A DNA stretch of 64,000 nt. Source: Rhodocytophaga aerolata (GTDB lineage Bacteria > Bacteroidota > Bacteroidia > Cytophagales > 172606-1). Position 1 is the stretch's first letter. The number at the start of each line of letters is the position of its first letter. Made by a program: the position numbers and the translations under genes. The stretch spans positions 124,001 to 188,000 of the forward strand of contig NZ_JAUKPO010000004.1 in NCBI RefSeq assembly GCF_030503435.1, given 5' to 3'. A model generated the notes under the pieces. That model ran no database searches. It was not told where the DNA came from and saw only the letters and a list, made by a program, of their open reading frames with translations. Positions 1-64,000 of this stretch are shown here, in pieces.

Positions 1-63
1 TGTAGCCATTTAACTACGCAAATTTTTCTTGTGTTTTTATTTCAGTTCTACCAGTATACCTAG

Positions 64-690
64 TTAATAGGAAAGCCCAGAAGTTTTCTTCAGATATTCG
101 TCTGTTGAAAGTTGTGTCAGCATGAATAGAGCCACATCAGCACGGGAAATCTTTAACTGCAGCGTTTTATCAGTAGCTGAAAAGCCATGCCGGTAGTGGC
201 CGGTAGCCTTGCCATCAGTAAAAGCAGCTGGCCGTACGATGGTCCAGTCCAGGGAAGATCTGGTAATGTATTTTTCCTGTAGCTCATGATCCAGGTAGGC
301 TTGTTTCAACAACCATCCGAACATCAGGTGTTTCCAGAAAAAGGTAAGATTGCTTCTACTATCTCCAGCGCCAAGCGTAGTCTGGCAGATCAACCGTTTA
401 ATGCCCTTTTTTTCCATGGCGCGAATAATGTTGTGGGTTCCTTGCGAACGCACTATGCCTTTCCGGCCATTGCCTAAAGCACAAAATACGGCGTCCTGAC
501 CTGAGATGGCACGTTCTACATCGGCACTGTTGAGTACGTCCCCCTCAAAGAAGTGCAAGTGCGGATGAGTGAATTCTTGCAGTTTGGTTTTGTCTCTACC
601 AAATGCAGTGACTGAATGTCCCAGAGAAAGAGCTTGTAAGACGAGTTGTTTGCCGATGGTGCCTGAGGCTCCAAAAATGATAAGTTTCAT
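64..690 (-). CDS. NAD(P)-binding atypical short-chain reductase (NmrA/NAD(P)H-binding type)
   Basis: A 208-aa protein beginning with a Rossmann-fold dinucleotide motif, GASGTIG at residues 7-13, followed by a basic residue after beta2 (GRDKTK) that usually favours NADP(H). The stretch DWTIVRPAAFTDG near residue 150 is typical of the atypical SDR / NAD(P)H-binding family (PF13460-like). No classical Tyr-x-x-x-Lys catalytic pair is evident, so it may be a reductase acting on flavin-like or quinone substrates, or a redox sensor; the substrate cannot be read from sequence. It lies 77 bp downstream of the AraC gene at 768-1589 in the same orientation, so the two may be co-transcribed and the regulator may control it. 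The function class is confident; the substrate is unknown. Confidence 0.85.
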   Translation of the reverse strand: MKLIIFGASGTIGKQLVLQALSLGHSVTAFGRDKTKLQEFTHPHLHFFEGDVLNSADVERAISGQDAVFCALGNGRKGIVRSQGTHNIIRAMEKKGIKRLICQTTLGAGDSRSNLTFFWKHLMFGWLLKQAYLDHELQEKYITRSSLDWTIVRPAAFTDGKATGHYRHGFSATDKTLQLKISRADVALFMLTQLSTDEYLKKTSGLSY

Positions 691-767
691 AGGTGAGCTT
701 TTTCTATCAAAAATAAGCTCTCAAAAAACCTATGTATAGAACCATTCCGACAATTACGGATGCTTGC

Positions 768-1589
768 TTACCAGTTCTCCCTGGCCATCTGATATTGCAA
801 CTGGTATTGGGCAGGCGTTAAGCCGGTGAATTCCTTGAATGTCCTTCCCATATGCGACTGGTCGGCAAATCCGTTATCATAGGCAATAGCTGTCAGGGTG
901 AATGGCTTGCCAGACCGCAACTGGGTGATGGCTGCCTGGAACCTGCATATTCTTGAAAAGAGGCTGGGAGTTATGCCCACATGCGCCAGAAATTTACGTT
1001 CAAACGTCCGCTCGGTTAAATTTACTTCCTCATATAATGTTTGCAGCGGTATATTCCCTTTTGTGCGCAGCAGAAGGTCAGTGGCATAGTGCAAGTCTTT
1101 TTCAGGTATTTTTGCCTGCTGATGTATCCGTTCAGTAAGTAAGCCACCTAGCAACGCCTTCTGCTCTTCAGTAGATCTACAATCGGCTATTTGTTCTTTA
1201 AGCGATGCAAAGCCTTTCATTTTTAGCAGGTCTACATCCAGGCAGGTATCCGCTAACAGACTTGCATCTATCCCAAACAATGATTTTAACACATGCGGAT
1301 AGAGATAGATAATCATGATTTTACAACCTGTGTAGGCCGTTATGTCAATAGGCTTTACGGTTTGCCCATACACAAATACTTCTGGTAATTTCTTTTCATC
1401 CCCATTCAGGTACAGCGTATCATCTGCCAAGCTGATGACTATTCCAGGCAAGCCATCGGCAAAGAATGGCAAGCGTTGCATAGGGCTTTGAGGCGTACCG
1501 GATTCTACCACCAACATACTTTTGATATAGCCTTGCAACAGTGCCTGTTGTTTGTTTGATTGATACTTGCTTGCCAGGTAATTGACCAT
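768..1589 (-). CDS. AraC-family transcriptional regulator
   Basis: 273 aa. The C-terminal ~100 residues form the double helix-turn-helix of AraC proteins: the first HTH spans LYEEVNLTERTFERKF and the second contains AIAYDNGFADQSHMGRTFKEF followed by the hallmark TGLTPAQY. The N-terminal ~160 residues look like the small beta-rich sensor domain (DUF6597-type) common in Bacteroidota AraC regulators. It is upstream of and co-directional with the NAD(P)-binding reductase at 64-690, its likeliest target. The effector is not visible. Confidence 0.9.
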   Translation of the reverse strand: MVNYLASKYQSNKQQALLQGYIKSMLVVESGTPQSPMQRLPFFADGLPGIVISLADDTLYLNGDEKKLPEVFVYGQTVKPIDITAYTGCKIMIIYLYPHVLKSLFGIDASLLADTCLDVDLLKMKGFASLKEQIADCRSTEEQKALLGGLLTERIHQQAKIPEKDLHYATDLLLRTKGNIPLQTLYEEVNLTERTFERKFLAHVGITPSLFSRICRFQAAITQLRSGKPFTLTAIAYDNGFADQSHMGRTFKEFTGLTPAQYQLQYQMARENW

Positions 1590-2106
1590 GTTTAGAGAAA
1601 TTTGTGCTTTGTTGCTGAGCAGACTCTAGGTTACCCCTACCCTTTTATATTTATAGTTTGGATACAACCTAATCGTATGTAATGCAAAATAATCTTTTTG
1701 CCATATACGTAACTAGAATAAAACCGACATTTCTGACTAAGGACTATTATTGTTTTCGGGTATGTATAGGCTATTATACCTGAAGTTATTTGTAAGAAAT
1801 TACGTTTGAATACAAGATACACGTTCTGAGAGAAAAATTTAATTAATTCGTGTAAAAAGGCAGCGTATTACGAAGTCAGAAAGTAAACGAACCGGGAAGT
1901 TTTAATACCATTTCATCTTTGACTAGTTGCAGGGTGTTGGCCTCATCCCTCCTGTTCGGATAGTGTTCCATACCGTACAATCACTGTCTAAAAGTGTAAC
2001 ACTCATCTTATATATTTTATCTATTAACATATTATAAAATATTGAATATCAAATAGTTATTCTTATGGCATTTTATTTGTACGACAAAATATAAACTAAT
2101 ATATAT
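1590..2106. other. Intergenic region between divergent AraC and PadR genes
   Basis: AT-rich spacer of about 520 bp between divergent genes. It must hold promoters for both directions. The last 100 bp before the PadR start are dominated by A/T, and I see no convincing inverted repeat or RNA structure. A minus-strand reading frame at 1637-1822 has no protein-like features and is treated as noise. Confidence 0.5.
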
Positions 2107-2445
2107 ATGCGCAGAACGTACTTAGGAGAATTTGAAGAAGTAGTTTTGTTAATGGTCGCTATTCTGGATGGGGAAGCTTATGGAGTTACCGTTAGCCAGG
2201 AACTGGAAACACAAACCGGCAGGCAAGTAACCTTTGGCACGGTCCATAATACCCTGATCCGGCTGGAGGAGAAAGGTTTTGTTAATTCGAACCTGGGCGG
2301 AGCTACGGCAGAAAGAGGCGGCAGGCGCAAGCGGCTATTTACCCTCACCCCTGCCGGAAGCAGGGCCATATTCGATATACAACAGCTACGGCAGCAGCTC
2401 TGGCAGCAAGTACCTCCACATACCATCAAATTAGCAGGCATATGA
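2107..2445 (+). CDS. PadR-family transcriptional regulator
   Basis: 112 aa, the size of short PadR repressors. The winged helix is visible: GEFEEVVLLMVAILDGEAYG (helix 1 and turn), then VTFGTVHNTLIRLEEKGFV (recognition helix), then a wing with RGGRRKRLFTLTPAG. Its stop codon overlaps the start of the FtsX-type permease by 4 bp (ATGA at 2442-2445), so the pair is translationally coupled. PadR genes fused this way to prefix-domain permeases are a recurring Bacteroidota arrangement; the regulator probably controls its own operon in response to an exported compound or envelope stress (inference). Confidence 0.92.
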   Translation: MRRTYLGEFEEVVLLMVAILDGEAYGVTVSQELETQTGRQVTFGTVHNTLIRLEEKGFVNSNLGGATAERGGRRKRLFTLTPAGSRAIFDIQQLRQQLWQQVPPHTIKLAGI

Positions 2446-5120
2446 CTTCTCCAGGCAAACCCTTACCTCAGCCACCAAAGTGGGCAGGAAAAATGCTCCA
2501 ATTCTTGCACCCTTCTGCTACTCTGGAAGAAGTAGAAGGAGACCTGGCAGAGCTATATGCTTACTGGTATAGGCAGTATGGCAAGCAAAAAGCAACCATC
2601 CGTTATATTCTGGCAGTGTTCTCCGTGCTGCCTCCTTTTGTCCGGCGGCGCAGACCCAACCATTCCTATTCTCAACCTCTACTCCTTTCACCTGCTATGA
2701 TTCGCAATTACCTGACTATTGCCTGGCGGAATCTCTTACACCAGAAAGCCTACTCTTTCATCAACATTATGGGTCTGGCGGTGGGCATGACCGTTGTTAT
2801 GCTGATTGGCTTATGGATCTACGATGAATTGTCATACAATACCTACCACCAACATTACCCAGATATAGCTCAGGTTTGGGGTGGCGGCACAGATCCGCAA
2901 AATTCCACTATTGAAGGTTCGTATGCCCTGCAATATCCCGTTGGACCCACCCTGAAGGATAACTATGCGCAGTATTTCAAACATGTATCCATGGCCTTTG
3001 GTATCGGGGAGTGTACGGTTTCCACAGGAGATAAAAAATTCAGTAAGAGAGGACAGTTTATAGAAGAAAATGCCCTGGATATGCTTTCGTTACGTATGCT
3101 GCAGGGCAATTATCAAAGTCTGCATGACCCTCATTCGGTGATACTTTCACAATCTACAGCTGAGACCATTTTTGGCAAGGAAGATCCCATGGGCAAGCGA
3201 TTACGCATAGATAACCTCCTGGAAGTTACGGTAACAGGCATCTATGAGGATATACCCAGGAATAACCATTTCAGCGACATTCACCTTTTCTTGCCCTGGC
3301 CTCTGCTTGTTTCGTACCGGGAGTGGATGAAAGAAGGTGCTACTGACTGGGACAACCGGACAGTGAATGTGTATGTACAACTACAACCTAATACGCCCAT
3401 AGAAACAGCCAATGCAGCTATCAAAGACTTATATTCCCAATACGTACCCAAAGATTTTTTCACCACGATAGAAAAGAATAAGCCCTTTGTGCAACTCATT
3501 CCTATGAGCAGCTGGCATTTATATTCCGAGTTTGAAAATGGAAAACCTGCCGGAGGACGTATTACCTATGTATGGCTGTTTGGCATCGTTGGAAGTTTTG
3601 TTTTGCTGCTGGCGTGTATCAACTTTATCAACTTAAGTACGGCCCGTGCTTCTACCCGTGCCCGGGAAGTAGGCGTCCGCAAAGCAATTGGCTCCGGGAA
3701 AGGACAGTTAATCGTGCAATTCTTAAGTGAATCGTATTTGGTAGTGCTCCTGGCTTTCTCGGTGGCGGTAGTGCTGCTTCTGCTCGTACAAAATCCGTTT
3801 AATGAACTAGCAGATAAGGATATTGCTTTACCTTTTGGTCAGCCTCTTTTCTGGGCATGTATGCTTCCGTTTCTTCTGCTGACAGGTTGTATGGCTGGGT
3901 TATATCCTGCCTTTTATCTGTCTTCTTTTCAGCCAGTGAAGGTATTAAAAGGGGTAATACAGCACGGACGTACGGCTGCCTTGCCTCGTAAAGTAATGGT
4001 AGTTGTTCAGTTTACCGTGTCTGTCATGTTAATAATGGGTACGCTGGTGGTATATCAGCAAATCGAGTATGCCCGCAATAGGCCTATTGGGTATGACAGG
4101 CAAAGTTTACTTACCCTAGATATGAGTGATCCTGGCTACAAAAGTAAACAGGAAGTCCTGCGGAACGAACTGCTCCGGAGCGGCGTAGTAGCCTCAGTAG
4201 CCACTTCTTCCTCTCCCTTGACAGAAGTATGGAATGTAACCGGCGGATATGAATGGCAAGGTAAAGATCCCGATCTGGATGCCTCCTTGGTCAGATGTAA
4301 TGTAAGTCCTGACTATGGAAAAACAGTAGGTTGGGAACTAGTGGCCGGACGTGATTTTTCTACAGCCTTAGCCACTGACTCAACCGATGCCATCATCATA
4401 AATCAGGCAGCGGTCCAGTACATGGGTTTACAGAATCCGGTCGGGCAAAAACTTACGGATGTGGATGAATTTGGTACGCCCAAATGGACCAGAACCATCA
4501 TTGGTGTAGTAAAAGATATAGTAATGGAATCTCCCTATGAGCCAGTTCAGCCGGCTATATACTTTACGAATGAAGATGCCTACGCGCTGCTCCATATTAA
4601 AATTAATCCGGCAGTAAGTGCCAGCGAGGCTTTGCCTAAAATAGAAGCGGTCTTTAAAAACATTGTTCCCTCTGCCCTTTTCAACTATACGTTTGTAGAC
4701 GAAGCATATGCCCATAAATTTAGCCAGGAGGCACGCATTGGTACACTGGCAGGTGTCTTTTCCCTGCTTGCCATATTTATTTCCTGCCTGGGATTATTTG
4801 GCTTAGCCTCTTTTGTGGCCGAGCAGCGTACCAAAGAAATTGGTATCAGAAAAGTACTGGGAGCCAGCGTATATACACTTTGGCATATGCAAACAAAAGA
4901 GTTTGTTACCCTGGTGATTCTTGCCTGTATACTAGCCATCCCTATCAGTTATGGGATAATGCATACATGGTTAGCCAGCTATGCCTATCATACAGAAATT
5001 TCACTTTGGATTATATTTTTAACCTGTATTGGAGCTTTACTACTCACACTTCTGACCGTGAGTTACCAGGCAGTAAAATCTGCCTTAATGAATCCGGTAA
5101 AATCTTTACGGAACGAGTAA
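2442..5120 (+). CDS. FtsX-type ABC transporter permease with N-terminal prefix domain
   Basis: 892 aa. Residues 1-80 carry the cytoplasmic permease-prefix segment (PPKWAGKMLQFLHP ... EVEGDLAELYAYWYRQYG). The rest is a duplicated MacB-PCD/FtsX architecture: a first membrane helix near residue 105, a large periplasmic domain to about 380, three to four helices to about 545, a second periplasmic domain, and three helices at about 770-880. The conserved cytoplasmic loop is present twice (ASTRAREVGVRKAIG and AEQRTKEIGIRKVLG), matching the two halves. No ATPase gene is adjacent, so the partner would be encoded elsewhere. Such permeases act in MacB-like efflux or mechanotransmission rather than import. 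It overlaps the PadR gene by 4 bp. Substrate unknown. Confidence 0.9.
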   Translation: MTSPGKPLPQPPKWAGKMLQFLHPSATLEEVEGDLAELYAYWYRQYGKQKATIRYILAVFSVLPPFVRRRRPNHSYSQPLLLSPAMIRNYLTIAWRNLLHQKAYSFINIMGLAVGMTVVMLIGLWIYDELSYNTYHQHYPDIAQVWGGGTDPQNSTIEGSYALQYPVGPTLKDNYAQYFKHVSMAFGIGECTVSTGDKKFSKRGQFIEENALDMLSLRMLQGNYQSLHDPHSVILSQSTAETIFGKEDPMGKRLRIDNLLEVTVTGIYEDIPRNNHFSDIHLFLPWPLLVSYREWMKEGATDWDNRTVNVYVQLQPNTPIETANAAIKDLYSQYVPKDFFTTIEKNKPFVQLIPMSSWHLYSEFENGKPAGGRITYVWLFGIVGSFVLLLACINFINLSTARASTRAREVGVRKAIGSGKGQLIVQFLSESYLVVLLAFSVAVVLLLLVQNPFNELADKDIALPFGQPLFWACMLPFLLLTGCMAGLYPAFYLSSFQPVKVLKGVIQHGRTAALPRKVMVVVQFTVSVMLIMGTLVVYQQIEYARNRPIGYDRQSLLTLDMSDPGYKSKQEVLRNELLRSGVVASVATSSSPLTEVWNVTGGYEWQGKDPDLDASLVRCNVSPDYGKTVGWELVAGRDFSTALATDSTDAIIINQAAVQYMGLQNPVGQKLTDVDEFGTPKWTRTIIGVVKDIVMESPYEPVQPAIYFTNEDAYALLHIKINPAVSASEALPKIEAVFKNIVPSALFNYTFVDEAYAHKFSQEARIGTLAGVFSLLAIFISCLGLFGLASFVAEQRTKEIGIRKVLGASVYTLWHMQTKEFVTLVILACILAIPISYGIMHTWLASYAYHTEISLWIIFLTCIGALLLTLLTVSYQAVKSALMNPVKSLRNE

Positions 5121-5193
5121 ACCGATATCCTAGCAGACTTAGCGTTAGGGAATGAGAAAATATCATTGGGTTTATTAAAGTCATGGTTCACCC

Positions 5194-6054
5194 CTATTTA
5201 GATTCTACATGATTAGATTCTAACTCAAGGTTAATCTGCTTTATTACCGAATCAATCTCCATGGCTTGATCCACCATTTTTTCAATAAAAAAGGCTGGGT
5301 CCGTGTCTGGTTCAAGTTTATAGATGGAGGCAAGTCCAAGCAGCCGTGCTACCGGACCTCTTAACTGATGGGCATTGGTATAGCTGTACTTAATCAATAT
5401 TTCGTTTTGAAGCTGAATCTTTGCTGTCCGTTCATTTACTATTTTTTCCAGATCTCTGTTCAATGCGCTAAGATTGTTTTGAATTTGCAGTAGCTCTTCG
5501 TTTTGGGCTTCAATTTCTTTTGCCTTCTCCTTAAGTTGGCTATTGGTGTCTCTCAAATGCTGGTGGATTCTATCGTAGCTTGCTTTCAATACTCCGCTTG
5601 CATAGGTAAGAATGAAATATAACACAGAGTACGTTATGCCTGCCGTAAGGGCATCTTGTATATGATGGAGAAATAGGGTGTTGATAATTATAAAGGTGAT
5701 TCCGTGCATTATCCACATGATTCGCCCTTTTAACATGATAGAAAAAATAAAACCTACAATGAGCACAACCGCTAAGGTGGTGGTGGTATTTGGTATTGTT
5801 AAACGTTGGTAACTCATAGCTGCCAAAACAACCGAAGTCACCGTTAATACGGCTACCGTAGGATAGTTACGCCTGAGTATGTATGCAACAATGCATGCAG
5901 CTAATATGGCAATGGAAATATAAATAGACAAGATATCTTCAGGAAATAGCAGCACATTAGACATAAGCACTAAAAACACGCCTGCTATTGAAATTATCAA
6001 TATGGTGTTGAGGAAAAATTTCTCAATGTTTTTTATCTCCATTTTATTGATCAT
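5194..6054 (-). CDS. Membrane histidine-kinase-like protein lacking an ATPase domain
   Basis: 286 aa. Five to six hydrophobic segments occupy roughly residues 10-150, followed by a long predicted coiled coil (SQLKEKAKEIEAQNEELLQI and onward, about 165-215) and a DHp-like dimerisation helix with an H-box, NAHQLRGPVARLLGL, with the candidate phospho-accepting His at about residue 229. The protein stops about 57 residues after that His, before any N, G1, F or G2 box, so there is no catalytic ATPase domain. Either it is phosphorylated in trans by another kinase, serves as a dimerising scaffold, or is a C-terminally truncated kinase. No frameshifted ATPase domain is apparent downstream. No response regulator adjoins it. 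Confidence 0.75.
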   Translation of the reverse strand: MINKMEIKNIEKFFLNTILIISIAGVFLVLMSNVLLFPEDILSIYISIAILAACIVAYILRRNYPTVAVLTVTSVVLAAMSYQRLTIPNTTTTLAVVLIVGFIFSIMLKGRIMWIMHGITFIIINTLFLHHIQDALTAGITYSVLYFILTYASGVLKASYDRIHQHLRDTNSQLKEKAKEIEAQNEELLQIQNNLSALNRDLEKIVNERTAKIQLQNEILIKYSYTNAHQLRGPVARLLGLASIYKLEPDTDPAFFIEKMVDQAMEIDSVIKQINLELESNHVESK

Positions 6055-6263
6055 TCGTATTCTGTCGGTTGTGAAATTACTAAAATTTGCAGGGTGAAAT
6101 TAATCTGTTGCGTGCTCTCTGGGACCCAATTACTGTGTTGAAAATTCAATTGTCCGGGAAGTTATCTGGCTTTCGGCTAAGCTACTGTGCACTGACCTAT
6201 GCCTTGTTCTATGCGGTGCCATTTAGCTGTGACACATTGGTTTACCAACTACCTTTGGCCTTA

Positions 6264-6785
6264 TCTGCTGTGTTTGCGTTTCTTTATCATAACAACCGTG
6301 AAATCATCTCCCCGCAAAATTTCAAACTTTTTTACTGTCTCCTGAAAGCTTTCCTCCAGATGCTGCTGCAAGCTAAGTCCGGCCATCGTTTGTGTGTAAA
6401 TAGATTTTCTAGCGTCATAAAACCCATCGGTTGCTAATATAATAATTTCTTCTTCTCTCAAAGGCTTTTCTGTTACCGATATTTGTAGATTACTCATCCC
6501 TATCACTTTACTGAGCATATATTTATCTATTATCCGTACCCCTCCATGCATGAGTACCCTCTCTTTAAACATAATTGCATCATCTTTGGTGAGCAACTGC
6601 AACTGGCCTTGATAAGAACTATATATCCGGGAATCGCCTATATTAGCCAGATAACAGCAAGCCTGCCCTATAGGCCAAACGAATATCGAAAGTGTGGATG
6701 CCATTTTATGGCAAGCTCCTTCTACCTGCAAGATGAAAGAATTAGCTTGTTGAATGCTCTTTTCTACCCGCTTGCTTACCTGTTT
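6264..6785 (-). pseudogene. Decayed PP2C-type protein phosphatase (N-terminus missing)
   Basis: The reading frame encodes the C-terminal two thirds of a PP2C phosphatase: KMASTLS, then YLANIGDSRIY (the GDSR motif), ILATDGFYDAR (the conserved DG with a metal-binding Asp) and GDDFTVVMI (the terminal D-D/N metal motif). The frame is open only back to an in-frame TGA at 6786-6788 (minus strand), has no ATG, and its only near start is a TTG at 6731. The N-terminal region with the first metal-binding Asp and the DGMGG-type motif is absent upstream in all frames I inspected. I therefore read it as a 5'-truncated remnant. A trimmed, catalytically altered protein starting at TTG cannot be excluded. 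Confidence 0.7.
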
Positions 6786-6916
6786 TCACCTTGATTCTGT
6801 TTAAAAAAGTCGTATATCTTTTCGCAGGCTGTTCGGGAAGCCAACCAGTCACACGGTTGTAAGCCTGTTATTTAAAATGGGCCGCTGTCCGTTTAAAGTC
6901 GATGTTAGCCAACGTT

Positions 6917-7486
6917 TCATTCTTTTATGTTTATATCGAAACGTCCTTCTCTGATAATAATGGAATCTTTTTTATTTGTGTGATGGTATAGGACTCCTTC
7001 AAATCTTCCCGAGACTATGTCTGCGATAGTATCAATCTTAGTTATATATAAGTTGAAAGGTGTTTTAGTCGAGTCAATCAGATAGTAATGATTGACGTTT
7101 CTTGTTTCATCACTAAAAGATACTCTATCATCAGGCCTTGTGCCATCTATCAAATACACACCTGTGCCTTTAATATTGTCAAGCGATATATCGAAATGCT
7201 GCGATACAGCGAGTTTTCTGTCGCGTCTTATCAACTGCAACGCTGTCAACAAAAGTGTTTTTCCCTCTTTGTAAGTATAAAAACTACTTTCTATGCTTTC
7301 CTGACAGCCGCCGATAAATTTACAGTCTTTACCATAATTGACCCATACCTCATCATTCTTCAGAAAACCAACTGTATTCTTTCCTTCTTGCGTCTCGGGT
7401 GGCAAGGTAAATTCTAAATCCGGGTCATCCGGAAAGCATCCTGATAGCAATAACAGAAATATCCAGAGTATATACTTTGCGTTCAT
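6917..7486 (-). CDS. Hypothetical lipoprotein
   Basis: 189 aa with a lipoprotein signal peptide: short basic start, hydrophobic stretch IFLLLLSG and lipobox Cys at residue 17 (LLSGC). The mature part begins with an acidic linker (FPDDPDLEF), which in Bacteroidota often marks surface export. The remainder is mixed beta-strand and polar, with the tail FDINIKE. I do not recognise a domain. It is flanked by the PP2C remnant and another small unknown gene on the same strand, without clear operon spacing. Confidence 0.7.
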   Translation of the reverse strand: MNAKYILWIFLLLLSGCFPDDPDLEFTLPPETQEGKNTVGFLKNDEVWVNYGKDCKFIGGCQESIESSFYTYKEGKTLLLTALQLIRRDRKLAVSQHFDISLDNIKGTGVYLIDGTRPDDRVSFSDETRNVNHYYLIDSTKTPFNLYITKIDTIADIVSGRFEGVLYHHTNKKDSIIIREGRFDINIKE

Positions 7487-7532
7487 AACATTATATGATG
7501 GCTGACATGAACCTAACCCATACCTAAGCTTT

Positions 7533-7925
7533 TTATGCTTCTACAGATAATCTCTTTTCGTCGAATATTTTCTTTAGCTGCTGCTTTAAATAAATATATT
7601 TTTCATTAGTAAGAGCAAAGCCAATGGTTATTCTTGACACTTCCAACTTTTTTTGCCCTAGTTCATCTAATTCAATGTTTATCTGATGAGGGCTAAGGCT
7701 AAGCTTTTTAATGCCACCATAGGTACTATACCCCTGATCATCCCTTTCTATATAGTAGGTATCTATATTTGATGCAATATTCTGTCGGTCATCCTCATTC
7801 GTACATTGAATCAGAAAGTAGTGATTTACCTCTATACGTTCTTGCAAATCAGCAAAAACATTAACTAAAACCCCATTTTCATTGTACTCAGCTGAAACGG
7901 CATCTGCATGAAATTGTAGCATCAT
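7533..7925 (-). CDS. Hypothetical protein
   Basis: 130 aa, hydrophilic, alternating strand-like segments (NENGVLVNVFADLQERIEVNHYF, KKLSLSPHQINIELDELGQKK) and a helical C-terminus. No signal peptide or membrane segment. I do not recognise the family. It sits 46 bp upstream of the lipoprotein gene in the same orientation, so the two could be co-expressed. Confidence 0.6.
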   Translation of the reverse strand: MMLQFHADAVSAEYNENGVLVNVFADLQERIEVNHYFLIQCTNEDDRQNIASNIDTYYIERDDQGYSTYGGIKKLSLSPHQINIELDELGQKKLEVSRITIGFALTNEKYIYLKQQLKKIFDEKRLSVEA

Positions 7926-8045
7926 GTAAATTTTCTTCGATAGCGATAATTCAAAGGCAACCGGAGACCGGTCCCGTAGTGGTAAGGCTTTCCGGTTGGA
8001 AGGGATCGATTAACGGATTGCCTGGTGGTAGGCCAGGTACTTCTG

Positions 8046-8402
8046 TTACCTTAGGTTTTTGTGTTTCTCACCCCATTTTTCAAGTTGTTTGATAACAGGT
8101 TCCAGTTCGTAGCCAATTGGGGTCAATTCGTATTCTACCCGTGGCGGAACTTCTGCATAAACCGTTCGTTTCACAATTTTTTTTGCTTCTAACTTTCGCA
8201 ACTGCAACGTAAGCATTCTTTCGGTTATGTTGGGCAGAAGCCTTTTCAATTCTCCAAATCTAAGTTTTCCCTTCATTAACCAGGAACATATCACTAAAGC
8301 CCATTGGCCGCCGATTGTGTTGGCCGCATACACTTCTGGGCATTCCTCGGCTAATGCTTGCTTATTGGCAAAGTTTGTTGAGGTTTCCTTAACTGCTGAC
8401 AT
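8046..8402 (-). CDS. HxlR-family transcriptional regulator
   Basis: 118 aa, typical HxlR length. The hallmark segments are present: ECPEVYAANTIGGQWALVIC at about residue 19 (in many HxlR proteins the first Cys is the redox or aldehyde sensor), LRFGELKRLLPNITERMLTLQLRKLEAKKIV as the winged-helix core, and VEYELTPIGYELEPVI as the wing. It is transcribed divergently from the NAD(P)H-dependent oxidoreductase at 8503, a classic regulator/target arrangement in which the HxlR protein senses electrophiles or oxidants and controls the reductase (inference from family and layout). Confidence 0.92.
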   Translation of the reverse strand: MSAVKETSTNFANKQALAEECPEVYAANTIGGQWALVICSWLMKGKLRFGELKRLLPNITERMLTLQLRKLEAKKIVKRTVYAEVPPRVEYELTPIGYELEPVIKQLEKWGEKHKNLR

Positions 8403-8502
8403 TACTTACATTTTTTATAGTACCCTACAATGGGTTGCTAATGTACAAAACTTAGGTGATGCACTTTATTTTTGCCTCAGCAAATTTTTACATTTTGACC
8501 GC

Positions 8503-9033
8503 ATGAAAACACTAGTAATTGTTATCCATCCCGATATTAAAAGTTCGGCTGTAAATAAAAGATGGATTGAAGAACTGAATAAATACCCTGACAAGTATGT
8601 TGTTCATCCCTTGTATGAAGTGTATCCTGATGAAAGAATTGATGTGTTGGCAGAACAAAAACTACTTGAGCAATACAGCAAAATTGTATTTCAATTTCCT
8701 TTTTATTGGTTCAATTGTCCTCCCCTCTTTAAGAAATGGTTAGATGAAGTTTTGACTTATGGCTGGGCTTTTGGCAGTAAAAGTGGTTACAAAGTTTCGG
8801 GAAAGAAAATTGCTTTGGCGATTTCAGCAGGGGCCGATGAACATGAATACCGTTCATCTGAAAAATACAAATATACCTTAGCTGAGTTAACCAGGCCTTT
8901 CGAACTTACTTTTGAATATGTAAGAGCAGACTACCAACCACTTTTTGCTTACTATGGGATTGAATTAAATGCTTCGGGCGAATGGATTGAAAGAAGTATC
9001 CCTCTGTATCTGAATTTCTTAAATTCTTTATAA
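8503..9033 (+). CDS. NAD(P)H-dependent oxidoreductase, flavodoxin-like fold (MdaB/KefF type)
   Basis: I place the start at the ATG at 8503, giving 176 aa. An upstream extension of the open frame to 8227 overlaps the HxlR gene antisense and is not protein-like. The protein opens with MKTLVIVIHPDIKSSAVNKRW (beta1 and flavin phosphate loop), then KIVFQFPFYWFNCPPLFKKWLDEVLTYGWAFG, the diagnostic core of flavodoxin-fold quinone reductases of the Flavodoxin_2 family. It should reduce quinones or electrophiles using FMN/FAD. It is divergent from the HxlR regulator at 8046-8402, with about 100 bp between the two starts. Confidence 0.9.
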   Translation: MKTLVIVIHPDIKSSAVNKRWIEELNKYPDKYVVHPLYEVYPDERIDVLAEQKLLEQYSKIVFQFPFYWFNCPPLFKKWLDEVLTYGWAFGSKSGYKVSGKKIALAISAGADEHEYRSSEKYKYTLAELTRPFELTFEYVRADYQPLFAYYGIELNASGEWIERSIPLYLNFLNSL

Positions 9034-9220
9034 GAATCTGGTACCAGCATTTTTTCGGCGGTTAGTATGTCGCCTAACGTAATATGAACCTACGTATACA
9101 TTTGGATTCAGCTTAGGTTTGTGTAGCTGGGCCAAAGTTATCCTTTGCAGGATGTTACCTGCTAGCTTTATTATGTTACTGATTTAATCTTTAGATTTGA
9201 GTGTTTTTCGAGCAGTAAAG

Positions 9221-9631
9221 TTACTTTACTGAAACAAACGCAATTGCATCAATCTCCGCCAGGTAGTCTGGATGCCCTAGCCCAGCTACGAATAAAACAG
9301 TAACGATTGGTGGATGTGAAACTGTAGCAAGAAACTTTTGTGCTGCTTCAAATCCCTTTCTAGCATCTTGACCTTGGAGGAGGTGTATATTCAGTTTTAC
9401 CAAATCGCTAAAATTTGCTCCACACGATTTAAGAGCAATGTTCAGATTTAACATAATCTGCTTCACTTGTTTTGACAAGTCACCTTTTCCAATAATTTCT
9501 AAGTCTTTATTGACTGCATTCTGTCCACCAATGTAAATGGTTTTACCATTCCCTTGTGTTGTTACTACTTGCGAGAAAGCAGGACTTTTGAAAAGCCCCT
9601 CAGGATTCAGGTGTTCTTTTTTATTCTCCAT
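9221..9631 (-). CDS. RidA/YjgF-family protein lacking the catalytic arginine
   Basis: 136 aa, standard RidA size. The family pattern is clear: IYIGGQNAV, LSKQVKQIMLNLNIALKSCGA, DLVKLNIHL and the C-terminal strand YLAEIDAIAFV. In enamine/imine deaminase RidA proteins an Arg sits in the segment before that strand (P-A-R-S type). Here the equivalent position reads HPPIVTVLFV with no Arg, so classical 2-aminoacrylate deamination is doubtful and it belongs to a non-catalytic or diverged Rid subgroup. It stands alone between the oxidoreductase and an exported unknown. Confidence 0.88.
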   Translation of the reverse strand: MENKKEHLNPEGLFKSPAFSQVVTTQGNGKTIYIGGQNAVNKDLEIIGKGDLSKQVKQIMLNLNIALKSCGANFSDLVKLNIHLLQGQDARKGFEAAQKFLATVSHPPIVTVLFVAGLGHPDYLAEIDAIAFVSVK

Positions 9632-9752
9632 TTTGTCTTTTTTTAGCTTGAAGGTAATAGACCAAATGCACCCGCAGCCGAAGCCTCCCGGATCAGCCTA
9701 TTACGTCAGCGGCTCGGTTGACGACTGTGCATGGTTTTGGTGGCTATTATTT

Positions 9753-10268
9753 TTAATAGGTGATTAATAGACCAATCCCATTATTTGTTGTACCCACTCT
9801 CCACTCAAAGGGTTGCTGCTTATATAATTGGCCTTCTAAACCTGCGTTGTATACCTCTACAGCTCTTGCGGCTTGTTTATGGGCTTTGATTCGTAAAGGG
9901 ATGGCAACAGCAAACGTACCAAGGCCAAGACCAACAAACGACCACACTAACTTGCCATTGTCCTCTCTCAGTTGTGTATTAGGCGGTGGAAACAATGAAT
10001 ATAAGGGAGCCATTGCCATACCTATGCCTAAATACCCAAAGAAATTGGCTAATGAATAATTAGTCTTGGCCGGTTTGATCAACTTGTAGGCCTGTTCATT
10101 TTTTTTCAGCACCGGTGCTATGGCTGGAAGGCTTAAAAAGACTTCTCCATATTTGTAGCCGGGATTGGGAAAGCCTTTTTTTACTGCAATTTTTTCGAAA
10201 GTAGCTTGAGCATGGAGCGGTAGTATAGTAATTAAGACTATACACATTGTCATATAGATGGTTTTCAT
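9753..10268 (-). CDS. Hypothetical exported protein
   Basis: 171 aa with an N-terminal signal peptide (MTMCIVLITILPLHAQ, cleavage likely after the Ala-x-Ala-like site around residue 21). It then shows a glycine/alanine-rich hydrophobic segment (NFFGYLGIGMAMAPLYSLF) and a second hydrophobic helix (WSFVGLGLGTFAVAIPL), so the mature protein may be membrane-embedded. I do not recognise it. The start at 10268 is preferred because it begins the signal peptide directly. Confidence 0.65.
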   Translation of the reverse strand: MKTIYMTMCIVLITILPLHAQATFEKIAVKKGFPNPGYKYGEVFLSLPAIAPVLKKNEQAYKLIKPAKTNYSLANFFGYLGIGMAMAPLYSLFPPPNTQLREDNGKLVWSFVGLGLGTFAVAIPLRIKAHKQAARAVEVYNAGLEGQLYKQQPFEWRVGTTNNGIGLLITY

Positions 10269-10859
10269 AACATTTTGTATTTATTCTAATAGCTACCAAT
10301 AGACCAGCCGCTAAAGGCAGCCGGAGATTGGATATACATAGCTGGTATATTCAAATATAAAGAAATATGCGCTATACAGGGTTGATGGATGGCTGGTATT
10401 TTACCACCACTATCACTAATTTTTTCCCTGGTTAATTAATTAACGGAATAAAATATAGTTTGTCGGGACTGCTAAAATAGTATGTGCATCATACTAGTAA
10501 GATACGCTGAGAAGAAGGTGTTTTACATACAATTATCGACGAATGCGCTGTGCTAGCCCTACCTGAGTTCTGACCCGGCTGCTGATACGCTATACGAGAG
10601 AAATAAAACCAGCAACAAGCCCCATGGCTACCTTTACACAGGCGTAAGCCCTCTACATGTAATGGCTTTTTATTCTAATGCCATGCCGGTAGTTTTACTT
10701 ATTTTTTACATGACATATCTGTGAAAATACTCATCCTGGCCTTACTAATCCATCATTCAGCTGTCGGCTTCCAAGATTACAATGAGCAGCAAGCAAAATA
10801 AAATTTTCTTCTAGTGAAAAGAATACTATCTTTAGCTTTTAACCCTAACCTAAAAATGT
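10269..10859. other. Intergenic region upstream of the cold-shock gene
   Basis: About 590 bp without a credible gene. It contains a perfect 14-bp palindrome, GTTAATTAATTAAC, at 10431-10444, a possible regulator site. Near the 3' end the sequence TATCTTTA at 10827-10834 resembles the Bacteroidota -7 element (TAnnTTTG). The leader between there and the start codon is about 20-25 nt. No riboswitch-like structure was recognised. Confidence 0.4.
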
Positions 10860-11054
10860 ATGGCATTTGGTATCGTAAAATTTTTTAATACTTCAAAAGG
10901 CTTCGGCTTCATTAAACCTGAAGATGGAGGAGATGATCTGTTTGTGCACATGTCAGCAGTGAAAGATGAGATTAGAGAAAATGACCGGGTGAGCTATGAA
11001 GCAGAACGTGGTCCCAAAGGAATGAATGCAGTGAATGTAAAAAAAGTAAGGTAA
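10860..11054 (+). CDS. Cold-shock domain protein (CspA family)
   Basis: 64 aa, a single OB-fold cold-shock domain. The nucleic-acid-binding motifs are KGFGFIKP (RNP1) and DLFVHMS (RNP2). It binds single-stranded RNA/DNA as an RNA chaperone in the cytoplasm. The chosen start is the ATG at 10860. An out-of-frame ATG at 10856 sits four bases earlier and opens an 11-codon frame that overlaps the true start, which may dampen initiation. A long perfect hairpin follows 17 nt after the stop (separate entry). Confidence 0.95.
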
Positions 11055-11071
11055 CTGTACAAATAAGAAAC

Positions 11072-11138
11072 CTGACAGCCGCATTGGCTACTTCAGCCTA
11101 GTAACTAACGTAGGCTGCGCTTGGCTTGCGGCTGTCAG
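11072..11138 (+). terminator. Nested hairpin downstream of the cold-shock gene
   Basis: A perfect 12-bp outer stem (CTGACAGCCGCA at 11072-11083 pairing with TGCGGCTGTCAG at 11127-11138) encloses a perfect 7-bp inner stem (CAGCCTA at 11094-11100 with TAGGCTG at 11111-11117). There is no U-tract after it, so it is not a canonical intrinsic terminator. It may stop the transcript, protect its 3' end, or act as a regulatory RNA element. Confidence 0.6.
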
Positions 11139-11357
11139 TACAGAAACCTTGGCCCAAAAGTCTTGGCGACATCTTGTTGATCTCATCTTATACCATTTGG
11201 TCTCAGCCTCCTAAGTTCATGCAGCTTTAGGCAAGCAAAACTTGTACATACAACAACTACTACCTCTTATCAACCTTCGGCTTCCAGATGAACATCCTAA
11301 CAGAAGCTTTGGGCTAGGGAATGTATGATGGTCTACCTGGTATCTGCTTTTTATACC
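11139..11357. other. Intergenic spacer between the cold-shock hairpin and MarR-GNAT gene
   Basis: Together with the hairpin this is a 303-bp gene-free stretch. Beyond the hairpin I see no coding sequence, repeat or promoter I can support. Confidence 0.4.
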
Positions 11358-12320
11358 CTACCTGGAAGCGTTTAAGTCTACCTCCATCTGAATATTACAG
11401 CGTTTGTAAGGCGTGATGCGTCCGGCAATTTTCTGAAAACCTAGTTTGTGGTAGAGGTTGATGGCAGGTTTGAGAATCGTATTGCTTTCCAGATACAGTT
11501 TGGATGATCCCAGCTCCTTTGCTGCATTGATAACCGCCTGACCGAGCAACCAGCCAATGTTTTTACCTTGTGCTTTGGGTGATACCGCCATTTTAGCCAG
11601 TTCGTACGCATACGTAGGGTCATTCATTTTGATAAGTGCACAAACACCAACAGGCTCATTTTTGTAGAGTGCGACAAATATTTTTCCGCCTCTATCTAAA
11701 ATATATTCTTTGGGATTATCTAAGGCTTTGTAGTCGGCTTCTTCCATTTCAAAATACGTAGAAATCCATTCTTCATTGAGGGATTTAAATTTGGATTGAT
11801 GGTGAGCTTCATACTCCACAATTTGCACTTCTTTACTCTCACGCATTTTCTTTTGTTCCTGCACTCTTCGTAGCAACGACTTTTGTTCCAGCAGGAACTC
11901 CCATTCTGCCATTGCTTCCCATAAGTTGTGCGTGGCTTCGGAGATAATGTTTTCTATGGCGGCATCCACATCTAGGTATTGTACTTTAATTTTTTCTGAA
12001 AGTTCCTTACCTTTTTGAGTCAGTAAAACACTATTTCTTCGTTTATCTGGCGATTCCAGGTTTTCTTTGACTAGTCCGGCTACCGTCATTTCTTTAATAA
12101 TTTTGCTGACCGAAGGCTGGGAATGTCCGATTGCCTGGGCAATTTCTGTAATGGTTTTTTCTCCCTCCTCCGAAAGAATATAAAATACCGGAAACCACTT
12201 TGGGGAAAGCTCTACTTGGTATAACGCATATATTTGAGCTGCGTCATCCGTTATTTTGGCAGTCAATAAACGTAAGCGGCTGCCAAGGGCCATTTTGCCT
12301 GTTTTAGAAAAGAAATTCAT
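11358..12320 (-). CDS. MarR-type regulator fused to a GNAT acetyltransferase
   Basis: 320 aa. Residues 1-150 are a MarR winged helix (TEIAQAIGHSQPSVSKIIKEM as HTH, then SPDKRRNSVLLTQKG as wing). Residues 165-315 are a GNAT domain with the acetyl-CoA loop region KMAVSPKAQGKNIGWLLGQAV and the terminal LYHKLGFQKI. The MarR-GNAT fusion is a known architecture whose enzyme half usually acetylates small molecules or the regulator's own effector. A double palindromic operator lies 2-33 bp upstream of the start (separate entry), pointing to autoregulation. Start chosen at 12320 because the operator abuts it. The substrate is unknown. Confidence 0.9.
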   Translation of the reverse strand: MNFFSKTGKMALGSRLRLLTAKITDDAAQIYALYQVELSPKWFPVFYILSEEGEKTITEIAQAIGHSQPSVSKIIKEMTVAGLVKENLESPDKRRNSVLLTQKGKELSEKIKVQYLDVDAAIENIISEATHNLWEAMAEWEFLLEQKSLLRRVQEQKKMRESKEVQIVEYEAHHQSKFKSLNEEWISTYFEMEEADYKALDNPKEYILDRGGKIFVALYKNEPVGVCALIKMNDPTYAYELAKMAVSPKAQGKNIGWLLGQAVINAAKELGSSKLYLESNTILKPAINLYHKLGFQKIAGRITPYKRCNIQMEVDLNASR

Positions 12321-12321
12321 A

Positions 12322-12353
12322 TTACATAATTAATTATATAACTAGTTATGTAA
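12322..12353. promoter_or_regulatory. Double palindromic operator, likely MarR autoregulation site
   Basis: Two perfect 12-bp palindromes abut: ATAATTAATTAT at 12326-12337 and ATAACTAGTTAT at 12338-12349. They lie inside a 32-bp near-palindrome bounded by TTACATAA and TTATGTAA. Its position immediately upstream of the MarR-GNAT start codon, and the spacing of MarR sites in general, suggest binding by two dimers that would occlude the promoter or ribosome-binding region. Binding by this protein is inferred. Confidence 0.7.
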
Positions 12354-12763
12354 ATATATAAAACTGATTTTATTAGTCAAATATTTTCCTATTTAAAAGT
12401 TCAGATTTTTTCGCATACCATGAACCTGTTTAAACTTTTCTGAATACTATTAAATAAAGAGCGTAGGCCCGGAAAAATAGCGAGAGTGTGTTGGGAATGC
12501 AGGGAAGAAGCATTATTTTTCCTAGACCTATTTTGTTACTCAAGGCACTGGGCTGGCTCAAAACGTGCGTTTTGCCCTGTGGCAATGACAAAAAAGTAAG
12601 ATGATAGGCTCAACATCATCTAGTTTAGTCATAACCTTAATAACATTTCAAATAAGTTTAAACAACTTCCCTGTTAAAAACGCTGGAAGCCCAACCTAAA
12701 GCTTACCTACTTTTTAGATAAATCAGTTAAGGAGGAGGCCATTAGGTTACTGTACAGAATTAA
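12354..12763. other. Intergenic region without recognised content
   Basis: About 410 bp between the MarR operator and the 12776-13027 terminator. No reading frame with protein-like composition and no clear repeat. It must contain the promoter for the MarR-GNAT gene. Confidence 0.4.
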
Positions 12764-12798
12764 AAGAAAAGACCCCTAGGTAGTAGGGGTCTTTTCTT
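12764..12798 (-). terminator. Perfect 15-bp hairpin terminator overlapping a stop codon
   Basis: AAGAAAAGACCCCTA at 12764-12778 and its exact complement at 12784-12798 flank a 5-nt loop. A/T-rich stem ends supply U-rich 3' flanks on both strands, so it may work in both directions. The stop codon TAG of the minus-strand gene (12776-12778) lies in the stem, so the last codons and terminator overlap. Confidence 0.8.
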
Positions 12799-13027
12799 CC
12801 GTTTTTAAAGCGGTTATTTGCACTTGCGTAGCACTCATCTTACTACACAACTCTCTTCTTCGCTCCATAGATAACTTAGGCCAGTTCAGGTTCATTTCCT
12901 GAGCATCTTTATTGAAGGTATCTTTTAATTCACTAAGAGTCTGATTGTCTTCCGGAAGGTTTTTGATTAATTCTATATAATTCCCCATAGCTTTTTTCTC
13001 AAGATACGTCTTTTTTTTGACAAACAC
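12776..13027 (-). CDS. Small hypothetical protein
   Basis: 83 aa from the first start; an internal Met (MGNYIELIKNL, at about 12985) gives a more natural 69-aa protein without the Lys-rich leader and may be the true start. Helical and charged, with SMERRRELCSKMSATQVQI at the C-terminal part. I do not recognise the family. Its stop is embedded in a strong hairpin terminator, which supports it being a real, expressed gene. Confidence 0.6.
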   Translation of the reverse strand: MFVKKKTYLEKKAMGNYIELIKNLPEDNQTLSELKDTFNKDAQEMNLNWPKLSMERRRELCSKMSATQVQITALKTEEKTPTT

Positions 13028-13121
13028 CCTATTGGCCCCTGTGTACTGACTAACTAACAGACAAGGTAATGTATCATTCCAATACTAAATCAATAATGTG
13101 CTACTTATATCCTGCCTCTAA

Positions 13122-13496
13122 TTGGGAAAAACTATGATTATCAAATCCATTATTATAGTCCTCGTAAGCTCCATTTATAGACTTTGTGTCCGTCAGTATG
13201 CACAAACTGGTTCCATAGGAATAAACCGCCAAAAACAGTATGCCAAAGAAGCTAATGAACAGAATGCAGATGGGCTTAAAACCGAAGTAGTAGAAAGTGA
13301 AACCATCCAAACAGAACCCAGAAAAGTGATGTGGACCGGAATCTGAGGCGGATGCCGGAAACATGCAACACGACTACAAAATGGAAGTTAATAAAGCTAG
13401 CTGGCTAAGCAAAGTGCGTCAAATGTTGAAAAGGAATCTAAGATGGCTCTGAAAGCTAAAAAAGCCCATAAAGCAAGAATAGACACAGATAAATAA
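13122..13496 (+). pseudogene. Probable decayed small exported Lys-rich protein
   Basis: A frame from 13122 starts with a signal-peptide-like segment (MIIKSIIIVLVSSIY, then QYAQTG) and ends at 13346 after about 74 codons. About 60 bp further on, a different frame resumes with a strongly coding-like Lys/Ala-rich tail (NVEKESKMALKAKKAHKAR) and ends at a TAA near 13496. The two parts together look like one small exported Lys-rich protein broken by indels and a stop. The antisense frame at 13101-13364 is not convincing. This is interpretation rather than homology. Confidence 0.4.
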
Positions 13497-13510
13497 GCCG
13501 ATAAAACTGC

Positions 13511-13912
13511 TTACCTATTAAAACTGACTAAAATACTGTTAATCGCATGGCTTGCTTCACTTCGGGCCCGGCTGAATTCTGATATCTTTTCAATTTTATC
13601 TTTCTCAAGCCAATACCCTTTCAGATGCCTGGAAGATTGGTTTTGCAGATCATCTAAGGCTACCCTTTTTCTCCCCTCAAAAAAATCATCTTTGGGGCTG
13701 CTCATTTTTGAAATTATCTCAATAGACTGCTCAATATAAGATTCCAGTGCTTTGGCCTTATCATCAGCTATAGACAAGTCGTTGACCTGGTCTAAAAGTA
13801 TTTTTAATTCGGTAAGTGAGGTTTTGCCCATATAATTATTAAAATGATTTATCTGTTTTTGTCGCTGACTGATACTTTCCATGACTAATGGCTGTATTGC
13901 CAATAATTGCAC
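13511..13912 (-). CDS. Hypothetical helical protein
   Basis: 133 aa, all-helical in appearance, no signal peptide. An internal start (MESISQRQKQINHF, residue 11) is equally plausible. Highly charged segments DDKAKALESYIEQSIEIISKM and KDKIEKISEFSRARSEASHAI suggest a helical bundle or coiled coil. I do not recognise it. It lies 74 bp upstream of the region holding the PRC-barrel gene end but reads on the same strand; co-transcription is possible. Confidence 0.6.
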   Translation of the reverse strand: MQLLAIQPLVMESISQRQKQINHFNNYMGKTSLTELKILLDQVNDLSIADDKAKALESYIEQSIEIISKMSSPKDDFFEGRKRVALDDLQNQSSRHLKGYWLEKDKIEKISEFSRARSEASHAINSILVSFNR

Positions 13913-13986
13913 ACCAAGCCTTTTCCAAAAGTATTATCTGAAACTACGTTCAGGCAACCTGGAATTACCCTTTTTCTGAGAAGGAA

Positions 13987-14427
13987 TCAATAGGCTTTTC
14001 CACCAGTGTTAGCCCCCATAAATGATCCCCAGTAAGAACCTACTTCCTGAAAATACTCATGGCTATTGGTGGCAGGCCAATGATGTTTATCAAATCCTGG
14101 GGCTTTTTCAAAGAGCGCCCGGTCTATATTCAGCGTAAATTTGCGGTTCACCTGATCTAACTTTAGGGCTTTTAAAGGAAGGGCAAATAATTTTTCTCCC
14201 ATTCCTAAAAAACCTCCATATTCTATAACAACATAGGTAATAGATCCACTCTCCAGGTCTACCATCAGATCTTTAATTTTGCCCAGGTGTTCTCCTTGCA
14301 GGTTTTCTATCCCATCTCCGATCATGGAGGTGGCCGTAAGCGTTTTTACCGGCCAGTTAGCATTACTTCCTTCTTGATTCTGGCCGCTCATATTGCTAGC
14401 CGATAAATCCTGTGATTGCTCATTCAT
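13987..14427 (-). CDS. PRC-barrel domain protein
   Basis: 146 aa. After a polar Gln/Ser/Asn-rich N-terminus (residues 1-28), residues 35-110 form a PRC-barrel: GDGIENLQGEHLGKIKDLMV, then GSITYVVIEYGGFLGMGEKLFALPLKAL, matching the stress-associated PRC-barrel family of Bacteroidota. The C-terminus (HHWPATNSHEYFQEVGSYWG) is the usual tail of these proteins. PRC-barrels bind RNA or protein partners; in stand-alone stress proteins the role is not established. Cytoplasmic. Confidence 0.9.
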   Translation of the reverse strand: MNEQSQDLSASNMSGQNQEGSNANWPVKTLTATSMIGDGIENLQGEHLGKIKDLMVDLESGSITYVVIEYGGFLGMGEKLFALPLKALKLDQVNRKFTLNIDRALFEKAPGFDKHHWPATNSHEYFQEVGSYWGSFMGANTGGKAY

Positions 14428-14664
14428 AGTAGTAATTTGTTTTTGGTTAGTCCTATTTCCAGCTCAACTTATTATACAACCATTGATAAAAGGAATAGGT
14501 AATGAAACAACGTATAAGAGAAATGGCTGACCTGCTGTTAAGAATTGTTAGATGGCTAAAATTCTGGTGTACGTCTCTATATCTTTAACGCTTTTATAAG
14601 AAATATGGCCATCTGAAAGAAACCACTAGAACTGGTTGGAAGCTCATTGGCTTTTTCTTAATAT

Positions 14665-14883
14665 CTAGTGCCTGTTTAGCAACTTAGTAACATTCCGGTG
14701 CTTTTTGGAATACTCTTGCAGAATAGGTGAAATGGTGCTGAATACTTCTTGCTCATTAAGGCTCAAGACATGCCCAATACCATGAGTTGCCCGTTCATCC
14801 CCCTTAAAAAAAAAGCGGGCAATCACCTGCTTTGTATCTGGATACACTTTTACTGATTTTCTTTCAATGGAAATTCTCATCAT
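14665..14883 (-). pseudogene. N-terminal stub resembling a GH130 phosphorylase
   Basis: 72 aa: VKVYPDTKQVIARFFFKGDE, then VLSLNEQEVFSTISPILQEYSKKHRNVTKLLNRH. From memory this pattern (x-P-D-x-x-x-V-I-x-R-F-F ... E-V-x-x-x-I-S-P-x-L-x-x-Y-S-x-x-H-R-N) is the N-terminal extension of GH130 beta-mannoside phosphorylases, which continue for about 400 more residues. Here the frame ends at a TAG immediately after the stub, and the following 60 bp contain further stops with no GH130 continuation. I therefore call it a truncated remnant. It could be a stand-alone small protein. Confidence 0.5.
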
Positions 14884-15263
14884 GTCTGGTTGAAATGTAG
14901 GAAAGAAAATCTGGTGAGATCACCTTTACTAAGTAGATTTGGTAAGTAAGGCGGACAGGATGCTTTACCAAAAATAGCTATTTGTTAAAGGTACTCATTT
15001 TTTCGTAAGTTATCGTGATAATTTACCTGGCCGGGTTATAAAAGTAGAGTCATTCCTTTGCGCTTCTTCCTACAGCAATACAACTAGCCTAGTGCACGGA
15101 TACCTATCTATTCCAGGAATCAGCTACAGCTGGCTACGTATTTTTTTCCAAGGGGCTCTAGTTCTGAAAGGATGCATTACTAAACCAAGTGTACCTCTAT
15201 GAAATTTACCAGTATGGTTTCATTTTACGATAGTTTATGATTCGTTTTTTCCGGTAGAAAAAG
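14884..15263. other. Intergenic region without recognised content
   Basis: About 380 bp between the GH130-like stub and the desaturase terminator. No coding signal. AT-rich; any promoter for the stub would lie here. Confidence 0.4.
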
Positions 15264-15300
15264 AAAAAGGCTGACAACCTTTAAGGTATCAGCCTTTTTT
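15264..15300 (-). terminator. Hairpin terminator downstream of the desaturase gene
   Basis: AAAAAGGCTGA (15264-15274) pairs with TCAGCCTTTTT (15289-15299), with an inner ACCTT/AAGGT extension. U-rich flanks occur on both strands. It lies 18 bp beyond the desaturase stop and is a good intrinsic terminator, probably bidirectional. Confidence 0.85.
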
Positions 15301-15317
15301 ACATATATACTTTCTAG

Positions 15318-16100
15318 TTAAGAAACATTGGCCATTTCTTTCTTTTTCAAAAATACTTTGGCGGCGGCTTTTTCTTTAGGTAACTGGATAATGCCTATCA
15401 GATTCAACAATTTAATAACCTGGTAGGTAGGATCTATCTCATACCATTTAAAGGCAAAATTAGCCCGGTTTCCATAGGTATGATGGTTGTTGTGAAATCC
15501 TTCACCCATCATAAATACATCCACCGGCATTAAATTTCTGGAAGTATCTTTTACTTTGAAGGTGATATAGCCAATTTTGTGGGCAAACCAGTTAATAATA
15601 GCCCCATGTATTGGAGACATCAGAAAATGAACAGGTAATAATAAAAACCATATCCAGGAAGGAGCAAAGTAAATATAAAACAAGGTATACAAGGCTCCCC
15701 ATACAAGTCTAACCCATCCTTGTGAGGCAAAATCATCAAAGGCTTTCCAATCCGGAACATTCACTGTAAACTTAGGGTCTACCACAGCTGTTCTTCTGCG
15801 GATGGCAGAATAAAAAGTCTTTGTTTTCCACATCATATCAAAAATACCAGTGCTGTATTTAGGTGAATGCGGATCTTCCTCGGTATCGGCAAATGCATGG
15901 TGCATGCGGTGCATTACCCCATAGCCATAGGCGCTTAAATAGTTGGAACCTTGGAAAATAAAGGTTAATACATAGAAAATCTTTTCCCAGGTTGGCGACA
16001 TCGTAAAGGCCTTATGTGCCGCATAGCGGTGCAAGAAGAAGGTCTGGAAGAATAAGGAGCCGTACCAGTGAAGGACAAAGAAGATCAATATAGCTGTCAT
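15318..16100 (-). CDS. Acyl-CoA/acyl-lipid fatty acid desaturase
   Basis: 260 aa, membrane di-iron desaturase. The three histidine boxes are visible: HRYAAH at residues 24-29, HRMHHAFADTEEDPH at about 64-78, and HNNHHTYGN at about 203-211. Four hydrophobic segments flank them. Length and box spacing fit the delta-9-type acyl-CoA desaturases of Bacteroidota that introduce the first double bond into membrane fatty acids, commonly raised in cold or envelope adaptation. Start at 16100 (MTAILIFFVLHWYG) places the first helix at the N-terminus, slightly shorter than some relatives. It stands alone with its own terminator. Confidence 0.93.
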   Translation of the reverse strand: MTAILIFFVLHWYGSLFFQTFFLHRYAAHKAFTMSPTWEKIFYVLTFIFQGSNYLSAYGYGVMHRMHHAFADTEEDPHSPKYSTGIFDMMWKTKTFYSAIRRRTAVVDPKFTVNVPDWKAFDDFASQGWVRLVWGALYTLFYIYFAPSWIWFLLLPVHFLMSPIHGAIINWFAHKIGYITFKVKDTSRNLMPVDVFMMGEGFHNNHHTYGNRANFAFKWYEIDPTYQVIKLLNLIGIIQLPKEKAAAKVFLKKKEMANVS

Positions 16101-16207
16101 ACGTTTTTTTCTTACAAATATGCCGCATATCCATAAGCTAATCGAGTGAAATCAGACGACTGGTAGAATATAGCAGATGACTTGCAAAATTTTCTGGCTG
16201 GGCTGCA

Positions 16208-16954
16208 TCAGGAATTAAGCCAGTCTTTAAAAGCCTGAACCCTTTCGCGGCTCACAAACACTTCTTCCTCTTCGGCCGGGTGTAATTCCAGCTTTAGCCG
16301 GCCGTTAAAATGCGGATGTATTTTTTTGATGGAGTCTAGCGAAATAAGCCGGCTGCGGCTGATGCGGTTAAACTTCTTCGGATCAATCTGCTCGGTAAGC
16401 TGATCCAGGGTGGGTTCAATAGCGTATTTTACATTGTCGAAGGTAACCAGGAAGCTGAGTTTTTGCTCACTCTTAAAATAGGCAATTTCATTGATTTTGA
16501 TGACAGTCAGGCCGCTGCCTTTTTTTACTAAAAACCGTTCTTTATAGTCTTCTCTGGGCTTCTCAGGCCTGGTCAGGTGGCTTTTTTTGAGCATCCGGTA
16601 GGTCTGGTATTCATATTTTTTCAGGGCTGCCCGGAGTTCATCTATGTCAATTGGTTTGAGCAGATAATCGACACTGTTTTGCTTAAAAGCCTGTATGGCA
16701 TACTGGTTATAGGCAGTAGTATAAATGATGGGGGCTTCAATAGGCAACTGGTGGAACAACTCAAAGCTTTCTTTATCCTCCAGCTGGATGTCAGAGAAAA
16801 TAAGGTCTGGCTCCGGATTGTTCCGAAACCAGTGCAAGCAGCTTTCCACTGAAGTGAGAACGGCCAGTATTTCTATGCTTGCATCTATTTTATGAAGCTG
16901 AAGCGTTAATTTCTCGGCAGAGAAAAATTCATCTTCGATAATTACTATTTTCAT
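16208..16954 (-). CDS. LytTR-family response regulator
   Basis: 248 aa. The receiver domain (residues 1-125) has acidic residues EDE at 7-9, phospho-acceptor Asp at 55 (PDLIFSDIQLED) and the switch Lys in VDYLLKPID. The C-terminal LytTR DNA-binding domain (about 140-246) contains RFLVKKGSGLTVI, FNRISRSRLISLDSIKKI and HPHFNGRLKL. Its gene overlaps the histidine kinase upstream by 4 bp (start 16954 inside the kinase stop), so it forms a coupled two-component pair. Targets are unknown. Confidence 0.95.
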   Translation of the reverse strand: MKIVIIEDEFFSAEKLTLQLHKIDASIEILAVLTSVESCLHWFRNNPEPDLIFSDIQLEDKESFELFHQLPIEAPIIYTTAYNQYAIQAFKQNSVDYLLKPIDIDELRAALKKYEYQTYRMLKKSHLTRPEKPREDYKERFLVKKGSGLTVIKINEIAYFKSEQKLSFLVTFDNVKYAIEPTLDQLTEQIDPKKFNRISRSRLISLDSIKKIHPHFNGRLKLELHPAEEEEVFVSRERVQAFKDWLNS

Positions 16955-18030
16955 GGCTGTTCCAGAATCTTTGGTAAACCTACTTTAAATACCCCATTGG
17001 TATGTTCTATAAATATGGGTTTACCAGTAACATATTTATACCGGGCTTCCAGGTTTTTAAGGCCAATACCGGTAGATTCTTCTTTTACTTCTTTTAAATA
17101 TAAGCTATTTTCTACCCATAAAACAGTATCTGTACAATAGATACGCAAGATCAATGGGTGATGCTGTGAGATGCGGTTGTGTTTCACTGCATTTTCTACC
17201 AGCAGCTGTATAGACATTGGGAGTATGTAAAAAGAAGTTTCAGGCACTTGCACATCTAAAACCACCTGGTTGTAAAACCGTACATTCAGCAAAAAGCAAT
17301 AGGCTTTCACTACCGTAAGCTCTTTGGTTAGTTCAACCTGCTTTTCATCGTTATGCTCCAGCACATAGCGGTACACCTGCGCAAGTTTGGTAATATACTG
17401 ATCGGCAAGTTCAGGATCTTTGTAAACTACACCACTCAACACACTCAGGCTATTAAATAAAAAATGAGGGTCCAGTTGTTTTTTCAGGCTTTCTACCTTC
17501 GCCACCAGATTTTCCTGACGAAGCTTTTCCTGCTCCAACAGCGACTGTTTCCATTTAGTGAACAAAAAAGCACCTTCGTTAAAGGCGATGAATAAAAGGG
17601 CAAGCAGGAACGACACAAAGATGTTTTGCAAGATTACCCCAACAGTAATATTGACGGCCGAAACCAAATAGCCATAGGTGAGAATACCTATAATGAGCAT
17701 CACCGAAGAAAACACAAATATCCAGGCTATTTCATACACCAGGTGTTTAATAATGCTCTTCTCCCAGGGAAAAAAATAAAGCACCAGTGCCTGAATTAGT
17801 TTGCTTCCCTCCCAGATTACATAACTTGTCAGAGTAGCTACCAGAATAGAAAGCAAATGGGCCACAGACCCAAGTTCTAAGGGAATAAAAAAGGTAGGAA
17901 CCACTATACCAAAAGAAAGTGCGCCTAGCAGCGAAGTCCATTTAATACGAAAGGTATACGTAAAGCGTTCTGCCACCTTGAAAGTAGAATAGCTACAAAT
18001 CCTTATAGAGGATTGTATCTTTTTTTGCAA
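16951..18030 (-). CDS. LytS-type sensor histidine kinase
   Basis: 359 aa. Four hydrophobic helices at about residues 35-55, 57-75, 100-122 and 130-152, with no extracytoplasmic sensor domain. Then the His_kinase domain SLKKQLDPHFLFNSL with the phospho-accepting His at 189, and an HATPase with LLVENAVKHN (N box) and GIGLKNLEARYK (G box). This is the YehU/LytS class that signals to LytTR regulators, in agreement with the overlapping regulator gene downstream. Signal unknown; the short loops suggest sensing within the membrane. Confidence 0.93.
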   Translation of the reverse strand: MQKKIQSSIRICSYSTFKVAERFTYTFRIKWTSLLGALSFGIVVPTFFIPLELGSVAHLLSILVATLTSYVIWEGSKLIQALVLYFFPWEKSIIKHLVYEIAWIFVFSSVMLIIGILTYGYLVSAVNITVGVILQNIFVSFLLALLFIAFNEGAFLFTKWKQSLLEQEKLRQENLVAKVESLKKQLDPHFLFNSLSVLSGVVYKDPELADQYITKLAQVYRYVLEHNDEKQVELTKELTVVKAYCFLLNVRFYNQVVLDVQVPETSFYILPMSIQLLVENAVKHNRISQHHPLILRIYCTDTVLWVENSLYLKEVKEESTGIGLKNLEARYKYVTGKPIFIEHTNGVFKVGLPKILEQP

Positions 18031-18535
18031 ATATACTATAATTAAAACCGAAAGCAGCTACGATACCTGAAGAGGCGTTGCCAGGATAAAACACTACTGC
18101 TTAACGTTAACATGGTTACGGTACAAACACACTACTGTTGTTCGCTTCAAAGGACAAGGATGCATCAGACAGTATAAAATCGTTCTACTTTCCGGTTGAC
18201 CTTTCAGCCATTTTCTCATAAACAGTATTGCGGACAGCACCTGGCATGTATCAAAAAACAGTTAATAAATACCTGCTTACACGTATTGTCTTTATGTACT
18301 GATTATAATATCTTGCATTAGTACCTAAGTTACTCTAACAGAAAACCTTAACTGGTTCTGTGATTTAAAAGCTTGTAAAATTCTCCTGACGATTACTTGT
18401 TTATTTGAAAGGGTATGTTTACTCCCTGCATAGAATCCGGAAAATAAACGGCTTCTAAAAAATTTTACCGCAATTCGTTTTTGGCTCGTCTGGAGAAGGT
18501 ATTCCTCTATTTTTATTGGCCCACTGGTTAGCGGT
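18031..18535. other. Intergenic region between the kinase gene and the 18599 gene
   Basis: About 500 bp between divergent genes. It has AT-rich promoter-like stretches but no clear repeat, operator or RNA structure I can support. Confidence 0.4.
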
Positions 18536-18598
18536 GTGTCACATAAACCAATTGTAGTTCACCTGCAAAAGTCAATCACCCTAACTATATCTAAAACT

Positions 18599-19381
18599 AT
18601 GGCTTTAACACTAGAAACAATCAAAGAAGATGCTTTTGTCGAAAAGTTTGCCCTAGGTAATGTACCCAGAGAGGTACCCAAAGGCATTTCAAAAGGAATA
18701 TCAAGTTCCAAAAATATAAGCGGTATTGAGGTGCGTTTGTCGCGGGCGTTCATCATCGAAAACAAGACTAAGCCAGTGCTGTTTTTTCCCGGGTTTGCCA
18801 AACTCTATCTTATTGTTACCGTGGTAAGCGACCAGGGAAACATTGTGCAAACGTTGGATCTAAAGAGCTTTGCCAAAGTAGGAGACAATGAAGATCTGCC
18901 CGTAGACAAAACGATTTATTTCTTTAAGAAAAATGATGACAACGAAAGCCCTTCGCAGATACACATTCTAGTATCGGTTGTCAAGAGCAAGCAGGCTTTG
19001 CGGGATGTGGCCAGGGTACTTGCCGATGTGAAGAACGACAAGGAATTTGGTGATCTGGTAACTACCATGAAAGAAACCATAAAAAATGCCAATGCTGTAG
19101 ACCAGTTATCTAATACCTTGTTTTCGGTAGCTGCCATTTTCGGAAAATTCTTAGGTGAAGTAGATGACAAACCCCTCATGACCTGGGTGCAAAGTTTTAC
19201 CGATATTAACGGAGACTTCGACAAATTGGGCAAAACCACCATTGGCCGGAAAAATAATTTTGCTGCGCTGGATCTATCCATCATCATCCGGGATACAGAA
19301 CGGGAACGGGCCATTGCCAAAGCGAATAACCTCACTATAGAAGAGCTCGAGATTGCAGAAAATGGCGTCGCTTCTCAATAA
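18599..19381 (+). CDS. Unknown protein convergent with the giant-protein operon
   Basis: I prefer the ATG at 18599 (260 aa); the frame is open from an ATG at 18536, which adds 21 residues of unclear value. The first part is beta-rich (VRLSRAFIIENKTKPVLFF, KLYLIVTVVSDQGNIVQT), like a C2-type or jelly-roll sandwich. The middle is helical (SKQALRDVARVLADVKNDKE, TMKETIKNANAVDQLSNTLF) and is followed by a short beta segment (NNFAALDLSIIIRDTERERA). No signal peptide, no membrane segment, and no family I recognise. It reads toward the minus-strand giant-protein operon and may be functionally linked to it, since otherwise the two face each other without other genes. Confidence 0.7.
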   Translation: MALTLETIKEDAFVEKFALGNVPREVPKGISKGISSSKNISGIEVRLSRAFIIENKTKPVLFFPGFAKLYLIVTVVSDQGNIVQTLDLKSFAKVGDNEDLPVDKTIYFFKKNDDNESPSQIHILVSVVKSKQALRDVARVLADVKNDKEFGDLVTTMKETIKNANAVDQLSNTLFSVAAIFGKFLGEVDDKPLMTWVQSFTDINGDFDKLGKTTIGRKNNFAALDLSIIIRDTERERAIAKANNLTIEELEIAENGVASQ

Positions 19382-19416
19382 GGAAATACACGATAAGGGT
19401 CAATTTATGATAGCAA

Positions 19417-19455
19417 CAGGTCTGATGTTTAGCAACGTCAGGCCTGCTTCTTTTT
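19417..19455 (+). terminator. Hairpin terminator after the 18599 gene
   Basis: CAGGTCTGA (19417-19425) pairs with TCAGGCCTG (19438-19446), nine pairs with one G-U, followed by CTTCTTTTT. It lies 36 bp beyond the stop and is oriented for the plus-strand gene. Confidence 0.65.
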
Positions 19456-19558
19456 AGGATGGCTATTCTTGTCTTACTCCCCCTAGTAGCTTGTACAGTC
19501 CAGAGCATATTTCTATGGCTGTATATACTTTCAGGCCTTCGACATTTGTGAGTTCAGC

Positions 19559-20646
19559 TTACGTTGGTTCGCTCCACCACTGATTCACTTGCGTGCTGGT
19601 ATACATGCCATATCCTCTGTTTTCAGGATCTTCCGGCATATTCAGGTACGTTTTAAAAAAATTAATGGTACGGGTAAAATCAGTTCCGTAAGCGCTGGTA
19701 TTCCTGGGAATAACCATCACCGAATGCACGGGGTTATGTCCCGCATGGCTTCGTTCATAATCAGAATACGTCCCCAGGTAAGCCGCCCTGCACGTGATGC
19801 CGGTATCTCCGGTGAATCTGCCGGGATAGGAACGCCGCATTCCTCTTTTGAAGAACTTCTTCAGATCCAGCAGCGACCGGGTAAAAGTCATTTCGTTATT
19901 ATTGGCGGGGAAAAAAGTCCGGTCGGCATAGTAGTAACTGCTGACAAAGGAAGCATTCACTGAAATGGTGAACATATCGGTATCCGCATGGCTACCAAAT
20001 GACTTGCTGCGGAAGGCACCTGTTTGCATCACTTTATACAACGTGTATTGTAATAAGCTCTTGCGAAAATACAGCCCCATACCCAGCAATAGCCATCTGT
20101 AACAAAGGCTTTTTTGAAGTTATCCCAGTCGGCATCGCTCATGTTCTGGGCAAAAAAATCTTTTGTTCGTCCATCTTTGTCCCAGGGATCTCTTTCAGAA
20201 GGGCGGGCACCCCCAGAACTAAACTCACTCCGCTGAAAGGAGTTGACTAGCACCGGGCCTCCAAACCATCCATGTCCCAGAATACTAAACTCCTGCACGG
20301 TACCTGGCTCCGAATTTCCAATATTGATAATATACTGGTACGCATCGGTAATAGACATGACGGTAGTTTCGGCAGGAATGAAATGTTCGCTTTGGTAATG
20401 GATGCGCCTGTTGATTGCCTGAAAAGCACTAGATTCCACCTGCCACGAACGCATAGATCCATTCGATACATTGCGCTCGATTTTGCCGGTTTTTACATCA
20501 AACCGTACAAAAACAACCTCGGTATCATTCTGCCAGGCAGGATTTTGCCTGAGCAGGTGCAACCTTCGTTTGTCGGCAATGTAGGAGAAATCGACACCGC
20601 CGTTGGCATAATCATACCCGGCTACCAAAATGATATATTTTTTCAT
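19559..20646 (-). pseudogene. GHGW-motif protein split by a frameshift (last gene of the giant-protein operon)
   Basis: Two overlapping frames form one protein of about 360 aa. The first (20646 down to 20029) starts KKYIILVAGYDYANGGVDF and carries MSITDAYQYIINIG, then FSILGHGWFGGPVLVNS, and ends at WGCIFARAYYNT before running out of frame. The second (open to 20089, ending 19559) continues LYKVMQTGAFRSKSFGSH, then TCRAAYLGTYSDYERSHAGHNPVH and a C-terminal WW. The switch lies near 20040-20050 and corresponds to a one-base loss (or a -1 shift). GHGW resembles a hydrolase nucleophile/oxyanion turn but has no Ser/Cys at the centre, so I assign no activity. It starts 27 bp after the stop of the sixth giant gene. 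Confidence 0.65.
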
Positions 20647-20673
20647 ACTTGGGGATTTAAATAGAAATTTCCA

Positions 20674-22974
20674 TTACTCAGCCACAATCAACACGGTGTG
20701 ATCTTCTATGGGCTTGAATTCGCCTTTTTCTCTGCTGCCATTTTCAAACCGTTTGAATATCCGCCACTCCACCTTCTCGGTAGTAGGAAATATTTTTTTA
20801 ACCGGCAGAGGTACCTGGCTACCCGTATATTCGATGGCTTCTAATTCTTTACTTATTTCTCCTATGGCCCGCAGTTCTACTTTTAAATTTCTCAAACCTA
20901 AGGCTTCCGGGCTACGGCCTTGCCAGATAAAAATGACCTCATTAATATCCATCCGTTTCAAATCTATTACCAGGGCATTGGTTTTTAGTTCGCCTTTATC
21001 CAGTCTGATAATTCGGCCATCCTGCGTAATAACCTGCGCTTCATAGGTCAGCTGGTCTTGGTCGGAATGCAGCTTGATTTTGATTTCTTCTGCTACAAAT
21101 GCTGGTCCTTTTATCCGATGGAGCTCTTTAATGGGCTCGTTCAATAGCGGCGAGGCAACACGTATTTCCAGTAAAATTTCACTCACTTCCTCATTCTTTC
21201 CGGCAATAACCGGGATCAGCGTAAAGGTAGATTTTTGAAAAGGCTTGTTGATAATTATCTCATCATCCTGGATAAACAAAGGCTCCGTTTTAACAGAAGG
21301 CCTGCCATCGTGGTAATGGTATTCCTTGGATGCTTCCACAAAAAGGAGGCTCTTATCTTTGCCTCGGATTGTCCAAGTTTCCCTGGTATTTTCGGCATTG
21401 ATGGTAATAATTTCTATTCCTATTATTGCTCCGTCCGCATCTTTTAGTTGCAAGGCCACATCTATACTTTTAAACTCTTCAAAAGAAATATTGCCTTCCC
21501 GGATTTCAATGGTTTTGAAAAATACATACGTATCGGGAAACAAAATCAGGTTTTCGTTGGTGCTGAAAACAGGCTTGGTAATAATTTCGGCAGGGCTGCT
21601 GATATTATCAATGGTGGTATTATAGTTAAACCGGAGCTGATAAAAATAGCCAATGGGTTCATCTCTATCATACAACCAGGCAATGTTACTCTCCTGGCTG
21701 CTGCCTTTGTGGAAAGTCAGGTTTTTTAACGGGTCAACCGTTGCAGGAATCGAAAATCTTCCTTCCGGCACCTCTTCTACAATGCCATGCTTGCTCCGCC
21801 AGATGATTACTTCTGCACTTAACAAATCATTTTTGGGATCATTAAAGTCATGTACCAGTTTGATAGATAAAGATTGCTCCCGCCAGATATCACTGAATAT
21901 TACCCGCTGAATATATTTATTCCGGTTCTGGGCAATCTGCTTGCCCAATACCCATAAATGCGACTGCGGGTTGTGTGTACGGATAACCGTAGAACGTTCC
22001 CGGTAGTCTACTTCAATTACTTTTTCATGAGAGATTTTTTCTTTGGTGAATTTATAAGATACCCCCACGACCGGCACCATACTATCCAAGTTGGTTACAT
22101 TGACGGTTTGCGGATTTACATAGGGACGGAATATTTCCCGTAAAATACTCTCCTTGAAATCCTTTACCATCTCATCAATCATTTTCATGGTTTCCGGATC
22201 TTCTACCTGCGTTAATAATTCAATTTTCAAATCTCCATCTTCTTCTAATTTTTTAGTGAGCCAGTTTAATTCTGCACCCAAAGAAAACTTTACATAATAG
22301 GTAAATTCAGCCTTTACGCCTAACTGATGGGCAATACTGTCATAGCACCTGCCCAGATTGGCCCAGATCCGCAGGTCTACTGCCGGACGGATAGCAGTGT
22401 ATTTCAGGTCATACAATACACCGGCTACATTGCCCGTATCCCCATCCAATGCAGCCTGTATCAGGGCGGTTCCTCTCCTATCCAGCCGTACATTGAACAG
22501 GCTTTTCAGGTCACCGGACATCAACGAAGGCTTTTGTGAGCCTACGATACTTTTAACAAAAGCGTCTTCTCCTAAGGAATTGGTATTGCTTGTAATGGCA
22601 TCCAGTACCAGTAAGTTTACGGCCCCATCTTTCCAGGGAGGTGCCGTAGCACTGACTGTTTCAGGGAAAGCACCATTTCCTTTGAGTTGCTGCAAGGCTT
22701 TTTCTAAGCGGGCAGGCGAAACGGAACATTGCACCCCTAAGGATAAGATGGCTCCGGCTGTTTTGCGTAAATCATCAATCCCACCTTCCACAATATCGCC
22801 TTCGTTAAATATCTGGAAGAACAGTTCGTAGAACTCAGACGGATTTCCATCGGGAGATGCTTGTGGAGCAAGGCTTACCTCATCCGGAAAGTAATAGACC
22901 AGGTCAGTAAGCTCATGGTCTCCATAAAAAATCAGCCCTTCGTGTGTGCCAAGTGGTTTTGCTAGATCAAGCAT
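20674..22974 (-). CDS. Giant paralog 6: unknown modular protein
   Basis: 766 aa, no signal peptide. The N-terminal module common to the cluster is visible though diverged: EGLIFYGDHELTDLVYYFPDE at residues 12-32, and QKPSLMSGDLKSLFNVRL at about 147-164, followed by VLYDLKYTAIRPAVDLRI. A helical stretch (about 245-300) precedes tandem beta-sandwich-like modules, seen as repeated segments such as SIKLVHDFNDPKNDLLSAEV and EAQVITQDGRIIRLD, with a final beta-rich C-terminus. No catalytic motif noted. It is the last full-length paralog, 27 bp upstream of the frameshifted GHGW gene. I do not recognise a named family. Confidence 0.75.
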   Translation of the reverse strand: MLDLAKPLGTHEGLIFYGDHELTDLVYYFPDEVSLAPQASPDGNPSEFYELFFQIFNEGDIVEGGIDDLRKTAGAILSLGVQCSVSPARLEKALQQLKGNGAFPETVSATAPPWKDGAVNLLVLDAITSNTNSLGEDAFVKSIVGSQKPSLMSGDLKSLFNVRLDRRGTALIQAALDGDTGNVAGVLYDLKYTAIRPAVDLRIWANLGRCYDSIAHQLGVKAEFTYYVKFSLGAELNWLTKKLEEDGDLKIELLTQVEDPETMKMIDEMVKDFKESILREIFRPYVNPQTVNVTNLDSMVPVVGVSYKFTKEKISHEKVIEVDYRERSTVIRTHNPQSHLWVLGKQIAQNRNKYIQRVIFSDIWREQSLSIKLVHDFNDPKNDLLSAEVIIWRSKHGIVEEVPEGRFSIPATVDPLKNLTFHKGSSQESNIAWLYDRDEPIGYFYQLRFNYNTTIDNISSPAEIITKPVFSTNENLILFPDTYVFFKTIEIREGNISFEEFKSIDVALQLKDADGAIIGIEIITINAENTRETWTIRGKDKSLLFVEASKEYHYHDGRPSVKTEPLFIQDDEIIINKPFQKSTFTLIPVIAGKNEEVSEILLEIRVASPLLNEPIKELHRIKGPAFVAEEIKIKLHSDQDQLTYEAQVITQDGRIIRLDKGELKTNALVIDLKRMDINEVIFIWQGRSPEALGLRNLKVELRAIGEISKELEAIEYTGSQVPLPVKKIFPTTEKVEWRIFKRFENGSREKGEFKPIEDHTVLIVAE

Positions 22975-22986
22975 AAATTCTCTTAT

Positions 22987-25227
22987 TTACCAGATATTTG
23001 CCGGAATTTCAATGTTTATTTTCTCACTACTTTCTGTAATCCAGTCGGACTTATAACTCTCACCGCCACGTCCTCTGGCCCGTTTCCGGTAGGCAAATTC
23101 GCGGTGGTTAAAATCAGGCATAGGATGTTTGAATTCAACTGTATCGCCTATTTGGGCAAAAGGCAAGCGTTCACTTTCTACCAGGATATTGTTGGCTTTA
23201 TCTTCGTATATAAATTCTACACTCACCTGTTTGATGTCCATTGCCTCAAAATTGGGAGATTGGGTAAGCGTAGCCCGTATAATACGTTCAGACTGGATGT
23301 TGTCATGCACCACCAGAATAGGTCCCTGGTGCAGGTGCCAAGGGCCTTGTATAATGGCAGCATCGGTAGTTAAACACGTTACCCGGTATTCAAAGGCTTC
23401 TTTGGCTGTATCTAAACTGGTAGCAACGGTTAATTTGGATTCGGTTAACTCTTTGGTGAAGTCAAATTTTCTCTGGATGTAATCTATTCGTTCGGCATCT
23501 TTGATGCGTATTTCCAAAATGATTTTACTGGTTTTTTCCCAGTCGGCATTACAGACCAGATCTACCGACCATTTGTTTTCAAAAATATTGGGGATAAAGA
23601 AAAAAGCTGAACCTACATCGGTAAAGGTAGACCGGTGCTCTTTTGATTCGGCAATAAAGTACGTAAGTTCCAGGTCGAAGCCAATGGGTATGGCTTTGTT
23701 GGTAACGATCGATAGTACTTTCTGCTCTTTATCTGTGGCAGAAAACAAGAAGGTTCTGTTTAAGACAGGTATCCGGTCATTTTTATCTACTACTTTTAAT
23801 GCGGCTTCTATCAGATGAGCATGTTCAAAAATACTGGTATCGTCCAGGCTTATGGTTATTTCGCGTGTTTCAAAATACTCAGCCGCATTAAAATAAATAT
23901 ACGGGCTATTTTCTGAATTCCAGTCGATTTCCAGTTTACTGGGCAGCCGGTTAGAATCTGTTGTCATAAACAGGGTAGTCCGGTAGTCGTAACGGTATTT
24001 GCTGTCTTTTTTCCGCGTAAAATTGATATGGTTCTGCAGGGCATCGTCCGTATCGAATACCACACTGCGTTGTACGGTTATTTCTTCAGCCTCTGTATCT
24101 ACTACCCGGCATTCTATAATGACAGACTTGATATTTGAATTTTTAAAAGTATCGGCAGACAAACGTATTTCTACTTTCTGGTCGATAAAGGGTATTTCAT
24201 CCAGCTTAATCCATTTAATTCTTTCTTTAACTCCCCCCACTGCCCGGATCATCGAGGAAAGTAAGGATTGTGGATTAAAAGGATACGTTTTCACATTTTT
24301 CTGAAACAGATTTACCGTTGTCTCACTTAGTTGCGTTTCATCGATATTCCGGCGGATATGATGTACCCCTGGGGCGATTGACGACAGTACCCGGCTTACA
24401 CCGTTAGCTATCCGGTCTTCTAGCTTAGCGGAAGCACTTAAGGGAGAAGAAGCCGGCTGAAAAAGTTTTTTGATTATTTCCGATTTCAGTTCATTCAGCA
24501 GGCTTTTCATGGCTTCGCTTTTGATTACCGGGTCCAGTTCCTGAATCTCAATTTCAATGGCGCTGCTCTCCCTTAGCCGGTCAACGGCTTCTGTAATTTC
24601 ATCGGTGTAAAAAATGAAATTGGTTTTGTCAAACTGTTCAAAATGATGGTACACTTTAGCCCAGTTCACTTTCATCCGGGCTTTAAATACTGGGGCTATT
24701 CCCAGCATTTCCAGTTCGTAATGCACACTGGCGGCAATCACATCTGAATCCAGGGCAGCAATGAGCATTTTGGCATCTTTCCCCACAGCCCTTACTACCA
24801 GTGAGGCGATGTTATCTCCGAAAATGGAAGGTTTTACCTCAGAAGTGACAAACCACTTTTTGGGGTCTGGCTCGTCGCCAGCAGCCGCCACAATCAGATA
24901 TACTTTGCCGGAATGAATGGGTGCGGGCACGAGTATTTTGGCTTGTACACCCAATCTGTCTTTAACTTCTTTTTCAGCCAGCTCCAGCTCCTGGGCAGTT
25001 GCGCCAAGGCTAACATCCATCATCAGGCTGGCTTCCATAATACTTTCGCTTTCGATACCAATTCCGGATTCCGGCAAGATAGCATAGGCTTCCATTTTTG
25101 GCGCTCCATTGGCATCCAGTACAATAGAAGGCTGTAACCGGACATAATAGAATACATCTGCATTGGCATCGTCCCTGAAAATAGTCAGGTTCCCTGCTTC
25201 TAAAAAAGGGGCTTTGTAACTAAGCAT
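22987..25227 (-). CDS. Giant paralog 5: unknown modular protein
   Basis: 746 aa, no signal peptide or membrane helix. The N-terminal module is clear: NLTIFRDDANADVFYYVRLQ at residues 13-32, a strand pair ending MMDVSLGATAQE, then VKPSIFGDNIASLVVRA at 131-147 and ASVHYELEMLGIAPVFKARM. A charged helical region (about 190-300) is followed by repeated beta-sandwich-like modules. The last reads VEFIYEDKANNILVESERL ... FAYRKRARGRGGESYKSDWI, the same Y-E-D / Y-R / S-D-W pattern as in paralogs 4 and 2. It starts 8 bp after the stop of the upstream paralog and ends 12 bp before the next, consistent with co-translation. Confidence 0.78.
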   Translation of the reverse strand: MLSYKAPFLEAGNLTIFRDDANADVFYYVRLQPSIVLDANGAPKMEAYAILPESGIGIESESIMEASLMMDVSLGATAQELELAEKEVKDRLGVQAKILVPAPIHSGKVYLIVAAAGDEPDPKKWFVTSEVKPSIFGDNIASLVVRAVGKDAKMLIAALDSDVIAASVHYELEMLGIAPVFKARMKVNWAKVYHHFEQFDKTNFIFYTDEITEAVDRLRESSAIEIEIQELDPVIKSEAMKSLLNELKSEIIKKLFQPASSPLSASAKLEDRIANGVSRVLSSIAPGVHHIRRNIDETQLSETTVNLFQKNVKTYPFNPQSLLSSMIRAVGGVKERIKWIKLDEIPFIDQKVEIRLSADTFKNSNIKSVIIECRVVDTEAEEITVQRSVVFDTDDALQNHINFTRKKDSKYRYDYRTTLFMTTDSNRLPSKLEIDWNSENSPYIYFNAAEYFETREITISLDDTSIFEHAHLIEAALKVVDKNDRIPVLNRTFLFSATDKEQKVLSIVTNKAIPIGFDLELTYFIAESKEHRSTFTDVGSAFFFIPNIFENKWSVDLVCNADWEKTSKIILEIRIKDAERIDYIQRKFDFTKELTESKLTVATSLDTAKEAFEYRVTCLTTDAAIIQGPWHLHQGPILVVHDNIQSERIIRATLTQSPNFEAMDIKQVSVEFIYEDKANNILVESERLPFAQIGDTVEFKHPMPDFNHREFAYRKRARGRGGESYKSDWITESSEKINIEIPANIW

Positions 25228-25235
25228 ATCTGTAA

Positions 25236-27530
25236 TTAGGCTGGTTCTGGCGTGGTCAGGTCTGGCGCTTTGAGGATAAGAATACTTCCCATATTGGTAC
25301 CTGTTGATTCAACAGTTGTTCCATCCTCTTTAATCAATGTCAGCTGGTACGCATAGCCGGCCGTGTTGGTGTTGGTGCGGGGTACATACCAGGTAATGAG
25401 TTTTGCAGCTGATTCCTGGTCCAGGAAAATTTCCCTGGTTGTTTTATTGGCTGCATCTCCGTACTGTAAGGTTAGCAAGGCGTTGGTGAACGAAGTGCCT
25501 AACTTAAGATGGCTGGCATTGATATTCACTTTCAGGATTGGCAATATCAAAGCTTCTTCGCCTGTTCCCTCAATCCAATCAGATTTGGCAATGGCATCTA
25601 TAGAAATAATGCGGTAGCGGTACTGGAATTTGTTCTGCGTTTTATCAAGCAGTACCAGTTTAGCCATTGCCGGTTCCCAGTCATCTTCTGCGGAAAGCTC
25701 TACTTTATCAGTGCTGGAAAAATGGTTAGCCAGGTCTTCATAGGTAAATTCTACAATAATCTTTCTCACCGATTCGTCTGGCACCTGGGGCAGTTCCACA
25801 CTCAGTTCCAGCATATCCTGGTACGGGCTTGGCACCAGTACTTTTACCGTGTTATTTTCTGTCAGGTAGTATTTTTTTTCAGGAATTTCAATTGAACTGC
25901 CGTCTTTGGAGAAATAGGTGGCTTTATAGGTAAGGGGGGCATCAATGATTTTACCCAGAATTTTTGTGAGCTTCTCCCCTTCCGGCTTATCAGTTTTTAG
26001 TACTACAGTGTCTATAAAATGATCCGGGTGGGTATCCTCCTTATAGGATATATCTACCTGGATGGCTTTTACTTCGTTATCTCCGGTTAATGAGTTAAGA
26101 ATTGGGTGAGGAATAAAGTTTACATCAATTAAGCCCAGTTTGCCAATGTTAATATTGATATCAGAATTGGTAGATTCGGAAGGCAAGATCACCGGCTCTG
26201 AAATGCCTTTAAAGTATACCTCAGTGGTATATTTAACAATGCCATCATCTTTTTTAGGTCTTCTGAAATGCCATACATCTTTGGGCGAATCTTTTTTGAA
26301 TAACGCAGAATGCTTCTGATCGGCACACGGATAGGTATGATTAACGACAACCGCATTAACAAAAGGTGCTTCATCCCAGGGGGCATCTACCGAAGTAGTA
26401 ATCGTAATGGTTTCAACCTCGTGTTCGCTTAGGTCTACCAGTTTGGTGATATGCTGCTTTTTGCTTTCAGGCACACCTTCCAGAAAATTCATAATGGTGC
26501 CCTGTGGCGCAATCTGCCACTCCACCACATCTTCCTGCGTAAAACGCAGTTCCACAAACGAACGCACTTCTTCCTTCATCAATTCAATCATTGAATTTTT
26601 GCGTTCTTCTTCGGTCATGCCATGTACCCGGCTCTTAATAATTTCCTGCACCTTATCTTCAATGAGCTTCATAGCCATGTTGCGGAGCTGGCTCACGTGT
26701 TCATCAGAGATTTCGGAAGACCCTTTTCTGATTTCTATATTCATCAGGCCCTCTTCTACTAGTTTGCTAGTTACCTCTTTCACATTGATGCGTTCCACAT
26801 CGGCATCCGAACACCCCTGGTCGGTATTGCGCCAGACGCGTTCTACTTTTCTTTCAATTTCACTGGTTTGGGTGGAGCCTGCCCAAGCTCTAATTTCCAG
26901 GCTGGGTAAGCGTAATTGAAATTTGAGGTCATAACGGATACTGATTGCCTTGATGCCATCTTTGAGTGCTTTGTACCAGATAGCTGCTCCGGTAGGGCTC
27001 AAACGCAAGGCAAAAGCCGCATTATTATCGCCTATCAGACTGGCAGATCCACCGGCAGACGACCAGGGAACCAGGTCGCCTCCCTGCTCTTCCAGAAGCG
27101 TTACGGTGCCTTCTATAAAATTCACTGCCCCGTACCTGATTTCTTTTACAGATGGTATATCCGGTTCAGGAATGGAGGTTTCGCCACGTGCCTTTGCAAT
27201 TAATCCCAGGCGTTCTTTTTCCTTCTTGATCAGGGCTTTTCTGCGACTTTCCTGTACCTGGGCACTTTTTAGTTTGCCAGATATTTCTTCTAGGATATCT
27301 TCGCTTACGCCCAGGTGGGCATCAAAATTAATCCAGCCACCAGCCAAGCCGGCCACACTTGTGGTAGATCCGTCGGCCTGGTCGGTCCAGAAAAGTCCGC
27401 TAAAGATAGGCTGTCCGTTTTCTATTCTGATTTCCGGACTGGTTTTGATGGCATAAAATAAGTTACAGTCTTCATCATCGGGAAATACGGCTACATTTTT
27501 ATGATTGAGAACACTCGGTATAGTTATCAT
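25236..27530 (-). CDS. Giant paralog 4: unknown modular protein
   Basis: 764 aa. N-terminal module: NVAVFPDDEDCNLFYAIKTS at residues 12-31, GGWINFDAHLGVSEDIL, a 50-residue charged insertion (residues ~85-135), then GSASLIGDNNAAFALRLSPTG at 161-181 and SIRYDLKFQLRLPSLEIRA. A long Glu/Lys-rich helical region (about 215-310) carries IEDKVQEIIKSRVHGMTEEE. The C-terminal half is built of beta-sandwich-like repeats; one reads VEFTYEDLANHFSSTDKVEL ... KFQYRYRIISIDAIAKSDWI. Cysteine-poor, acidic, soluble-looking. No enzymatic signature. Eight bp separate its stop from the start of paralog 5. Confidence 0.78.
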   Translation of the reverse strand: MITIPSVLNHKNVAVFPDDEDCNLFYAIKTSPEIRIENGQPIFSGLFWTDQADGSTTSVAGLAGGWINFDAHLGVSEDILEEISGKLKSAQVQESRRKALIKKEKERLGLIAKARGETSIPEPDIPSVKEIRYGAVNFIEGTVTLLEEQGGDLVPWSSAGGSASLIGDNNAAFALRLSPTGAAIWYKALKDGIKAISIRYDLKFQLRLPSLEIRAWAGSTQTSEIERKVERVWRNTDQGCSDADVERINVKEVTSKLVEEGLMNIEIRKGSSEISDEHVSQLRNMAMKLIEDKVQEIIKSRVHGMTEEERKNSMIELMKEEVRSFVELRFTQEDVVEWQIAPQGTIMNFLEGVPESKKQHITKLVDLSEHEVETITITTSVDAPWDEAPFVNAVVVNHTYPCADQKHSALFKKDSPKDVWHFRRPKKDDGIVKYTTEVYFKGISEPVILPSESTNSDININIGKLGLIDVNFIPHPILNSLTGDNEVKAIQVDISYKEDTHPDHFIDTVVLKTDKPEGEKLTKILGKIIDAPLTYKATYFSKDGSSIEIPEKKYYLTENNTVKVLVPSPYQDMLELSVELPQVPDESVRKIIVEFTYEDLANHFSSTDKVELSAEDDWEPAMAKLVLLDKTQNKFQYRYRIISIDAIAKSDWIEGTGEEALILPILKVNINASHLKLGTSFTNALLTLQYGDAANKTTREIFLDQESAAKLITWYVPRTNTNTAGYAYQLTLIKEDGTTVESTGTNMGSILILKAPDLTTPEPA

Positions 27531-27554
27531 GGATGTTGATTTTTACTTAGGTGA

Positions 27555-29834
27555 TTAACTGGTTAATTTCTGAGGAATGACACTCAAATAATTGGCGGCT
27601 GTGGATTCGGGGTTCAGCCAGTCGGTCCAGTGCGTCGGATTGACCACGTAAACTGTTCCAACCCTGTACTGGTATTTCCGGCTGGAAAGCTGCTGGGATT
27701 TCAGAATCTGGGTAATACTTCTAGCCATTTCAATAGAAGCTACCGGTTTGTTTTTGTCCAGCTGTACAGAAAAAACGGACCCGTCCTCATTCTTAATTTC
27801 CACACTTACCAGATGCACCTGCTGAAAAGGCGCCAAGGTAGCTTCATCCAATTGTGTCCATCGTTCAAACAGCGGGCAGCTTACTTCCAGCCGCCATACC
27901 TGCGGGTCTCCAGTGGCATAGTCAATAACTTTACCCAACACTTCATCCGGGCTTGTATTTAATGAAACACCATGCGGCTCACAGATCAGTTCTGTCCAGA
28001 ACCTGTCGGCAATGTCGGCTATATCTTCCGTTTTAAGCAGTACCTCTTCTGCGGCTTGTTTGTCGACAGCAACAGGCCAGGAACGCTGCACCCCAATCTC
28101 GTAATCTGCATCGTATACGGTACTGCCTATTTTTGAGAGCAACATCAGTTCGGCTCCGTTTACTGTTATGGGAAATGTGTTCGTATTGTTGATCTTGAAG
28201 CCTTTAATGGCTACTTCGTCGTCCTCTGTTTTTTCAACCACTGAATCAATGGCTACCGGAATACCGGCTAATTTCCGGATATCCAGCTCTACCGGAATAG
28301 ATGCCAGACTGATCTGCTCCTGGCCGCCTTTATCCGAAATAAGTTCAAACACAATGTCTCCAATGATCCACTGGCCATCGGTTATTTCGCGCTTAAAGAA
28401 ATCAAAAGACTCCAGCGAGCAATCAACCATTAATGTAAAGCCATTTACCGGATCAATGGAACTGATCGTTTCCTGGATTTTGCCTCTGAACACGGCATTT
28501 TCTCCGGCGAAAGCTTCCTTCAATTTGAACTGTGCCGATTTGTACCCGCCTAAGCGCAGCTTACAAAACTTAATGGTACCTTTAGAAAGGCTATCTAAGG
28601 TCCGATAGAGGTCTTTCTTTGCTTTTGGATTGTAATAGGGAATCAGCGTAATACCAATATTGATTCGGTACATTTCCGGTTTATTGGGATCTTCGCCTGC
28701 CAGCATAGAGATAGATATTTTTGGCTCCCCATTATGTTCTTTGGCTTTGATCCGGAATGATTGCGGCAGAAAATAAAAATCATCCGGCTGGGTAGTAGGC
28801 CTGTAATAAATGGTATAGGGCACATTTTCTTTCACCAGATTCACTACTTCCCATTTGAGAGCAGGGTCTTCGAACTCTGCAGATAAGGGTCCAAAAACAG
28901 CCTGGTCCTGCTTTGTGTACTGGCGGACAATTACATGGCGGAGATCAATTTTCTGCGGCGGCTCAGGTGCTGGAGGGGTGTTGTCTACCTTAACGTCTTC
29001 CACTACTCTATCCCGGTGATCTCTTATTATCACCTTATCTTTATTCCGGTGGTCTCTTACTACTACGCCGCCTGTTTCCTTGTCTTTATTCCGGTGGTCT
29101 CTTACTATTCTGGCATCCATTATCCGCACACTATCTGCTATATTTGCACTAAACGCAGTTGCCACTTTCACTTTGGGTTCTGCTTCTGCCTGTTTAGCTA
29201 CTGTGTCGGTAATAACGGCACTAAACATAACAGGCATTACCACAATTGGCGGGGTTTCAACGGTAGATGTCTGTGGTGATGCAGCAGGTTTTTGCCACCA
29301 CATTTCGGAGGTAACCACCAGCTGAAAGGTAGCCGATTTGCTGGGGTCTTTTAATTCAATAAGCAAGTCTTTAATTTCATCCCAGGCAATTTCCGTTTCG
29401 GCATGCAGGTCTTGCAGAATATTAATTTCATTCATCATGGGCGACTGGGTGATCGCCAGGGGTTTTTGAATTTCCTTTCCGGCAGCCTCATACTCCAGGC
29501 TTATCTGCGAATTCCTGATAGAAAGCGGGTATACATCCGCTTCGTCCCGGTACACTTCGATAATACAGTGTAGCGTGATTTTTTCTGTATTCTCTTCTTT
29601 TGTAAACCAGAATGCATCTGAATCCGGAAGCACGTCGCCTCCGGATCTTCTTTTGATTCTGAATCTGGGTTGCCCATATTTTTTGCCATCTACTACGTAT
29701 ACCCGGTTTGGATCTACCGGTGCCTCCTGCAACTGATTGGTGTAAGCCAGGTAATACATCATCTTGGTATGCATCTGTACTGCCGTCATCTTGATTGCAT
29801 TGGATGCAACCGCATAACTTCCATTTTGTGCCAT
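27555..29834 (-). CDS. Giant paralog 3: diverged member with an N-terminal extension and RDHR repeats
   Basis: 759 aa. Unlike the other five it starts with about 225 unrelated residues (MHTKMMYYLAYTNQLQEAPV and a beta-rich domain). A linker at about 241-279 then carries three copies of a V-x-R-D-H-R-x-K/R motif, followed by a Pro-rich stretch. Only then does a version of the cluster's N-terminal module appear (DDFYFLPQSFRIKAKEHNGE, about 360-380, and YRINIGITLIPYYNPKAKKDL). The C-terminal third is beta-rich (FQQVHLVSVEIKNEDGSVFSV; YQYRVGTVYVVNPTHWTDWL, a weak echo of the Y-R-Y-R / S-D-W repeat). Gene position 24-37 bp from its neighbours supports membership of the operon. Function unknown. 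Confidence 0.72.
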   Translation of the reverse strand: MAQNGSYAVASNAIKMTAVQMHTKMMYYLAYTNQLQEAPVDPNRVYVVDGKKYGQPRFRIKRRSGGDVLPDSDAFWFTKEENTEKITLHCIIEVYRDEADVYPLSIRNSQISLEYEAAGKEIQKPLAITQSPMMNEINILQDLHAETEIAWDEIKDLLIELKDPSKSATFQLVVTSEMWWQKPAASPQTSTVETPPIVVMPVMFSAVITDTVAKQAEAEPKVKVATAFSANIADSVRIMDARIVRDHRNKDKETGGVVVRDHRNKDKVIIRDHRDRVVEDVKVDNTPPAPEPPQKIDLRHVIVRQYTKQDQAVFGPLSAEFEDPALKWEVVNLVKENVPYTIYYRPTTQPDDFYFLPQSFRIKAKEHNGEPKISISMLAGEDPNKPEMYRINIGITLIPYYNPKAKKDLYRTLDSLSKGTIKFCKLRLGGYKSAQFKLKEAFAGENAVFRGKIQETISSIDPVNGFTLMVDCSLESFDFFKREITDGQWIIGDIVFELISDKGGQEQISLASIPVELDIRKLAGIPVAIDSVVEKTEDDEVAIKGFKINNTNTFPITVNGAELMLLSKIGSTVYDADYEIGVQRSWPVAVDKQAAEEVLLKTEDIADIADRFWTELICEPHGVSLNTSPDEVLGKVIDYATGDPQVWRLEVSCPLFERWTQLDEATLAPFQQVHLVSVEIKNEDGSVFSVQLDKNKPVASIEMARSITQILKSQQLSSRKYQYRVGTVYVVNPTHWTDWLNPESTAANYLSVIPQKLTS

Positions 29835-29871
29835 GACAAAGTTGTTTTAGAGTGTAGGAAAAGATGCTAGT

Positions 29872-32388
29872 TTATACTGATGGTTCAACTACCGGTGCTG
29901 GCGGTTCTACAACTGGGGGCTCTTCTACAATCAGCAGATCTGTGGTATTCTCTTTCTCGTCTACCTTAATTGTTGCGCTGCCGGCTTTGGCAAACTGGAG
30001 TGAATAAGTAAAGGGCTTCCCTTCGGCTGAAAAGGCCATTACTTCAAAGCTTTGCATCATACTGTTGGCATCCAGGCGGATGTTTTTCCGGACGAAGTAG
30101 TTCTTATCAGGTTCGTTGTAGCTGACTGTTACATACACTACCTGCCACTTGTTCCAGTCCAGCAAGCCTCCGTCGATGGTCAGTGCTTTTATATGCCGTC
30201 TGAGGTGAATAGGGGGAATATCTTCGTCCGTTCTGGATTCTTTCCAATCCGATGTATAGACAATATCATCCTTGTACTGTACAAAGTAGCGGTATTTGAA
30301 TGTATCTTTTGCATTTTCCCGCAGCCGCATCGACCAGTCCCAGGTTTCAGTGGCATTAAACCAATGTGAATATTCTTCTTTAATACCCAAGGCTGTATCT
30401 TCATACAATATCTCCACTTTTGCCGTTTTCACGGTGTTTGCATCCAGGATTACATCAAAGGAGGCTTTTGCTCTTCCTGCCAGCAAATCGTCAATCATCA
30501 GCGTTCCTCTGGTATCGGTTTTCTCCCGGCCAGTGGCTTCTTGTCCGTCGGCGTAGAGGTATTTTACCTGATAGGTGTAGTTTTTATTTTTATGCCCGTA
30601 CATATAACACCGCCAGTTTCCGTTAGGCTTTTCTTTGCTAAGCCTGATTTCTTTTTTGGTATCTGGCTGATTTGGCTCTTCCTTGTACTGCAGGTTAACT
30701 ATGGCTTCTTTGATCAGCGTCCAGTCGATATCACCAGCTATACAATCAACAGTGATGAAACCAAGTTTGTCGTAGGAGATAACCAGCGACCGGTCACTGA
30801 TGTTATTCAGCTGGATAGGCGGAGGCGAATCAGCGGTGCCGATATAGGAAATTTTGGCTTCCACATTATAGAAATCCAGTAATTGTCCTTTGTCATTTCT
30901 GGCCATGGTTACCCGGAACGTGTATACTTCGTCTCCCTTTTTATAGAGGAACGATTTTGAATTTTCCCGCACTACATTGGTCTTGGCGTCCCGCTGGCTG
31001 TAGGATACATTCACAATAATGCTGTGGATATTATCTGCCACAAAATCGGCATTCACCCCCACTTGCACTTCCAGAATCTGTACTTCCGGGCTGCTGATAT
31101 CAATATGCCGTACCAGTTGCTTCCGTTGGTCCTCTGTCAGCTGGGTAATTAAGGTACCATTCGGATATCTTCTGAATTCCACGGTGCCGCTTTTCTTGAA
31201 ATGGAAATCCAGGCTGTTGATTTTGGTTTTGTCAACATCATTGCGGAAATAATAATGCGTTTCCACATTAGGCCGGTCTCGTTCAGAGGCACTTACGCCC
31301 ACATTCGGATTGGGTTTAGGCTGCCCGTTTCCGGTGGTGCCATCTTCCCCTTCGGCCTCTTTTTCCTCGCCAATAAAAGCTGTCTGGAAGAAGTTAGGCA
31401 AAATCGTATTCATGATTGTATCCATCAGGGTAGTACGCAGGTTGGTTTCCACTTCCCGGATTTCCTCACTGTTTGCCGCTACATCCCCAAAATCGGTAAT
31501 TTCAATATTGATCACTTTCCTGTCAATCATTTCCTCTATCAGCCTGGCAATATCTGTTTTGCTGGCTGTTACACTTCTGGTGTCTGTTTTCCGGTAATAG
31601 CCGATGCCGCTTACTACTTTCACCCCTCCTCGTCTGGTTTTGCTATAATCTTCCTGGTAGGTTTGCATGTGGTCGTAAATCTGGGTGGAATTGGCAGTAA
31701 CCCGTACTTCAATATTGGGCACATAGGCAAATCCCTGCAAATCATACCGGACGATGGCTTGTAGAGGGGTCAGGTCATCTGTGTTATTTCCTTCCCCTTT
31801 GTAGCCTTTGGTGAGCGCATCGTAATAAAGTTGTGCGCCCTCTATACCAAACGTTGCATAAAAGGCCGCAGAGTTTGATCCGACCAAGGAGGGTTTTACT
31901 TCCGCACTGGATTGTTTCTTAAACGTATCTCCCAGGCCTTCGAGTAACTCCAGTCTGGCCGTTCCTTCCTTCCAGGTGTTGGGGGTGCCCAGCTTGATTA
32001 TAGGTTTGTTTGCCCGGTTTACCGGCATAAATCTCCGGCCGCCACCCAGCTTGTTGTATAACCTGACAAACAGATGGTTGGGATTTTCAACAATGGTAGC
32101 CAGATACTCGGTAATGGTGTTATGTTCCTCTTCCGAAATAGAGAGGTCGGTGGTAAACAATAACTGCCCTAACTGGCTTTCTACCAGTTCTTTATTGGGG
32201 CTGCTGGCATAGGCGATATCGGCATTTCTGGAGAAGAAATAGAAAGAGAGCTGGGGATTGCCTTTGTCATCCAGGGCTATTCTGGGCCTGCCCCGTAATG
32301 CATAAAATGTATCGTCTTTTTCATGGTCCCGGAATATTTCGATATCGTCTAAGCCCGGAACTTTCACAGTTGGAAATAACATTAACAT
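29872..32388 (-). CDS. Giant paralog 2: unknown modular protein
   Basis: 838 aa. N-terminal module: DIEIFRDHEKDDTFYALRGR at residues 15-34, PRIALDDKGNPQLSFYFF, VKPSLVGSNSAAFYATFG at 164-181 and AIVRYDLQGFAYVPNIEVRV. A helical segment with MIDRKVINIEITDFGD leads to an acidic/Gly/Pro linker (about 337-362). The C-terminal half holds at least four beta-sandwich-like modules, for example VEILYEDTALGIKEEYSHWF ... FKYRYFVQYKDDIVYTSDWK, ending in a Glu/Pro-rich tail (VVEPPAPVVEPSV). No signal peptide. The linker and Pro tail suggest a flexible, extended molecule. Function unknown. Confidence 0.78.
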   Translation of the reverse strand: MLMLFPTVKVPGLDDIEIFRDHEKDDTFYALRGRPRIALDDKGNPQLSFYFFSRNADIAYASSPNKELVESQLGQLLFTTDLSISEEEHNTITEYLATIVENPNHLFVRLYNKLGGGRRFMPVNRANKPIIKLGTPNTWKEGTARLELLEGLGDTFKKQSSAEVKPSLVGSNSAAFYATFGIEGAQLYYDALTKGYKGEGNNTDDLTPLQAIVRYDLQGFAYVPNIEVRVTANSTQIYDHMQTYQEDYSKTRRGGVKVVSGIGYYRKTDTRSVTASKTDIARLIEEMIDRKVINIEITDFGDVAANSEEIREVETNLRTTLMDTIMNTILPNFFQTAFIGEEKEAEGEDGTTGNGQPKPNPNVGVSASERDRPNVETHYYFRNDVDKTKINSLDFHFKKSGTVEFRRYPNGTLITQLTEDQRKQLVRHIDISSPEVQILEVQVGVNADFVADNIHSIIVNVSYSQRDAKTNVVRENSKSFLYKKGDEVYTFRVTMARNDKGQLLDFYNVEAKISYIGTADSPPPIQLNNISDRSLVISYDKLGFITVDCIAGDIDWTLIKEAIVNLQYKEEPNQPDTKKEIRLSKEKPNGNWRCYMYGHKNKNYTYQVKYLYADGQEATGREKTDTRGTLMIDDLLAGRAKASFDVILDANTVKTAKVEILYEDTALGIKEEYSHWFNATETWDWSMRLRENAKDTFKYRYFVQYKDDIVYTSDWKESRTDEDIPPIHLRRHIKALTIDGGLLDWNKWQVVYVTVSYNEPDKNYFVRKNIRLDANSMMQSFEVMAFSAEGKPFTYSLQFAKAGSATIKVDEKENTTDLLIVEEPPVVEPPAPVVEPSV

Positions 32389-32414
32389 GGTGGTAGGATT
32401 TTATGGAGTGGAAA

Positions 32415-35135
32415 TTAAATATTGGTGATTCTAAGCAAGAGTTCATCTAGTCCGCTGGGCACTACTAAGTTGAGTACTTCTTCCGACCCATCTTTCTTAA
32501 ATACATTTACTACCGCACTGAGGGGGTCAGCTACATCTACTCCTTTCAACACCACCGTATCTTCTGCTTTGGTCTTTTTCAGGATAATAGTTTCCAGAGG
32601 GGTAGCGCCACCTTCATTGTCGAATACTTGCACCTGAATGGCAGCAATGTTTTCATTAAAGGTATCTGCGCCAAGCAGTGTGGATATTTTGAGCACTTTC
32701 AGCCCACAGCTTTCCAGGCTGATGGGAGGTTGTTCAATGGTATAGGTACGTTCGAGGCCATCCAGAATATCTCCATTCTGGAGCAGGAACTGGGTAGTGG
32801 CCGTCCAGATCCGGGGGTCTTCTTCTTCTACTACAACCGCAAAAGCTGGTGGGGGAGTATCGCCATTCTGCGAAGTCAGCACAAGAGCTTTTGTTATTTC
32901 TTCGCCCTCCACATTCCGGTAGCTAACTTTTACTATTGCCTTAGAAATCAGGCCGGCAGTATTTACCAGAATCGGCGAAATGTTGAGTACTCTGGTTTCC
33001 GGGCGGTTTACAATCACCTGCGAATCTTTTAAATTATTAAACTCTTCTTCAATGGTATCTTCTCTGAAAAAGAATTTCTCACGTTTGAAATACACATATG
33101 TATCTTCTAAGGCCGGGAAAATGAGGAATTTCTGCAGGTCTGTAGCACCATCTTTGAAGATTACTGTCCGGCCGTTGGCATCTTTTCCCGGGGCCACAAA
33201 TACCTGCACGGACTGAATACCATCTTCTGAAAAATTGATATTACCTGGCTGTATTTCTACCGGAATCAAGGGTGAGTGATCAGAAATATTTACGGCAATA
33301 TCTCTTTCTGTCACATTCTCAAATGTACGGGAGCGGATTTTGGTTTCGTGCGTACCTATTATGGAGCCGGGCTTATGAATAAATTCAACAAAGTAATCAT
33401 AGGTGAGGGTGCCAAAATCATCTACAAAAAAGTTAATAAACTTCCGTTGCTCCAGGGGGTTTACGGCTATACTGATCTCATGTTTGCGTTTGCTCTTATC
33501 TCCTTCTCTCTCCCGGAAACCATACGAAATATGGACGATGGCCTCCCTGATCTGGAACTCTTCAAAATCAAGGGCTGACCGGATTTCTATGTTAATTTCT
33601 TTGAACGGACCATCTCCCAGGCGTACCAGCATCACCTGCTTATCGGCATCAAAATTTGTTCCTTCCAGGCTAAGAGCACCGGATGGATGATACGTATGGG
33701 TTTTAGCAGCCGCACTATCGAATATAAATTTACGCTTCACCTGCTGGGAAATAGACCTGTGCTTCAGCGAATAGCCTGCATTAATACTGATATTGGTTCC
33801 TACCTTCTCTGGCTGCTCCGGTGTTGGGGAAGTAGGCGTAGGTGTAGGCGTAGGCCCGGTGGGTGTAGGCGAAGTGGGTGTCGGTGTCGGGGTTGGTCCG
33901 GTCGGCGTAGGTGAAGTAGGTGTCGGTGTCGATGTCGGGGTAGTCGGTGTCGGGGTAGTGGGTGTAGGGGTCTGTCTGGGTGTAGGCTCAGGGGTAGGCG
34001 AAGGGATAGGTGTATCTCCTCCATCATTGCTGGGCGGCACCGGTGGATTTGTTGGGGTTACCGTTGCTGTAGCCGTAGCAGATACCGTAGGTGTGGTAGT
34101 GGCAGTAGCGGTAGGCGTTACTGTTGCACTCGGCGTAGCTGGTTGTGTAGGCGACGGGGTAGCTGTGGCTGTTGGGCTAGGTGTGGGTGTAGCCGTAGCT
34201 GTTGGTGTTGGCCTTGGTGTGGCACTGGCTGTTGGCGTAGTACCCGGATTTTCTCTCTCACTTGGCAAGGTGCTTCCCAACACATTGTAATCTTCCCGGG
34301 GTATAGCCGTGGCATCAAATAAGGTAGGCGAAAGCAGATCTTTTACAATTTTCATCACATCCTGGTTATCGGAGCCCAATGGATTGCTGGTGGTTCCTCC
34401 GCCGGTATAGTCAATCTGGTTAATGGTAATAGCGCCCTGGTTTACCAGGGCGCGCATAATCAGATCTATGTCATTATTGGATACAATTTTCAGGTTTTTG
34501 GAAGTAAGATTAAAATCTGCATCAATGTGGTGTTGCCAGAAATCTTCAGTTGCCTTAAAATCTACAGTAATATCCAAATGGTAGGCGGGCATCAGCCCCT
34601 GAAACTCCAGATCGTATACAATCCCCACCTGCGTTTGCGAGCCTTTTTTCAGCAGATTCCACATAATTTGTGCTTCTTTTCCGCCCAGGCGCACAGAGAA
34701 AACAGCTGTTTGCCTGCCAAATAACGAAGGTTTGGTAGAACCGGCTACACTAAAATCTACAACAGAATTGGTATCTCCGCCCGTGCTTCCGAACATCACT
34801 AATTTTACGGCCCCATTGGTCATAGGCACTTGGCCTAGTTGCACCTCTCCTGCTTCTGATTCCAGTTTACTTTTTAGTTGGTCCAGTTCTGCTTCATTGG
34901 GTCCCAGTTCTACTTCAAGTGTTAAGAAACCACCTGTTCTGTCCATATCATCGGTAAAATTCGGTTCGGTTCCTTCTACCACTTCGCCATCTATATAGGC
35001 CACAAATTGAATCCCTTTGCCATTATTGGCAATCCGCACTTTGTCTGATGGCAAATACCAGTACTTGGAGTGATTATGGCTGTCGCGGAATACGGTAATC
35101 CCGTTAACAGTGAGTTGATGTTCAATAGATAACAT
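32415..35135 (-). CDS. Giant paralog 1: unknown modular protein with long Pro/Thr tract
   Basis: 906 aa, the longest. N-terminal module: [20 protein letters not shown] at residues 12-31, [39 protein letters not shown] at 134-152 and [19 protein letters not shown]. Residues ~297-441 are a low-complexity Pro/Thr/Ser/Ala tract, with a perfect internal repeat of [12 protein letters not shown] units at its end. After it come beta-rich modules ([40 protein letters not shown]). The tract resembles extracellular linkers or O-glycosylated stalks, yet there is no signal peptide. It lies 26 bp upstream of paralog 2 and 12 bp downstream of the 335-aa gene. Confidence 0.78.
33815..34245 (-). repeat. Pro/Thr-rich coding repeat tract
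   Basis: Simple-sequence coding region inside giant paralog 1. Short units (T-P-T-P, P-T-A-T-A and P-T-S-P-T-P-T-G-P) recur, and the last section contains near-identical 45-bp nucleotide repeats, indicating slippage or recombinational expansion. Length is likely to vary between strains. Confidence 0.85.
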
Positions 35136-35147
35136 TATCTGGTTGTT

Positions 35148-36155
35148 TTAGGAGGCGTGAAAATGCTTTGTGCTGCTTAAAAATTTACAGGTTTGGATCT
35201 CTGGTGCTATTTTCCCATTCGAATAATCTTCCTGGAATACTACATAAGACATGGCCGTATGGCCAGAAAAAAGGCTGTTGATTGGCCCAGTATAATATGG
35301 CAATCCGGTACTTAACCGGATAATCGACGTTAATTTTTGTTGAATCTGCACTACCTCCGGGCCCTGTGAGCCGTAACGTATCAGGCTGCCGGAAGACGTT
35401 TGGTTTTTATTTTCAAAATCGGAAAAGGTAAACAACAGAAAAGTAAAATTCTTTTTATCCGCGCCTACTTCATTTACCAAATCCACAAAGGTTTGCCAGC
35501 CATTCCAGGCGGTATAAGTCCTATTGGAGCGAACATACTCTTTTGGTTGCCCAAGTATGGTCATACATCCGGAACTGCTGTAATTCATCTTCAGCATAAT
35601 GGACCCGGCTAAATCGGGCTGATCCTGTCGCGGCTCTGTTCTGGCTGCATGCAGATTATCACCAGCGAGTACCACGGTATATACTGATTGGCTCCAGTCA
35701 AACCTAACTGTGTGCGTTAATCTCTCCACTGGAGGTATTTCTACCAGGCCGTAGCCATCCATTAAGAAGGCCTCGTGCCTTTGAAAGCCATGCTCGTTTC
35801 TGGGATGTACGCCCCTTCGTAATTCGTATCTTCCCGGGCAGAGTATGTTAAATGTAGCTATGCTGGATGCATGGGTAAACAGGTATTTTTTTGACGGCAC
35901 CGTACTCCCCGGGAATAGGGCAAGTTTACTGTTTTTAACATCCCATAAACCAATCGTACAACGGGCCGTCTTATAATTTACCCTGGTACGCCTGATTGTC
36001 TGATATGCTTTGAGCTTTGTTGCCTCCACAAAATCCCCGTGTAATACGGCTTCAGGTAAGCTCCCACGAACAGCAAAAAAAAGATAGTCTTGCTCTGTAA
36101 GGCTGTACTGGTAAAAATTGCACAGCTCAGCCAATATGTCGGCATCAATTATCAT
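35148..36155 (-). CDS. Unknown protein with C-terminal peptidoglycan-binding-like module (first gene of the operon)
   Basis: 335 aa. The first ~240 residues match no family I recognise; they include the Ser/Thr-rich SKLALFPGSTVPSKKYLFTH and HPRNEHGFQRHEAFLMDGYG. Residues ~258-325 resemble a PG_binding_1 domain: YGSQGPEVVQIQQKLTSI, then YYTGPINSLFSGHTAMSYVV-FQ, where the G-x-V-x-x-L/I-Q and T-x-x-A/S-V-x-x-F-Q patterns are typical. No signal peptide. It begins 12 bp upstream of giant paralog 1 and is the first gene of the 8-gene minus-strand operon; its promoter must lie in 36156-36563. It may anchor the assembly to peptidoglycan (inference). Confidence 0.75.
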   Translation of the reverse strand: MIIDADILAELCNFYQYSLTEQDYLFFAVRGSLPEAVLHGDFVEATKLKAYQTIRRTRVNYKTARCTIGLWDVKNSKLALFPGSTVPSKKYLFTHASSIATFNILCPGRYELRRGVHPRNEHGFQRHEAFLMDGYGLVEIPPVERLTHTVRFDWSQSVYTVVLAGDNLHAARTEPRQDQPDLAGSIMLKMNYSSSGCMTILGQPKEYVRSNRTYTAWNGWQTFVDLVNEVGADKKNFTFLLFTFSDFENKNQTSSGSLIRYGSQGPEVVQIQQKLTSIIRLSTGLPYYTGPINSLFSGHTAMSYVVFQEDYSNGKIAPEIQTCKFLSSTKHFHAS

Positions 36156-36563
36156 CCTGATAATTTTTTACAACACAGGTTGTTGACAAGCATACGAATA
36201 GAAAAATTTATACTGAAACCGCTTGGTAAGGATTTCAACTGTAGAAAAAGAAAGATCTCTAGGGAATTAAAATGTTATCGGATGTTTTTGTTTCGTTGAG
36301 ATTTACTAGAAAAACCATTCACTAACCTTTTGCGGATTGAAATAAAACATTAAACCGAAAAGATACAGGTGCGAACAATGCCTTTTTAAAGGACTTACTG
36401 AAGTTGAATCTGACCTATTACCGGCAGATTACTATGATAAGAATTTTAATACCTAAAAATAGACATTTATAAAAAAAAATCAAATAAAATTTATTTAGTG
36501 ATAAAATAGTTTGTAATTTTTTTTATAGAAACCTCTGTAGATTACTTAATACCACCATACCCT
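36156..36563. other. Shared upstream region of the giant-protein operon and the fucosyltransferase gene
   Basis: AT-rich, about 410 bp between divergent genes. A short ACAAC-acag-GTTGT inverted repeat lies at 36170-36183, close to the operon start. The plus-strand end has long A/T runs. No confident promoter elements assigned. Confidence 0.45.
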
Positions 36564-37526
36564 ATGAATTTGCCTGTAAACAAGAATAAAATTGTGTTAC
36601 TCCATTGGAACGGACGGTTTGGTAACAGATTATTTACCTATGCTTTTCTGCGGCACTATGCCGATGAATTTAATCTGGAAATATGGTTACCCTCCTCATG
36701 GGAAGGCGACATTTTGTTTGAAAATACAGTGCACAAATGCATTGAAGATGATGAGCTCCGGCTTTACTTAAACCAGACGATGAAAGAGCTAGATACGTTA
36801 GATGCCAGGCTGGAAGCCATTAACAGGTATAACCTGAAAACCGGCGATGCGATACAGTATATGAACCCGGATATAGAAGCTGAATATGGGAGAGTGAATA
36901 TATGTATTGATAGTTTATGCTGTTATCAGTCCTATATTTTTACCAAGTACTCCAAGGCCAAAATGCTTACTGACTATTTTAGGTTCTCTGAAAAAGTGTT
37001 AAACTCAGATTTATACCGGCGAATGGAAGATAAACAGGGCACCTATCATGTGGCACATTTAAGAAGAGATGATATAGCGAACAGGGCTAATGTTACCAAT
37101 CAGGGGTATTCTGTTATTTCCAAAAAATCGTATGAAAAGGCATTTGTACAATATGGCTATGACCCTAAAACAATAGAATGGGTAACCGATGACAGAACCG
37201 GAAACTGGGGCATTCCTCCACTTTCCTTTGCCGATGACTGGAGTTATCCGGAAGGGTCAGTTTTTAGGAAGGATATTTTTTTCACCTGGCTGCCAGACTT
37301 TTTAAAGTTAAAATTTGCAAAAACAATTTTCAGAGCTAACTCTTCTTTTAGCTGGTGGGCGGCATTCCTAAGTAATGCAGCCATATATTCCCCAAGACTT
37401 CATACCAGAGAACTCTTTCACCAAACAGGAAAGGAGCTGGAGGTTGAATTTGAGGAAGGAAATCATCCGCACTGGATGTGTGTCAAGGGAGTCGACCACT
37501 GTGATGATATACACATACCTGCATAA
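36564..37526 (+). CDS. GT11-like alpha-1,2-fucosyltransferase
   Basis: 320 aa. It carries diagnostic segments of family GT11: GRFGNRLFTYAFLRHYA at residues 17-33 (equivalent of G-G-L-G-N-Q-x-F-x-Y), AHLRRDD in the middle (the H-x-R-R-x-D donor-binding motif) and RANSSFSWWAAFLS near the C-terminus (the S-S-F-S-W-W-G motif). It would transfer fucose from GDP-fucose, probably to a surface glycan or O-antigen, in the cytoplasm. Stand-alone with no polysaccharide cluster around it. It diverges from the giant-protein operon, so it might glycosylate a product of it, but that is speculation. Confidence 0.85.
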   Translation: MNLPVNKNKIVLLHWNGRFGNRLFTYAFLRHYADEFNLEIWLPSSWEGDILFENTVHKCIEDDELRLYLNQTMKELDTLDARLEAINRYNLKTGDAIQYMNPDIEAEYGRVNICIDSLCCYQSYIFTKYSKAKMLTDYFRFSEKVLNSDLYRRMEDKQGTYHVAHLRRDDIANRANVTNQGYSVISKKSYEKAFVQYGYDPKTIEWVTDDRTGNWGIPPLSFADDWSYPEGSVFRKDIFFTWLPDFLKLKFAKTIFRANSSFSWWAAFLSNAAIYSPRLHTRELFHQTGKELEVEFEEGNHPHWMCVKGVDHCDDIHIPA

Positions 37527-37625
37527 TTTCAGGCAATCTATCCGCTTTTATTATAGGGAATCCTACTTCCACGTCAACCTGGCGTGTCTCTAGCTGAATA
37601 CTTCCACCCAGATGCTTCCTTGTAT

Positions 37626-39185
37626 TTACTCTGCGTAAGGTAAAAATATGCTGAACTTAGTGCCTTCATCTACTTTACTTTCTACCTCTATTTTACCGCC
37701 GGCATTTTCCACGATCCGTTTTACAATGTAGAGTCCGATGCCTGTGCCTTCTACGTGCGTATGGAAGCGTTTAAACATTCTAAACAGTTTTTTCAGGTTA
37801 TTTTCTGCGATACCCATTCAATTATCTTCCACCCTGATCAACAAATATTGATCGATCCTGCGGGTTTCTATAACAATTTCTGGCGTTCTTTCCGGGGAGC
37901 GGTATTTGATGGCGTTCGATAGTAAGTTATAGATAATGGAGCGCAGATTCTTTGGAGCAAAAGCTATTTCTTTCACTTCAATACGCTTATGCAAGACTAC
38001 TTCATTGCCATTCATAAGCTGATCTAAACTTGAAGTTACTTCGGCTACCATGTCATTCACTGATACCACTTCTTTGTCTGCATCTTCTTTTTGCACTTTG
38101 GCAATTTCTGTAAGGTCGGAGATGGTAAGCTTTAATCTGCTGATGGAGCCTGCAATCATAGAAAGTATCTGGTTCAGTTCATCATCTAGCGTATACCTGG
38201 TAATCAGTTTTTTTGTAAGGGCAATGGCCAATCCCTCCATGTTAGCAATGGGTGATTTTAAATCGTGTGAAGCGGTATAGATAAAACTATCCAAATCAGT
38301 GTTGATCCGGACAAGCTCCTGGTTTTTGTTAGCCAGCATTTCAGAATATGTCTTCTGGTCATCAACATCGGTAAATGTACCGACCCACGAATTAGTGGAA
38401 GCTATATACACCCCTTTTCCGGCATGCCAGCGGTAGGCTCCATCGAACCGTCTGATCTGGATTTCGCAACTGAAGTCTTCCAGGGTTTCCCGGCTTTTGC
38501 GCCATTGTTTTTGTAGGTCTTCCCGTTGTTCAGGTAATACGCTTTCAATAAACATTTCCTGGAAGGGTGTCTGGTCCGTATAGCCTGTATACTCATACCA
38601 GCGGCGATTAATATACAGGGATTCTCCGGTAGAGGCTTTATTTCCATTGGTTATAAACGGATTGGTGGTCCATACCATTTGCGGCAAGGTTTCAGTGATC
38701 TTTTCAAATTCCTTGTAGGCTTGAATGGTCTTGTCTTTTTCTTTTGACTCTTCCAGCTGAGCGCGTAGCTCTTCATTGAGTGCTTGCAATTCTTCATTTA
38801 CCCTTTTCCATTGTTCGGCCGTTGGTATGTCTATAATTTTCGGAGTAAACTTAATCAGCACGGCCGCTGTACCTATAGAAGCCATTGCCGTAATAATTCT
38901 TGCCATCACATCCAGGGTATAGAGTGGCTTCCAGATATTCACCACATCAAATACGTGGGTAATGCCACAGCCTGCAATAAAAACAGCAAACAATACCGCC
39001 ATCCAGACATAGGTAAAATCTTTCCTTTTTAAGTAGATATACAATAAGGCAAGCGGAATACAGAAATAGGCAATCGCAATAATACTATCGGATATGGCAT
39101 ACGACCAAAGCACCCAAGGCTCCCAGAAATAGCAATGTCCGTGCGGCATAAACCGCTCATCTACCAGGTCTGTTAATTCAATCAT
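37626..39185 (-). pseudogene. Ethylene-receptor-like hybrid histidine kinase with an internal stop
   Basis: One frame over the whole interval, broken by TGA at 37818-37820. N-terminus: three membrane helices of the ethylene-binding domain, with residues D33, Y40, I43, P44, I70, C73 and H77, each exactly 8 positions after ETR1 D25, Y32, I35, P36, I62, C65 and H69. Then a coiled-coil linker (about 128-160), a PAS domain (about 165-290), a HisKA with SHDLKSPIANMEG and an HATPase. The stop falls at the first Gly of the G1 box (D-N-stop-M-G-I, GGA to TGA), and downstream the F/G2 boxes continue (GTGIGLYIVKR). Unrepaired, this kinase has no nucleotide-binding end. The bacterial ethylene-type domain binds copper and may sense small molecules or light. 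Confidence 0.75.
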
Positions 39186-39590
39186 ATAGGGAAAAGGTTA
39201 AATAAGAATACAGGTACATTTGCTTCTAGCGAGCAAATGCCTCTGCAGAGTAATGTTAGAGAAATTTATTTATACTATTCAGGTCGTTCTAGGTTAATCC
39301 TATATAAAAACATTTTTTTATTCCTGGAAATAATGCAAAAATACTTAACAAGCATCAGCGTTAGTTGGGTTGTACTAAGATTTTTGTCTGAAAATACTTA
39401 CGTAACTCCTAGACAGATTCAGCTTCTTTTGCTGCTTTAGTAATCGTTAAACTAACAGCGTATCTATATGTTTCCAAGCTCTGTTGCAACAGAATCGCCT
39501 ATATGAACATGGGCCCGGCCGGAGGCTGCCCTGCTATTCCCTAGAAATTAGTAAATTGGCACACAAATCTATTTTTATACCTACTACTAT
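39186..39590. other. Intergenic region upstream of kinase and RRM genes
   Basis: About 400 bp between divergent genes; no gene, repeat or strong structure recognised. Confidence 0.4.
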
Positions 39591-39854
39591 ATGGATATTT
39601 ATGTGGGCAGTCTACCTTTTAAACTAAAGGAAAGTCAGTTAAGAGAATTATTTGAACAATATGGAGAAGTTTCTTCGGTAACCATTGTCATCGATAATAT
39701 CACCCGCCAGAACAAAGGCTTTGGATTTGTGGAAATGCCTGATGTAAGGCAAGCACAAAAGGCAATTAACGAATTGAACGGCTCTGAAATTAGTGGACGT
39801 ACAATTATTGTCAGCAAGTCGGAAGGAAAAAAGGATGCTAAGCGAAGAAGATAG
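39591..39854 (+). CDS. RRM-type RNA-binding protein
   Basis: 87 aa, a single RNA-recognition motif. RNP2 is DIYVGSLPF at residues 2-10 and RNP1 is KGFGFVEM at about 43-50; both aromatic RNA-contacting positions (Tyr, Phe) are kept. The C-terminus is a basic tail (KSEGKKDAKRRR). This is the glycine-poor bacterial RRM class common in Bacteroidota and cyanobacteria, often cold- or stress-induced and cytoplasmic. It stands alone. Confidence 0.95.
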   Translation: MDIYVGSLPFKLKESQLRELFEQYGEVSSVTIVIDNITRQNKGFGFVEMPDVRQAQKAINELNGSEISGRTIIVSKSEGKKDAKRRR

Positions 39855-39911
39855 CCTTCCCAAAGACACGTTTATCTGATAGCTTTTCCAGTGAATAATT
39901 ATTCCGGTAGG

Positions 39912-39942
39912 AACCTGCTAGGTTTTGAAAACCTACCAGGTT
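39912..39942. repeat. Dispersed imperfect palindrome (AACCTG/CAGGTT family)
   Basis: AACCTGCTAGGTTTT (39912-39926) and AAAACCTACCAGGTT (39928-39942) pair with one mismatch around a single central G. It is closely related to the copy at 55807-55839. These resemble small dispersed repeats that can fold in RNA or act as protein sites. Confidence 0.75.
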
Positions 39943-40095
39943 TGAGCGTAAATCTTCGGTCATTATTTGCTGAAAGAACTAAAAGAATTGCCCTCCTACT
40001 CTTATGTAAAGTCTAGCGCAAACCGGAATGCTGCCATTTACTTTTAGAGTTACAATTCCTGCAAAGCATTTGTACATTTTTTAGTTTACCGTCCT

Positions 40096-40863
40096 TTAAA
40101 AGTAATTAGCAATCTTCTGTAACTCTGTTTGAATTTCGTTTTGCTTTTTCTCCCCGGCTAGCAGGAATGAATTCTTTGTGGTATTCAGCTTATCTTTAGT
40201 TAGGTTTATATCCTGGCTTAGCTGGTTTATTTCTGCCTTCAGTGCATTTACCCGTTGAGACAAGGCCTGTAATTCCTCTGCTTTTTTTTGAATCAGCGAT
40301 TCTTTTTGCTTTACTTCTTTCTGGTATTGCGTAGCATGGGCACTTTGAAAAGTATTTAAATCGCGGCCTATCAGGTTTATGTATTCCTGGCCGGTTGCCA
40401 GGAGTTTTTCTTTCGTAAGGCCAGAACTTTTTAGTATGTTATAAGCAGTTTTATACTTTAAGGCTTCATCTTGTATATCATCAATATCTAGTTTGCTGTC
40501 AACAAATTCTTTATAATCCGGCCCCTGAAAAAGCGGATTTTTAGCATTGGCCTCTTCAATTAATTTTTCAAAATACTGTTCATGTTCTGGTAAGGGTCCA
40601 ACCAAGGTACCAGATGGAGAGTAGGTAGGTGTCTGGCTGGCAGGCAATGGCTGAGGTGGATTTGCCGCATTTTCCGTACCTGTGATTAAGGGATGTTTGG
40701 CATTCTCATCTATCTGAGGAACAGGTGGCGGTACTGGAGAGGAAGTTGGATTTACCGCAGGTTTTGGAGGAGTGACCAGGGGTGGACTTCCCCCGGCCTG
40801 CTCCTTTTTTTTATCTTCATCAAATTCAACGAACGGTGTTAATAGTTGCTTTAAAAAACTCAT
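40096..40863 (-). CDS. Proline-rich coiled-coil protein of the TerY-triad operon
   Basis: 255 aa, no signal peptide. N-terminal basic/acidic patch (FDEDKKKEQAGG), then a Pro-rich tract (about 28-90: PPLVTPPKPAVNPTSSPVPP), a helical middle and a long Lys/Glu/Gln-rich coiled coil at about 185-250 (QKKAEELQALSQRVNALKAE). It overlaps the upstream gene by 4 bp (ATGA). Last gene of the 40096-45842 operon. I do not recognise it; it may be a scaffold or regulator of the kinase module. Confidence 0.75.
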   Translation of the reverse strand: MSFLKQLLTPFVEFDEDKKKEQAGGSPPLVTPPKPAVNPTSSPVPPPVPQIDENAKHPLITGTENAANPPQPLPASQTPTYSPSGTLVGPLPEHEQYFEKLIEEANAKNPLFQGPDYKEFVDSKLDIDDIQDEALKYKTAYNILKSSGLTKEKLLATGQEYINLIGRDLNTFQSAHATQYQKEVKQKESLIQKKAEELQALSQRVNALKAEINQLSQDINLTKDKLNTTKNSFLLAGEKKQNEIQTELQKIANYF

Positions 40864-41921
40864 AGGGCAGCAGCAGTTGGTTGTTTTTTCAGGTTTAGTA
40901 AAAAGCCAATGGTAAAGTTGGCATCCCAGTCGAATACAAAGGTATCTGTCTGGGTGGCGTCTACCATTGCTTTGTATATGTTTAGTCCGGAGGCCATTTT
41001 TTTATCGGCTGCTTTATACGATTCGGGTGCCCGTAACACGGTATATCTTTCTTCACCTTTCCGGTGCTGATCAGCCAGTGTAAAAGGTACGCCTCCCAAC
41101 ACAAATCCTACGTTCCGCTTTCCTTCTGGTACTTTACTCATGCCTCTTTTTACTTCATTATACACCTGCTCATCGGAGGTTCCTTTCTCATAATATTTTG
41201 CTCCGGGCAATTCTATGGATTGCAATTTGCCGTTTTCTTCCCACGATACTTTTGTATTGCCAGACCCAATATCTACCATAAACGAGTTATCGGCAAAGGA
41301 AGGGGGCACAGTGGCTTGAAAGCCATATTTTGCCTCTTGCTCTGGCGTTACATTGTTTACCACATAACCCATTTTTTTCAGCTCATTGCCGATTATGGTA
41401 GTTTTTGGCTCTTTTTGGGCTCCGGAAGAAATAACAAAGTGCATGTCTTTTTTATTAACTCCTTTGTCGAACATCATAGCCAGGTATTTTTTTAAACCAG
41501 CCCGGATGTCTTCTGTGGTTGCCAGACCTTCGTAGGCCAGTGATTGTCCAAAATCTTTGGATACAATTTCCCACCGCCGCTGATTATCCATGTTGATTAC
41601 AAAGGAATTGAACCCGGTGGCTCCCACTTCCACTACCCCGCGTAAAACACCATCCTCTGGTTTTTCTGGCGTGTAACTAAACTCCCGGTCTTCGGCATTC
41701 GCATCTGTGCCGCTTGAAGAAGGGGAAGTATTCTCTGCCTTTGTATTTTCATTATTGGGTGCCGGAATTTGTCTGCTTTCTGAGTTATCCGGTTGTTCTG
41801 TGGTAGGCAGGGTGGCCGTAGCATCGCGGCCCTGGTCTGATAGTCGTGGCGAAATAGCAAAATAGGCAAGCGCAGCTATGACCAATACTATAACAATTAT
41901 ACCTGCAGGTTTGAGTCTCAT
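40860..41921 (-). CDS. Membrane-anchored actin-fold (Ppx/GppA-like) protein
   Basis: 353 aa. One N-terminal membrane helix (about 5-24, IIVIVLVIAALAYFAISP), a polar Pro/Asn/Ser-rich linker to about residue 80, then a domain with two ASKHA-type signatures: FNSFVINMDNQRRWE (phosphate-1 region, degenerate) and FMVDIGSGNTKVSW (phosphate-2, D-x-G-S-G-N-T). The intervening VISSGAQKEPKT and VTPEQEAKYGF match the Ppx/GppA phosphatase layout. The helix orientation puts the domain outside the cytoplasm or facing in; I cannot decide. It overlaps the coiled-coil gene by 4 bp. It would bind or hydrolyse a nucleotide or polyphosphate, or may be a pseudo-enzyme. Confidence 0.7.
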   Translation of the reverse strand: MRLKPAGIIVIVLVIAALAYFAISPRLSDQGRDATATLPTTEQPDNSESRQIPAPNNENTKAENTSPSSSGTDANAEDREFSYTPEKPEDGVLRGVVEVGATGFNSFVINMDNQRRWEIVSKDFGQSLAYEGLATTEDIRAGLKKYLAMMFDKGVNKKDMHFVISSGAQKEPKTTIIGNELKKMGYVVNNVTPEQEAKYGFQATVPPSFADNSFMVDIGSGNTKVSWEENGKLQSIELPGAKYYEKGTSDEQVYNEVKRGMSKVPEGKRNVGFVLGGVPFTLADQHRKGEERYTVLRAPESYKAADKKMASGLNIYKAMVDATQTDTFVFDWDANFTIGFLLNLKKQPTAAAL

Positions 41922-42016
41922 TTTTTAAGTACGTTAAGTTTGTTTATCAATGATGTAAATCGGTTTTATGGCTTGTTTTGTTGCATCTACTACTCTTCTT
42001 TGTATGCTAAACTCAG

Positions 42017-43561
42017 CTATTTATTGGCTATGGTAACCACTACCACCCGTCCACCCTCTTCTTTAGAGAGCAGTAATTTTTTGCCGTCTGTTAGCTCTAC
42101 CATCGTATTAAGCGGCACTTCTTTATTTTCAGTTAAATCTTTCAAGGAATCGAGTTTCTGGTTCACCAGTACCCATTTGTTGTAATGATAGGTAAAATAG
42201 CCTACCGGTACTTTTTGCTCATCGGTCAGCTTTTCGTTTCTCACTACATGCCGGTTGACATGCCACTGGAACAGATACTGATTATGGTAAACCATTAATC
42301 GGTGATTTTCAGGCTTCCATACGGAAGGTTTAAATTGATAATATAAATCCAGTACGGGCAAGGTGCCTTTAACAGGTGTTCCGCAAAACGGACACTTAGG
42401 CGAGGTGGTGTTATCAAATACAAACCATTTCTGATCGCAGGATGCATTGCTGCAGGGCTGCATCAAATCGGTTGTTTTTAGCAAAGCCTGCTCCCACTGA
42501 TCGGCATTGGGCCGCTGGCTAGGGTTATGCAAACCGGTGATAAACGCCTGGTCGAATAGTGTTTTCAGGTAAGGGCCGGTAATGGTATAGGGAAGTTTGG
42601 TAACATCTGCCCAGGGTAAGGTCCATTTCGACACCTGATCTAATTTGGGACGGTTAGATGTATCGGTAGGGTGTTCTATAAAGAGTGCTTTTTCACCCAT
42701 GGATAATAGATCATCTTGTTCAGTATCCATAGAATTTACCTTCCCTCCTTTCAGCGGATGCCGGTACAATAAATACATATAGATCATCACCGGCAAGGCA
42801 TGCAGATCGGTTGTACGGTTGGCATGTTTACGGGCAGGGTCTCTTAACTCCAGGTGCTTGGTAGCCAGTACCTCTGGTGCAATAAAATCTGCTGTCCCAA
42901 TAACATCTGGCGGATACAATCCGGGTACCACCAATCCATCAATATCAATAATAGTAGCTGAGCGGCTTACCGGATCAATCAGCACATTTTTGTAAGAAAG
43001 ATCCGAATGGGCTAAACCAGCGGCATGCAGGCGTTTTACACCTCTGGCAATTTTTACGCAAATCTGGAAATAACTTAGCCAGTTTCCCAGCTCACTCTCA
43101 TCCAGACGCAGGGCAAACTGTTTGTTTCTAAACTTTGCGGAGGCAAACCATAAGCCTTGTTTTTCTTTGCCTTTGATGCCTTCACTGGTGGCATATCCTT
43201 TTTTGAAGAAGAAATTTTTATTGTAGGCCGGTACAATTAACCCTACCTGGTTGTTGGCTTCTACCATATCGGTTGGCCAGCAATAGAGTTCTTTGTAATA
43301 GTCGCCGCCTTCCCGGTTAAAAAAGCTTTCGTAATACTGTGTTACAATTTTCTTTAACCGTTCCCTGGAATTATAATCCTGCTTATCGCGGTAAAAAGCC
43401 ACTACATACGACTTATCTGGGCTAAAATAGACATCTTTCATTCCGCCCCGCATAGGCTCTCCGTTATCCACATACTGGTAGGTTTTGCCAGGATGAATAG
43501 TAGATGGCACCGACTTTATATTCGTTGCGGGTTTAGGAGAATAGTTGTTGAAATTAATCAC
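42017..43561 (-). CDS. TerY-triad protein kinase with C-terminal zinc ribbon
   Basis: 514 aa. A Ser/Thr kinase-like domain spans about residues 35-300: glycine loop RGGMKDVYFS (38-47), a catalytic loop HSDLSYKNVLID at 185-196 (D187 and N192 are the usual catalytic positions; HRD is HSD) and DIDG at 206-209 as the DFG-equivalent. A zinc ribbon follows at about 376-400, with CSNASC and CPFC as its two knuckles. A further ~110 residues are beta-rich. Kinase plus zinc ribbon next to PP2C and vWA genes is the TerY-P triad described by Anantharaman and colleagues. Confidence 0.88.
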   Translation of the reverse strand: MINFNNYSPKPATNIKSVPSTIHPGKTYQYVDNGEPMRGGMKDVYFSPDKSYVVAFYRDKQDYNSRERLKKIVTQYYESFFNREGGDYYKELYCWPTDMVEANNQVGLIVPAYNKNFFFKKGYATSEGIKGKEKQGLWFASAKFRNKQFALRLDESELGNWLSYFQICVKIARGVKRLHAAGLAHSDLSYKNVLIDPVSRSATIIDIDGLVVPGLYPPDVIGTADFIAPEVLATKHLELRDPARKHANRTTDLHALPVMIYMYLLYRHPLKGGKVNSMDTEQDDLLSMGEKALFIEHPTDTSNRPKLDQVSKWTLPWADVTKLPYTITGPYLKTLFDQAFITGLHNPSQRPNADQWEQALLKTTDLMQPCSNASCDQKWFVFDNTTSPKCPFCGTPVKGTLPVLDLYYQFKPSVWKPENHRLMVYHNQYLFQWHVNRHVVRNEKLTDEQKVPVGYFTYHYNKWVLVNQKLDSLKDLTENKEVPLNTMVELTDGKKLLLSKEEGGRVVVVTIANK

Positions 43562-43642
43562 AGCATGAAATTTTTAGATTGATTCTGTACGTGTTCACCT
43601 ACTAATTTTGTCAACGTATGGTATGGTTGTAAACCTATCTTC

Positions 43643-45049
43643 TTAAAATACAATAGCCAGGGTGCGGTCGTCATGATTGCCTGGGCTCCAGAAATCCATC
43701 CACCTGGAGAATTGTTCCTCAATAGCTTCATTGTCTGGGCGTAACTCTACTTTTACTCCATCCTGGTTATTTCCATTCAGATCTGCTAAAAACTCCTGCC
43801 ACTTCTTCACATTGGGCAAATTTGCCTCTACCACAAACTTTGGGTCGTAAATGCCATCTGACATCAGGATTAAATACGAGAAATCTTCTACCAGTTTAAA
43901 ACTGAATCTGGTAGCAAACTTGTCACTCTGAAATATTTCAGGCATAGTGATAAACCTGGTTCCTCCACCGAATTCTCCTACATCTATCCAATTAAGTAAG
44001 GTTACGGCGGATACATCTTTGTTTAGTACTGCCGCAGGGCAATCGCCAACGCCAAATGATAGCAGGGCATAGCCTATTTCATATTTTTTAAACAGGGTAA
44101 AAACAAGCGTACTACTCATATCTTTCAGCGTAACGCCTGCTGTTGCAGCAAAGGCTTCTAACTGTTTATGTGCCCTAAAAGCTGCCTTTCCCAACGTATT
44201 GTACACAAAACGGTTTAGCTTCTTTTGTGTATCATCGCCAGTATTTGCTGTATGTTGTTGCAGTAACTCATCAAACTGGATCAGACTTTCGATGGAAGCG
44301 GCATCCTTAAAATGGGCTAGTATGCTCTGGCAGGCAATAGCAGACCCTTTTCTGGAAAGCTTGGCACTTCCGGCACCGTCAGATATTACCACTATACTCC
44401 AGCCATTTTCAAGATTGGCAAAAGCAAAATCGTCTTCCCGGAATGAGCCTACATTGGCATGCGAACGGCCCCGTTTGGAAGAAACCAGTATATGCCGGTC
44501 ACTGAGAGGCGCTAACACGGTTACAGCATCCTCCTTCCAGTAAGGGTCAGTTGAATCACTGGGAAGGTTTTTCCACAAACTTTTCGGATCAGGATTAATA
44601 ATAAGCGTCAGCGGCTTCTCATGAAAAGCTGCTTCCTGCGGCTCACCCTCGATCTTGAATTTAAAAACAACTTTTATATCCCCGCTTTGCGTAGGAACAC
44701 CAGTAATTTGTTTGGTCGTGCCGTCGTAGGCTAAGCCCACTTGCTCCAGGCCCTCTACCTGAAAAGCAACAATATCGTTCCAGTTGGTTTGCCCGAAATC
44801 TACTTTTGCTTCGTAGGGTTTACCTACTGTTGCGTTGGCAACACGAAGCGGCTGCTCAAGTATGGTTGCTAGCTTGTCTTCCTGTTTCCACCTGGCCATA
44901 AGTGCTTGTTGTTGTTGACTGATGATCGTAGCTGCCGTTTGGGTTTGCTCGTTCTGTATAAACTGTTCAAACAAAGCCATCCGGTGAGCAGGTATCGGAA
45001 TGTGATTACTTTTGAAAAGCTGGGCTACCAGTTGTTTTACATCGCTCAT
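43643..45049 (-). CDS. PP2C-family phosphatase of the TerY triad
   Basis: 468 aa. The N-terminal ~170 residues appear to hold an Ig/cadherin-like domain (PLRVANATVGKPYEAKVDFG, then GVPTQSGDIKVVFKF). The PP2C domain runs about 185-460: HANVGSFREDDFAF, VVISDGAGSAKLSRKG (metal-binding SDGxG, here DGAGSA, about residue 222), FGVGDCPAAVL, YLILMSDGIYDPKFV and DDRTLAIVF. The Ala/Lys-rich variant of the DGxG motif is that of the triad's PP2C branch. Likely counteracts the kinase at 42017. It is 81 bp upstream of the kinase and 154 bp downstream of the vWA gene. Confidence 0.9.
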   Translation of the reverse strand: MSDVKQLVAQLFKSNHIPIPAHRMALFEQFIQNEQTQTAATIISQQQQALMARWKQEDKLATILEQPLRVANATVGKPYEAKVDFGQTNWNDIVAFQVEGLEQVGLAYDGTTKQITGVPTQSGDIKVVFKFKIEGEPQEAAFHEKPLTLIINPDPKSLWKNLPSDSTDPYWKEDAVTVLAPLSDRHILVSSKRGRSHANVGSFREDDFAFANLENGWSIVVISDGAGSAKLSRKGSAIACQSILAHFKDAASIESLIQFDELLQQHTANTGDDTQKKLNRFVYNTLGKAAFRAHKQLEAFAATAGVTLKDMSSTLVFTLFKKYEIGYALLSFGVGDCPAAVLNKDVSAVTLLNWIDVGEFGGGTRFITMPEIFQSDKFATRFSFKLVEDFSYLILMSDGIYDPKFVVEANLPNVKKWQEFLADLNGNNQDGVKVELRPDNEAIEEQFSRWMDFWSPGNHDDRTLAIVF

Positions 45050-45203
45050 TCCTGCTTTATTGCTTGATTACCCAAAACTTTTTTATACATATATTTCTAA
45101 AACTGTATCTAAAAATAATAGGGGTAAGCTAGTATATATGTCAAGTAACTAGCTCACTCCTTACGTTAGATAAGATGCCGTTTGTTCAACCAGCTACCTG
45201 TTC

Positions 45204-45842
45204 TTATACTACAATGTTTAATTCTGATGGAGGTGGCGGCAATTCACTCATCCCGGTTACTTCTTTGCCGGCATCTTCCACTTTAGTAGAGGTAACACCA
45301 ATAGAAGCACTTACCCAGGTAAAGAACTTAGCTATACTCTGACTGTCGGCTGTATCCAGGCTTACCACATTTTCAGTTATTTGTTTGAGCAGGTTAGAAT
45401 CTGCGGCATTTCCGGCTGCACAAGCTACCGTATAGGCTGTTTTGCGTTTTTTGAATTCCTCCAGGCCACTCTGCCAGTCATCGGTGGGAATACCATCGGT
45501 CATAATGAATACCAAAGGTTTCCAGTCACCCTTTTGCTCAGCAGTGGTTTTCGTTACTTCGTTATCTATACAGGTTGAAACCAGCTTTAAAGCTTCTCCC
45601 AGATTCGTGGTGCCAGTTGCCTTGATATCTACCATCTGAAAAGAAGCTAAATCGGTTAATGGGACTATCTGCCGGGCAGTGCTATCAAAGGTAATAATGC
45701 TGATATAAGCCGTTTCAATAGCTTGCGGATTCTGACGCAATGAACTTATCATCACTTGTACGCCGTTTTTTACAGCTTCTATGGGTTCTCCGGTCATTGA
45801 GCCGGAAGTATCTAATACTAAATAGACTGGTAGTCTTCTCAT
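45204..45842 (-). CDS. TerY-like von Willebrand factor A domain protein
   Basis: 212 aa, a bare vWA domain. MIDAS motif DTSGSM at residues 11-16 (D-x-S-x-S), a later Thr in KATGTTNLGEAL and an Asp in VFIMTDGIPTDDW complete the metal site. Length and features match TerY-type vWA proteins of the triad: metal-dependent docking platform, cytoplasmic. First gene of a minus-strand operon with phosphatase, kinase, actin-fold and coiled-coil genes. Start chosen at 45842 so that the first strand (PVYLVLD) begins the domain. Confidence 0.9.
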   Translation of the reverse strand: MRRLPVYLVLDTSGSMTGEPIEAVKNGVQVMISSLRQNPQAIETAYISIITFDSTARQIVPLTDLASFQMVDIKATGTTNLGEALKLVSTCIDNEVTKTTAEQKGDWKPLVFIMTDGIPTDDWQSGLEEFKKRKTAYTVACAAGNAADSNLLKQITENVVSLDTADSQSIAKFFTWVSASIGVTSTKVEDAGKEVTGMSELPPPPSELNIVV

Positions 45843-47006
45843 GTTTATGCGTGGTTTAGTTTTACAAAGTCAGGATAGGCAATGGAAACAGCTATTCGTA
45901 TATTTAACAAATCTGCTCTGTTATTCTTCCTGGTTAAGAATACATGCTTCATGTACCAGTTGATAGTTGTTCCCAAACTTAAACGTAGCCCTCTATTCAA
46001 AGTTTCTTCTGTGCGGCGTAAACATTGGTTTATCCACAGCTTTCTACCTTGGAAGACTATGCTGAGCCAATGTTCCGGTAAGAACGCATAGGGAGGTACG
46101 CAGCATGGCAATTCTGTTATATGCGGAAATCCTTATACTCATATAAAATTCAAATTACTTACTAACTTTCAACAGAAGACTATTTTTGATAAGGCTGTTA
46201 TCAATTACTAGTCTATCTGCTTTTTATTTTGGTATACGTTAATGGCTAGTGTTTTTCTGCTGTGTTTTTCCAGTAAAAGGTTTCTTACAAAAAGTGTCTA
46301 CCGTACAAACCGAAAGATTTTAGGTGTTTGTAGCAACATTCAACGGCTAATACCCAATTTAAAAAGTAGGTATAACTTCAGTTTCCCCATCTGCGTCTGA
46401 GAGGTAATATGATAAAAGAGGTATTTCGTAGTATGCCTATTTGAGGGTTAAGTGGGTTAGAATTGGTTATTATTTTTATTTCAAACTATTCCAGCAACTG
46501 TGAAAAAGAAGGCTGTTATGCAGCCTTCTTTTTTTATGGATATATTTAGCAAAAACCTATAAACACGATCTTCTCCACCTACTTTACTTACAAACATTGC
46601 TAAGGCTGACTTAACCAAACCTAAATTGATGTTAGGTACCTGTTCATAGAATTTCAATACTTTTATCCATTGGTAAATCAAATTTACGGGTAGGCAGCCT
46701 TTCTTGCTTGACCTATAAGTACATTAATACAAGATAGATACATCGAGAGGGTAAATTCATCCAGTAAACTTTTGTCAGAAAAAACATTCAGCCCTCACGA
46801 AATTTTCTTCACCACTGGGGTTTTCAAAACGATGGACTATCTTCCTGTAAGTCAATGGGGCTTATCTCCTACTCTACCCTGCTATCTTTAAACCAAAGCC
46901 TTTTTAATGCTTTTCTTCTGACAAAAATTTGCACTGGTCCATTATTTAATTGACCTTTTCAATTTCCTGTCGTATATTCTTCATACAGTAATTTATTTTA
47001 TACACT
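45843..47006. other. Gene-poor region upstream of the TerY triad
   Basis: Over 1.1 kb between the vWA gene and the 47007 gene. It contains a terminator-like hairpin at 46503-46536 (separate entry). At 46950-46980 there is a promoter-like pair, TTGACC (about 46950) and TATATTCT (46973-46980), 20 nt apart, close to the Bacteroidota -33/-7 pattern and pointing toward 47007. Other reading frames (for example 45845-46111 and 46481-46681, minus strand) lack family features; the second runs through the hairpin. Confidence 0.4.
46503..46536. terminator. Isolated terminator-like hairpin
   Basis: AAAAAGAAGGCTG (46503-46515) pairs with CAGCCTTCTTTTT (46521-46533), 13 bp with a 5-nt loop and T/A-rich flanks on both strands. 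No gene ends nearby on either strand, so it may terminate an unannotated transcript. Confidence 0.6.
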
Positions 47007-47825
47007 ATGAAAAAAGACAAAAACAAAGCTGTTACTAAAGACCCCCAAGTAAACAAAGATAACCAGAGGGCAGATACAGATACTACAGGAATAGCTGCTC
47101 AGTTACCTGGCGGGTCGAAGGAGGAAGAAAACCAGATTACGGCCGATAAAGTTACTCCTACACGTGCCGAGGCTACTTCCGATGAGTTAGTTAATGACAC
47201 CTCCACAAACACCTATGCACAATCGGCGGAAGTGGATTCACTTAAAGTAGTTCAAGAAAATTATCCGGAAGCTGCCACTCAGCAAGATATAGGTGGTAAT
47301 TCTGCTTCACCAACTCCCTTTTTAGCTACGCCAGAGGTTTTGGCCAGTTCCGTAGAAGAAACTGCCGCAACGCCAATCTCCACCCCGGCTGCCGTAAACG
47401 CTGGAAGTGAAGGACAGATCCGTGAGGCTGATACCAGCTCACCGACTGCTAAAAAAACTATTACCGGAAGTGCAAAAAGAAAATCATCTCCCAAGCAAGC
47501 TGCCCGGATAAGCAGAATATATGGTGTGCTATATAAGGCAGAAAATACCTATTTTATTAAAGAAGGGAATGTGCCTGAGGAGAAGCTTCAATTACGTTAT
47601 CCACAACAACTGGAAGATCAGCTGGATCAATATAGTGGGCAGTATGTAACCATAGCAGGCGAGCTGGCGCAGAAAAACAAAGCCGGTTCTTATCCTACTT
47701 TACATGTTCATAAACTTGCCTCACATGATCAGATCGGTCGAAGAGCTTATGAACTTTCCCAGCAAAATCCGGATGCCCATGAAGCCAACTGGCTGAGTGC
47801 AGAAAATGAACTGCTCCAACCTTGA
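47007..47825 (+). CDS. Ala/Thr-rich protein with OB-like and DUF2934-like C-terminus
   Basis: 272 aa. Residues 1-155 are a disordered Ala/Thr/Pro/Ser/Glu-rich segment (many T-P-x and A-T repeats), with a basic patch GSAKRKSSPKQAAR before residue 160. Then a beta-rich segment (RISRIYGVLYKAENTYF ... QYVTIAGELAQK), possibly OB-like. The C-terminus QIGRRAYELSQQNPDAHE-NWLSAENELL fits the DUF2934 motif (R-R-A-Y-E-L ... W-L-x-A-E). No signal peptide. Transcribed alone. Role unknown; the basic patch might bind nucleic acid. Confidence 0.7.
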   Translation: MKKDKNKAVTKDPQVNKDNQRADTDTTGIAAQLPGGSKEEENQITADKVTPTRAEATSDELVNDTSTNTYAQSAEVDSLKVVQENYPEAATQQDIGGNSASPTPFLATPEVLASSVEETAATPISTPAAVNAGSEGQIREADTSSPTAKKTITGSAKRKSSPKQAARISRIYGVLYKAENTYFIKEGNVPEEKLQLRYPQQLEDQLDQYSGQYVTIAGELAQKNKAGSYPTLHVHKLASHDQIGRRAYELSQQNPDAHEANWLSAENELLQP

Positions 47826-48337
47826 TCACACAATTATCCTCTCTAATTTGATAGTATAGATTCTCGCCTGCTTGAGAAAAAGATTAGGTAATCTGTCGGA
47901 AGGGTATCAGTTTCTGAGATAATGGAGGTTATTTTTTAACGTAAGACAGGGAATCATAGCAGAGTGTATTGAGCTGTTTCCCTGTCTTGCTTCTTTGAAG
48001 GCTTGATCAAAAGGTTACATCTCTTTTGTTTGCAAGAATTCCCTGCCTAACGCTACTCTCTGCATACACTAATAGTCAGATCCATTTACAGAGTCTTTGT
48101 ATCCTAGTAACTTTATGTAGACATACTTGCCTTTTGGTATAAAAACAAACAGATAACAGGCTGGGTTTTATATCTATTGACCATTGTTTTCTGTGGAGAG
48201 GTTGATAAAGCAGGAAAAATTCTGTAGTATAGAAAACCTAAACACGATAGCTACAAAATCCTGCTGAGCCTCCAAGACTAGTATACAGCATAGAAACGTG
48301 CTGCTTTCGTTTTATCAATCTATGTAAATTCATATCA
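47826..48337. other. Intergenic region with one candidate terminator
   Basis: About 510 bp. It holds an 11-bp perfect inverted repeat, AAGACAGGGAA (47943-47953) and TTCCCTGTCTT (47978-47988), followed by a C/T-rich stretch; it may terminate the 47007 gene. Otherwise no coding signal. Confidence 0.5.
47943..47995 (+). terminator. Candidate terminator of the 47007 gene
   Basis: Perfect 11-bp stem with a 24-nt loop, followed by a moderately T-rich GCTTCTTT. Located about 120 bp past the stop codon. Confidence 0.5.
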
Positions 48338-49474
48338 ATGAAGAAACCAAAGAAGCCATTAGCAGCAGAGCATGTACATTCTTTGCCTAATGCCCCCTAT
48401 GCAGAATTCCTTATTGAAATGGCCGAACAAATTAACCAGGTAGTTTTTGTTTTTGATATTGCCACCAGCCAGTTTCTTTACCTAAACCCTTCTTTCGAGT
48501 CAATCTGGACACTGACACGGGAAAGTGTTAGTACCCACCCAGAAAACGTGGTAAAAAGTATTCATAAAGATGATCTGGATTTTCTAACCAATGCGTATCA
48601 GGAATTGAAGGGAGGAACCCAACAAAATGTGGAATTCCGGATTAACCATCCTGATGGCTCGGAAAGCACCATTCGCCTGTCTGCTTTCCTGATAAAAACC
48701 AGAACAGGCAGGGTTGCTGTAGCAGGCTTTGCAACCGATGTTACCGAATACAAAAAATACAGTGACATATTGAAAAGACATGCGGCAAAGAAAAACTCTA
48801 TTTTAGAAATTCTATCGCATGATCTGGCTGGGCCGCTTGGCTCTATTCAGGGCTTAGCCACCATACTAGAAGGGAATACGCAAAAAAAAGAAGATATAGA
48901 AATTTTGCAGCTCATTAAAGAAACCAGTACAAGAGGCATTACGCTGATTAGAGATTTTGTTAAGCAAGAGTTTTTAGAATCGGCTGATATAGAACTGATT
49001 AAAACACGCGTAGAACTGGTTTCTAAAATTCAGCAGATAATTGAGCAGTATAAACTGTCAGAACAAAATATTGCCAAAACCTTTCATTTCAGCTCATCCA
49101 GAGAAAAAATATATGCCGAGATAGACGAGGTAAAATTTATGCAGGTTATTAATAATCTCATCTCGAATGCCATTAAATTTACCTATGATGGCGGAGTAAT
49201 TACTACAAGGATAGAGGATAAGAACAAATCTGTTGTGATAAGCATCCAGGACGATGGCATTGGCATCCCAGAACACTTGCGGGAAGGATTATTTGAGAAA
49301 TTTACTAAAGCCAGAAGGCCCGGAATCAAAGGCGAACCATCAGTAGGACTGGGTATGTCCATCACAAAAACCATTGTCGAATGGCATGATGGAACAATTG
49401 GGTTTGAAAGCAAAGAAAACAAGGGCACAACCTTTTATATTGAAATACCCAAAGAAAAGTCCATTTCAACATAA
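48338..49474 (+). CDS. PAS-domain sensor histidine kinase
   Basis: 378 aa, cytoplasmic (no membrane helix). A PAS domain occupies about residues 20-135 (QVVFVFDIATSQFLYLNPSF, then RVAVAGFATDVTEYKK). HisKA: ILEILSHDLAGPLGSIQGLA with phospho-His near residue 165. HATPase: VINNLISNAIKFTYDGG (N box), DDGIGIPEHL (G1), FEKFTKARRPG (F) and GLGMSITKTIV (G2), so it is complete. No response regulator adjoins it, so it is probably an orphan kinase. Confidence 0.95.
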   Translation: MKKPKKPLAAEHVHSLPNAPYAEFLIEMAEQINQVVFVFDIATSQFLYLNPSFESIWTLTRESVSTHPENVVKSIHKDDLDFLTNAYQELKGGTQQNVEFRINHPDGSESTIRLSAFLIKTRTGRVAVAGFATDVTEYKKYSDILKRHAAKKNSILEILSHDLAGPLGSIQGLATILEGNTQKKEDIEILQLIKETSTRGITLIRDFVKQEFLESADIELIKTRVELVSKIQQIIEQYKLSEQNIAKTFHFSSSREKIYAEIDEVKFMQVINNLISNAIKFTYDGGVITTRIEDKNKSVVISIQDDGIGIPEHLREGLFEKFTKARRPGIKGEPSVGLGMSITKTIVEWHDGTIGFESKENKGTTFYIEIPKEKSIST

Positions 49475-49785
49475 TATGGATATATCCTGTTGATGATTCC
49501 AACCTGAAACTACTCCTTACCCCATACAGCAGTTAACCTGTACAGACTTGCACCCGAACATTGATAGGAGAAAGACTCAGTTTGACCGCAGGAATCTTCA
49601 GGCTATTAGCCCTAGCATCTAACCATTGGGTGCATCCATACACCTTCTCCGATTCTAAAAAGTAGGTACGGAACGATAGCAAGAGTAAGTATGGCTTCCC
49701 AATTCCCAGTAATCTGAACAATTCCCGGATGTTGTTTAGGCTCAGAATATTGCCTATTCAATAGTTCTGTTTGTGGCAGGCTTTG
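49475..49785. other. Intergenic convergent spacer
   Basis: About 310 bp between convergent genes. I see no clear terminator hairpin, coding frame or repeat. Confidence 0.35.
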
Positions 49786-50520
49786 TTATTGCTTCAGAGA
49801 AGCTTTGGAGAACACATGGTCTGGTATGGGCTGGTCGAATTTTATATCCATCATTTTCATTTCGGTACCTTTTCCCCCTTTCAGAATATCTTTGTAAATA
49901 ACTGTTGTCGGAAACCAGCGGCCATCAATCTGCTTTACATCTTTTAGCTCTACCAGTTTGAGTTGCTGGCCACTTTTCGCATAGAGCTCCTGTTTCAACG
50001 GTACAAAACGCTCGGCATCTACCCATATCTTCTGGGAATAGTATGCCACATCGGCCACCTTTGAGGTAAGTTCAAGCACGTTACAGGTTCTGTCCTCTAT
50101 TTTTTCTTCACCGCTTATTTTTGCCGTATAAATATCAGTCAGTTTGCGGTCTTCCATCATGTCTTCATAGGAAAGGTCCGAGCCCATAACCGATTGCCGG
50201 AGCAGGTGCCCGGAAATCTGAATGATCCGGTCGGTAGAGGGAGAAAAAATCCACAACTGATTTTCCAGCTTGAGCATTTTGGTGCCTTGCTCACTGGCTG
50301 GAGACAAATATTCTGTATAGGATTTTTTTGTGCCGACGGCCCATGTTTTGGAGGTAAGGGTACGGCTGCTGCGTTTCCCATGAATGGTCATGCTGGATTC
50401 GGATATCCGGTTGGTGGATGACATGTTCTGATCTACCTTTGTTAAGATCGTCTGCGCATCCTGACTGTTGGCCTGGTAAACAATAAAACAGGTAAAAAGT
50501 AAAAGGATTAATTTTTTCAT
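49786..50520 (-). CDS. LolA-like outer-membrane lipoprotein-sorting protein
   Basis: 244 aa with a signal peptide (MKKLILLLFTCFIVYQANSQD, cleaved after about residue 19). The mature domain follows the LolA-like/YggU-like beta-barrel pattern: SESSMTIHGKRSSRTLTSKT, TKMLKLENQLWIFSPSTDRI, then MGSDLSYEDMMEDRKLTDIY and VWVDAERFVPLKQELYAKSG-type strands, typical of the periplasmic half of Bacteroidota ABC export operons. It is the last gene of the operon, 19 bp after the second permease. Likely carries a lipid or lipoprotein moved by the transporter. Confidence 0.88.
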   Translation of the reverse strand: MKKLILLLFTCFIVYQANSQDAQTILTKVDQNMSSTNRISESSMTIHGKRSSRTLTSKTWAVGTKKSYTEYLSPASEQGTKMLKLENQLWIFSPSTDRIIQISGHLLRQSVMGSDLSYEDMMEDRKLTDIYTAKISGEEKIEDRTCNVLELTSKVADVAYYSQKIWVDAERFVPLKQELYAKSGQQLKLVELKDVKQIDGRWFPTTVIYKDILKGGKGTEMKMMDIKFDQPIPDHVFSKASLKQ

Positions 50521-50539
50521 TGTATTTGGTTTATGCTAA

Positions 50540-51811
50540 TTACTCGAGTTCTTTAAAGAGCTGGGCTGTTTTGCGTTTGTAAATCCCGATTCCTGCCAGG
50601 GCATTGCCTAGTACCACAGAAAAAATACCGGGAATAAAGCCAATATAAAAAGCGGTTGGGGTAATGGCTGCACGAACCACGGAAGGCATCATTAAGGTAG
50701 AGTTTTTCATAGACCCGCCTATATCCACGCCTACTTCCTGCAGGTAATAAGATATGGATAAGCCAATGCCTGTGCCTATCACCGAGCCGATGGTTCCAAT
50801 GAGTATGCCTTCATAAATAAGCGTAGCATAAATATGGTTTTTTTCTTCTCCTAAAGCCAGGCGGACACCAAACTCAGTATACCTGCGAAGGCCACCCAAC
50901 AATCCGGTATTCCACAATACCACCGACATGGCCAGTACAAACACAAAAACCATAAGGCTACCCATGGTAGTGGAATAGTCGATGTATTCCGCCATGCCTC
51001 CCTGATCGCGTAAACGGAGCATAACCGGGGCAAATTCATCCGTATTTTGAGTATACTTGGCATTGAAGGAAGTAGTGATGGCTGTGGCTTTTGCATTATC
51101 GTATTGATTGGTAGTGAAATAACCCAGTATTTCCCCGGCAGCATCTTCCATACCCAAGGCCTGCTGTGCGTCGGCCATGTCTATAATAATGGCTCCCCGG
51201 TCCAGGACATTCGATCCAAAGCGGACTGTACCGGATACCACAAAGTTTTTAAAAGCCATGCTGCCCTCCATGGTGGAGCCAAAAAGGGTAAACTCATCTC
51301 CGGGATTTACCTTGAATTTCTCGGCAAAATCATGTGTTATTAGCGCCTCACCTGCGGTAGAAGGAAGTTTTCCATTCACTAAGGATTTCTTTATATTAAA
51401 CCGCGTTGCTTCCTTTGAACCAGCAGATAACAAATCCACTGCCCAGCCCACCACCGGTCCCTGGGCACGAGTTTCGCCTTGTTCGTCCGGAAAATCAATC
51501 ATGCCTCCGAAGCGGATACGTTTTACCCAGTCCATGTCCGGGTAAGTCTTTTTCAACTGCTCAGTGAGAGTATCTGCCCCTAAAATGGCCAGGTCGTTGG
51601 GCATCTGTTGAGCCTCCTGCGCATACGCCCGGGTCATTACTTTTACATGTCCGGTATCAAAGTTGGCATTCATCACCAAAGACTCCCCCATAACGCCTTT
51701 CAGCCAGCAGTTCAATAACACCGTCAGGGAAACGCCGATACAAACCACGATTACTGGCAGCAGACTTCTGCTTTTGTCGCCCAGTATTCCTTTTAACAAA
51801 AAACGGATCAT
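50540..51811 (-). CDS. ABC transporter permease, MacB/LolE type (second)
   Basis: 423 aa. One N-terminal helix (about 18-38), a MacB-PCD periplasmic domain (about 45-270) and three C-terminal helices with the FtsX core (LRRYTEFGVRLALGEEKNHI, and a final helix pair near residue 380). Length fits LolC/LolE/MacB-like permeases. It overlaps the upstream permease by 4 bp. Together the two likely form a heterodimer acting with the ATPase at 52984. Confidence 0.9.
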   Translation of the reverse strand: MIRFLLKGILGDKSRSLLPVIVVCIGVSLTVLLNCWLKGVMGESLVMNANFDTGHVKVMTRAYAQEAQQMPNDLAILGADTLTEQLKKTYPDMDWVKRIRFGGMIDFPDEQGETRAQGPVVGWAVDLLSAGSKEATRFNIKKSLVNGKLPSTAGEALITHDFAEKFKVNPGDEFTLFGSTMEGSMAFKNFVVSGTVRFGSNVLDRGAIIIDMADAQQALGMEDAAGEILGYFTTNQYDNAKATAITTSFNAKYTQNTDEFAPVMLRLRDQGGMAEYIDYSTTMGSLMVFVFVLAMSVVLWNTGLLGGLRRYTEFGVRLALGEEKNHIYATLIYEGILIGTIGSVIGTGIGLSISYYLQEVGVDIGGSMKNSTLMMPSVVRAAITPTAFYIGFIPGIFSVVLGNALAGIGIYKRKTAQLFKELE

Positions 51812-52977
51812 TGTATTTTTCCTTTTAACGCTTCTGTGGGTTTCATGCTGGAAATTCTTCTGGCCGGAAAATAGCTTACCACGGTAGCAGTAATCACCAC
51901 CAGCAGGATGGTAGTTACAACCATTCCGGCACTGTACACCGGAATAATGCTGTCTGAGATGGCAATGCCTGCCTCACCAGCCGATTTTGGCATAGGTATA
52001 CCAGTTTTTGCCAGGTAAGCAAGAAAAGGAATCCCATATAGCGCCCCAAGAAGCAAGGCCAGAAAACTGTGGGCACTTCCTTCCACCGTAAATATGCGTA
52101 CTACTTCTGCACGCGTCATGCCTAAGGCGATATAGGTGCCAATTTCTTTTTGCCTTCGGAACACAGATAATACTTGTGTGTCGAAAATAGCCAGCAGGGC
52201 AATAGCCAGCAGCAAAAAGTAAATGACTTTGCTGCTGCCTTTTTTACTATCCATAATTTCATTGAACTCTTTGAGAAGAAAATCCAGGTCCCTGGCTTCC
52301 CATATCCCTGTTTTTTGTACGGTGTGTGTATTGGCTGCCACCAGCAACGTAGCTTCATTTTCCATGCCTGTCATCTGCTGCAGGTTGCCCAGCGGAATCC
52401 AGAACTGCCCGTTGTCCACGGAAGGCACATTGGCATCAAAAACACCCGCAATGTGTATTTCCCGGGCATCAAAAGTTCCGTTCTTATCCCGCCACCGGAC
52501 GAGTACTTTGTCTCCGGTTTTTAACCGGGCTGATTGGGCCATCCGTTTGCCAATAAGGGCCGGAATCTCTCCGGAATCTTCCTTTAGTAACGAGGTAGGC
52601 AGTTTTAGCATTTGCTGGTCCGGATCTATTCCTTTCAGGACAATGTTGATCATCCTTCCTTTCGGATAAGCAGAGGCTTGCGTAATGAGCACAGGGGTAA
52701 GTTGTTTGCGTTGTACCAGGGATACTACTTCTCCGGAAAGCGGTGCATGTGCCTCCTGCAGGCTGAACGGATCGTAGCGGTCGTAGGCCGGATGCCATAG
52801 CTGCCCATTGCCTACCTCCCATTCTCTGGTGTCTTTTAAGGCTTGCCTGTTCCAGCCGTCAAGCATGCCATTATAGAAAACGATTACCACAAAGGCAAAG
52901 GAAAGTACGGCTACATTGAGCCAGGTGCGTAGTCCTGCGCCTAACAAATTTTTGATAGCTAATTGAATGGCTAACAT
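51808..52977 (-). CDS. ABC transporter permease, MacB/LolE type (first)
   Basis: 389 aa with the same layout: N-terminal helix (about 20-40, WLNVAVLSFAFVVIVFYNGM), periplasmic domain, then helices with FSVFRRQKEIGTYIALGMTR-like core (VLSVFRRQKEIGTYIALG) and ARRISSMKPTEAL at the C-terminus. It starts 6 bp after the ATPase stop and overlaps the second permease by 4 bp. Confidence 0.9.
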   Translation of the reverse strand: MLAIQLAIKNLLGAGLRTWLNVAVLSFAFVVIVFYNGMLDGWNRQALKDTREWEVGNGQLWHPAYDRYDPFSLQEAHAPLSGEVVSLVQRKQLTPVLITQASAYPKGRMINIVLKGIDPDQQMLKLPTSLLKEDSGEIPALIGKRMAQSARLKTGDKVLVRWRDKNGTFDAREIHIAGVFDANVPSVDNGQFWIPLGNLQQMTGMENEATLLVAANTHTVQKTGIWEARDLDFLLKEFNEIMDSKKGSSKVIYFLLLAIALLAIFDTQVLSVFRRQKEIGTYIALGMTRAEVVRIFTVEGSAHSFLALLLGALYGIPFLAYLAKTGIPMPKSAGEAGIAISDSIIPVYSAGMVVTTILLVVITATVVSYFPARRISSMKPTEALKGKIQ

Positions 52978-52983
52978 AGACCT

Positions 52984-53688
52984 TCAGTTTTGTATGTGAA
53001 GAACGGCCTCGTCTTTTTCCACCATCCCATCTTTCAGGGAAACAATCCGGTCCAGGTACTGCATGACTTTTTCATCGTGGGTAGAAAAAATAAAGGTGGT
53101 ATGGAGTTCTTTGTTTAGCTTTTTCATGGTTTGCACAATGTGATGCGAGTTTCTGGCATCCAGGTTGGCAGACGGTTCATCGGCCAGTACCAGTTGCGGC
53201 CGTTTAACCATGGCCCTGGCAATAGATACCCGTTGTGACTCTCCACCCGACAGTTGAGAGGGTTTCGATTTGGCTTTATCGGTGAGTCCTACCCATTCGA
53301 GGGCTTGCATCACCCATTTTTTTCTTTCATCGGCCGAAAGGTTTTGAAGCAATAGAGCAAACTCCACATTTTCAAAAACCGTGTATACCGGTAGCAGATT
53401 ATACGATTGAAAAATAAACCCAATGTGGTAGTTTCTCAGTATGGCGGCCTGCTTATGGGTAAGGGTAGCAATCGATTGTCCCATCACTTCTACGCTGCCT
53501 TCCGTAGGTGTATCCAGAGAACCGATGATATTGAGCAAGGTGGTTTTGCCTGACCCACTCGGACCCACCAGCCCCATGAATTCTCCTTTATCAATGGTAA
53601 GAGAAAGATGTGACAAGGCGGTAAACTCACTGTTGCCCACCGGAAAGCGTTTCGTGAGATTGTCTATCTGAACAATTGGTTTTTCCAT
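52984..53688 (-). CDS. ABC transporter ATP-binding protein (LolD/MacB type)
   Basis: 234 aa. Walker A GPSGSGKTT at about residues 41-49, Q-loop FQSYNLLPVY, ABC signature LSGGESQRVSIARAM, Walker B LVLADEPSANLD and H-switch FSTHDEKVM. The spacing is that of LolD/MacB ATPases that power export of lipoproteins, lipids or peptides. First of the transport genes after the barrel protein, 10 bp downstream. Confidence 0.96.
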   Translation of the reverse strand: MEKPIVQIDNLTKRFPVGNSEFTALSHLSLTIDKGEFMGLVGPSGSGKTTLLNIIGSLDTPTEGSVEVMGQSIATLTHKQAAILRNYHIGFIFQSYNLLPVYTVFENVEFALLLQNLSADERKKWVMQALEWVGLTDKAKSKPSQLSGGESQRVSIARAMVKRPQLVLADEPSANLDARNSHHIVQTMKKLNKELHTTFIFSTHDEKVMQYLDRIVSLKDGMVEKDEAVLHIQN

Positions 53689-53698
53689 GTTTCGTATG

Positions 53699-54847
53699 TT
53701 AATGGTTATAGACCAGCATCACTTGGATGCCTTTACCTGCATATATATTTCCTGCAACCCCTTGTTGCGGCAACTGGGAGTTTACCGGGTTCCAGTACGC
53801 CATAGTATAGATGAAAAACTTCTTGAACTGGTGTTTCCAGTTCACAAAATTGTAGGCCTTTTTATTCATCCAGTCGTAATACACAATGGAAGAAAGGTTA
53901 TCAAACATACCCAGCGGATAAGAAAGTGATACCGCCGACATGGTAATGCTATTCGAAAAAGCAAAAACCCTTTCATCGTAAGAGGAGAGAAATTGTTCAT
54001 ACACCACATTTACTCCATTTCCCCAGCCGAAGGTATAATCAGCGCCTACGGTTATGAGTTCTTGGTTGGTAAAAGCCCCCACATTTTTGCTTTTATGTAT
54101 CCACACGCCCTCCACCCATACCCCAATGCCTATGTCCCATTTAGCATCCAACCCAATCCGGTTTTCAGGCACCTGTTCCATTTCTGCATTCACGAACTCT
54201 CCCATGTCGGCCATCCGGAAATGATACGTTATAGCAGCTTCCCCTTTAGGTACCGGGCTCTGGAAACGGCCTCCTAATTCCGGGTATTTCTGGCTTGTTT
54301 TAGCTATTTCCCAGGTTTTTGGCCGGTCATTGCCATATAGCCCCCACAGCCAGATATTGGCATTATTCAGAAAATAATACCTGCCCAGAATGCCCCAGAC
54401 ACCATTGGTTAGTTGCAAGGGATCGCGGGGGTCTACCTGGTCGAACCACATCAGGGGACGCAGCATGGTGGCCGAACCGAAGTTTATCTTTTGCAAGCCG
54501 ATTCTGGTTTCGAATTGTTTGGCAGAATACCGCCCAAAAATTCTGTATGGCCTGATACTCCCATCGGCAGTGGCACTGTCAAACGGGTGAAATCCTGCCT
54601 GACCGCTTATATTGAGTGAACCTTCAAAATCAATGAGTTTATTTTTTGGAAACTGTAAGGTATAATTTGCCTGAGGAATATACCGCCCACCCAGCCAGAG
54701 TGGCATCTTATTATCCATATTGATATTTAGCCAGGAGGATATTTGCCCTTTAACTAGCAACGTATCCTGTTTTTGGGTAACCTGCGCAAAGCCATTCCAG
54801 GAAATGACCAGGAGCAGAAATATCCTTATGGAAGAAGCAGTTTTCAT
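53699..54847 (-). CDS. Outer-membrane beta-barrel-like protein
   Basis: 382 aa. Signal peptide MKTASSIRIFLLLVISWNGFAQ. The mature protein has alternating, aromatic-rich amphipathic strands (PLWLGGRYIPQANYTLQFPK; FETRIGLQKINFGSATMLRP; AAITYHFRMADMGEFVNAEM), a barrel pattern ending in a hydrophobic terminal strand with final aromatic/polar residues (IQVMLVYNH). Second gene of the operon (5 bp after TetR). It would sit in the outer membrane and serve as the exit partner of the ABC exporter (inference). Confidence 0.75.
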   Translation of the reverse strand: MKTASSIRIFLLLVISWNGFAQVTQKQDTLLVKGQISSWLNINMDNKMPLWLGGRYIPQANYTLQFPKNKLIDFEGSLNISGQAGFHPFDSATADGSIRPYRIFGRYSAKQFETRIGLQKINFGSATMLRPLMWFDQVDPRDPLQLTNGVWGILGRYYFLNNANIWLWGLYGNDRPKTWEIAKTSQKYPELGGRFQSPVPKGEAAITYHFRMADMGEFVNAEMEQVPENRIGLDAKWDIGIGVWVEGVWIHKSKNVGAFTNQELITVGADYTFGWGNGVNVVYEQFLSSYDERVFAFSNSITMSAVSLSYPLGMFDNLSSIVYYDWMNKKAYNFVNWKHQFKKFFIYTMAYWNPVNSQLPQQGVAGNIYAGKGIQVMLVYNH

Positions 54848-54852
54848 CTTAC

Positions 54853-55440
54853 CTACTCATGTGGTGAAATGCCATAGACAAAGAAGTTTGTTAACTCCAT
54901 TACCAGGTCTTGCGGACTGTTATATAAGCTGGAAAGGCGTTTGTCGTTTAACATGTCGCCAACTTTTTGAGACATATAAAACAGGAGTTCCGGCTTCATA
55001 TCAGCACGTATCCAGCCATCTTGCTGCGCTTGCCTAAAATCGGTCAGCATCTCGTGCCAGGCAGTTTTTGTTTTTTCTTCAATGTAGGTTTTTAATCCCA
55101 GCTCAGGATTGGCGTAAAAGTCTTTCAAAAACTCCTGGCTGATCTCATGTACCCCTTCCCGTTTCAAGAGCACGATTTGTTTTATTTTGTCAGCCGAGGA
55201 AATATTTGCATGCATAATGCTTCTGAATTTGACTAAACCTTCGTCCACCACCCGATCAAACACAGCTTTGGCTAATTCCAGCTTGTTTGGAAAAAACCGG
55301 TAAAACGTCATTTTGCTGATTCCGGCTTCTTTACATATTTCCTGAATAGATACCCGGCTAAAGCCATATTTCCAGAATAACTCTCTGCTAGTCATTAATA
55401 ATTTGCTATACTTCTGGCTAGTAGTCTGGTCTTTTTCCAT
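54853..55440 (-). CDS. TetR-family transcriptional regulator
   Basis: 195 aa. N-terminal HTH: ELFWKYGFSRVSIQEICKEAGISKMTFYRFFPNKLELAKAVF, the TetR_N signature. The C-terminal effector domain is divergent. It is the first gene of a six-gene minus-strand operon with barrel, ATPase, permeases and LolA-like protein, so it probably represses the exporter operon until a ligand binds. A candidate operator lies in its upstream region (separate entry). Confidence 0.93.
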   Translation of the reverse strand: MEKDQTTSQKYSKLLMTSRELFWKYGFSRVSIQEICKEAGISKMTFYRFFPNKLELAKAVFDRVVDEGLVKFRSIMHANISSADKIKQIVLLKREGVHEISQEFLKDFYANPELGLKTYIEEKTKTAWHEMLTDFRQAQQDGWIRADMKPELLFYMSQKVGDMLNDKRLSSLYNSPQDLVMELTNFFVYGISPHE

Positions 55441-55467
55441 TAGAATTTACTAAAACTTAATTAATAT

Positions 55468-55499
55468 TACTAATATAGTATTAAAATACGAATATAGTA
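55468..55499. promoter_or_regulatory. Candidate TetR operator
   Basis: TACTA-ATA-TAGTA at 55468-55480 is a perfect 5-bp inverted repeat with 3-bp spacer. The half TAATATAGTA-like AATATAGTA recurs at 55491-55499. It lies 28-60 bp upstream of the TetR start. Binding is inferred. Confidence 0.45.
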
Positions 55500-55806
55500 A
55501 CATTTTATATAAAAGTATATTATGTGATTATTTTTTTCAGGATGGGATATTAGCTTACAGGCAAGTACGATAGAGAATGATACACCCGGGATTGAATGTA
55601 TTGTGTAGCCTCACCACTAGCTGGGCCTATAATTATGAAGTACCCTAAGTATATAGTTTAAGAGAGACCAGCTAACATCCGGTTACTCAATTTCCTGATT
55701 AAGCTAGTTACACCCCTAGTAAGCTGAAACATACGGGTTACCTGGATTATATCTTTCTAAAAGTAGTATCGTTCTTTCAGCAAATACCTACTTAAGATTT
55801 AGGCTT
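55500..55806. other. Intergenic region upstream of the TetR operon
   Basis: About 300 bp containing the TetR operon promoter region on one side; no coding signal. Confidence 0.4.
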
Positions 55807-55839
55807 AAACCTGTTAGGTTTGAAAAACCTAACAGGTTT
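55807..55839. repeat. Dispersed perfect palindrome (AAACCTGTTAGGTTT family)
   Basis: AAACCTGTTAGGTTT (55807-55821) and its exact complement (55825-55839) flank a 3-nt spacer: 15 bp perfect. It is the same family as the element at 39912-39942; a shorter relation lies at 61623-61640. Confidence 0.85.
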
Positions 55840-55929
55840 CTAGGTAGGAAATTATTTCCTATGAAAGTTATTACATGAGGGTATTGATGAAATGAGGTAC
55901 CAATGGATACTTATAACAATAGAGTATAG

Positions 55930-58704
55930 TTATTTCTTTATCAGTTTTAGTACGTGTATTTTACCCTCTTCTGATTGCAGCTTGAGCAGATGCATCCCTG
56001 GCTTTAAGGATAAAGCCGAAAAATCTATTGTTAGTTCTGCCTGTCCGGCAAGCTGGTATTCATGGCTAAAATAGGTTTTGCCTACTATATCCGTCAGGCT
56101 TATCCTCACCTTGCCCTGTTGCCTTTGTGTTGCGATAGATAGTTTATCTGAGAACGGATTAGGAAAGACAATAAATTGATTTTGCGCTGACTCATAATAG
56201 CCAGCCAGTCTGGCAGGCGAAGGCACAAAAGGCGACAAGACTGATCCTGGAATCACTTGAATGCTTGTGCTGCTGGGAAGTGTCCAGCCGACAGCCAGAT
56301 TATCACCATAGACGGCTTCTTTGTGCAAGGCTTCGATGTAGTACTTTTTGCCTTTCTCCAAAGCAATTTCTATGGACTTCTGGGTTGGGAATTTCGTCCA
56401 TTGTTTGCTGCCGGCATGGCTGGTAATATAGGCTATCTTTTGTTTGCTTGCCGGATTGTCGTTGGTACTCAGCCACAACTCTCCCTGATCATCGGAGGCC
56501 AGATAGAAGATGTAATTGCCGGTTACCGGTGGGCAAATATAGCCCCGGATGCGCTGGGCGTAGTTATCGCCAATAGTGGAAGGGGTTTCAAACGAAGTAA
56601 GCTGGGTAGAAGAGGTGGGAACAGTGTTGACCGGAATATCACTTACGGCTCCTCCCCTGACATTGGCCCAGTATTCCCGCAATATACTACCGGTAGCCGT
56701 ACAAGCTACTGGCTCCGGCAAAACGGGTGAGAGAACAGCCCCTGGAATCACTTGAATGCTTGTGCTACCGGGAAGTGTCCAGCCGACAGCCAGATTATCA
56801 CCATAGACGGCCTCTTTATGCAAGGCTTCGATGTAGTACTTTTTGCCTTTCTCCAAAGCAATTTCTATGGACTTCTGGGTTGGGAATTTCGTCCATTGTT
56901 TGCTGCCGGCATGGCTGGTAATATAGGCTATCTTTTGTTTGCTTGCCGGATTGTCGTTGGTACTCAGCCACAACTCTCCCTGATCATCGGAGGCCAGATA
57001 GAAGATGTAATTGCCGGTTACCGGTGGGCAAATATAGCCCCGGATGCGCTGGGCGTAGTTATCGCCAATAGTGGAAGGGGTTTCAAACGAAGTAAGCTGG
57101 GTAGAAGAGGTGGGAACAGTGTTGACCGGAATATCACTTACGGCTCCTCCCCTGACATTGGCCCAGTATTCCCGCAATATACTACCGGTAGCCGTACAAG
57201 ATTGGGGTGAATTATCAACCGTCAGATACACCAGCCAATCGTCTCCATCGGTAGGAGAAGCCAGATTCTGCCCCGTAGAGGTTGTGCCACCGGAACGTTG
57301 ATCTTGCAAGGGATTCTGCCCATTGATCCATTTTACTGCATAGGTTTTCCCGGGTTCCACAGCAATAGAAACAGAACCTCTGACAGGCAGGTATACCAAA
57401 TACTGCTGTCCTGCCTCGGCCAGACAAAAACCATTGTTTACTGCATTCTGGTCAGGGCTCATTTTAAAGAAGGGCACCGTTTCCATAAAATCCCATACTT
57501 TATCCACTATATCATGCCGTGCTTGTACTTTGTCGGCCAGGTTTAAACTCCCACTGAACCCGGAATGATTTCTTCCATTCATATCTCCATAATTCAACGA
57601 AGTGGCCGATAACATATGCACCCAGGCATGTTTGCGGATGGTGGTAGCATCAAATTGCCCGGAAGGTTGCAGGGTATTGCCCGGCCACAAATTTTCCTGG
57701 GCGTAGACAGGCTTGGTGCCGGTGTGATTTTTCAACAGATACGTATTTAAAGCATACAAATCTGTAATTTCCACCTGAAGCGTTGCATAGCCTGCCCATG
57801 ATTGATACCTATAAGGATCATCTCCATCTTTATTATGGTTGCCAACCGGGTGTTTAAATGGGTCTCTTATTTGTATCTCAGCTCCCACCCGGTTAACTTT
57901 GCTACTGGTAATATAATTATCATAATTTGCTTCCGAACCAGATGCATTAAGTAAAATGTTCCAATACGGAGCAAGCCGGGCCAGATAATACTTTACCAAC
58001 AGTATTTCCTCTTCTTCGTTACTGGGAATGGCCTCATCCCTCGGAAAAAGCCCCCCAAAAGAATAAAAGATAATTTGCCGGGCAGCCAACTCATTTAGTA
58101 CTTTTTCAATCTGCTGGTAAGCCCTAGCACTTAAGGGCCATAGGTCCGGAATATCATACACTGCATCGTAAAAGTCATTTACCGATAGCATATTATAGCC
58201 TTGCCCATTTACCCAGTCCAGAAATGATTTTCTATCGGTATCAGAAAAATTATACGCCAGGAGAGGTGGGCCGCCATGAAAACTACGCACCAGTGTATGC
58301 TTTCCGCCTTTGAAACCAAACCACCTGGGATTAGTCTCATCTTTAGAGAACATGCCTGGAATAGAAGAGGCAACACAGGTAAACGTGCCACTACTTCCAG
58401 GCGATCCATCTGAAAAAGTGGCCTGATAAGCCCATTCTCCCAATTGGTCAGGCATAAAACGGATGCGCCAGGTATTCTCTCCATCATAAAAACCCCAGAA
58501 GTTAACACTACTTCCATCTGGCTTTGTATAGGTTACATCTAAGGTAACATCATTGTATGCATCGGTATAGACAGTTGGATTAGTTAGGGAAGCTTCAAAC
58601 CGGTCCCATTGGCCCACTGTTACCTGAGCATTTGCTATGGAAGACATTCCATATAGCAGGAGTATTATTAGATACAGATACAAAGACACACGGCAGGCAT
58701 GCAT
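55930..58704 (-). CDS. Secreted glycosidase-like protein with two PA14 domains and T9SS sorting domain
   Basis: I prefer the start at 58704 (924 aa), since the ATG begins a clean signal peptide (MHACRVSLYLYLIILLLYGM); the frame opens earlier at 58776. Residues after cleavage match DUF5060 (WDRFEASLTN, WGFYDGENTWRIRFMPDQLGEWAYQ), then a DUF4038-like (apiosidase-type) barrel with GGKHTLVRSFHGGPPLLAYNF and NYGDMNGRNHSGFSG. Two near-identical PA14 modules of 165 aa follow. The C-terminus (FVIFPNPFSDKLSI ... GMHLLKLQSEEGKIHVLKLI) is a type A type IX secretion sorting signal, so the protein is exported across the outer membrane. It likely cleaves a polysaccharide side chain; substrate unknown. Confidence 0.88.
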   Translation of the reverse strand: MHACRVSLYLYLIILLLYGMSSIANAQVTVGQWDRFEASLTNPTVYTDAYNDVTLDVTYTKPDGSSVNFWGFYDGENTWRIRFMPDQLGEWAYQATFSDGSPGSSGTFTCVASSIPGMFSKDETNPRWFGFKGGKHTLVRSFHGGPPLLAYNFSDTDRKSFLDWVNGQGYNMLSVNDFYDAVYDIPDLWPLSARAYQQIEKVLNELAARQIIFYSFGGLFPRDEAIPSNEEEEILLVKYYLARLAPYWNILLNASGSEANYDNYITSSKVNRVGAEIQIRDPFKHPVGNHNKDGDDPYRYQSWAGYATLQVEITDLYALNTYLLKNHTGTKPVYAQENLWPGNTLQPSGQFDATTIRKHAWVHMLSATSLNYGDMNGRNHSGFSGSLNLADKVQARHDIVDKVWDFMETVPFFKMSPDQNAVNNGFCLAEAGQQYLVYLPVRGSVSIAVEPGKTYAVKWINGQNPLQDQRSGGTTSTGQNLASPTDGDDWLVYLTVDNSPQSCTATGSILREYWANVRGGAVSDIPVNTVPTSSTQLTSFETPSTIGDNYAQRIRGYICPPVTGNYIFYLASDDQGELWLSTNDNPASKQKIAYITSHAGSKQWTKFPTQKSIEIALEKGKKYYIEALHKEAVYGDNLAVGWTLPGSTSIQVIPGAVLSPVLPEPVACTATGSILREYWANVRGGAVSDIPVNTVPTSSTQLTSFETPSTIGDNYAQRIRGYICPPVTGNYIFYLASDDQGELWLSTNDNPASKQKIAYITSHAGSKQWTKFPTQKSIEIALEKGKKYYIEALHKEAVYGDNLAVGWTLPSSTSIQVIPGSVLSPFVPSPARLAGYYESAQNQFIVFPNPFSDKLSIATQRQQGKVRISLTDIVGKTYFSHEYQLAGQAELTIDFSALSLKPGMHLLKLQSEEGKIHVLKLIKK
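56246..57200. repeat. Tandem in-frame duplication of a PA14 module
   Basis: Two copies, 56246-56705 and 56741-57200, 460 bp each, offset exactly 495 bp (165 codons). They differ at only a few bases in what I compared (for example GCTGCTGGG versus GCTACCGGG at the same point; GGCTTCTTTGTG versus GGCCTCTTTATG). The identity indicates a recent duplication. Confidence 0.9.
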
Positions 58705-58776
58705 CTTGATTAATGTGTGGGATTCTTTCTGTGTAGATTGGGTAGGTAATGGTGTGCACATAATTGAAACGTTCAT

Positions 58777-59130
58777 GTGATAAAAATATAACTAACTAAC
58801 TCCTGCCTTTTCTCCTAGAGCAGTTGTACTGGGTGAAGAGAAATACATTATTTTCTAAACGCCAGCCAACACAACTAAGCTTTTCTCAGAAAAGAACATC
58901 AGGTTTGCAAAAAATACGTATTATCAGGCCATAAATCCAGGATTATCCCTGAACTGCCTTTCATAGCTATACAAGTATATAGGTTAAGATCTGTAGGGAG
59001 CAGGGCCTTCTTGAGGTTTTTTTCTATTAGTTAAACTACTACATTTTTCAATCTACATCAAGTATTACTTATACATTTTACTTGCTTATTCCTATATAGC
59101 TTCCGGGAAGAGAATGAATATGTGATGGGT
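58777..59130. other. Intergenic region without recognised content
   Basis: About 350 bp upstream of the secreted protein gene and downstream of the AraC gene. Promoter for the former must lie here; no distinct motif found. Confidence 0.4.
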
Positions 59131-60159
59131 TCACACCTGGTGAGTATATGGGTACTTATTTCTATATTCGGTAGGATTACAGCCAGTCCACCGTTTAAAA
59201 GCCCTGGTAAATACCCCTGCTTCCGCATATCCTAATAAATACGCAATCTGGGAAATGGATAAGTGGCTTTCTTTCAGGTAGCGGATGGCGAGTTCTATAT
59301 GCATGCTATCTATAATTTCCAAAAAGCTGCTTCCCTCCTCTTTCAGTTTCCGTTGAAGGGTACGCACGCTTAGCCGTAATTCATCGGCCACTTGTTCAAT
59401 GGTTACATAATTACTTTCCAGAAGCCTTACCACACATTGTTTTACCTTTTCGGTGTAGGTTAATTTGTTTTCGTAGGCCTTAAGCATTACTTCGGCTTGT
59501 TGATCTAATACCTTGAATACCTCTTTATTATAGCTGAGTACGGCAGTTTGCAAATCCTGTATCCTAAACAAAAGGCTGCTTTGCTGTTCATTGAACACCA
59601 GTTTACTGTTAAACAGCTTTTCGTATTCTTTTACAGGCAATGCACGGGCTGAAACAAATTCAAAAGTAGCAAGCAGCGGATGAATATCTTTTCCGCTTAA
59701 TTTACGCAAGGCCATCACTACAAAAGCCATACTTGCTTCTACGGATTGACGGGCTGCCAAGGGAAAGCCTCTGATAAAATGAACAACAGGTGTAAAGGTC
59801 ACCTTCATTAAATGGCCCTCTTGTTGTAACCGGATACTGACCATGCTGCTATAGAGGTTGTTATAATAGACACCTCTTTCCAATGCCGTATGGAGATTGA
59901 CACTGTTTTGTAGAGTAAAACCCACAATACCAATAGATTCAAAGTGGGCTTTCTCTCCGATGTGGAGGCCAATGAAGGGATCTTTTGTCTGCTCAACAGC
60001 CGCCTGCCACAGCAGATGAACTGCCTCAACTTCATACATTTTCTGCTCTTGCAAGCTTTCCGGCTCAATAGCAATGGCTTGGCAGATGCTATTCAGATCT
60101 GCCCCGTTTGCCACAGCACCATATATAATGTCGCGGATAATACTCACAGATACTTTCAT
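59131..60159 (-). CDS. AraC-family transcriptional regulator (arabinose-binding-like N-domain)
   Basis: 342 aa. Residues 1-190 fit the OruR/PF12625-type N-domain of this subfamily (GLHIGEKAHFESIGIVGFTL, FIRGFPLAARQSVEASMAFV). The C-terminal double HTH is clear: ESNYVTIEQVADELRLSVRTLQRKLKEEGSSF, then ISQIAYLLGYAEAGVFTRAFKRWTGCNPTEY. It is divergent from the DUF4386-like gene at 60273, whose regulation is possible. Effector unknown. Confidence 0.92.
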   Translation of the reverse strand: MKVSVSIIRDIIYGAVANGADLNSICQAIAIEPESLQEQKMYEVEAVHLLWQAAVEQTKDPFIGLHIGEKAHFESIGIVGFTLQNSVNLHTALERGVYYNNLYSSMVSIRLQQEGHLMKVTFTPVVHFIRGFPLAARQSVEASMAFVVMALRKLSGKDIHPLLATFEFVSARALPVKEYEKLFNSKLVFNEQQSSLLFRIQDLQTAVLSYNKEVFKVLDQQAEVMLKAYENKLTYTEKVKQCVVRLLESNYVTIEQVADELRLSVRTLQRKLKEEGSSFLEIIDSMHIELAIRYLKESHLSISQIAYLLGYAEAGVFTRAFKRWTGCNPTEYRNKYPYTHQV

Positions 60160-60272
60160 AAGCAGCAGGCTATGGCGTTAAGTGTCATGTAATTGGCATG
60201 GGAAGTTAACGAAAAGCCGCTTTATATCCTCTTCCTTTGTAATACTATTAAACGCCTTAATTACACATTCTT

Positions 60273-61028
60273 ATGAAAGCTCCTTCTCTGTTGCAAGTTA
60301 CCGGGATGCTATTACTCCTTTCGGGGCTCATGACTGGTATTTGTTTTGAAGGGTTGCGCCAGCAATTCTTCTATCCGGATATTTTAAGAATGCCTGCGGG
60401 TTATGTTCTCAGTACGTACCACCGGGGCGGTGTATCCCTTCAGTTGTTGTGGTATGGCATGACTCTGGGATCGTTGTTACTCCTTATCATTTGTTTGTTG
60501 TTGCATAACAGCCTGGCATCTTTTCAAAAAAAGTATGTGCCTTTTATAACCGGCGTAGGCGTACTGGCCGGATTGTTTAATACCTTAGGCTTTATCAGAT
60601 GGGTATTTTTGGTACCTTCTCTGGCAGCTTCCTATGTAGACCCTGATGCCAGCATGGCAACCAAACAAACGATTTCACTCATCTTTGAAGCGTTTCATCA
60701 GTATTTGGGATTCTCCCTTGGCGAGCATCTGGGCTTTCTCTTTCTGGCCTGCTGGGGAAGTAGCTTTTCCTTGTTTCTGTATGCGAATACGAATTTCCCT
60801 AAGTGGCTTCATGGCCTAGGCATAGTTTCCTCGCTGGGTACATTCCTTGGACTACTAGAAGCTACCGGATGGGAGTTTGCTGCCCAGGTGGTTTCCATCA
60901 GTTCATCATTCCTTATCTTATGGATTGCCCTAGTAGGCTTTTATTTATACCGCCTCCCTACACTGAAGTTTGGACGTGCCGGCCTTTACCGTAAAGTTGG
61001 GCAGACAAGCTTCGAACGGGTTAATTGA
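60273..61028 (+). CDS. DUF4386-like integral membrane protein
   Basis: 251 aa with six to seven hydrophobic helices: about 8-25, 60-80, 90-110, 150-180, 190-210 and 215-238. The loop FIRWVFLVPSLAASYVDPDA and the LGEHLGFLFLACWG segment match DUF4386 proteins. Function of the family is unknown. It overlaps the next gene's open frame by 4 bp and stands 113 bp from the divergent AraC gene. Confidence 0.8.
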   Translation: MKAPSLLQVTGMLLLLSGLMTGICFEGLRQQFFYPDILRMPAGYVLSTYHRGGVSLQLLWYGMTLGSLLLLIICLLLHNSLASFQKKYVPFITGVGVLAGLFNTLGFIRWVFLVPSLAASYVDPDASMATKQTISLIFEAFHQYLGFSLGEHLGFLFLACWGSSFSLFLYANTNFPKWLHGLGIVSSLGTFLGLLEATGWEFAAQVVSISSSFLILWIALVGFYLYRLPTLKFGRAGLYRKVGQTSFERVN

Positions 61029-61078
61029 TTGTATACCTAGTGAATTTCTTTTTCTTCCACCTTATTCTTTCTCTTCTT

Positions 61079-61582
61079 ATGAAATCGCTTACTGTTTTTA
61101 TTCTTTTGTTGTGTGCTTTTTATAGTGTCAACGGCCAATCTTCTTCATCCAATTATACGCAGAAAATGCCTTTCCCGGCACGTGAGCTCAGTTTTAATGG
61201 CTTTAGAAATCCTTCCATTGGCCTTGAATACCGGTATAAGCGGTTTTCCATGCATGGCGGATACTATCCTACCATTATTTCCACTTCCGAAAACGGAAAA
61301 GGAGAAACTACTTCTTTTCTAAGGGCTGGTGTTTCTTATTTCTTTCTTCCCATTTACTCACCTACGCATGCCCCTTCTTCCTTTTATCTGTCGGCTTCTT
61401 ATGTACGGGGACTAGACCAGGAATGGAAGGCAAAAAATGGGTTGCTAGCTGAAATAGGATTTAAATGGGTAGTATGGAAAGGGCTTAATCTTCGTTTGGG
61501 AGTGGCCATGTTGAGTGGTAACGGAAGCAAAGTAAAAATTAATCCAACCCCAGGTATTTCGTATTCCATTTACCTAAAGTAA
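61079..61582 (+). CDS. Small exported protein, probable porin-like outer-membrane protein
   Basis: I prefer the ATG at 61079 (167 aa): it starts a signal peptide (MKSLTVFILLLCAFYSVNGQ). The open frame extends to 61025, overlapping the previous gene by 4 bp. The mature protein has aromatic-rich amphipathic strands (SIGLEYRYKRFSMHGGYYPT; LRAGVSYFFLPIYSPTHAPS; EIGFKWVVWKGLNLRLGVAM) and ends in a hydrophobic strand (GISYSIYLK), typical of small outer-membrane beta-barrels. Second gene of a possible two-gene unit with DUF4386. Confidence 0.7.
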   Translation: MKSLTVFILLLCAFYSVNGQSSSSNYTQKMPFPARELSFNGFRNPSIGLEYRYKRFSMHGGYYPTIISTSENGKGETTSFLRAGVSYFFLPIYSPTHAPSSFYLSASYVRGLDQEWKAKNGLLAEIGFKWVVWKGLNLRLGVAMLSGNGSKVKINPTPGISYSIYLK

Positions 61583-61622
61583 TCACCCAGTGCCTTGTTA
61601 AAAGAAACGATCAGGAAATTTC

Positions 61623-61640
61623 AAACCTACGGCTAGGTTT
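61623..61640. repeat. Short hairpin related to the AACCT/AGGTT palindromes
   Basis: AAACCTA (61623-61629) and TAGGTTT (61634-61640) around CGGC, between convergent genes. It may act as a bidirectional terminator element, though a T-tract is absent. Confidence 0.5.
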
Positions 61641-61685
61641 CATGAATAGAAAGCCAAATGGCCTGCCTTCCTTGTGAAAGAAATG

Positions 61686-62510
61686 CTATTTGGTACGTGA
61701 TTTCTTTTGCAAGGCCTGCATGGCTCTGGCATATCTTTCTCCCAGCTTACGGGCAGAGGGGCTATCAAAATGAGTAGTATCACCTTTGTGGCTCAGATCT
61801 GATGTGCTGATGCAAGCGGTATTGGGTACCTGGTTAGGTAAGTCTTGCAAGGCCTGATTAATAAGGCTAGCCTCAGGGAACTTACGCACATAAAAATCCG
61901 GAAGAGTAGCAACAATGAATGGTAGCTCCGGTGAGGCCAATTCCTTGCGGATGTTCTGAATAAGTTCTTGAAGTTTTTGGCTATAGGTAGCTGCTTGTCC
62001 GGGTCTACTATCTGATTCACCCTGATGCCAGAGTACACCTTTTATTTCTCCTTTGTGGCTGGCAATTTTCGCCCGCTTCATTGCTTCATCGTAGGGATAG
62101 CTGTTGGTTTGGTCATGGTAACCGCCAGTTTTCCAGGCATCGATGGATGAGCCTCCGGCGGCGCTGGGAACCAGGCAGATGGTAACTGTTTGATTGGCTT
62201 CAGCCATTTGTTTACCAAAACGGAACCCTGGTCCAACGCCGGCAATGGGTTTATCAAAATGCATGGGTTCTCTGGCAGGTTGCCAGGTATTGTTTTTATC
62301 CAGCATCCATACTCTGCTGTGTGTCTGCTGGTCTTCCGGCTCTACTATACCTCGCCCAGCCATATTGGACTGTCCCATTAATAAGTAAATATGGAATACA
62401 GAATCCTGCGTTACCGATGCCTGCTTTGGCAAGTTATGGGACTTGGAACAACCATTGATCAGTACAACTACCATTAGCACGAAATAACGCATGTATATCT
62501 GTTGTTTCAT
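61686..62510 (-). CDS. SASA-family acetylesterase (sialate O-acetylesterase-like), lipoprotein
   Basis: 274 aa. A lipoprotein signal with Cys in INGCSKS follows a hydrophobic segment; an internal Met (MRYFVLMV) may be the true start. The catalytic Ser sits in MGQSNMAGRG (block I, GQSN). The GVLWHQGESD segment is the WHQGE motif, and DTTHFDS holds the likely catalytic Asp-His pair. This is the SGNH-type SASA/CE6 fold, removing acetyl groups from polysaccharides or sialic acids. The neighbouring secreted glycosidase suggests work on the same glycans (inference). Confidence 0.9.
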   Translation of the reverse strand: MKQQIYMRYFVLMVVVLINGCSKSHNLPKQASVTQDSVFHIYLLMGQSNMAGRGIVEPEDQQTHSRVWMLDKNNTWQPAREPMHFDKPIAGVGPGFRFGKQMAEANQTVTICLVPSAAGGSSIDAWKTGGYHDQTNSYPYDEAMKRAKIASHKGEIKGVLWHQGESDSRPGQAATYSQKLQELIQNIRKELASPELPFIVATLPDFYVRKFPEASLINQALQDLPNQVPNTACISTSDLSHKGDTTHFDSPSARKLGERYARAMQALQKKSRTK

Positions 62511-62636
62511 GCCTGAAGGTAAGAAATAAATTAAAAGGCTGGTACCTCCTTCGCCTGTAAGTAGTTACTTTATATGCTATGATATTGGTATCTGTCTTTG
62601 CAGGGTTATGCTAATGCCAACTTTTGGTTTATACCC

Positions 62637-62672
62637 CTCTGTCTACATATAAACGGGTATATGTAGACAGAG
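62637..62672. repeat. 14-bp perfect inverted repeat downstream of the methyltransferase gene
   Basis: CTCTGTCTACATAT (62637-62650) and ATATGTAGACAGAG (62659-62672) with an 8-nt loop. It lies 51 bp past the stop of the 62724 gene. No U-tract, so it is more an RNA-stability element or protein site than a classical terminator. Confidence 0.65.
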
Positions 62673-62723
62673 CAATCTCTGCGGGTGTATGCCGTTTTGT
62701 ACAGAAACCTGGCTTTTGAAACC

Positions 62724-63626
62724 TTATTTTTTCTCAAATACAAGGCGGTAGTGGTCCCATAACTGGCGTTCAAAAGCCACGCGGATAGGCGCAATTTGCA
62801 GGTTACTCAGCCGGTTGCGCATCTTGGAATCATATAGCAATGCAGGAGCCAGTGTTAAATACGCCAGGTATTTTTGCCATCCAAAACTTTTTAACCGTTG
62901 CCGCCATACATTAATGGTTTCTATATAATCTAACCGTCCGCTATGATAGGTAACCACATCAAAAAAGGGCTCTGCGTTTTTAATGATTTGCTCTTTGCCA
63001 TAGGGTAGCCAGGAGCCTGGAAATTCATTCATCGTGAGTGCCATCAAATATTCGTTGGATTCTTTGGGGGCATCAATATCAAAATCCTTCAAATCAATCA
63101 TGTCTTTTCCAAATACCATGGTTTGAATAAAACACCGCCCTCCAACAGGGAGAAGATCACTTACGGTCTTAAAAAACTTACGGTAGACTTCGTCCTGCCT
63201 GCCGGCTTGGTAGTCTTCCACAGAACAGAAATGTTCGAATGCGCCCACGGAAGCTACTGCATCGAACATACCATAATCACTGGGTTTTACGGTGCGGCAA
63301 TCTTGTATATACACTTCAAAACCTTGCCGCTGACAGGCAGCATGTTGGCCCTTAGACAGGGTTAACCCAATACCCTTTGCTTTTATTCCCCGCAGATAAT
63401 TCAGGAATGGCCCCCACCCACATCCCATATCCAGTACTTTGCTGCCTGCAGTAATATTCAGGTTCTGGGCGATAAAGTCATGTTTTCTTCTTTGTGCCTC
63501 CTCCAGGCTGATTGAAAAATCACCATCGTATTTGGCGCCAGTAAAATCAGCCATTTCGCCAACACTGATACGCCATATCTTATCCATCGTGGTGTACGAA
63601 TAATCTATATCTGTTTGTGAAGCCAT
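62724..63626 (-). CDS. Cyclopropane-fatty-acyl-phospholipid synthase-like methyltransferase
   Basis: 300 aa. SAM motif I is VLDMGCGWGPFLNYL at about residues 64-78, followed by GIGLTLSKGQHAACQ. The segment FDAVASVGAFEHFCSVEDYQ and FIQTMVFG fit the CFAS/CmaS family (SAM-dependent methylation of unsaturated acyl chains). Length is shorter than classical Cfa (about 380 aa), lacking the N-terminal lipid-binding domain, as in the small Bacteroidota relatives. Whether the product is a cyclopropane or another methylated lipid cannot be told. Confidence 0.85.
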   Translation of the reverse strand: MASQTDIDYSYTTMDKIWRISVGEMADFTGAKYDGDFSISLEEAQRRKHDFIAQNLNITAGSKVLDMGCGWGPFLNYLRGIKAKGIGLTLSKGQHAACQRQGFEVYIQDCRTVKPSDYGMFDAVASVGAFEHFCSVEDYQAGRQDEVYRKFFKTVSDLLPVGGRCFIQTMVFGKDMIDLKDFDIDAPKESNEYLMALTMNEFPGSWLPYGKEQIIKNAEPFFDVVTYHSGRLDYIETINVWRQRLKSFGWQKYLAYLTLAPALLYDSKMRNRLSNLQIAPIRVAFERQLWDHYRLVFEKK

Positions 63627-64000
63627 AAAAGTAGTTTAGTTAATAGTAAATAAATCGGAAGTTTTTCTTTGCCTGTTACTGAGCTAAGGACAACAACCCC
63701 ATGAAGCATATTAAAAACGGGCTATTCTGTATATCAGGTATACAACAAAGCGAAAGCTATGGCCTTGCTGTACGATACATTGTTTCTTGAAAAATTACTG
63801 CGTTAGCTCATACAACCTAAGAAAAGTCAACATACCTTCTCTTATTTGGCCTATGGCTGAAAAATCTCTTTGCAGAAAAGAGGTAATTTTATATGTAAAA
63901 TCTGGTAAAAAAATATACAACATAGTATAGCAAGCACAAAAAAACTGACTCACTAATAAATGCTATAGAATATATTCGATAACCTGGTTCAGTAACTGGC
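63627..64000. other. Terminal intergenic region
   Basis: About 370 bp to the window edge. No coding frame or repeat recognised; the promoter of the methyltransferase gene should lie in the first 150 bp. Confidence 0.35.

Follow-up and report, generated by a model that had tools for sequence, protein, structure and literature searches.

Paralogous giant proteins and exchangeable neighbouring enzymes in Rhodocytophaga aerolata and other bacteria: a possible multiprotein scaffold

Do the six giant proteins encoded in one operon of Rhodocytophaga aerolata belong together as parts of a larger assembly, and if so, what might such an assembly carry? The question is raised by a stretch of 64,000 nucleotides of this genome (the window; RefSeq assembly GCF_030503435.1, contig NZ_JAUKPO010000004.1, positions 124,001 to 188,000 of the forward strand), in which a preliminary description had pointed out eight minus-strand genes, six of them giant paralogues, separated by gaps of 8-37 bp. 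This arrangement was found exactly where it had been placed, and a ninth ORF belongs to it. The features, in window positions, are the following:

36155 down to 20029, minus strand: eight ORFs with intergenic gaps of 8-37 bp
35148..36155, minus strand: PGB, the first gene, 335 aa, an N-terminal region and a peptidoglycan-binding-like C-terminal stretch
35223..35387, minus strand: peptidoglycan-binding-like stretch of PGB, residues 257-311 (NCBIfam SleB, E 0.0073, far below the cut-off)
32415..35135, minus strand: g1, 906 aa, consisting of N-domain, Pro/Thr-rich linker and C-terminal region
34419..35135, minus strand: N-domain of g1, residues 1-239 (profile A5, E 7e-73; g1 is a row of this profile)
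33819..34241, minus strand: low-complexity Pro/Thr linker of g1, about residues 299-439 (masked between two BLASTP self-matches)
29872..32388, minus strand: g2, 838 aa, a class E giant
31645..32388, minus strand: N-domain of g2, residues 1-248 (profile A5, g2 being a row)
29926..31065, minus strand: four C-terminal units of g2, about 90 aa each, residues 442-821 (unit profile)
27555..29834, minus strand: g3, 759 aa, a G3-type giant
28704..28811, minus strand: internal N-domain-like piece of g3, residues 342-377 (profile A5, which lacks g3, E 7e-5)
25236..27530, minus strand: g4, 764 aa, closest to class B
26736..27530, minus strand: N-domain of g4, residues 1-265 (profile A5, g4 being a row)
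25302..26393, minus strand: four C-terminal units of g4, residues 380-743 (unit profile)
22987..25227, minus strand: g5, 746 aa, grouping with the inner class-A giants (N-domain tree, 93/85; long branch)
24547..25227, minus strand: N-domain of g5, residues 1-227 (profile A5, g5 being a row)
23011..24174, minus strand: four C-terminal units of g5, residues 352-739 (unit profile)
20674..22974, minus strand: g6, 766 aa
22219..22974, minus strand: N-domain of g6, residues 1-252 (profile A5, g6 being a row)
20686..21513, minus strand: C-terminal units of g6, one clear and two marginal, residues 488-763 (unit profile)
20029..20646, minus strand: first piece of GHGW, 205 aa (35% to a Tsukamurella protein of 361 aa, residues 2-217)
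19559..20089, minus strand: ninth ORF, overlapping the eighth by 61 bp; second piece of GHGW, 176 aa, lying in another frame (24% to that Tsukamurella protein, residues 207-352)

The G+C content of the operon is 43-47% in 2-kb windows, as compared to about 37-44% in the flanks, and no recognised secretion gene lies within it. The operon had been described as ending in a GHGW protein; this protein is present, but it is spread over two ORFs that jointly match one 361-aa family (the E-value of the second piece, 1e-4, comes from a database of four proteins). The split may reflect a sequence error, a mutation or frameshifting. Beyond the operon, a plus-strand gene of 281 aa (18536-19381) adjoins it; this gene has no convincing family match and no relatives in the giant loci.

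The relationship among the six giants is clear for five of them. In an all-against-all BLASTP comparison, all ten pairs formed by g1, g2, g4, g5 and g6 match (E 6e-4 to 2e-25), and the best match of each pair reaches into residues 1-260; in the pairs g1-g2 and g2-g6 it takes in only about the second half of this region. The N-terminal module proposed earlier for five giants thus exists as a domain of about 230 residues. A profile of this N-domain (A5), aligned from 15 rows that include these five giants and not g3, recovers its five window rows at E <=2e-58. As a paralogue, g3 is distant: it has no BLASTP match to the other five giants and joins them through the N-domain profile alone. The diverged copy that had been suspected inside it is real, albeit short in the window, where it spans the 36 residues listed above; other G3-type proteins match the profile over about 80-100 residues.

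A repeated C-terminal unit had likewise been proposed, and this holds for g2, g4 and g5 with four units each (weakest E 0.005) and for g6 with one clear unit beside a marginal pair (E 0.05-0.06), but not for g1 and g3, in which no unit was found at the threshold used. The unit profile, iterated on 248 relatives, matches 194 of these but no sequence in a shuffled set of 248. Several homologous components therefore do combine a module at the protein start with flexible linkers, as had been noted. A simple hydropathy test also agreed that signal peptides are absent: none of the nine operon ORFs has a signal-like N-terminus. Among the giants of all loci, 266 of 267 lack a signal-like start by the same kind of test. 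The exception is a distant single N-giant (L025, 5345-10889), which together with its three neighbour genes has signal-like N-termini in all four proteins, the sole hint of export in the giant family.

To which known family could these proteins belong? Ten proteins of the window, searched against Pfam, NCBIfam, PHROGs and PADLOC, gave no convincing match, and their best PHROG rows both fall on g4, with families of unknown function. When 52 A-type and 32 G3-type members were scanned singly against Pfam, isolated weak matches appeared in one member each, the best being UFC1 (E 5e-4), and searches of PDB sequences with profiles of the giants gave nothing below E 0.2. This check against characterised families had been named at the outset as one that could overturn the picture, and no convincing family for the giants emerged from it. 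No published description of the giants turned up among the best-ranked titles and abstract openings of the open-licence literature searched. By these searches the giants would be new, though only provisionally so, since a comparison of folds may yet uncover an architecture that is already known. It is unusual for a gene set of 12-20 kb to recur in several phyla while its giants fall outside all curated libraries tried.

A contractile injection system had been dismissed from the start, and we agree with this view. A phage or contractile origin was considered and rejected: the PHROGs search yielded only weak rows of unknown function, without any match to a sheath, tube, baseplate or ATPase. Searches of phages by tblastn with g2 and g6 found no relative, and of the stretches in viral contigs that fitted the peptide patterns (16 and 24), none encodes one. 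The two PHROG families mentioned above align with a central part of g4 (residues 244-369; E 0.002-0.004).

The giants are widely scattered and at the same time scarce. A scan with one peptide pattern over one genome per species (84,980 species) gave 68 confirmed stretches in 61 loci. The loci span eight bacterial phyla (Pseudomonadota, Actinomycetota, Bacteroidota, Acidobacteriota, Cyanobacteriota, Chloroflexota, Nitrospirota and Bacillota, as represented by the loci in the class-A tree) plus one archaeal bin, which may be contaminated. Within the phylum of the window, 6 of 395 genomes have a match to the N-domain profile: R. aerolata itself, one genome with three copies, and four genomes of the same class and of one family with one copy each. 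Counting the seed genomes, the profile finds 2 of 296 in the phylum of a Streptomyces locus (L056) and 2 of 299 in that of a Lysobacter locus (L037). No match to g2 was found in 58 relatives of R. aerolata, only in its own genome, where N-domain matches are confined to this cluster. In 18 of the 19 genomes searched by way of their loci, all N-domain matches (E 1e-8) lie on one contig, the other being an acidobacterial genome with two. The system is therefore rare and patchy, which suggests horizontal transfer, and three plasmid records, two from Paracoccus and one from Pararhizobium, carry a giant cluster. In Cohnella faecalis, fragmented and partly inverted giant clusters with many short ORFs occupy four contigs (L079, L082, L083 and L086), reflecting either decay or assembly trouble. 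A protein annotated with an EAD1 domain and an AAA_16 NTPase are encoded directly upstream of the giant cluster of Paracoccus SMMA_5_TC (L004, 1-3105); EAD/STAND was set aside as a part of the giant system, being found at this one Paracoccus plasmid only.

Across these loci, for which genes were called with our own codon-usage script and classes defined as BLAST clusters at a chosen cut, the giants recur in a common order: G3-type, D (about 600 aa), sometimes a single N-domain protein of 200-280 aa, then B, A and A'. In all 50 loci with both B and A on the plus strand, A is the next labelled gene after at least one B, and the G3-type giant precedes B in 33 of 36 loci; these counts skip unlabelled genes in between, and because the collection was anchored on the A-type pattern, it favours loci with A. 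The order in the window, g1 to g6, differs from the common one, and its sole neighbourhood that recurs elsewhere, in Paracoccus and Streptomyces, is E beside the G3-type. Of the individual giants, g2 matches E-class giants at 25-26% over almost the entire length (best E 3e-72) and has relatives on Paracoccus plasmids. The giant g3 matches Paracoccus PA7 (E 2e-6), Pararhizobium PR1 (E 4e-4) and an acidobacterial protein (25.8%, E 6e-31). The best match of g4, at 40%, is acidobacterial L081_7624, and the six next matches listed are class B; for g1, six of the seven best outside matches listed are last-position giants.

The fullest counterpart of the window is an acidobacterial bin (G462) with close counterparts of all six giants, at about 26-44% identity over the aligned stretches. 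They lie on two contigs, and a subtilase adjoins the g6 counterpart. A simpler version (G340) comprises one N-giant, one G3-like protein, a papain-like peptidase, a chagasin-like inhibitor and an N-acetylmuramidase with PG_binding_1. Each class of giant is conserved separately, and the enzymes beside the giants vary.

These enzymes include caspase-like proteins, DMATS-like prenyltransferases, PLD, tyrosinase, trypsin, subtilase, papain-like peptidases and a muramidase. Caspase-like genes are present in 11 and DMATS-like genes in 19 of 70 loci by profile, with both in three; some of the 70 are truncated, and L020 and L021 are two parts of one cluster. PLD is found in four Paracoccus loci, tyrosinase and trypsin in one locus. 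The caspase assignment rests on PF00656, which scores above its cut-off in both L020 proteins, and on one His and one Cys column that are invariant in 12 of 12 relatives and which we take to be the catalytic residues. The window has none of the listed enzymes and carries PGB and GHGW instead.

Such a variety of proteases, together with the patchy distribution and the near-universal lack of signal-like starts, would also suit an intracellular defence or cell-death system, in which the giants act as sensors or pro-forms and the adjacent protease, be it caspase, trypsin, subtilase or papain-like, is activated by them or cleaves them, as in gasdermin or EAD/STAND systems. We consider this unlikely, though worth keeping in mind. 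The chagasin-like inhibitor beside the papain-like peptidase and the EAD1 protein with its AAA_16 (STAND-like) NTPase just upstream of one Paracoccus cluster speak for it. However, EAD1 is annotated beside this one cluster only, most loci being without annotation, and DMATS-like genes are commoner than caspases. Furthermore, the ten window proteins lack a PADLOC match and contain no EAD domain or regulatory NTPase by Pfam and NCBIfam. A gasdermin-like fold may still be present among them, although Pfam and PADLOC gave no sequence match to gasdermin. To our knowledge, the multi-paralogue giant set has no counterpart in gasdermin or EAD/STAND systems. As characterised in two reports (PMC7159879, PMC8195603), conflict systems of the EAD/STAND/caspase/trypsin kind employ caspase and trypsin peptidases with variable effectors. 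The giant loci resemble these in their caspases and trypsin, their variable partners and the one Paracoccus EAD1-NTPase pair, and differ from the systems as portrayed there in that the window proteins have no MoxR-vWA, EAD or STAND match and the giants no convincing Pfam match.

The DMATS-like genes lead to another reading. They encode a family of about 310 aa whose profile (A10) finds the DMATS structures 6zrz and 6zs0 at E 9e-5 (8.6e-5 for 6zrz). The alignment with DMATS-type prenyltransferases (6zrz, and CymD 6os3) extends over about 280 residues, though it is reached through the profile only, and the family is absent from the window; taken singly, 2 of 5 members match Pfam Trp_DMAT, at E 0.055 and 0.2. 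By sequence the family is thus related to the DMATS aromatic prenyltransferases, and it may share their activity. One further accessory protein is weakly squalene-cyclase-like, below the cut-off. Together with the tyrosinase beside the giants, these proteins would fit a biosynthetic or protein-modification complex, with the giants as scaffold or substrate and the prenyltransferase-like, cyclase-like, tyrosinase and peptidase proteins modifying and trimming either a peptide or the giants; peptide biosynthesis does employ leader peptidases of various classes. We regard this as quite improbable, given that PLD, muramidase and caspases fit it badly, that 51 of 70 loci (some truncated) have no DMATS-like gene, and that a non-systematic look at the loci recognised neither a precursor-peptide gene nor a transporter.

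Are the enzymes tied to the giants, or do they merely lie nearby? In a tree of 97 of the 98 class-A giants (29 rows carry no label), the 42 rows followed by another giant make up one side of a branch (99), the nine caspase-followed rows one side of another (97), and the 17 DMATS-followed rows require two changes. Together the labels change twice, against a mean of 23.4 after shuffling, and none of 200 shuffles was as low, a clustering made stronger by near-copies such as six Lysobacter loci. Giant length follows suit, with 741-790 aa for caspase-neighbouring giants and 939-1121 aa for 13 of 17 DMATS-neighbouring ones. Where a locus has both enzymes, each stands behind its own giant in L031 and L076, and in L075 one giant precedes both. 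No called gene lies within 300 bp downstream of 24 of the 98 class-A giants, and 6 of 98 are followed there by other genes. In the N-domain tree of 84 rows, the group followed by another giant holds (99/96) and the caspase group reaches only 54/82.

This sorting bears on a simpler view, namely that the giants form a surface adhesion or wall-attached filament, beside which the enzymes lie incidentally. A filament would be in keeping with the flexible linkers, the repetition of C-terminal units and a possible OmpA-like domain. It would also be in keeping with the wider neighbourhood, which is mostly generic: in a Pfam scan of 60 of the 201 neighbours listed (a list that excludes L079, L082, L083, L086 and L020-L025), no family exceeds 3 of 60, and subtilase accounts for 2. 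But giants that sort by their neighbouring enzyme on a tree are unexpected if the enzymes are incidental, which disfavours this view and leaves it, in our estimation, very unlikely.

We tentatively propose instead, as a reading to which we grant somewhat less than an even chance, that the paralogous giants form a hetero-oligomeric scaffold, perhaps wall-associated, and that its last subunits each bear an enzyme that is cognate to them and exchangeable. The homologous N-terminal domain of each giant would be the part most likely to join the subunits, and in most classes the C-terminal units, about four in number, would form an arm. At the end of a cluster, one or more giants would bear or bring in a cognate accessory protein, which varies with the lineage, be it a caspase-like peptidase, a DMATS-like prenyltransferase, PLD, subtilase, a papain-like peptidase or a muramidase, and these enzymes could be a payload used for lysis or against other cells in a conflict. 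The earlier reading of a multi-component surface or extracellular assembly is partly supported, in its homologous components, their shared starting module and the flexible linkers; the assembly itself and its place at the surface or outside the cell are presumed. More generally, many bacterial phyla, and perhaps archaea, may possess, with a likelihood a little short of even, an undescribed class of prokaryotic multiprotein machine. Five to seven paralogous giants would here make up an obligate hetero-assembly and act as a chassis for exchangeable enzyme cartridges, each docked by a dedicated giant. If so, bacteria would have a new way to bundle peptidases, prenyltransferases, lipases and wall-degrading enzymes, with a bearing on cell-cell conflict, on the biology of the cell wall and on protein engineering. 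Because giants pair with enzymes, direct tests are simple to devise.

Two known systems invite comparison with such a scaffold. Cellulosome-type scaffolds consist of modular proteins with interchangeable enzymes and cell-wall anchoring parts, and the giants would share the modular scaffold, the swappable enzymes and the wall-anchoring parts. Unlike cellulosomes, the giant subunits are a set of paralogues, those of the window match neither cohesin nor dockerin in a Pfam search up to E 1, and the enzymes, save one muramidase, are not carbohydrate-active. Extracellular contractile injection systems are built from many co-conserved soluble proteins without signal peptides, are patchily distributed and vary in their effectors. 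The giant operon resembles them as a patchy, co-conserved gene set without signal peptides and with variable partners, and differs in that the ten window proteins have no sheath, tube, baseplate or ATPase match in Pfam or PHROGs.

A location at the cell wall is suggested by several parts. An insert of about 155 aa, flanked by low-complexity linkers in the examples displayed, follows the N-domain in giants of 23 loci and is possibly OmpA-like in many last giants. Against the PDB, 17 of the 19 rows found by its profile are OmpA-type, as judged in part by name, all of them weak (E 0.024-0.14), the other two being an esterase and a chaperonin. Pfam OmpA matches 2 of 18 members, at best with E 0.19, below the cut-off. 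The insert matches the conserved N..LS..R stretch of YiaD, YfiB, MotY and OprF, although the E-values against OmpA-like C-terminal domains are marginal and it is mostly its second half that aligns. The arginine of LS..R is invariant in 18 of 18 members and presumably corresponds to the one that binds peptidoglycan in OmpA. Judged by their sequences, the OmpA-like, PGB and muramidase parts point to the cell wall, to which such OmpA-like or peptidoglycan-binding parts might tether the assembly. The giants are perhaps associated with it, a placement that is weakened by the missing signal-like starts.

In the window, the accessory partner of g1 in the proposed scaffold would probably be PGB, and that of g6 the GHGW protein. 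These pairings are a guess because position alone suggests them, the genes being adjoining. In the N-domain tree, g6, itself on a long branch, is separated towards the last giants by a starred branch (95/93) and falls outside the clade of caspase- and DMATS-paired giants (99/96). For g1, also on a long branch, the starred branch (95/93) leads to the inner-A rows and an unstarred one (93/85) to the others. PGB has no Pfam match and no relatives in other giant loci, and its matches lie on two Rhizobium plasmids; by tblastn, 92% of it is covered at 26% (E 9e-13) by a larger Rhizobium plasmid protein annotated as 'peptidoglycan-binding domain-containing protein'. Among 296 genomes of the window's phylum, GHGW was found in R. 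aerolata only, and its outside matches are on Tsukamurella and Ensifer plasmids. No giants were seen in the three neighbourhoods of PGB or GHGW relatives that were viewed, the Rhizobium one by annotation only. There, the PGB relative (L090, 7989-10058) lies near an integrase, a SIR2 protein, an M15 peptidase and a DNA/RNA endonuclease, in a setting that resembles a mobile island. The GHGW relatives of Tsukamurella (L006, 7106-11083) and Ensifer (L007, 9947-14696) each lie near a partner of 957-992 aa; neither partner has a Pfam match, and over about 600 residues the two share 35% identity.
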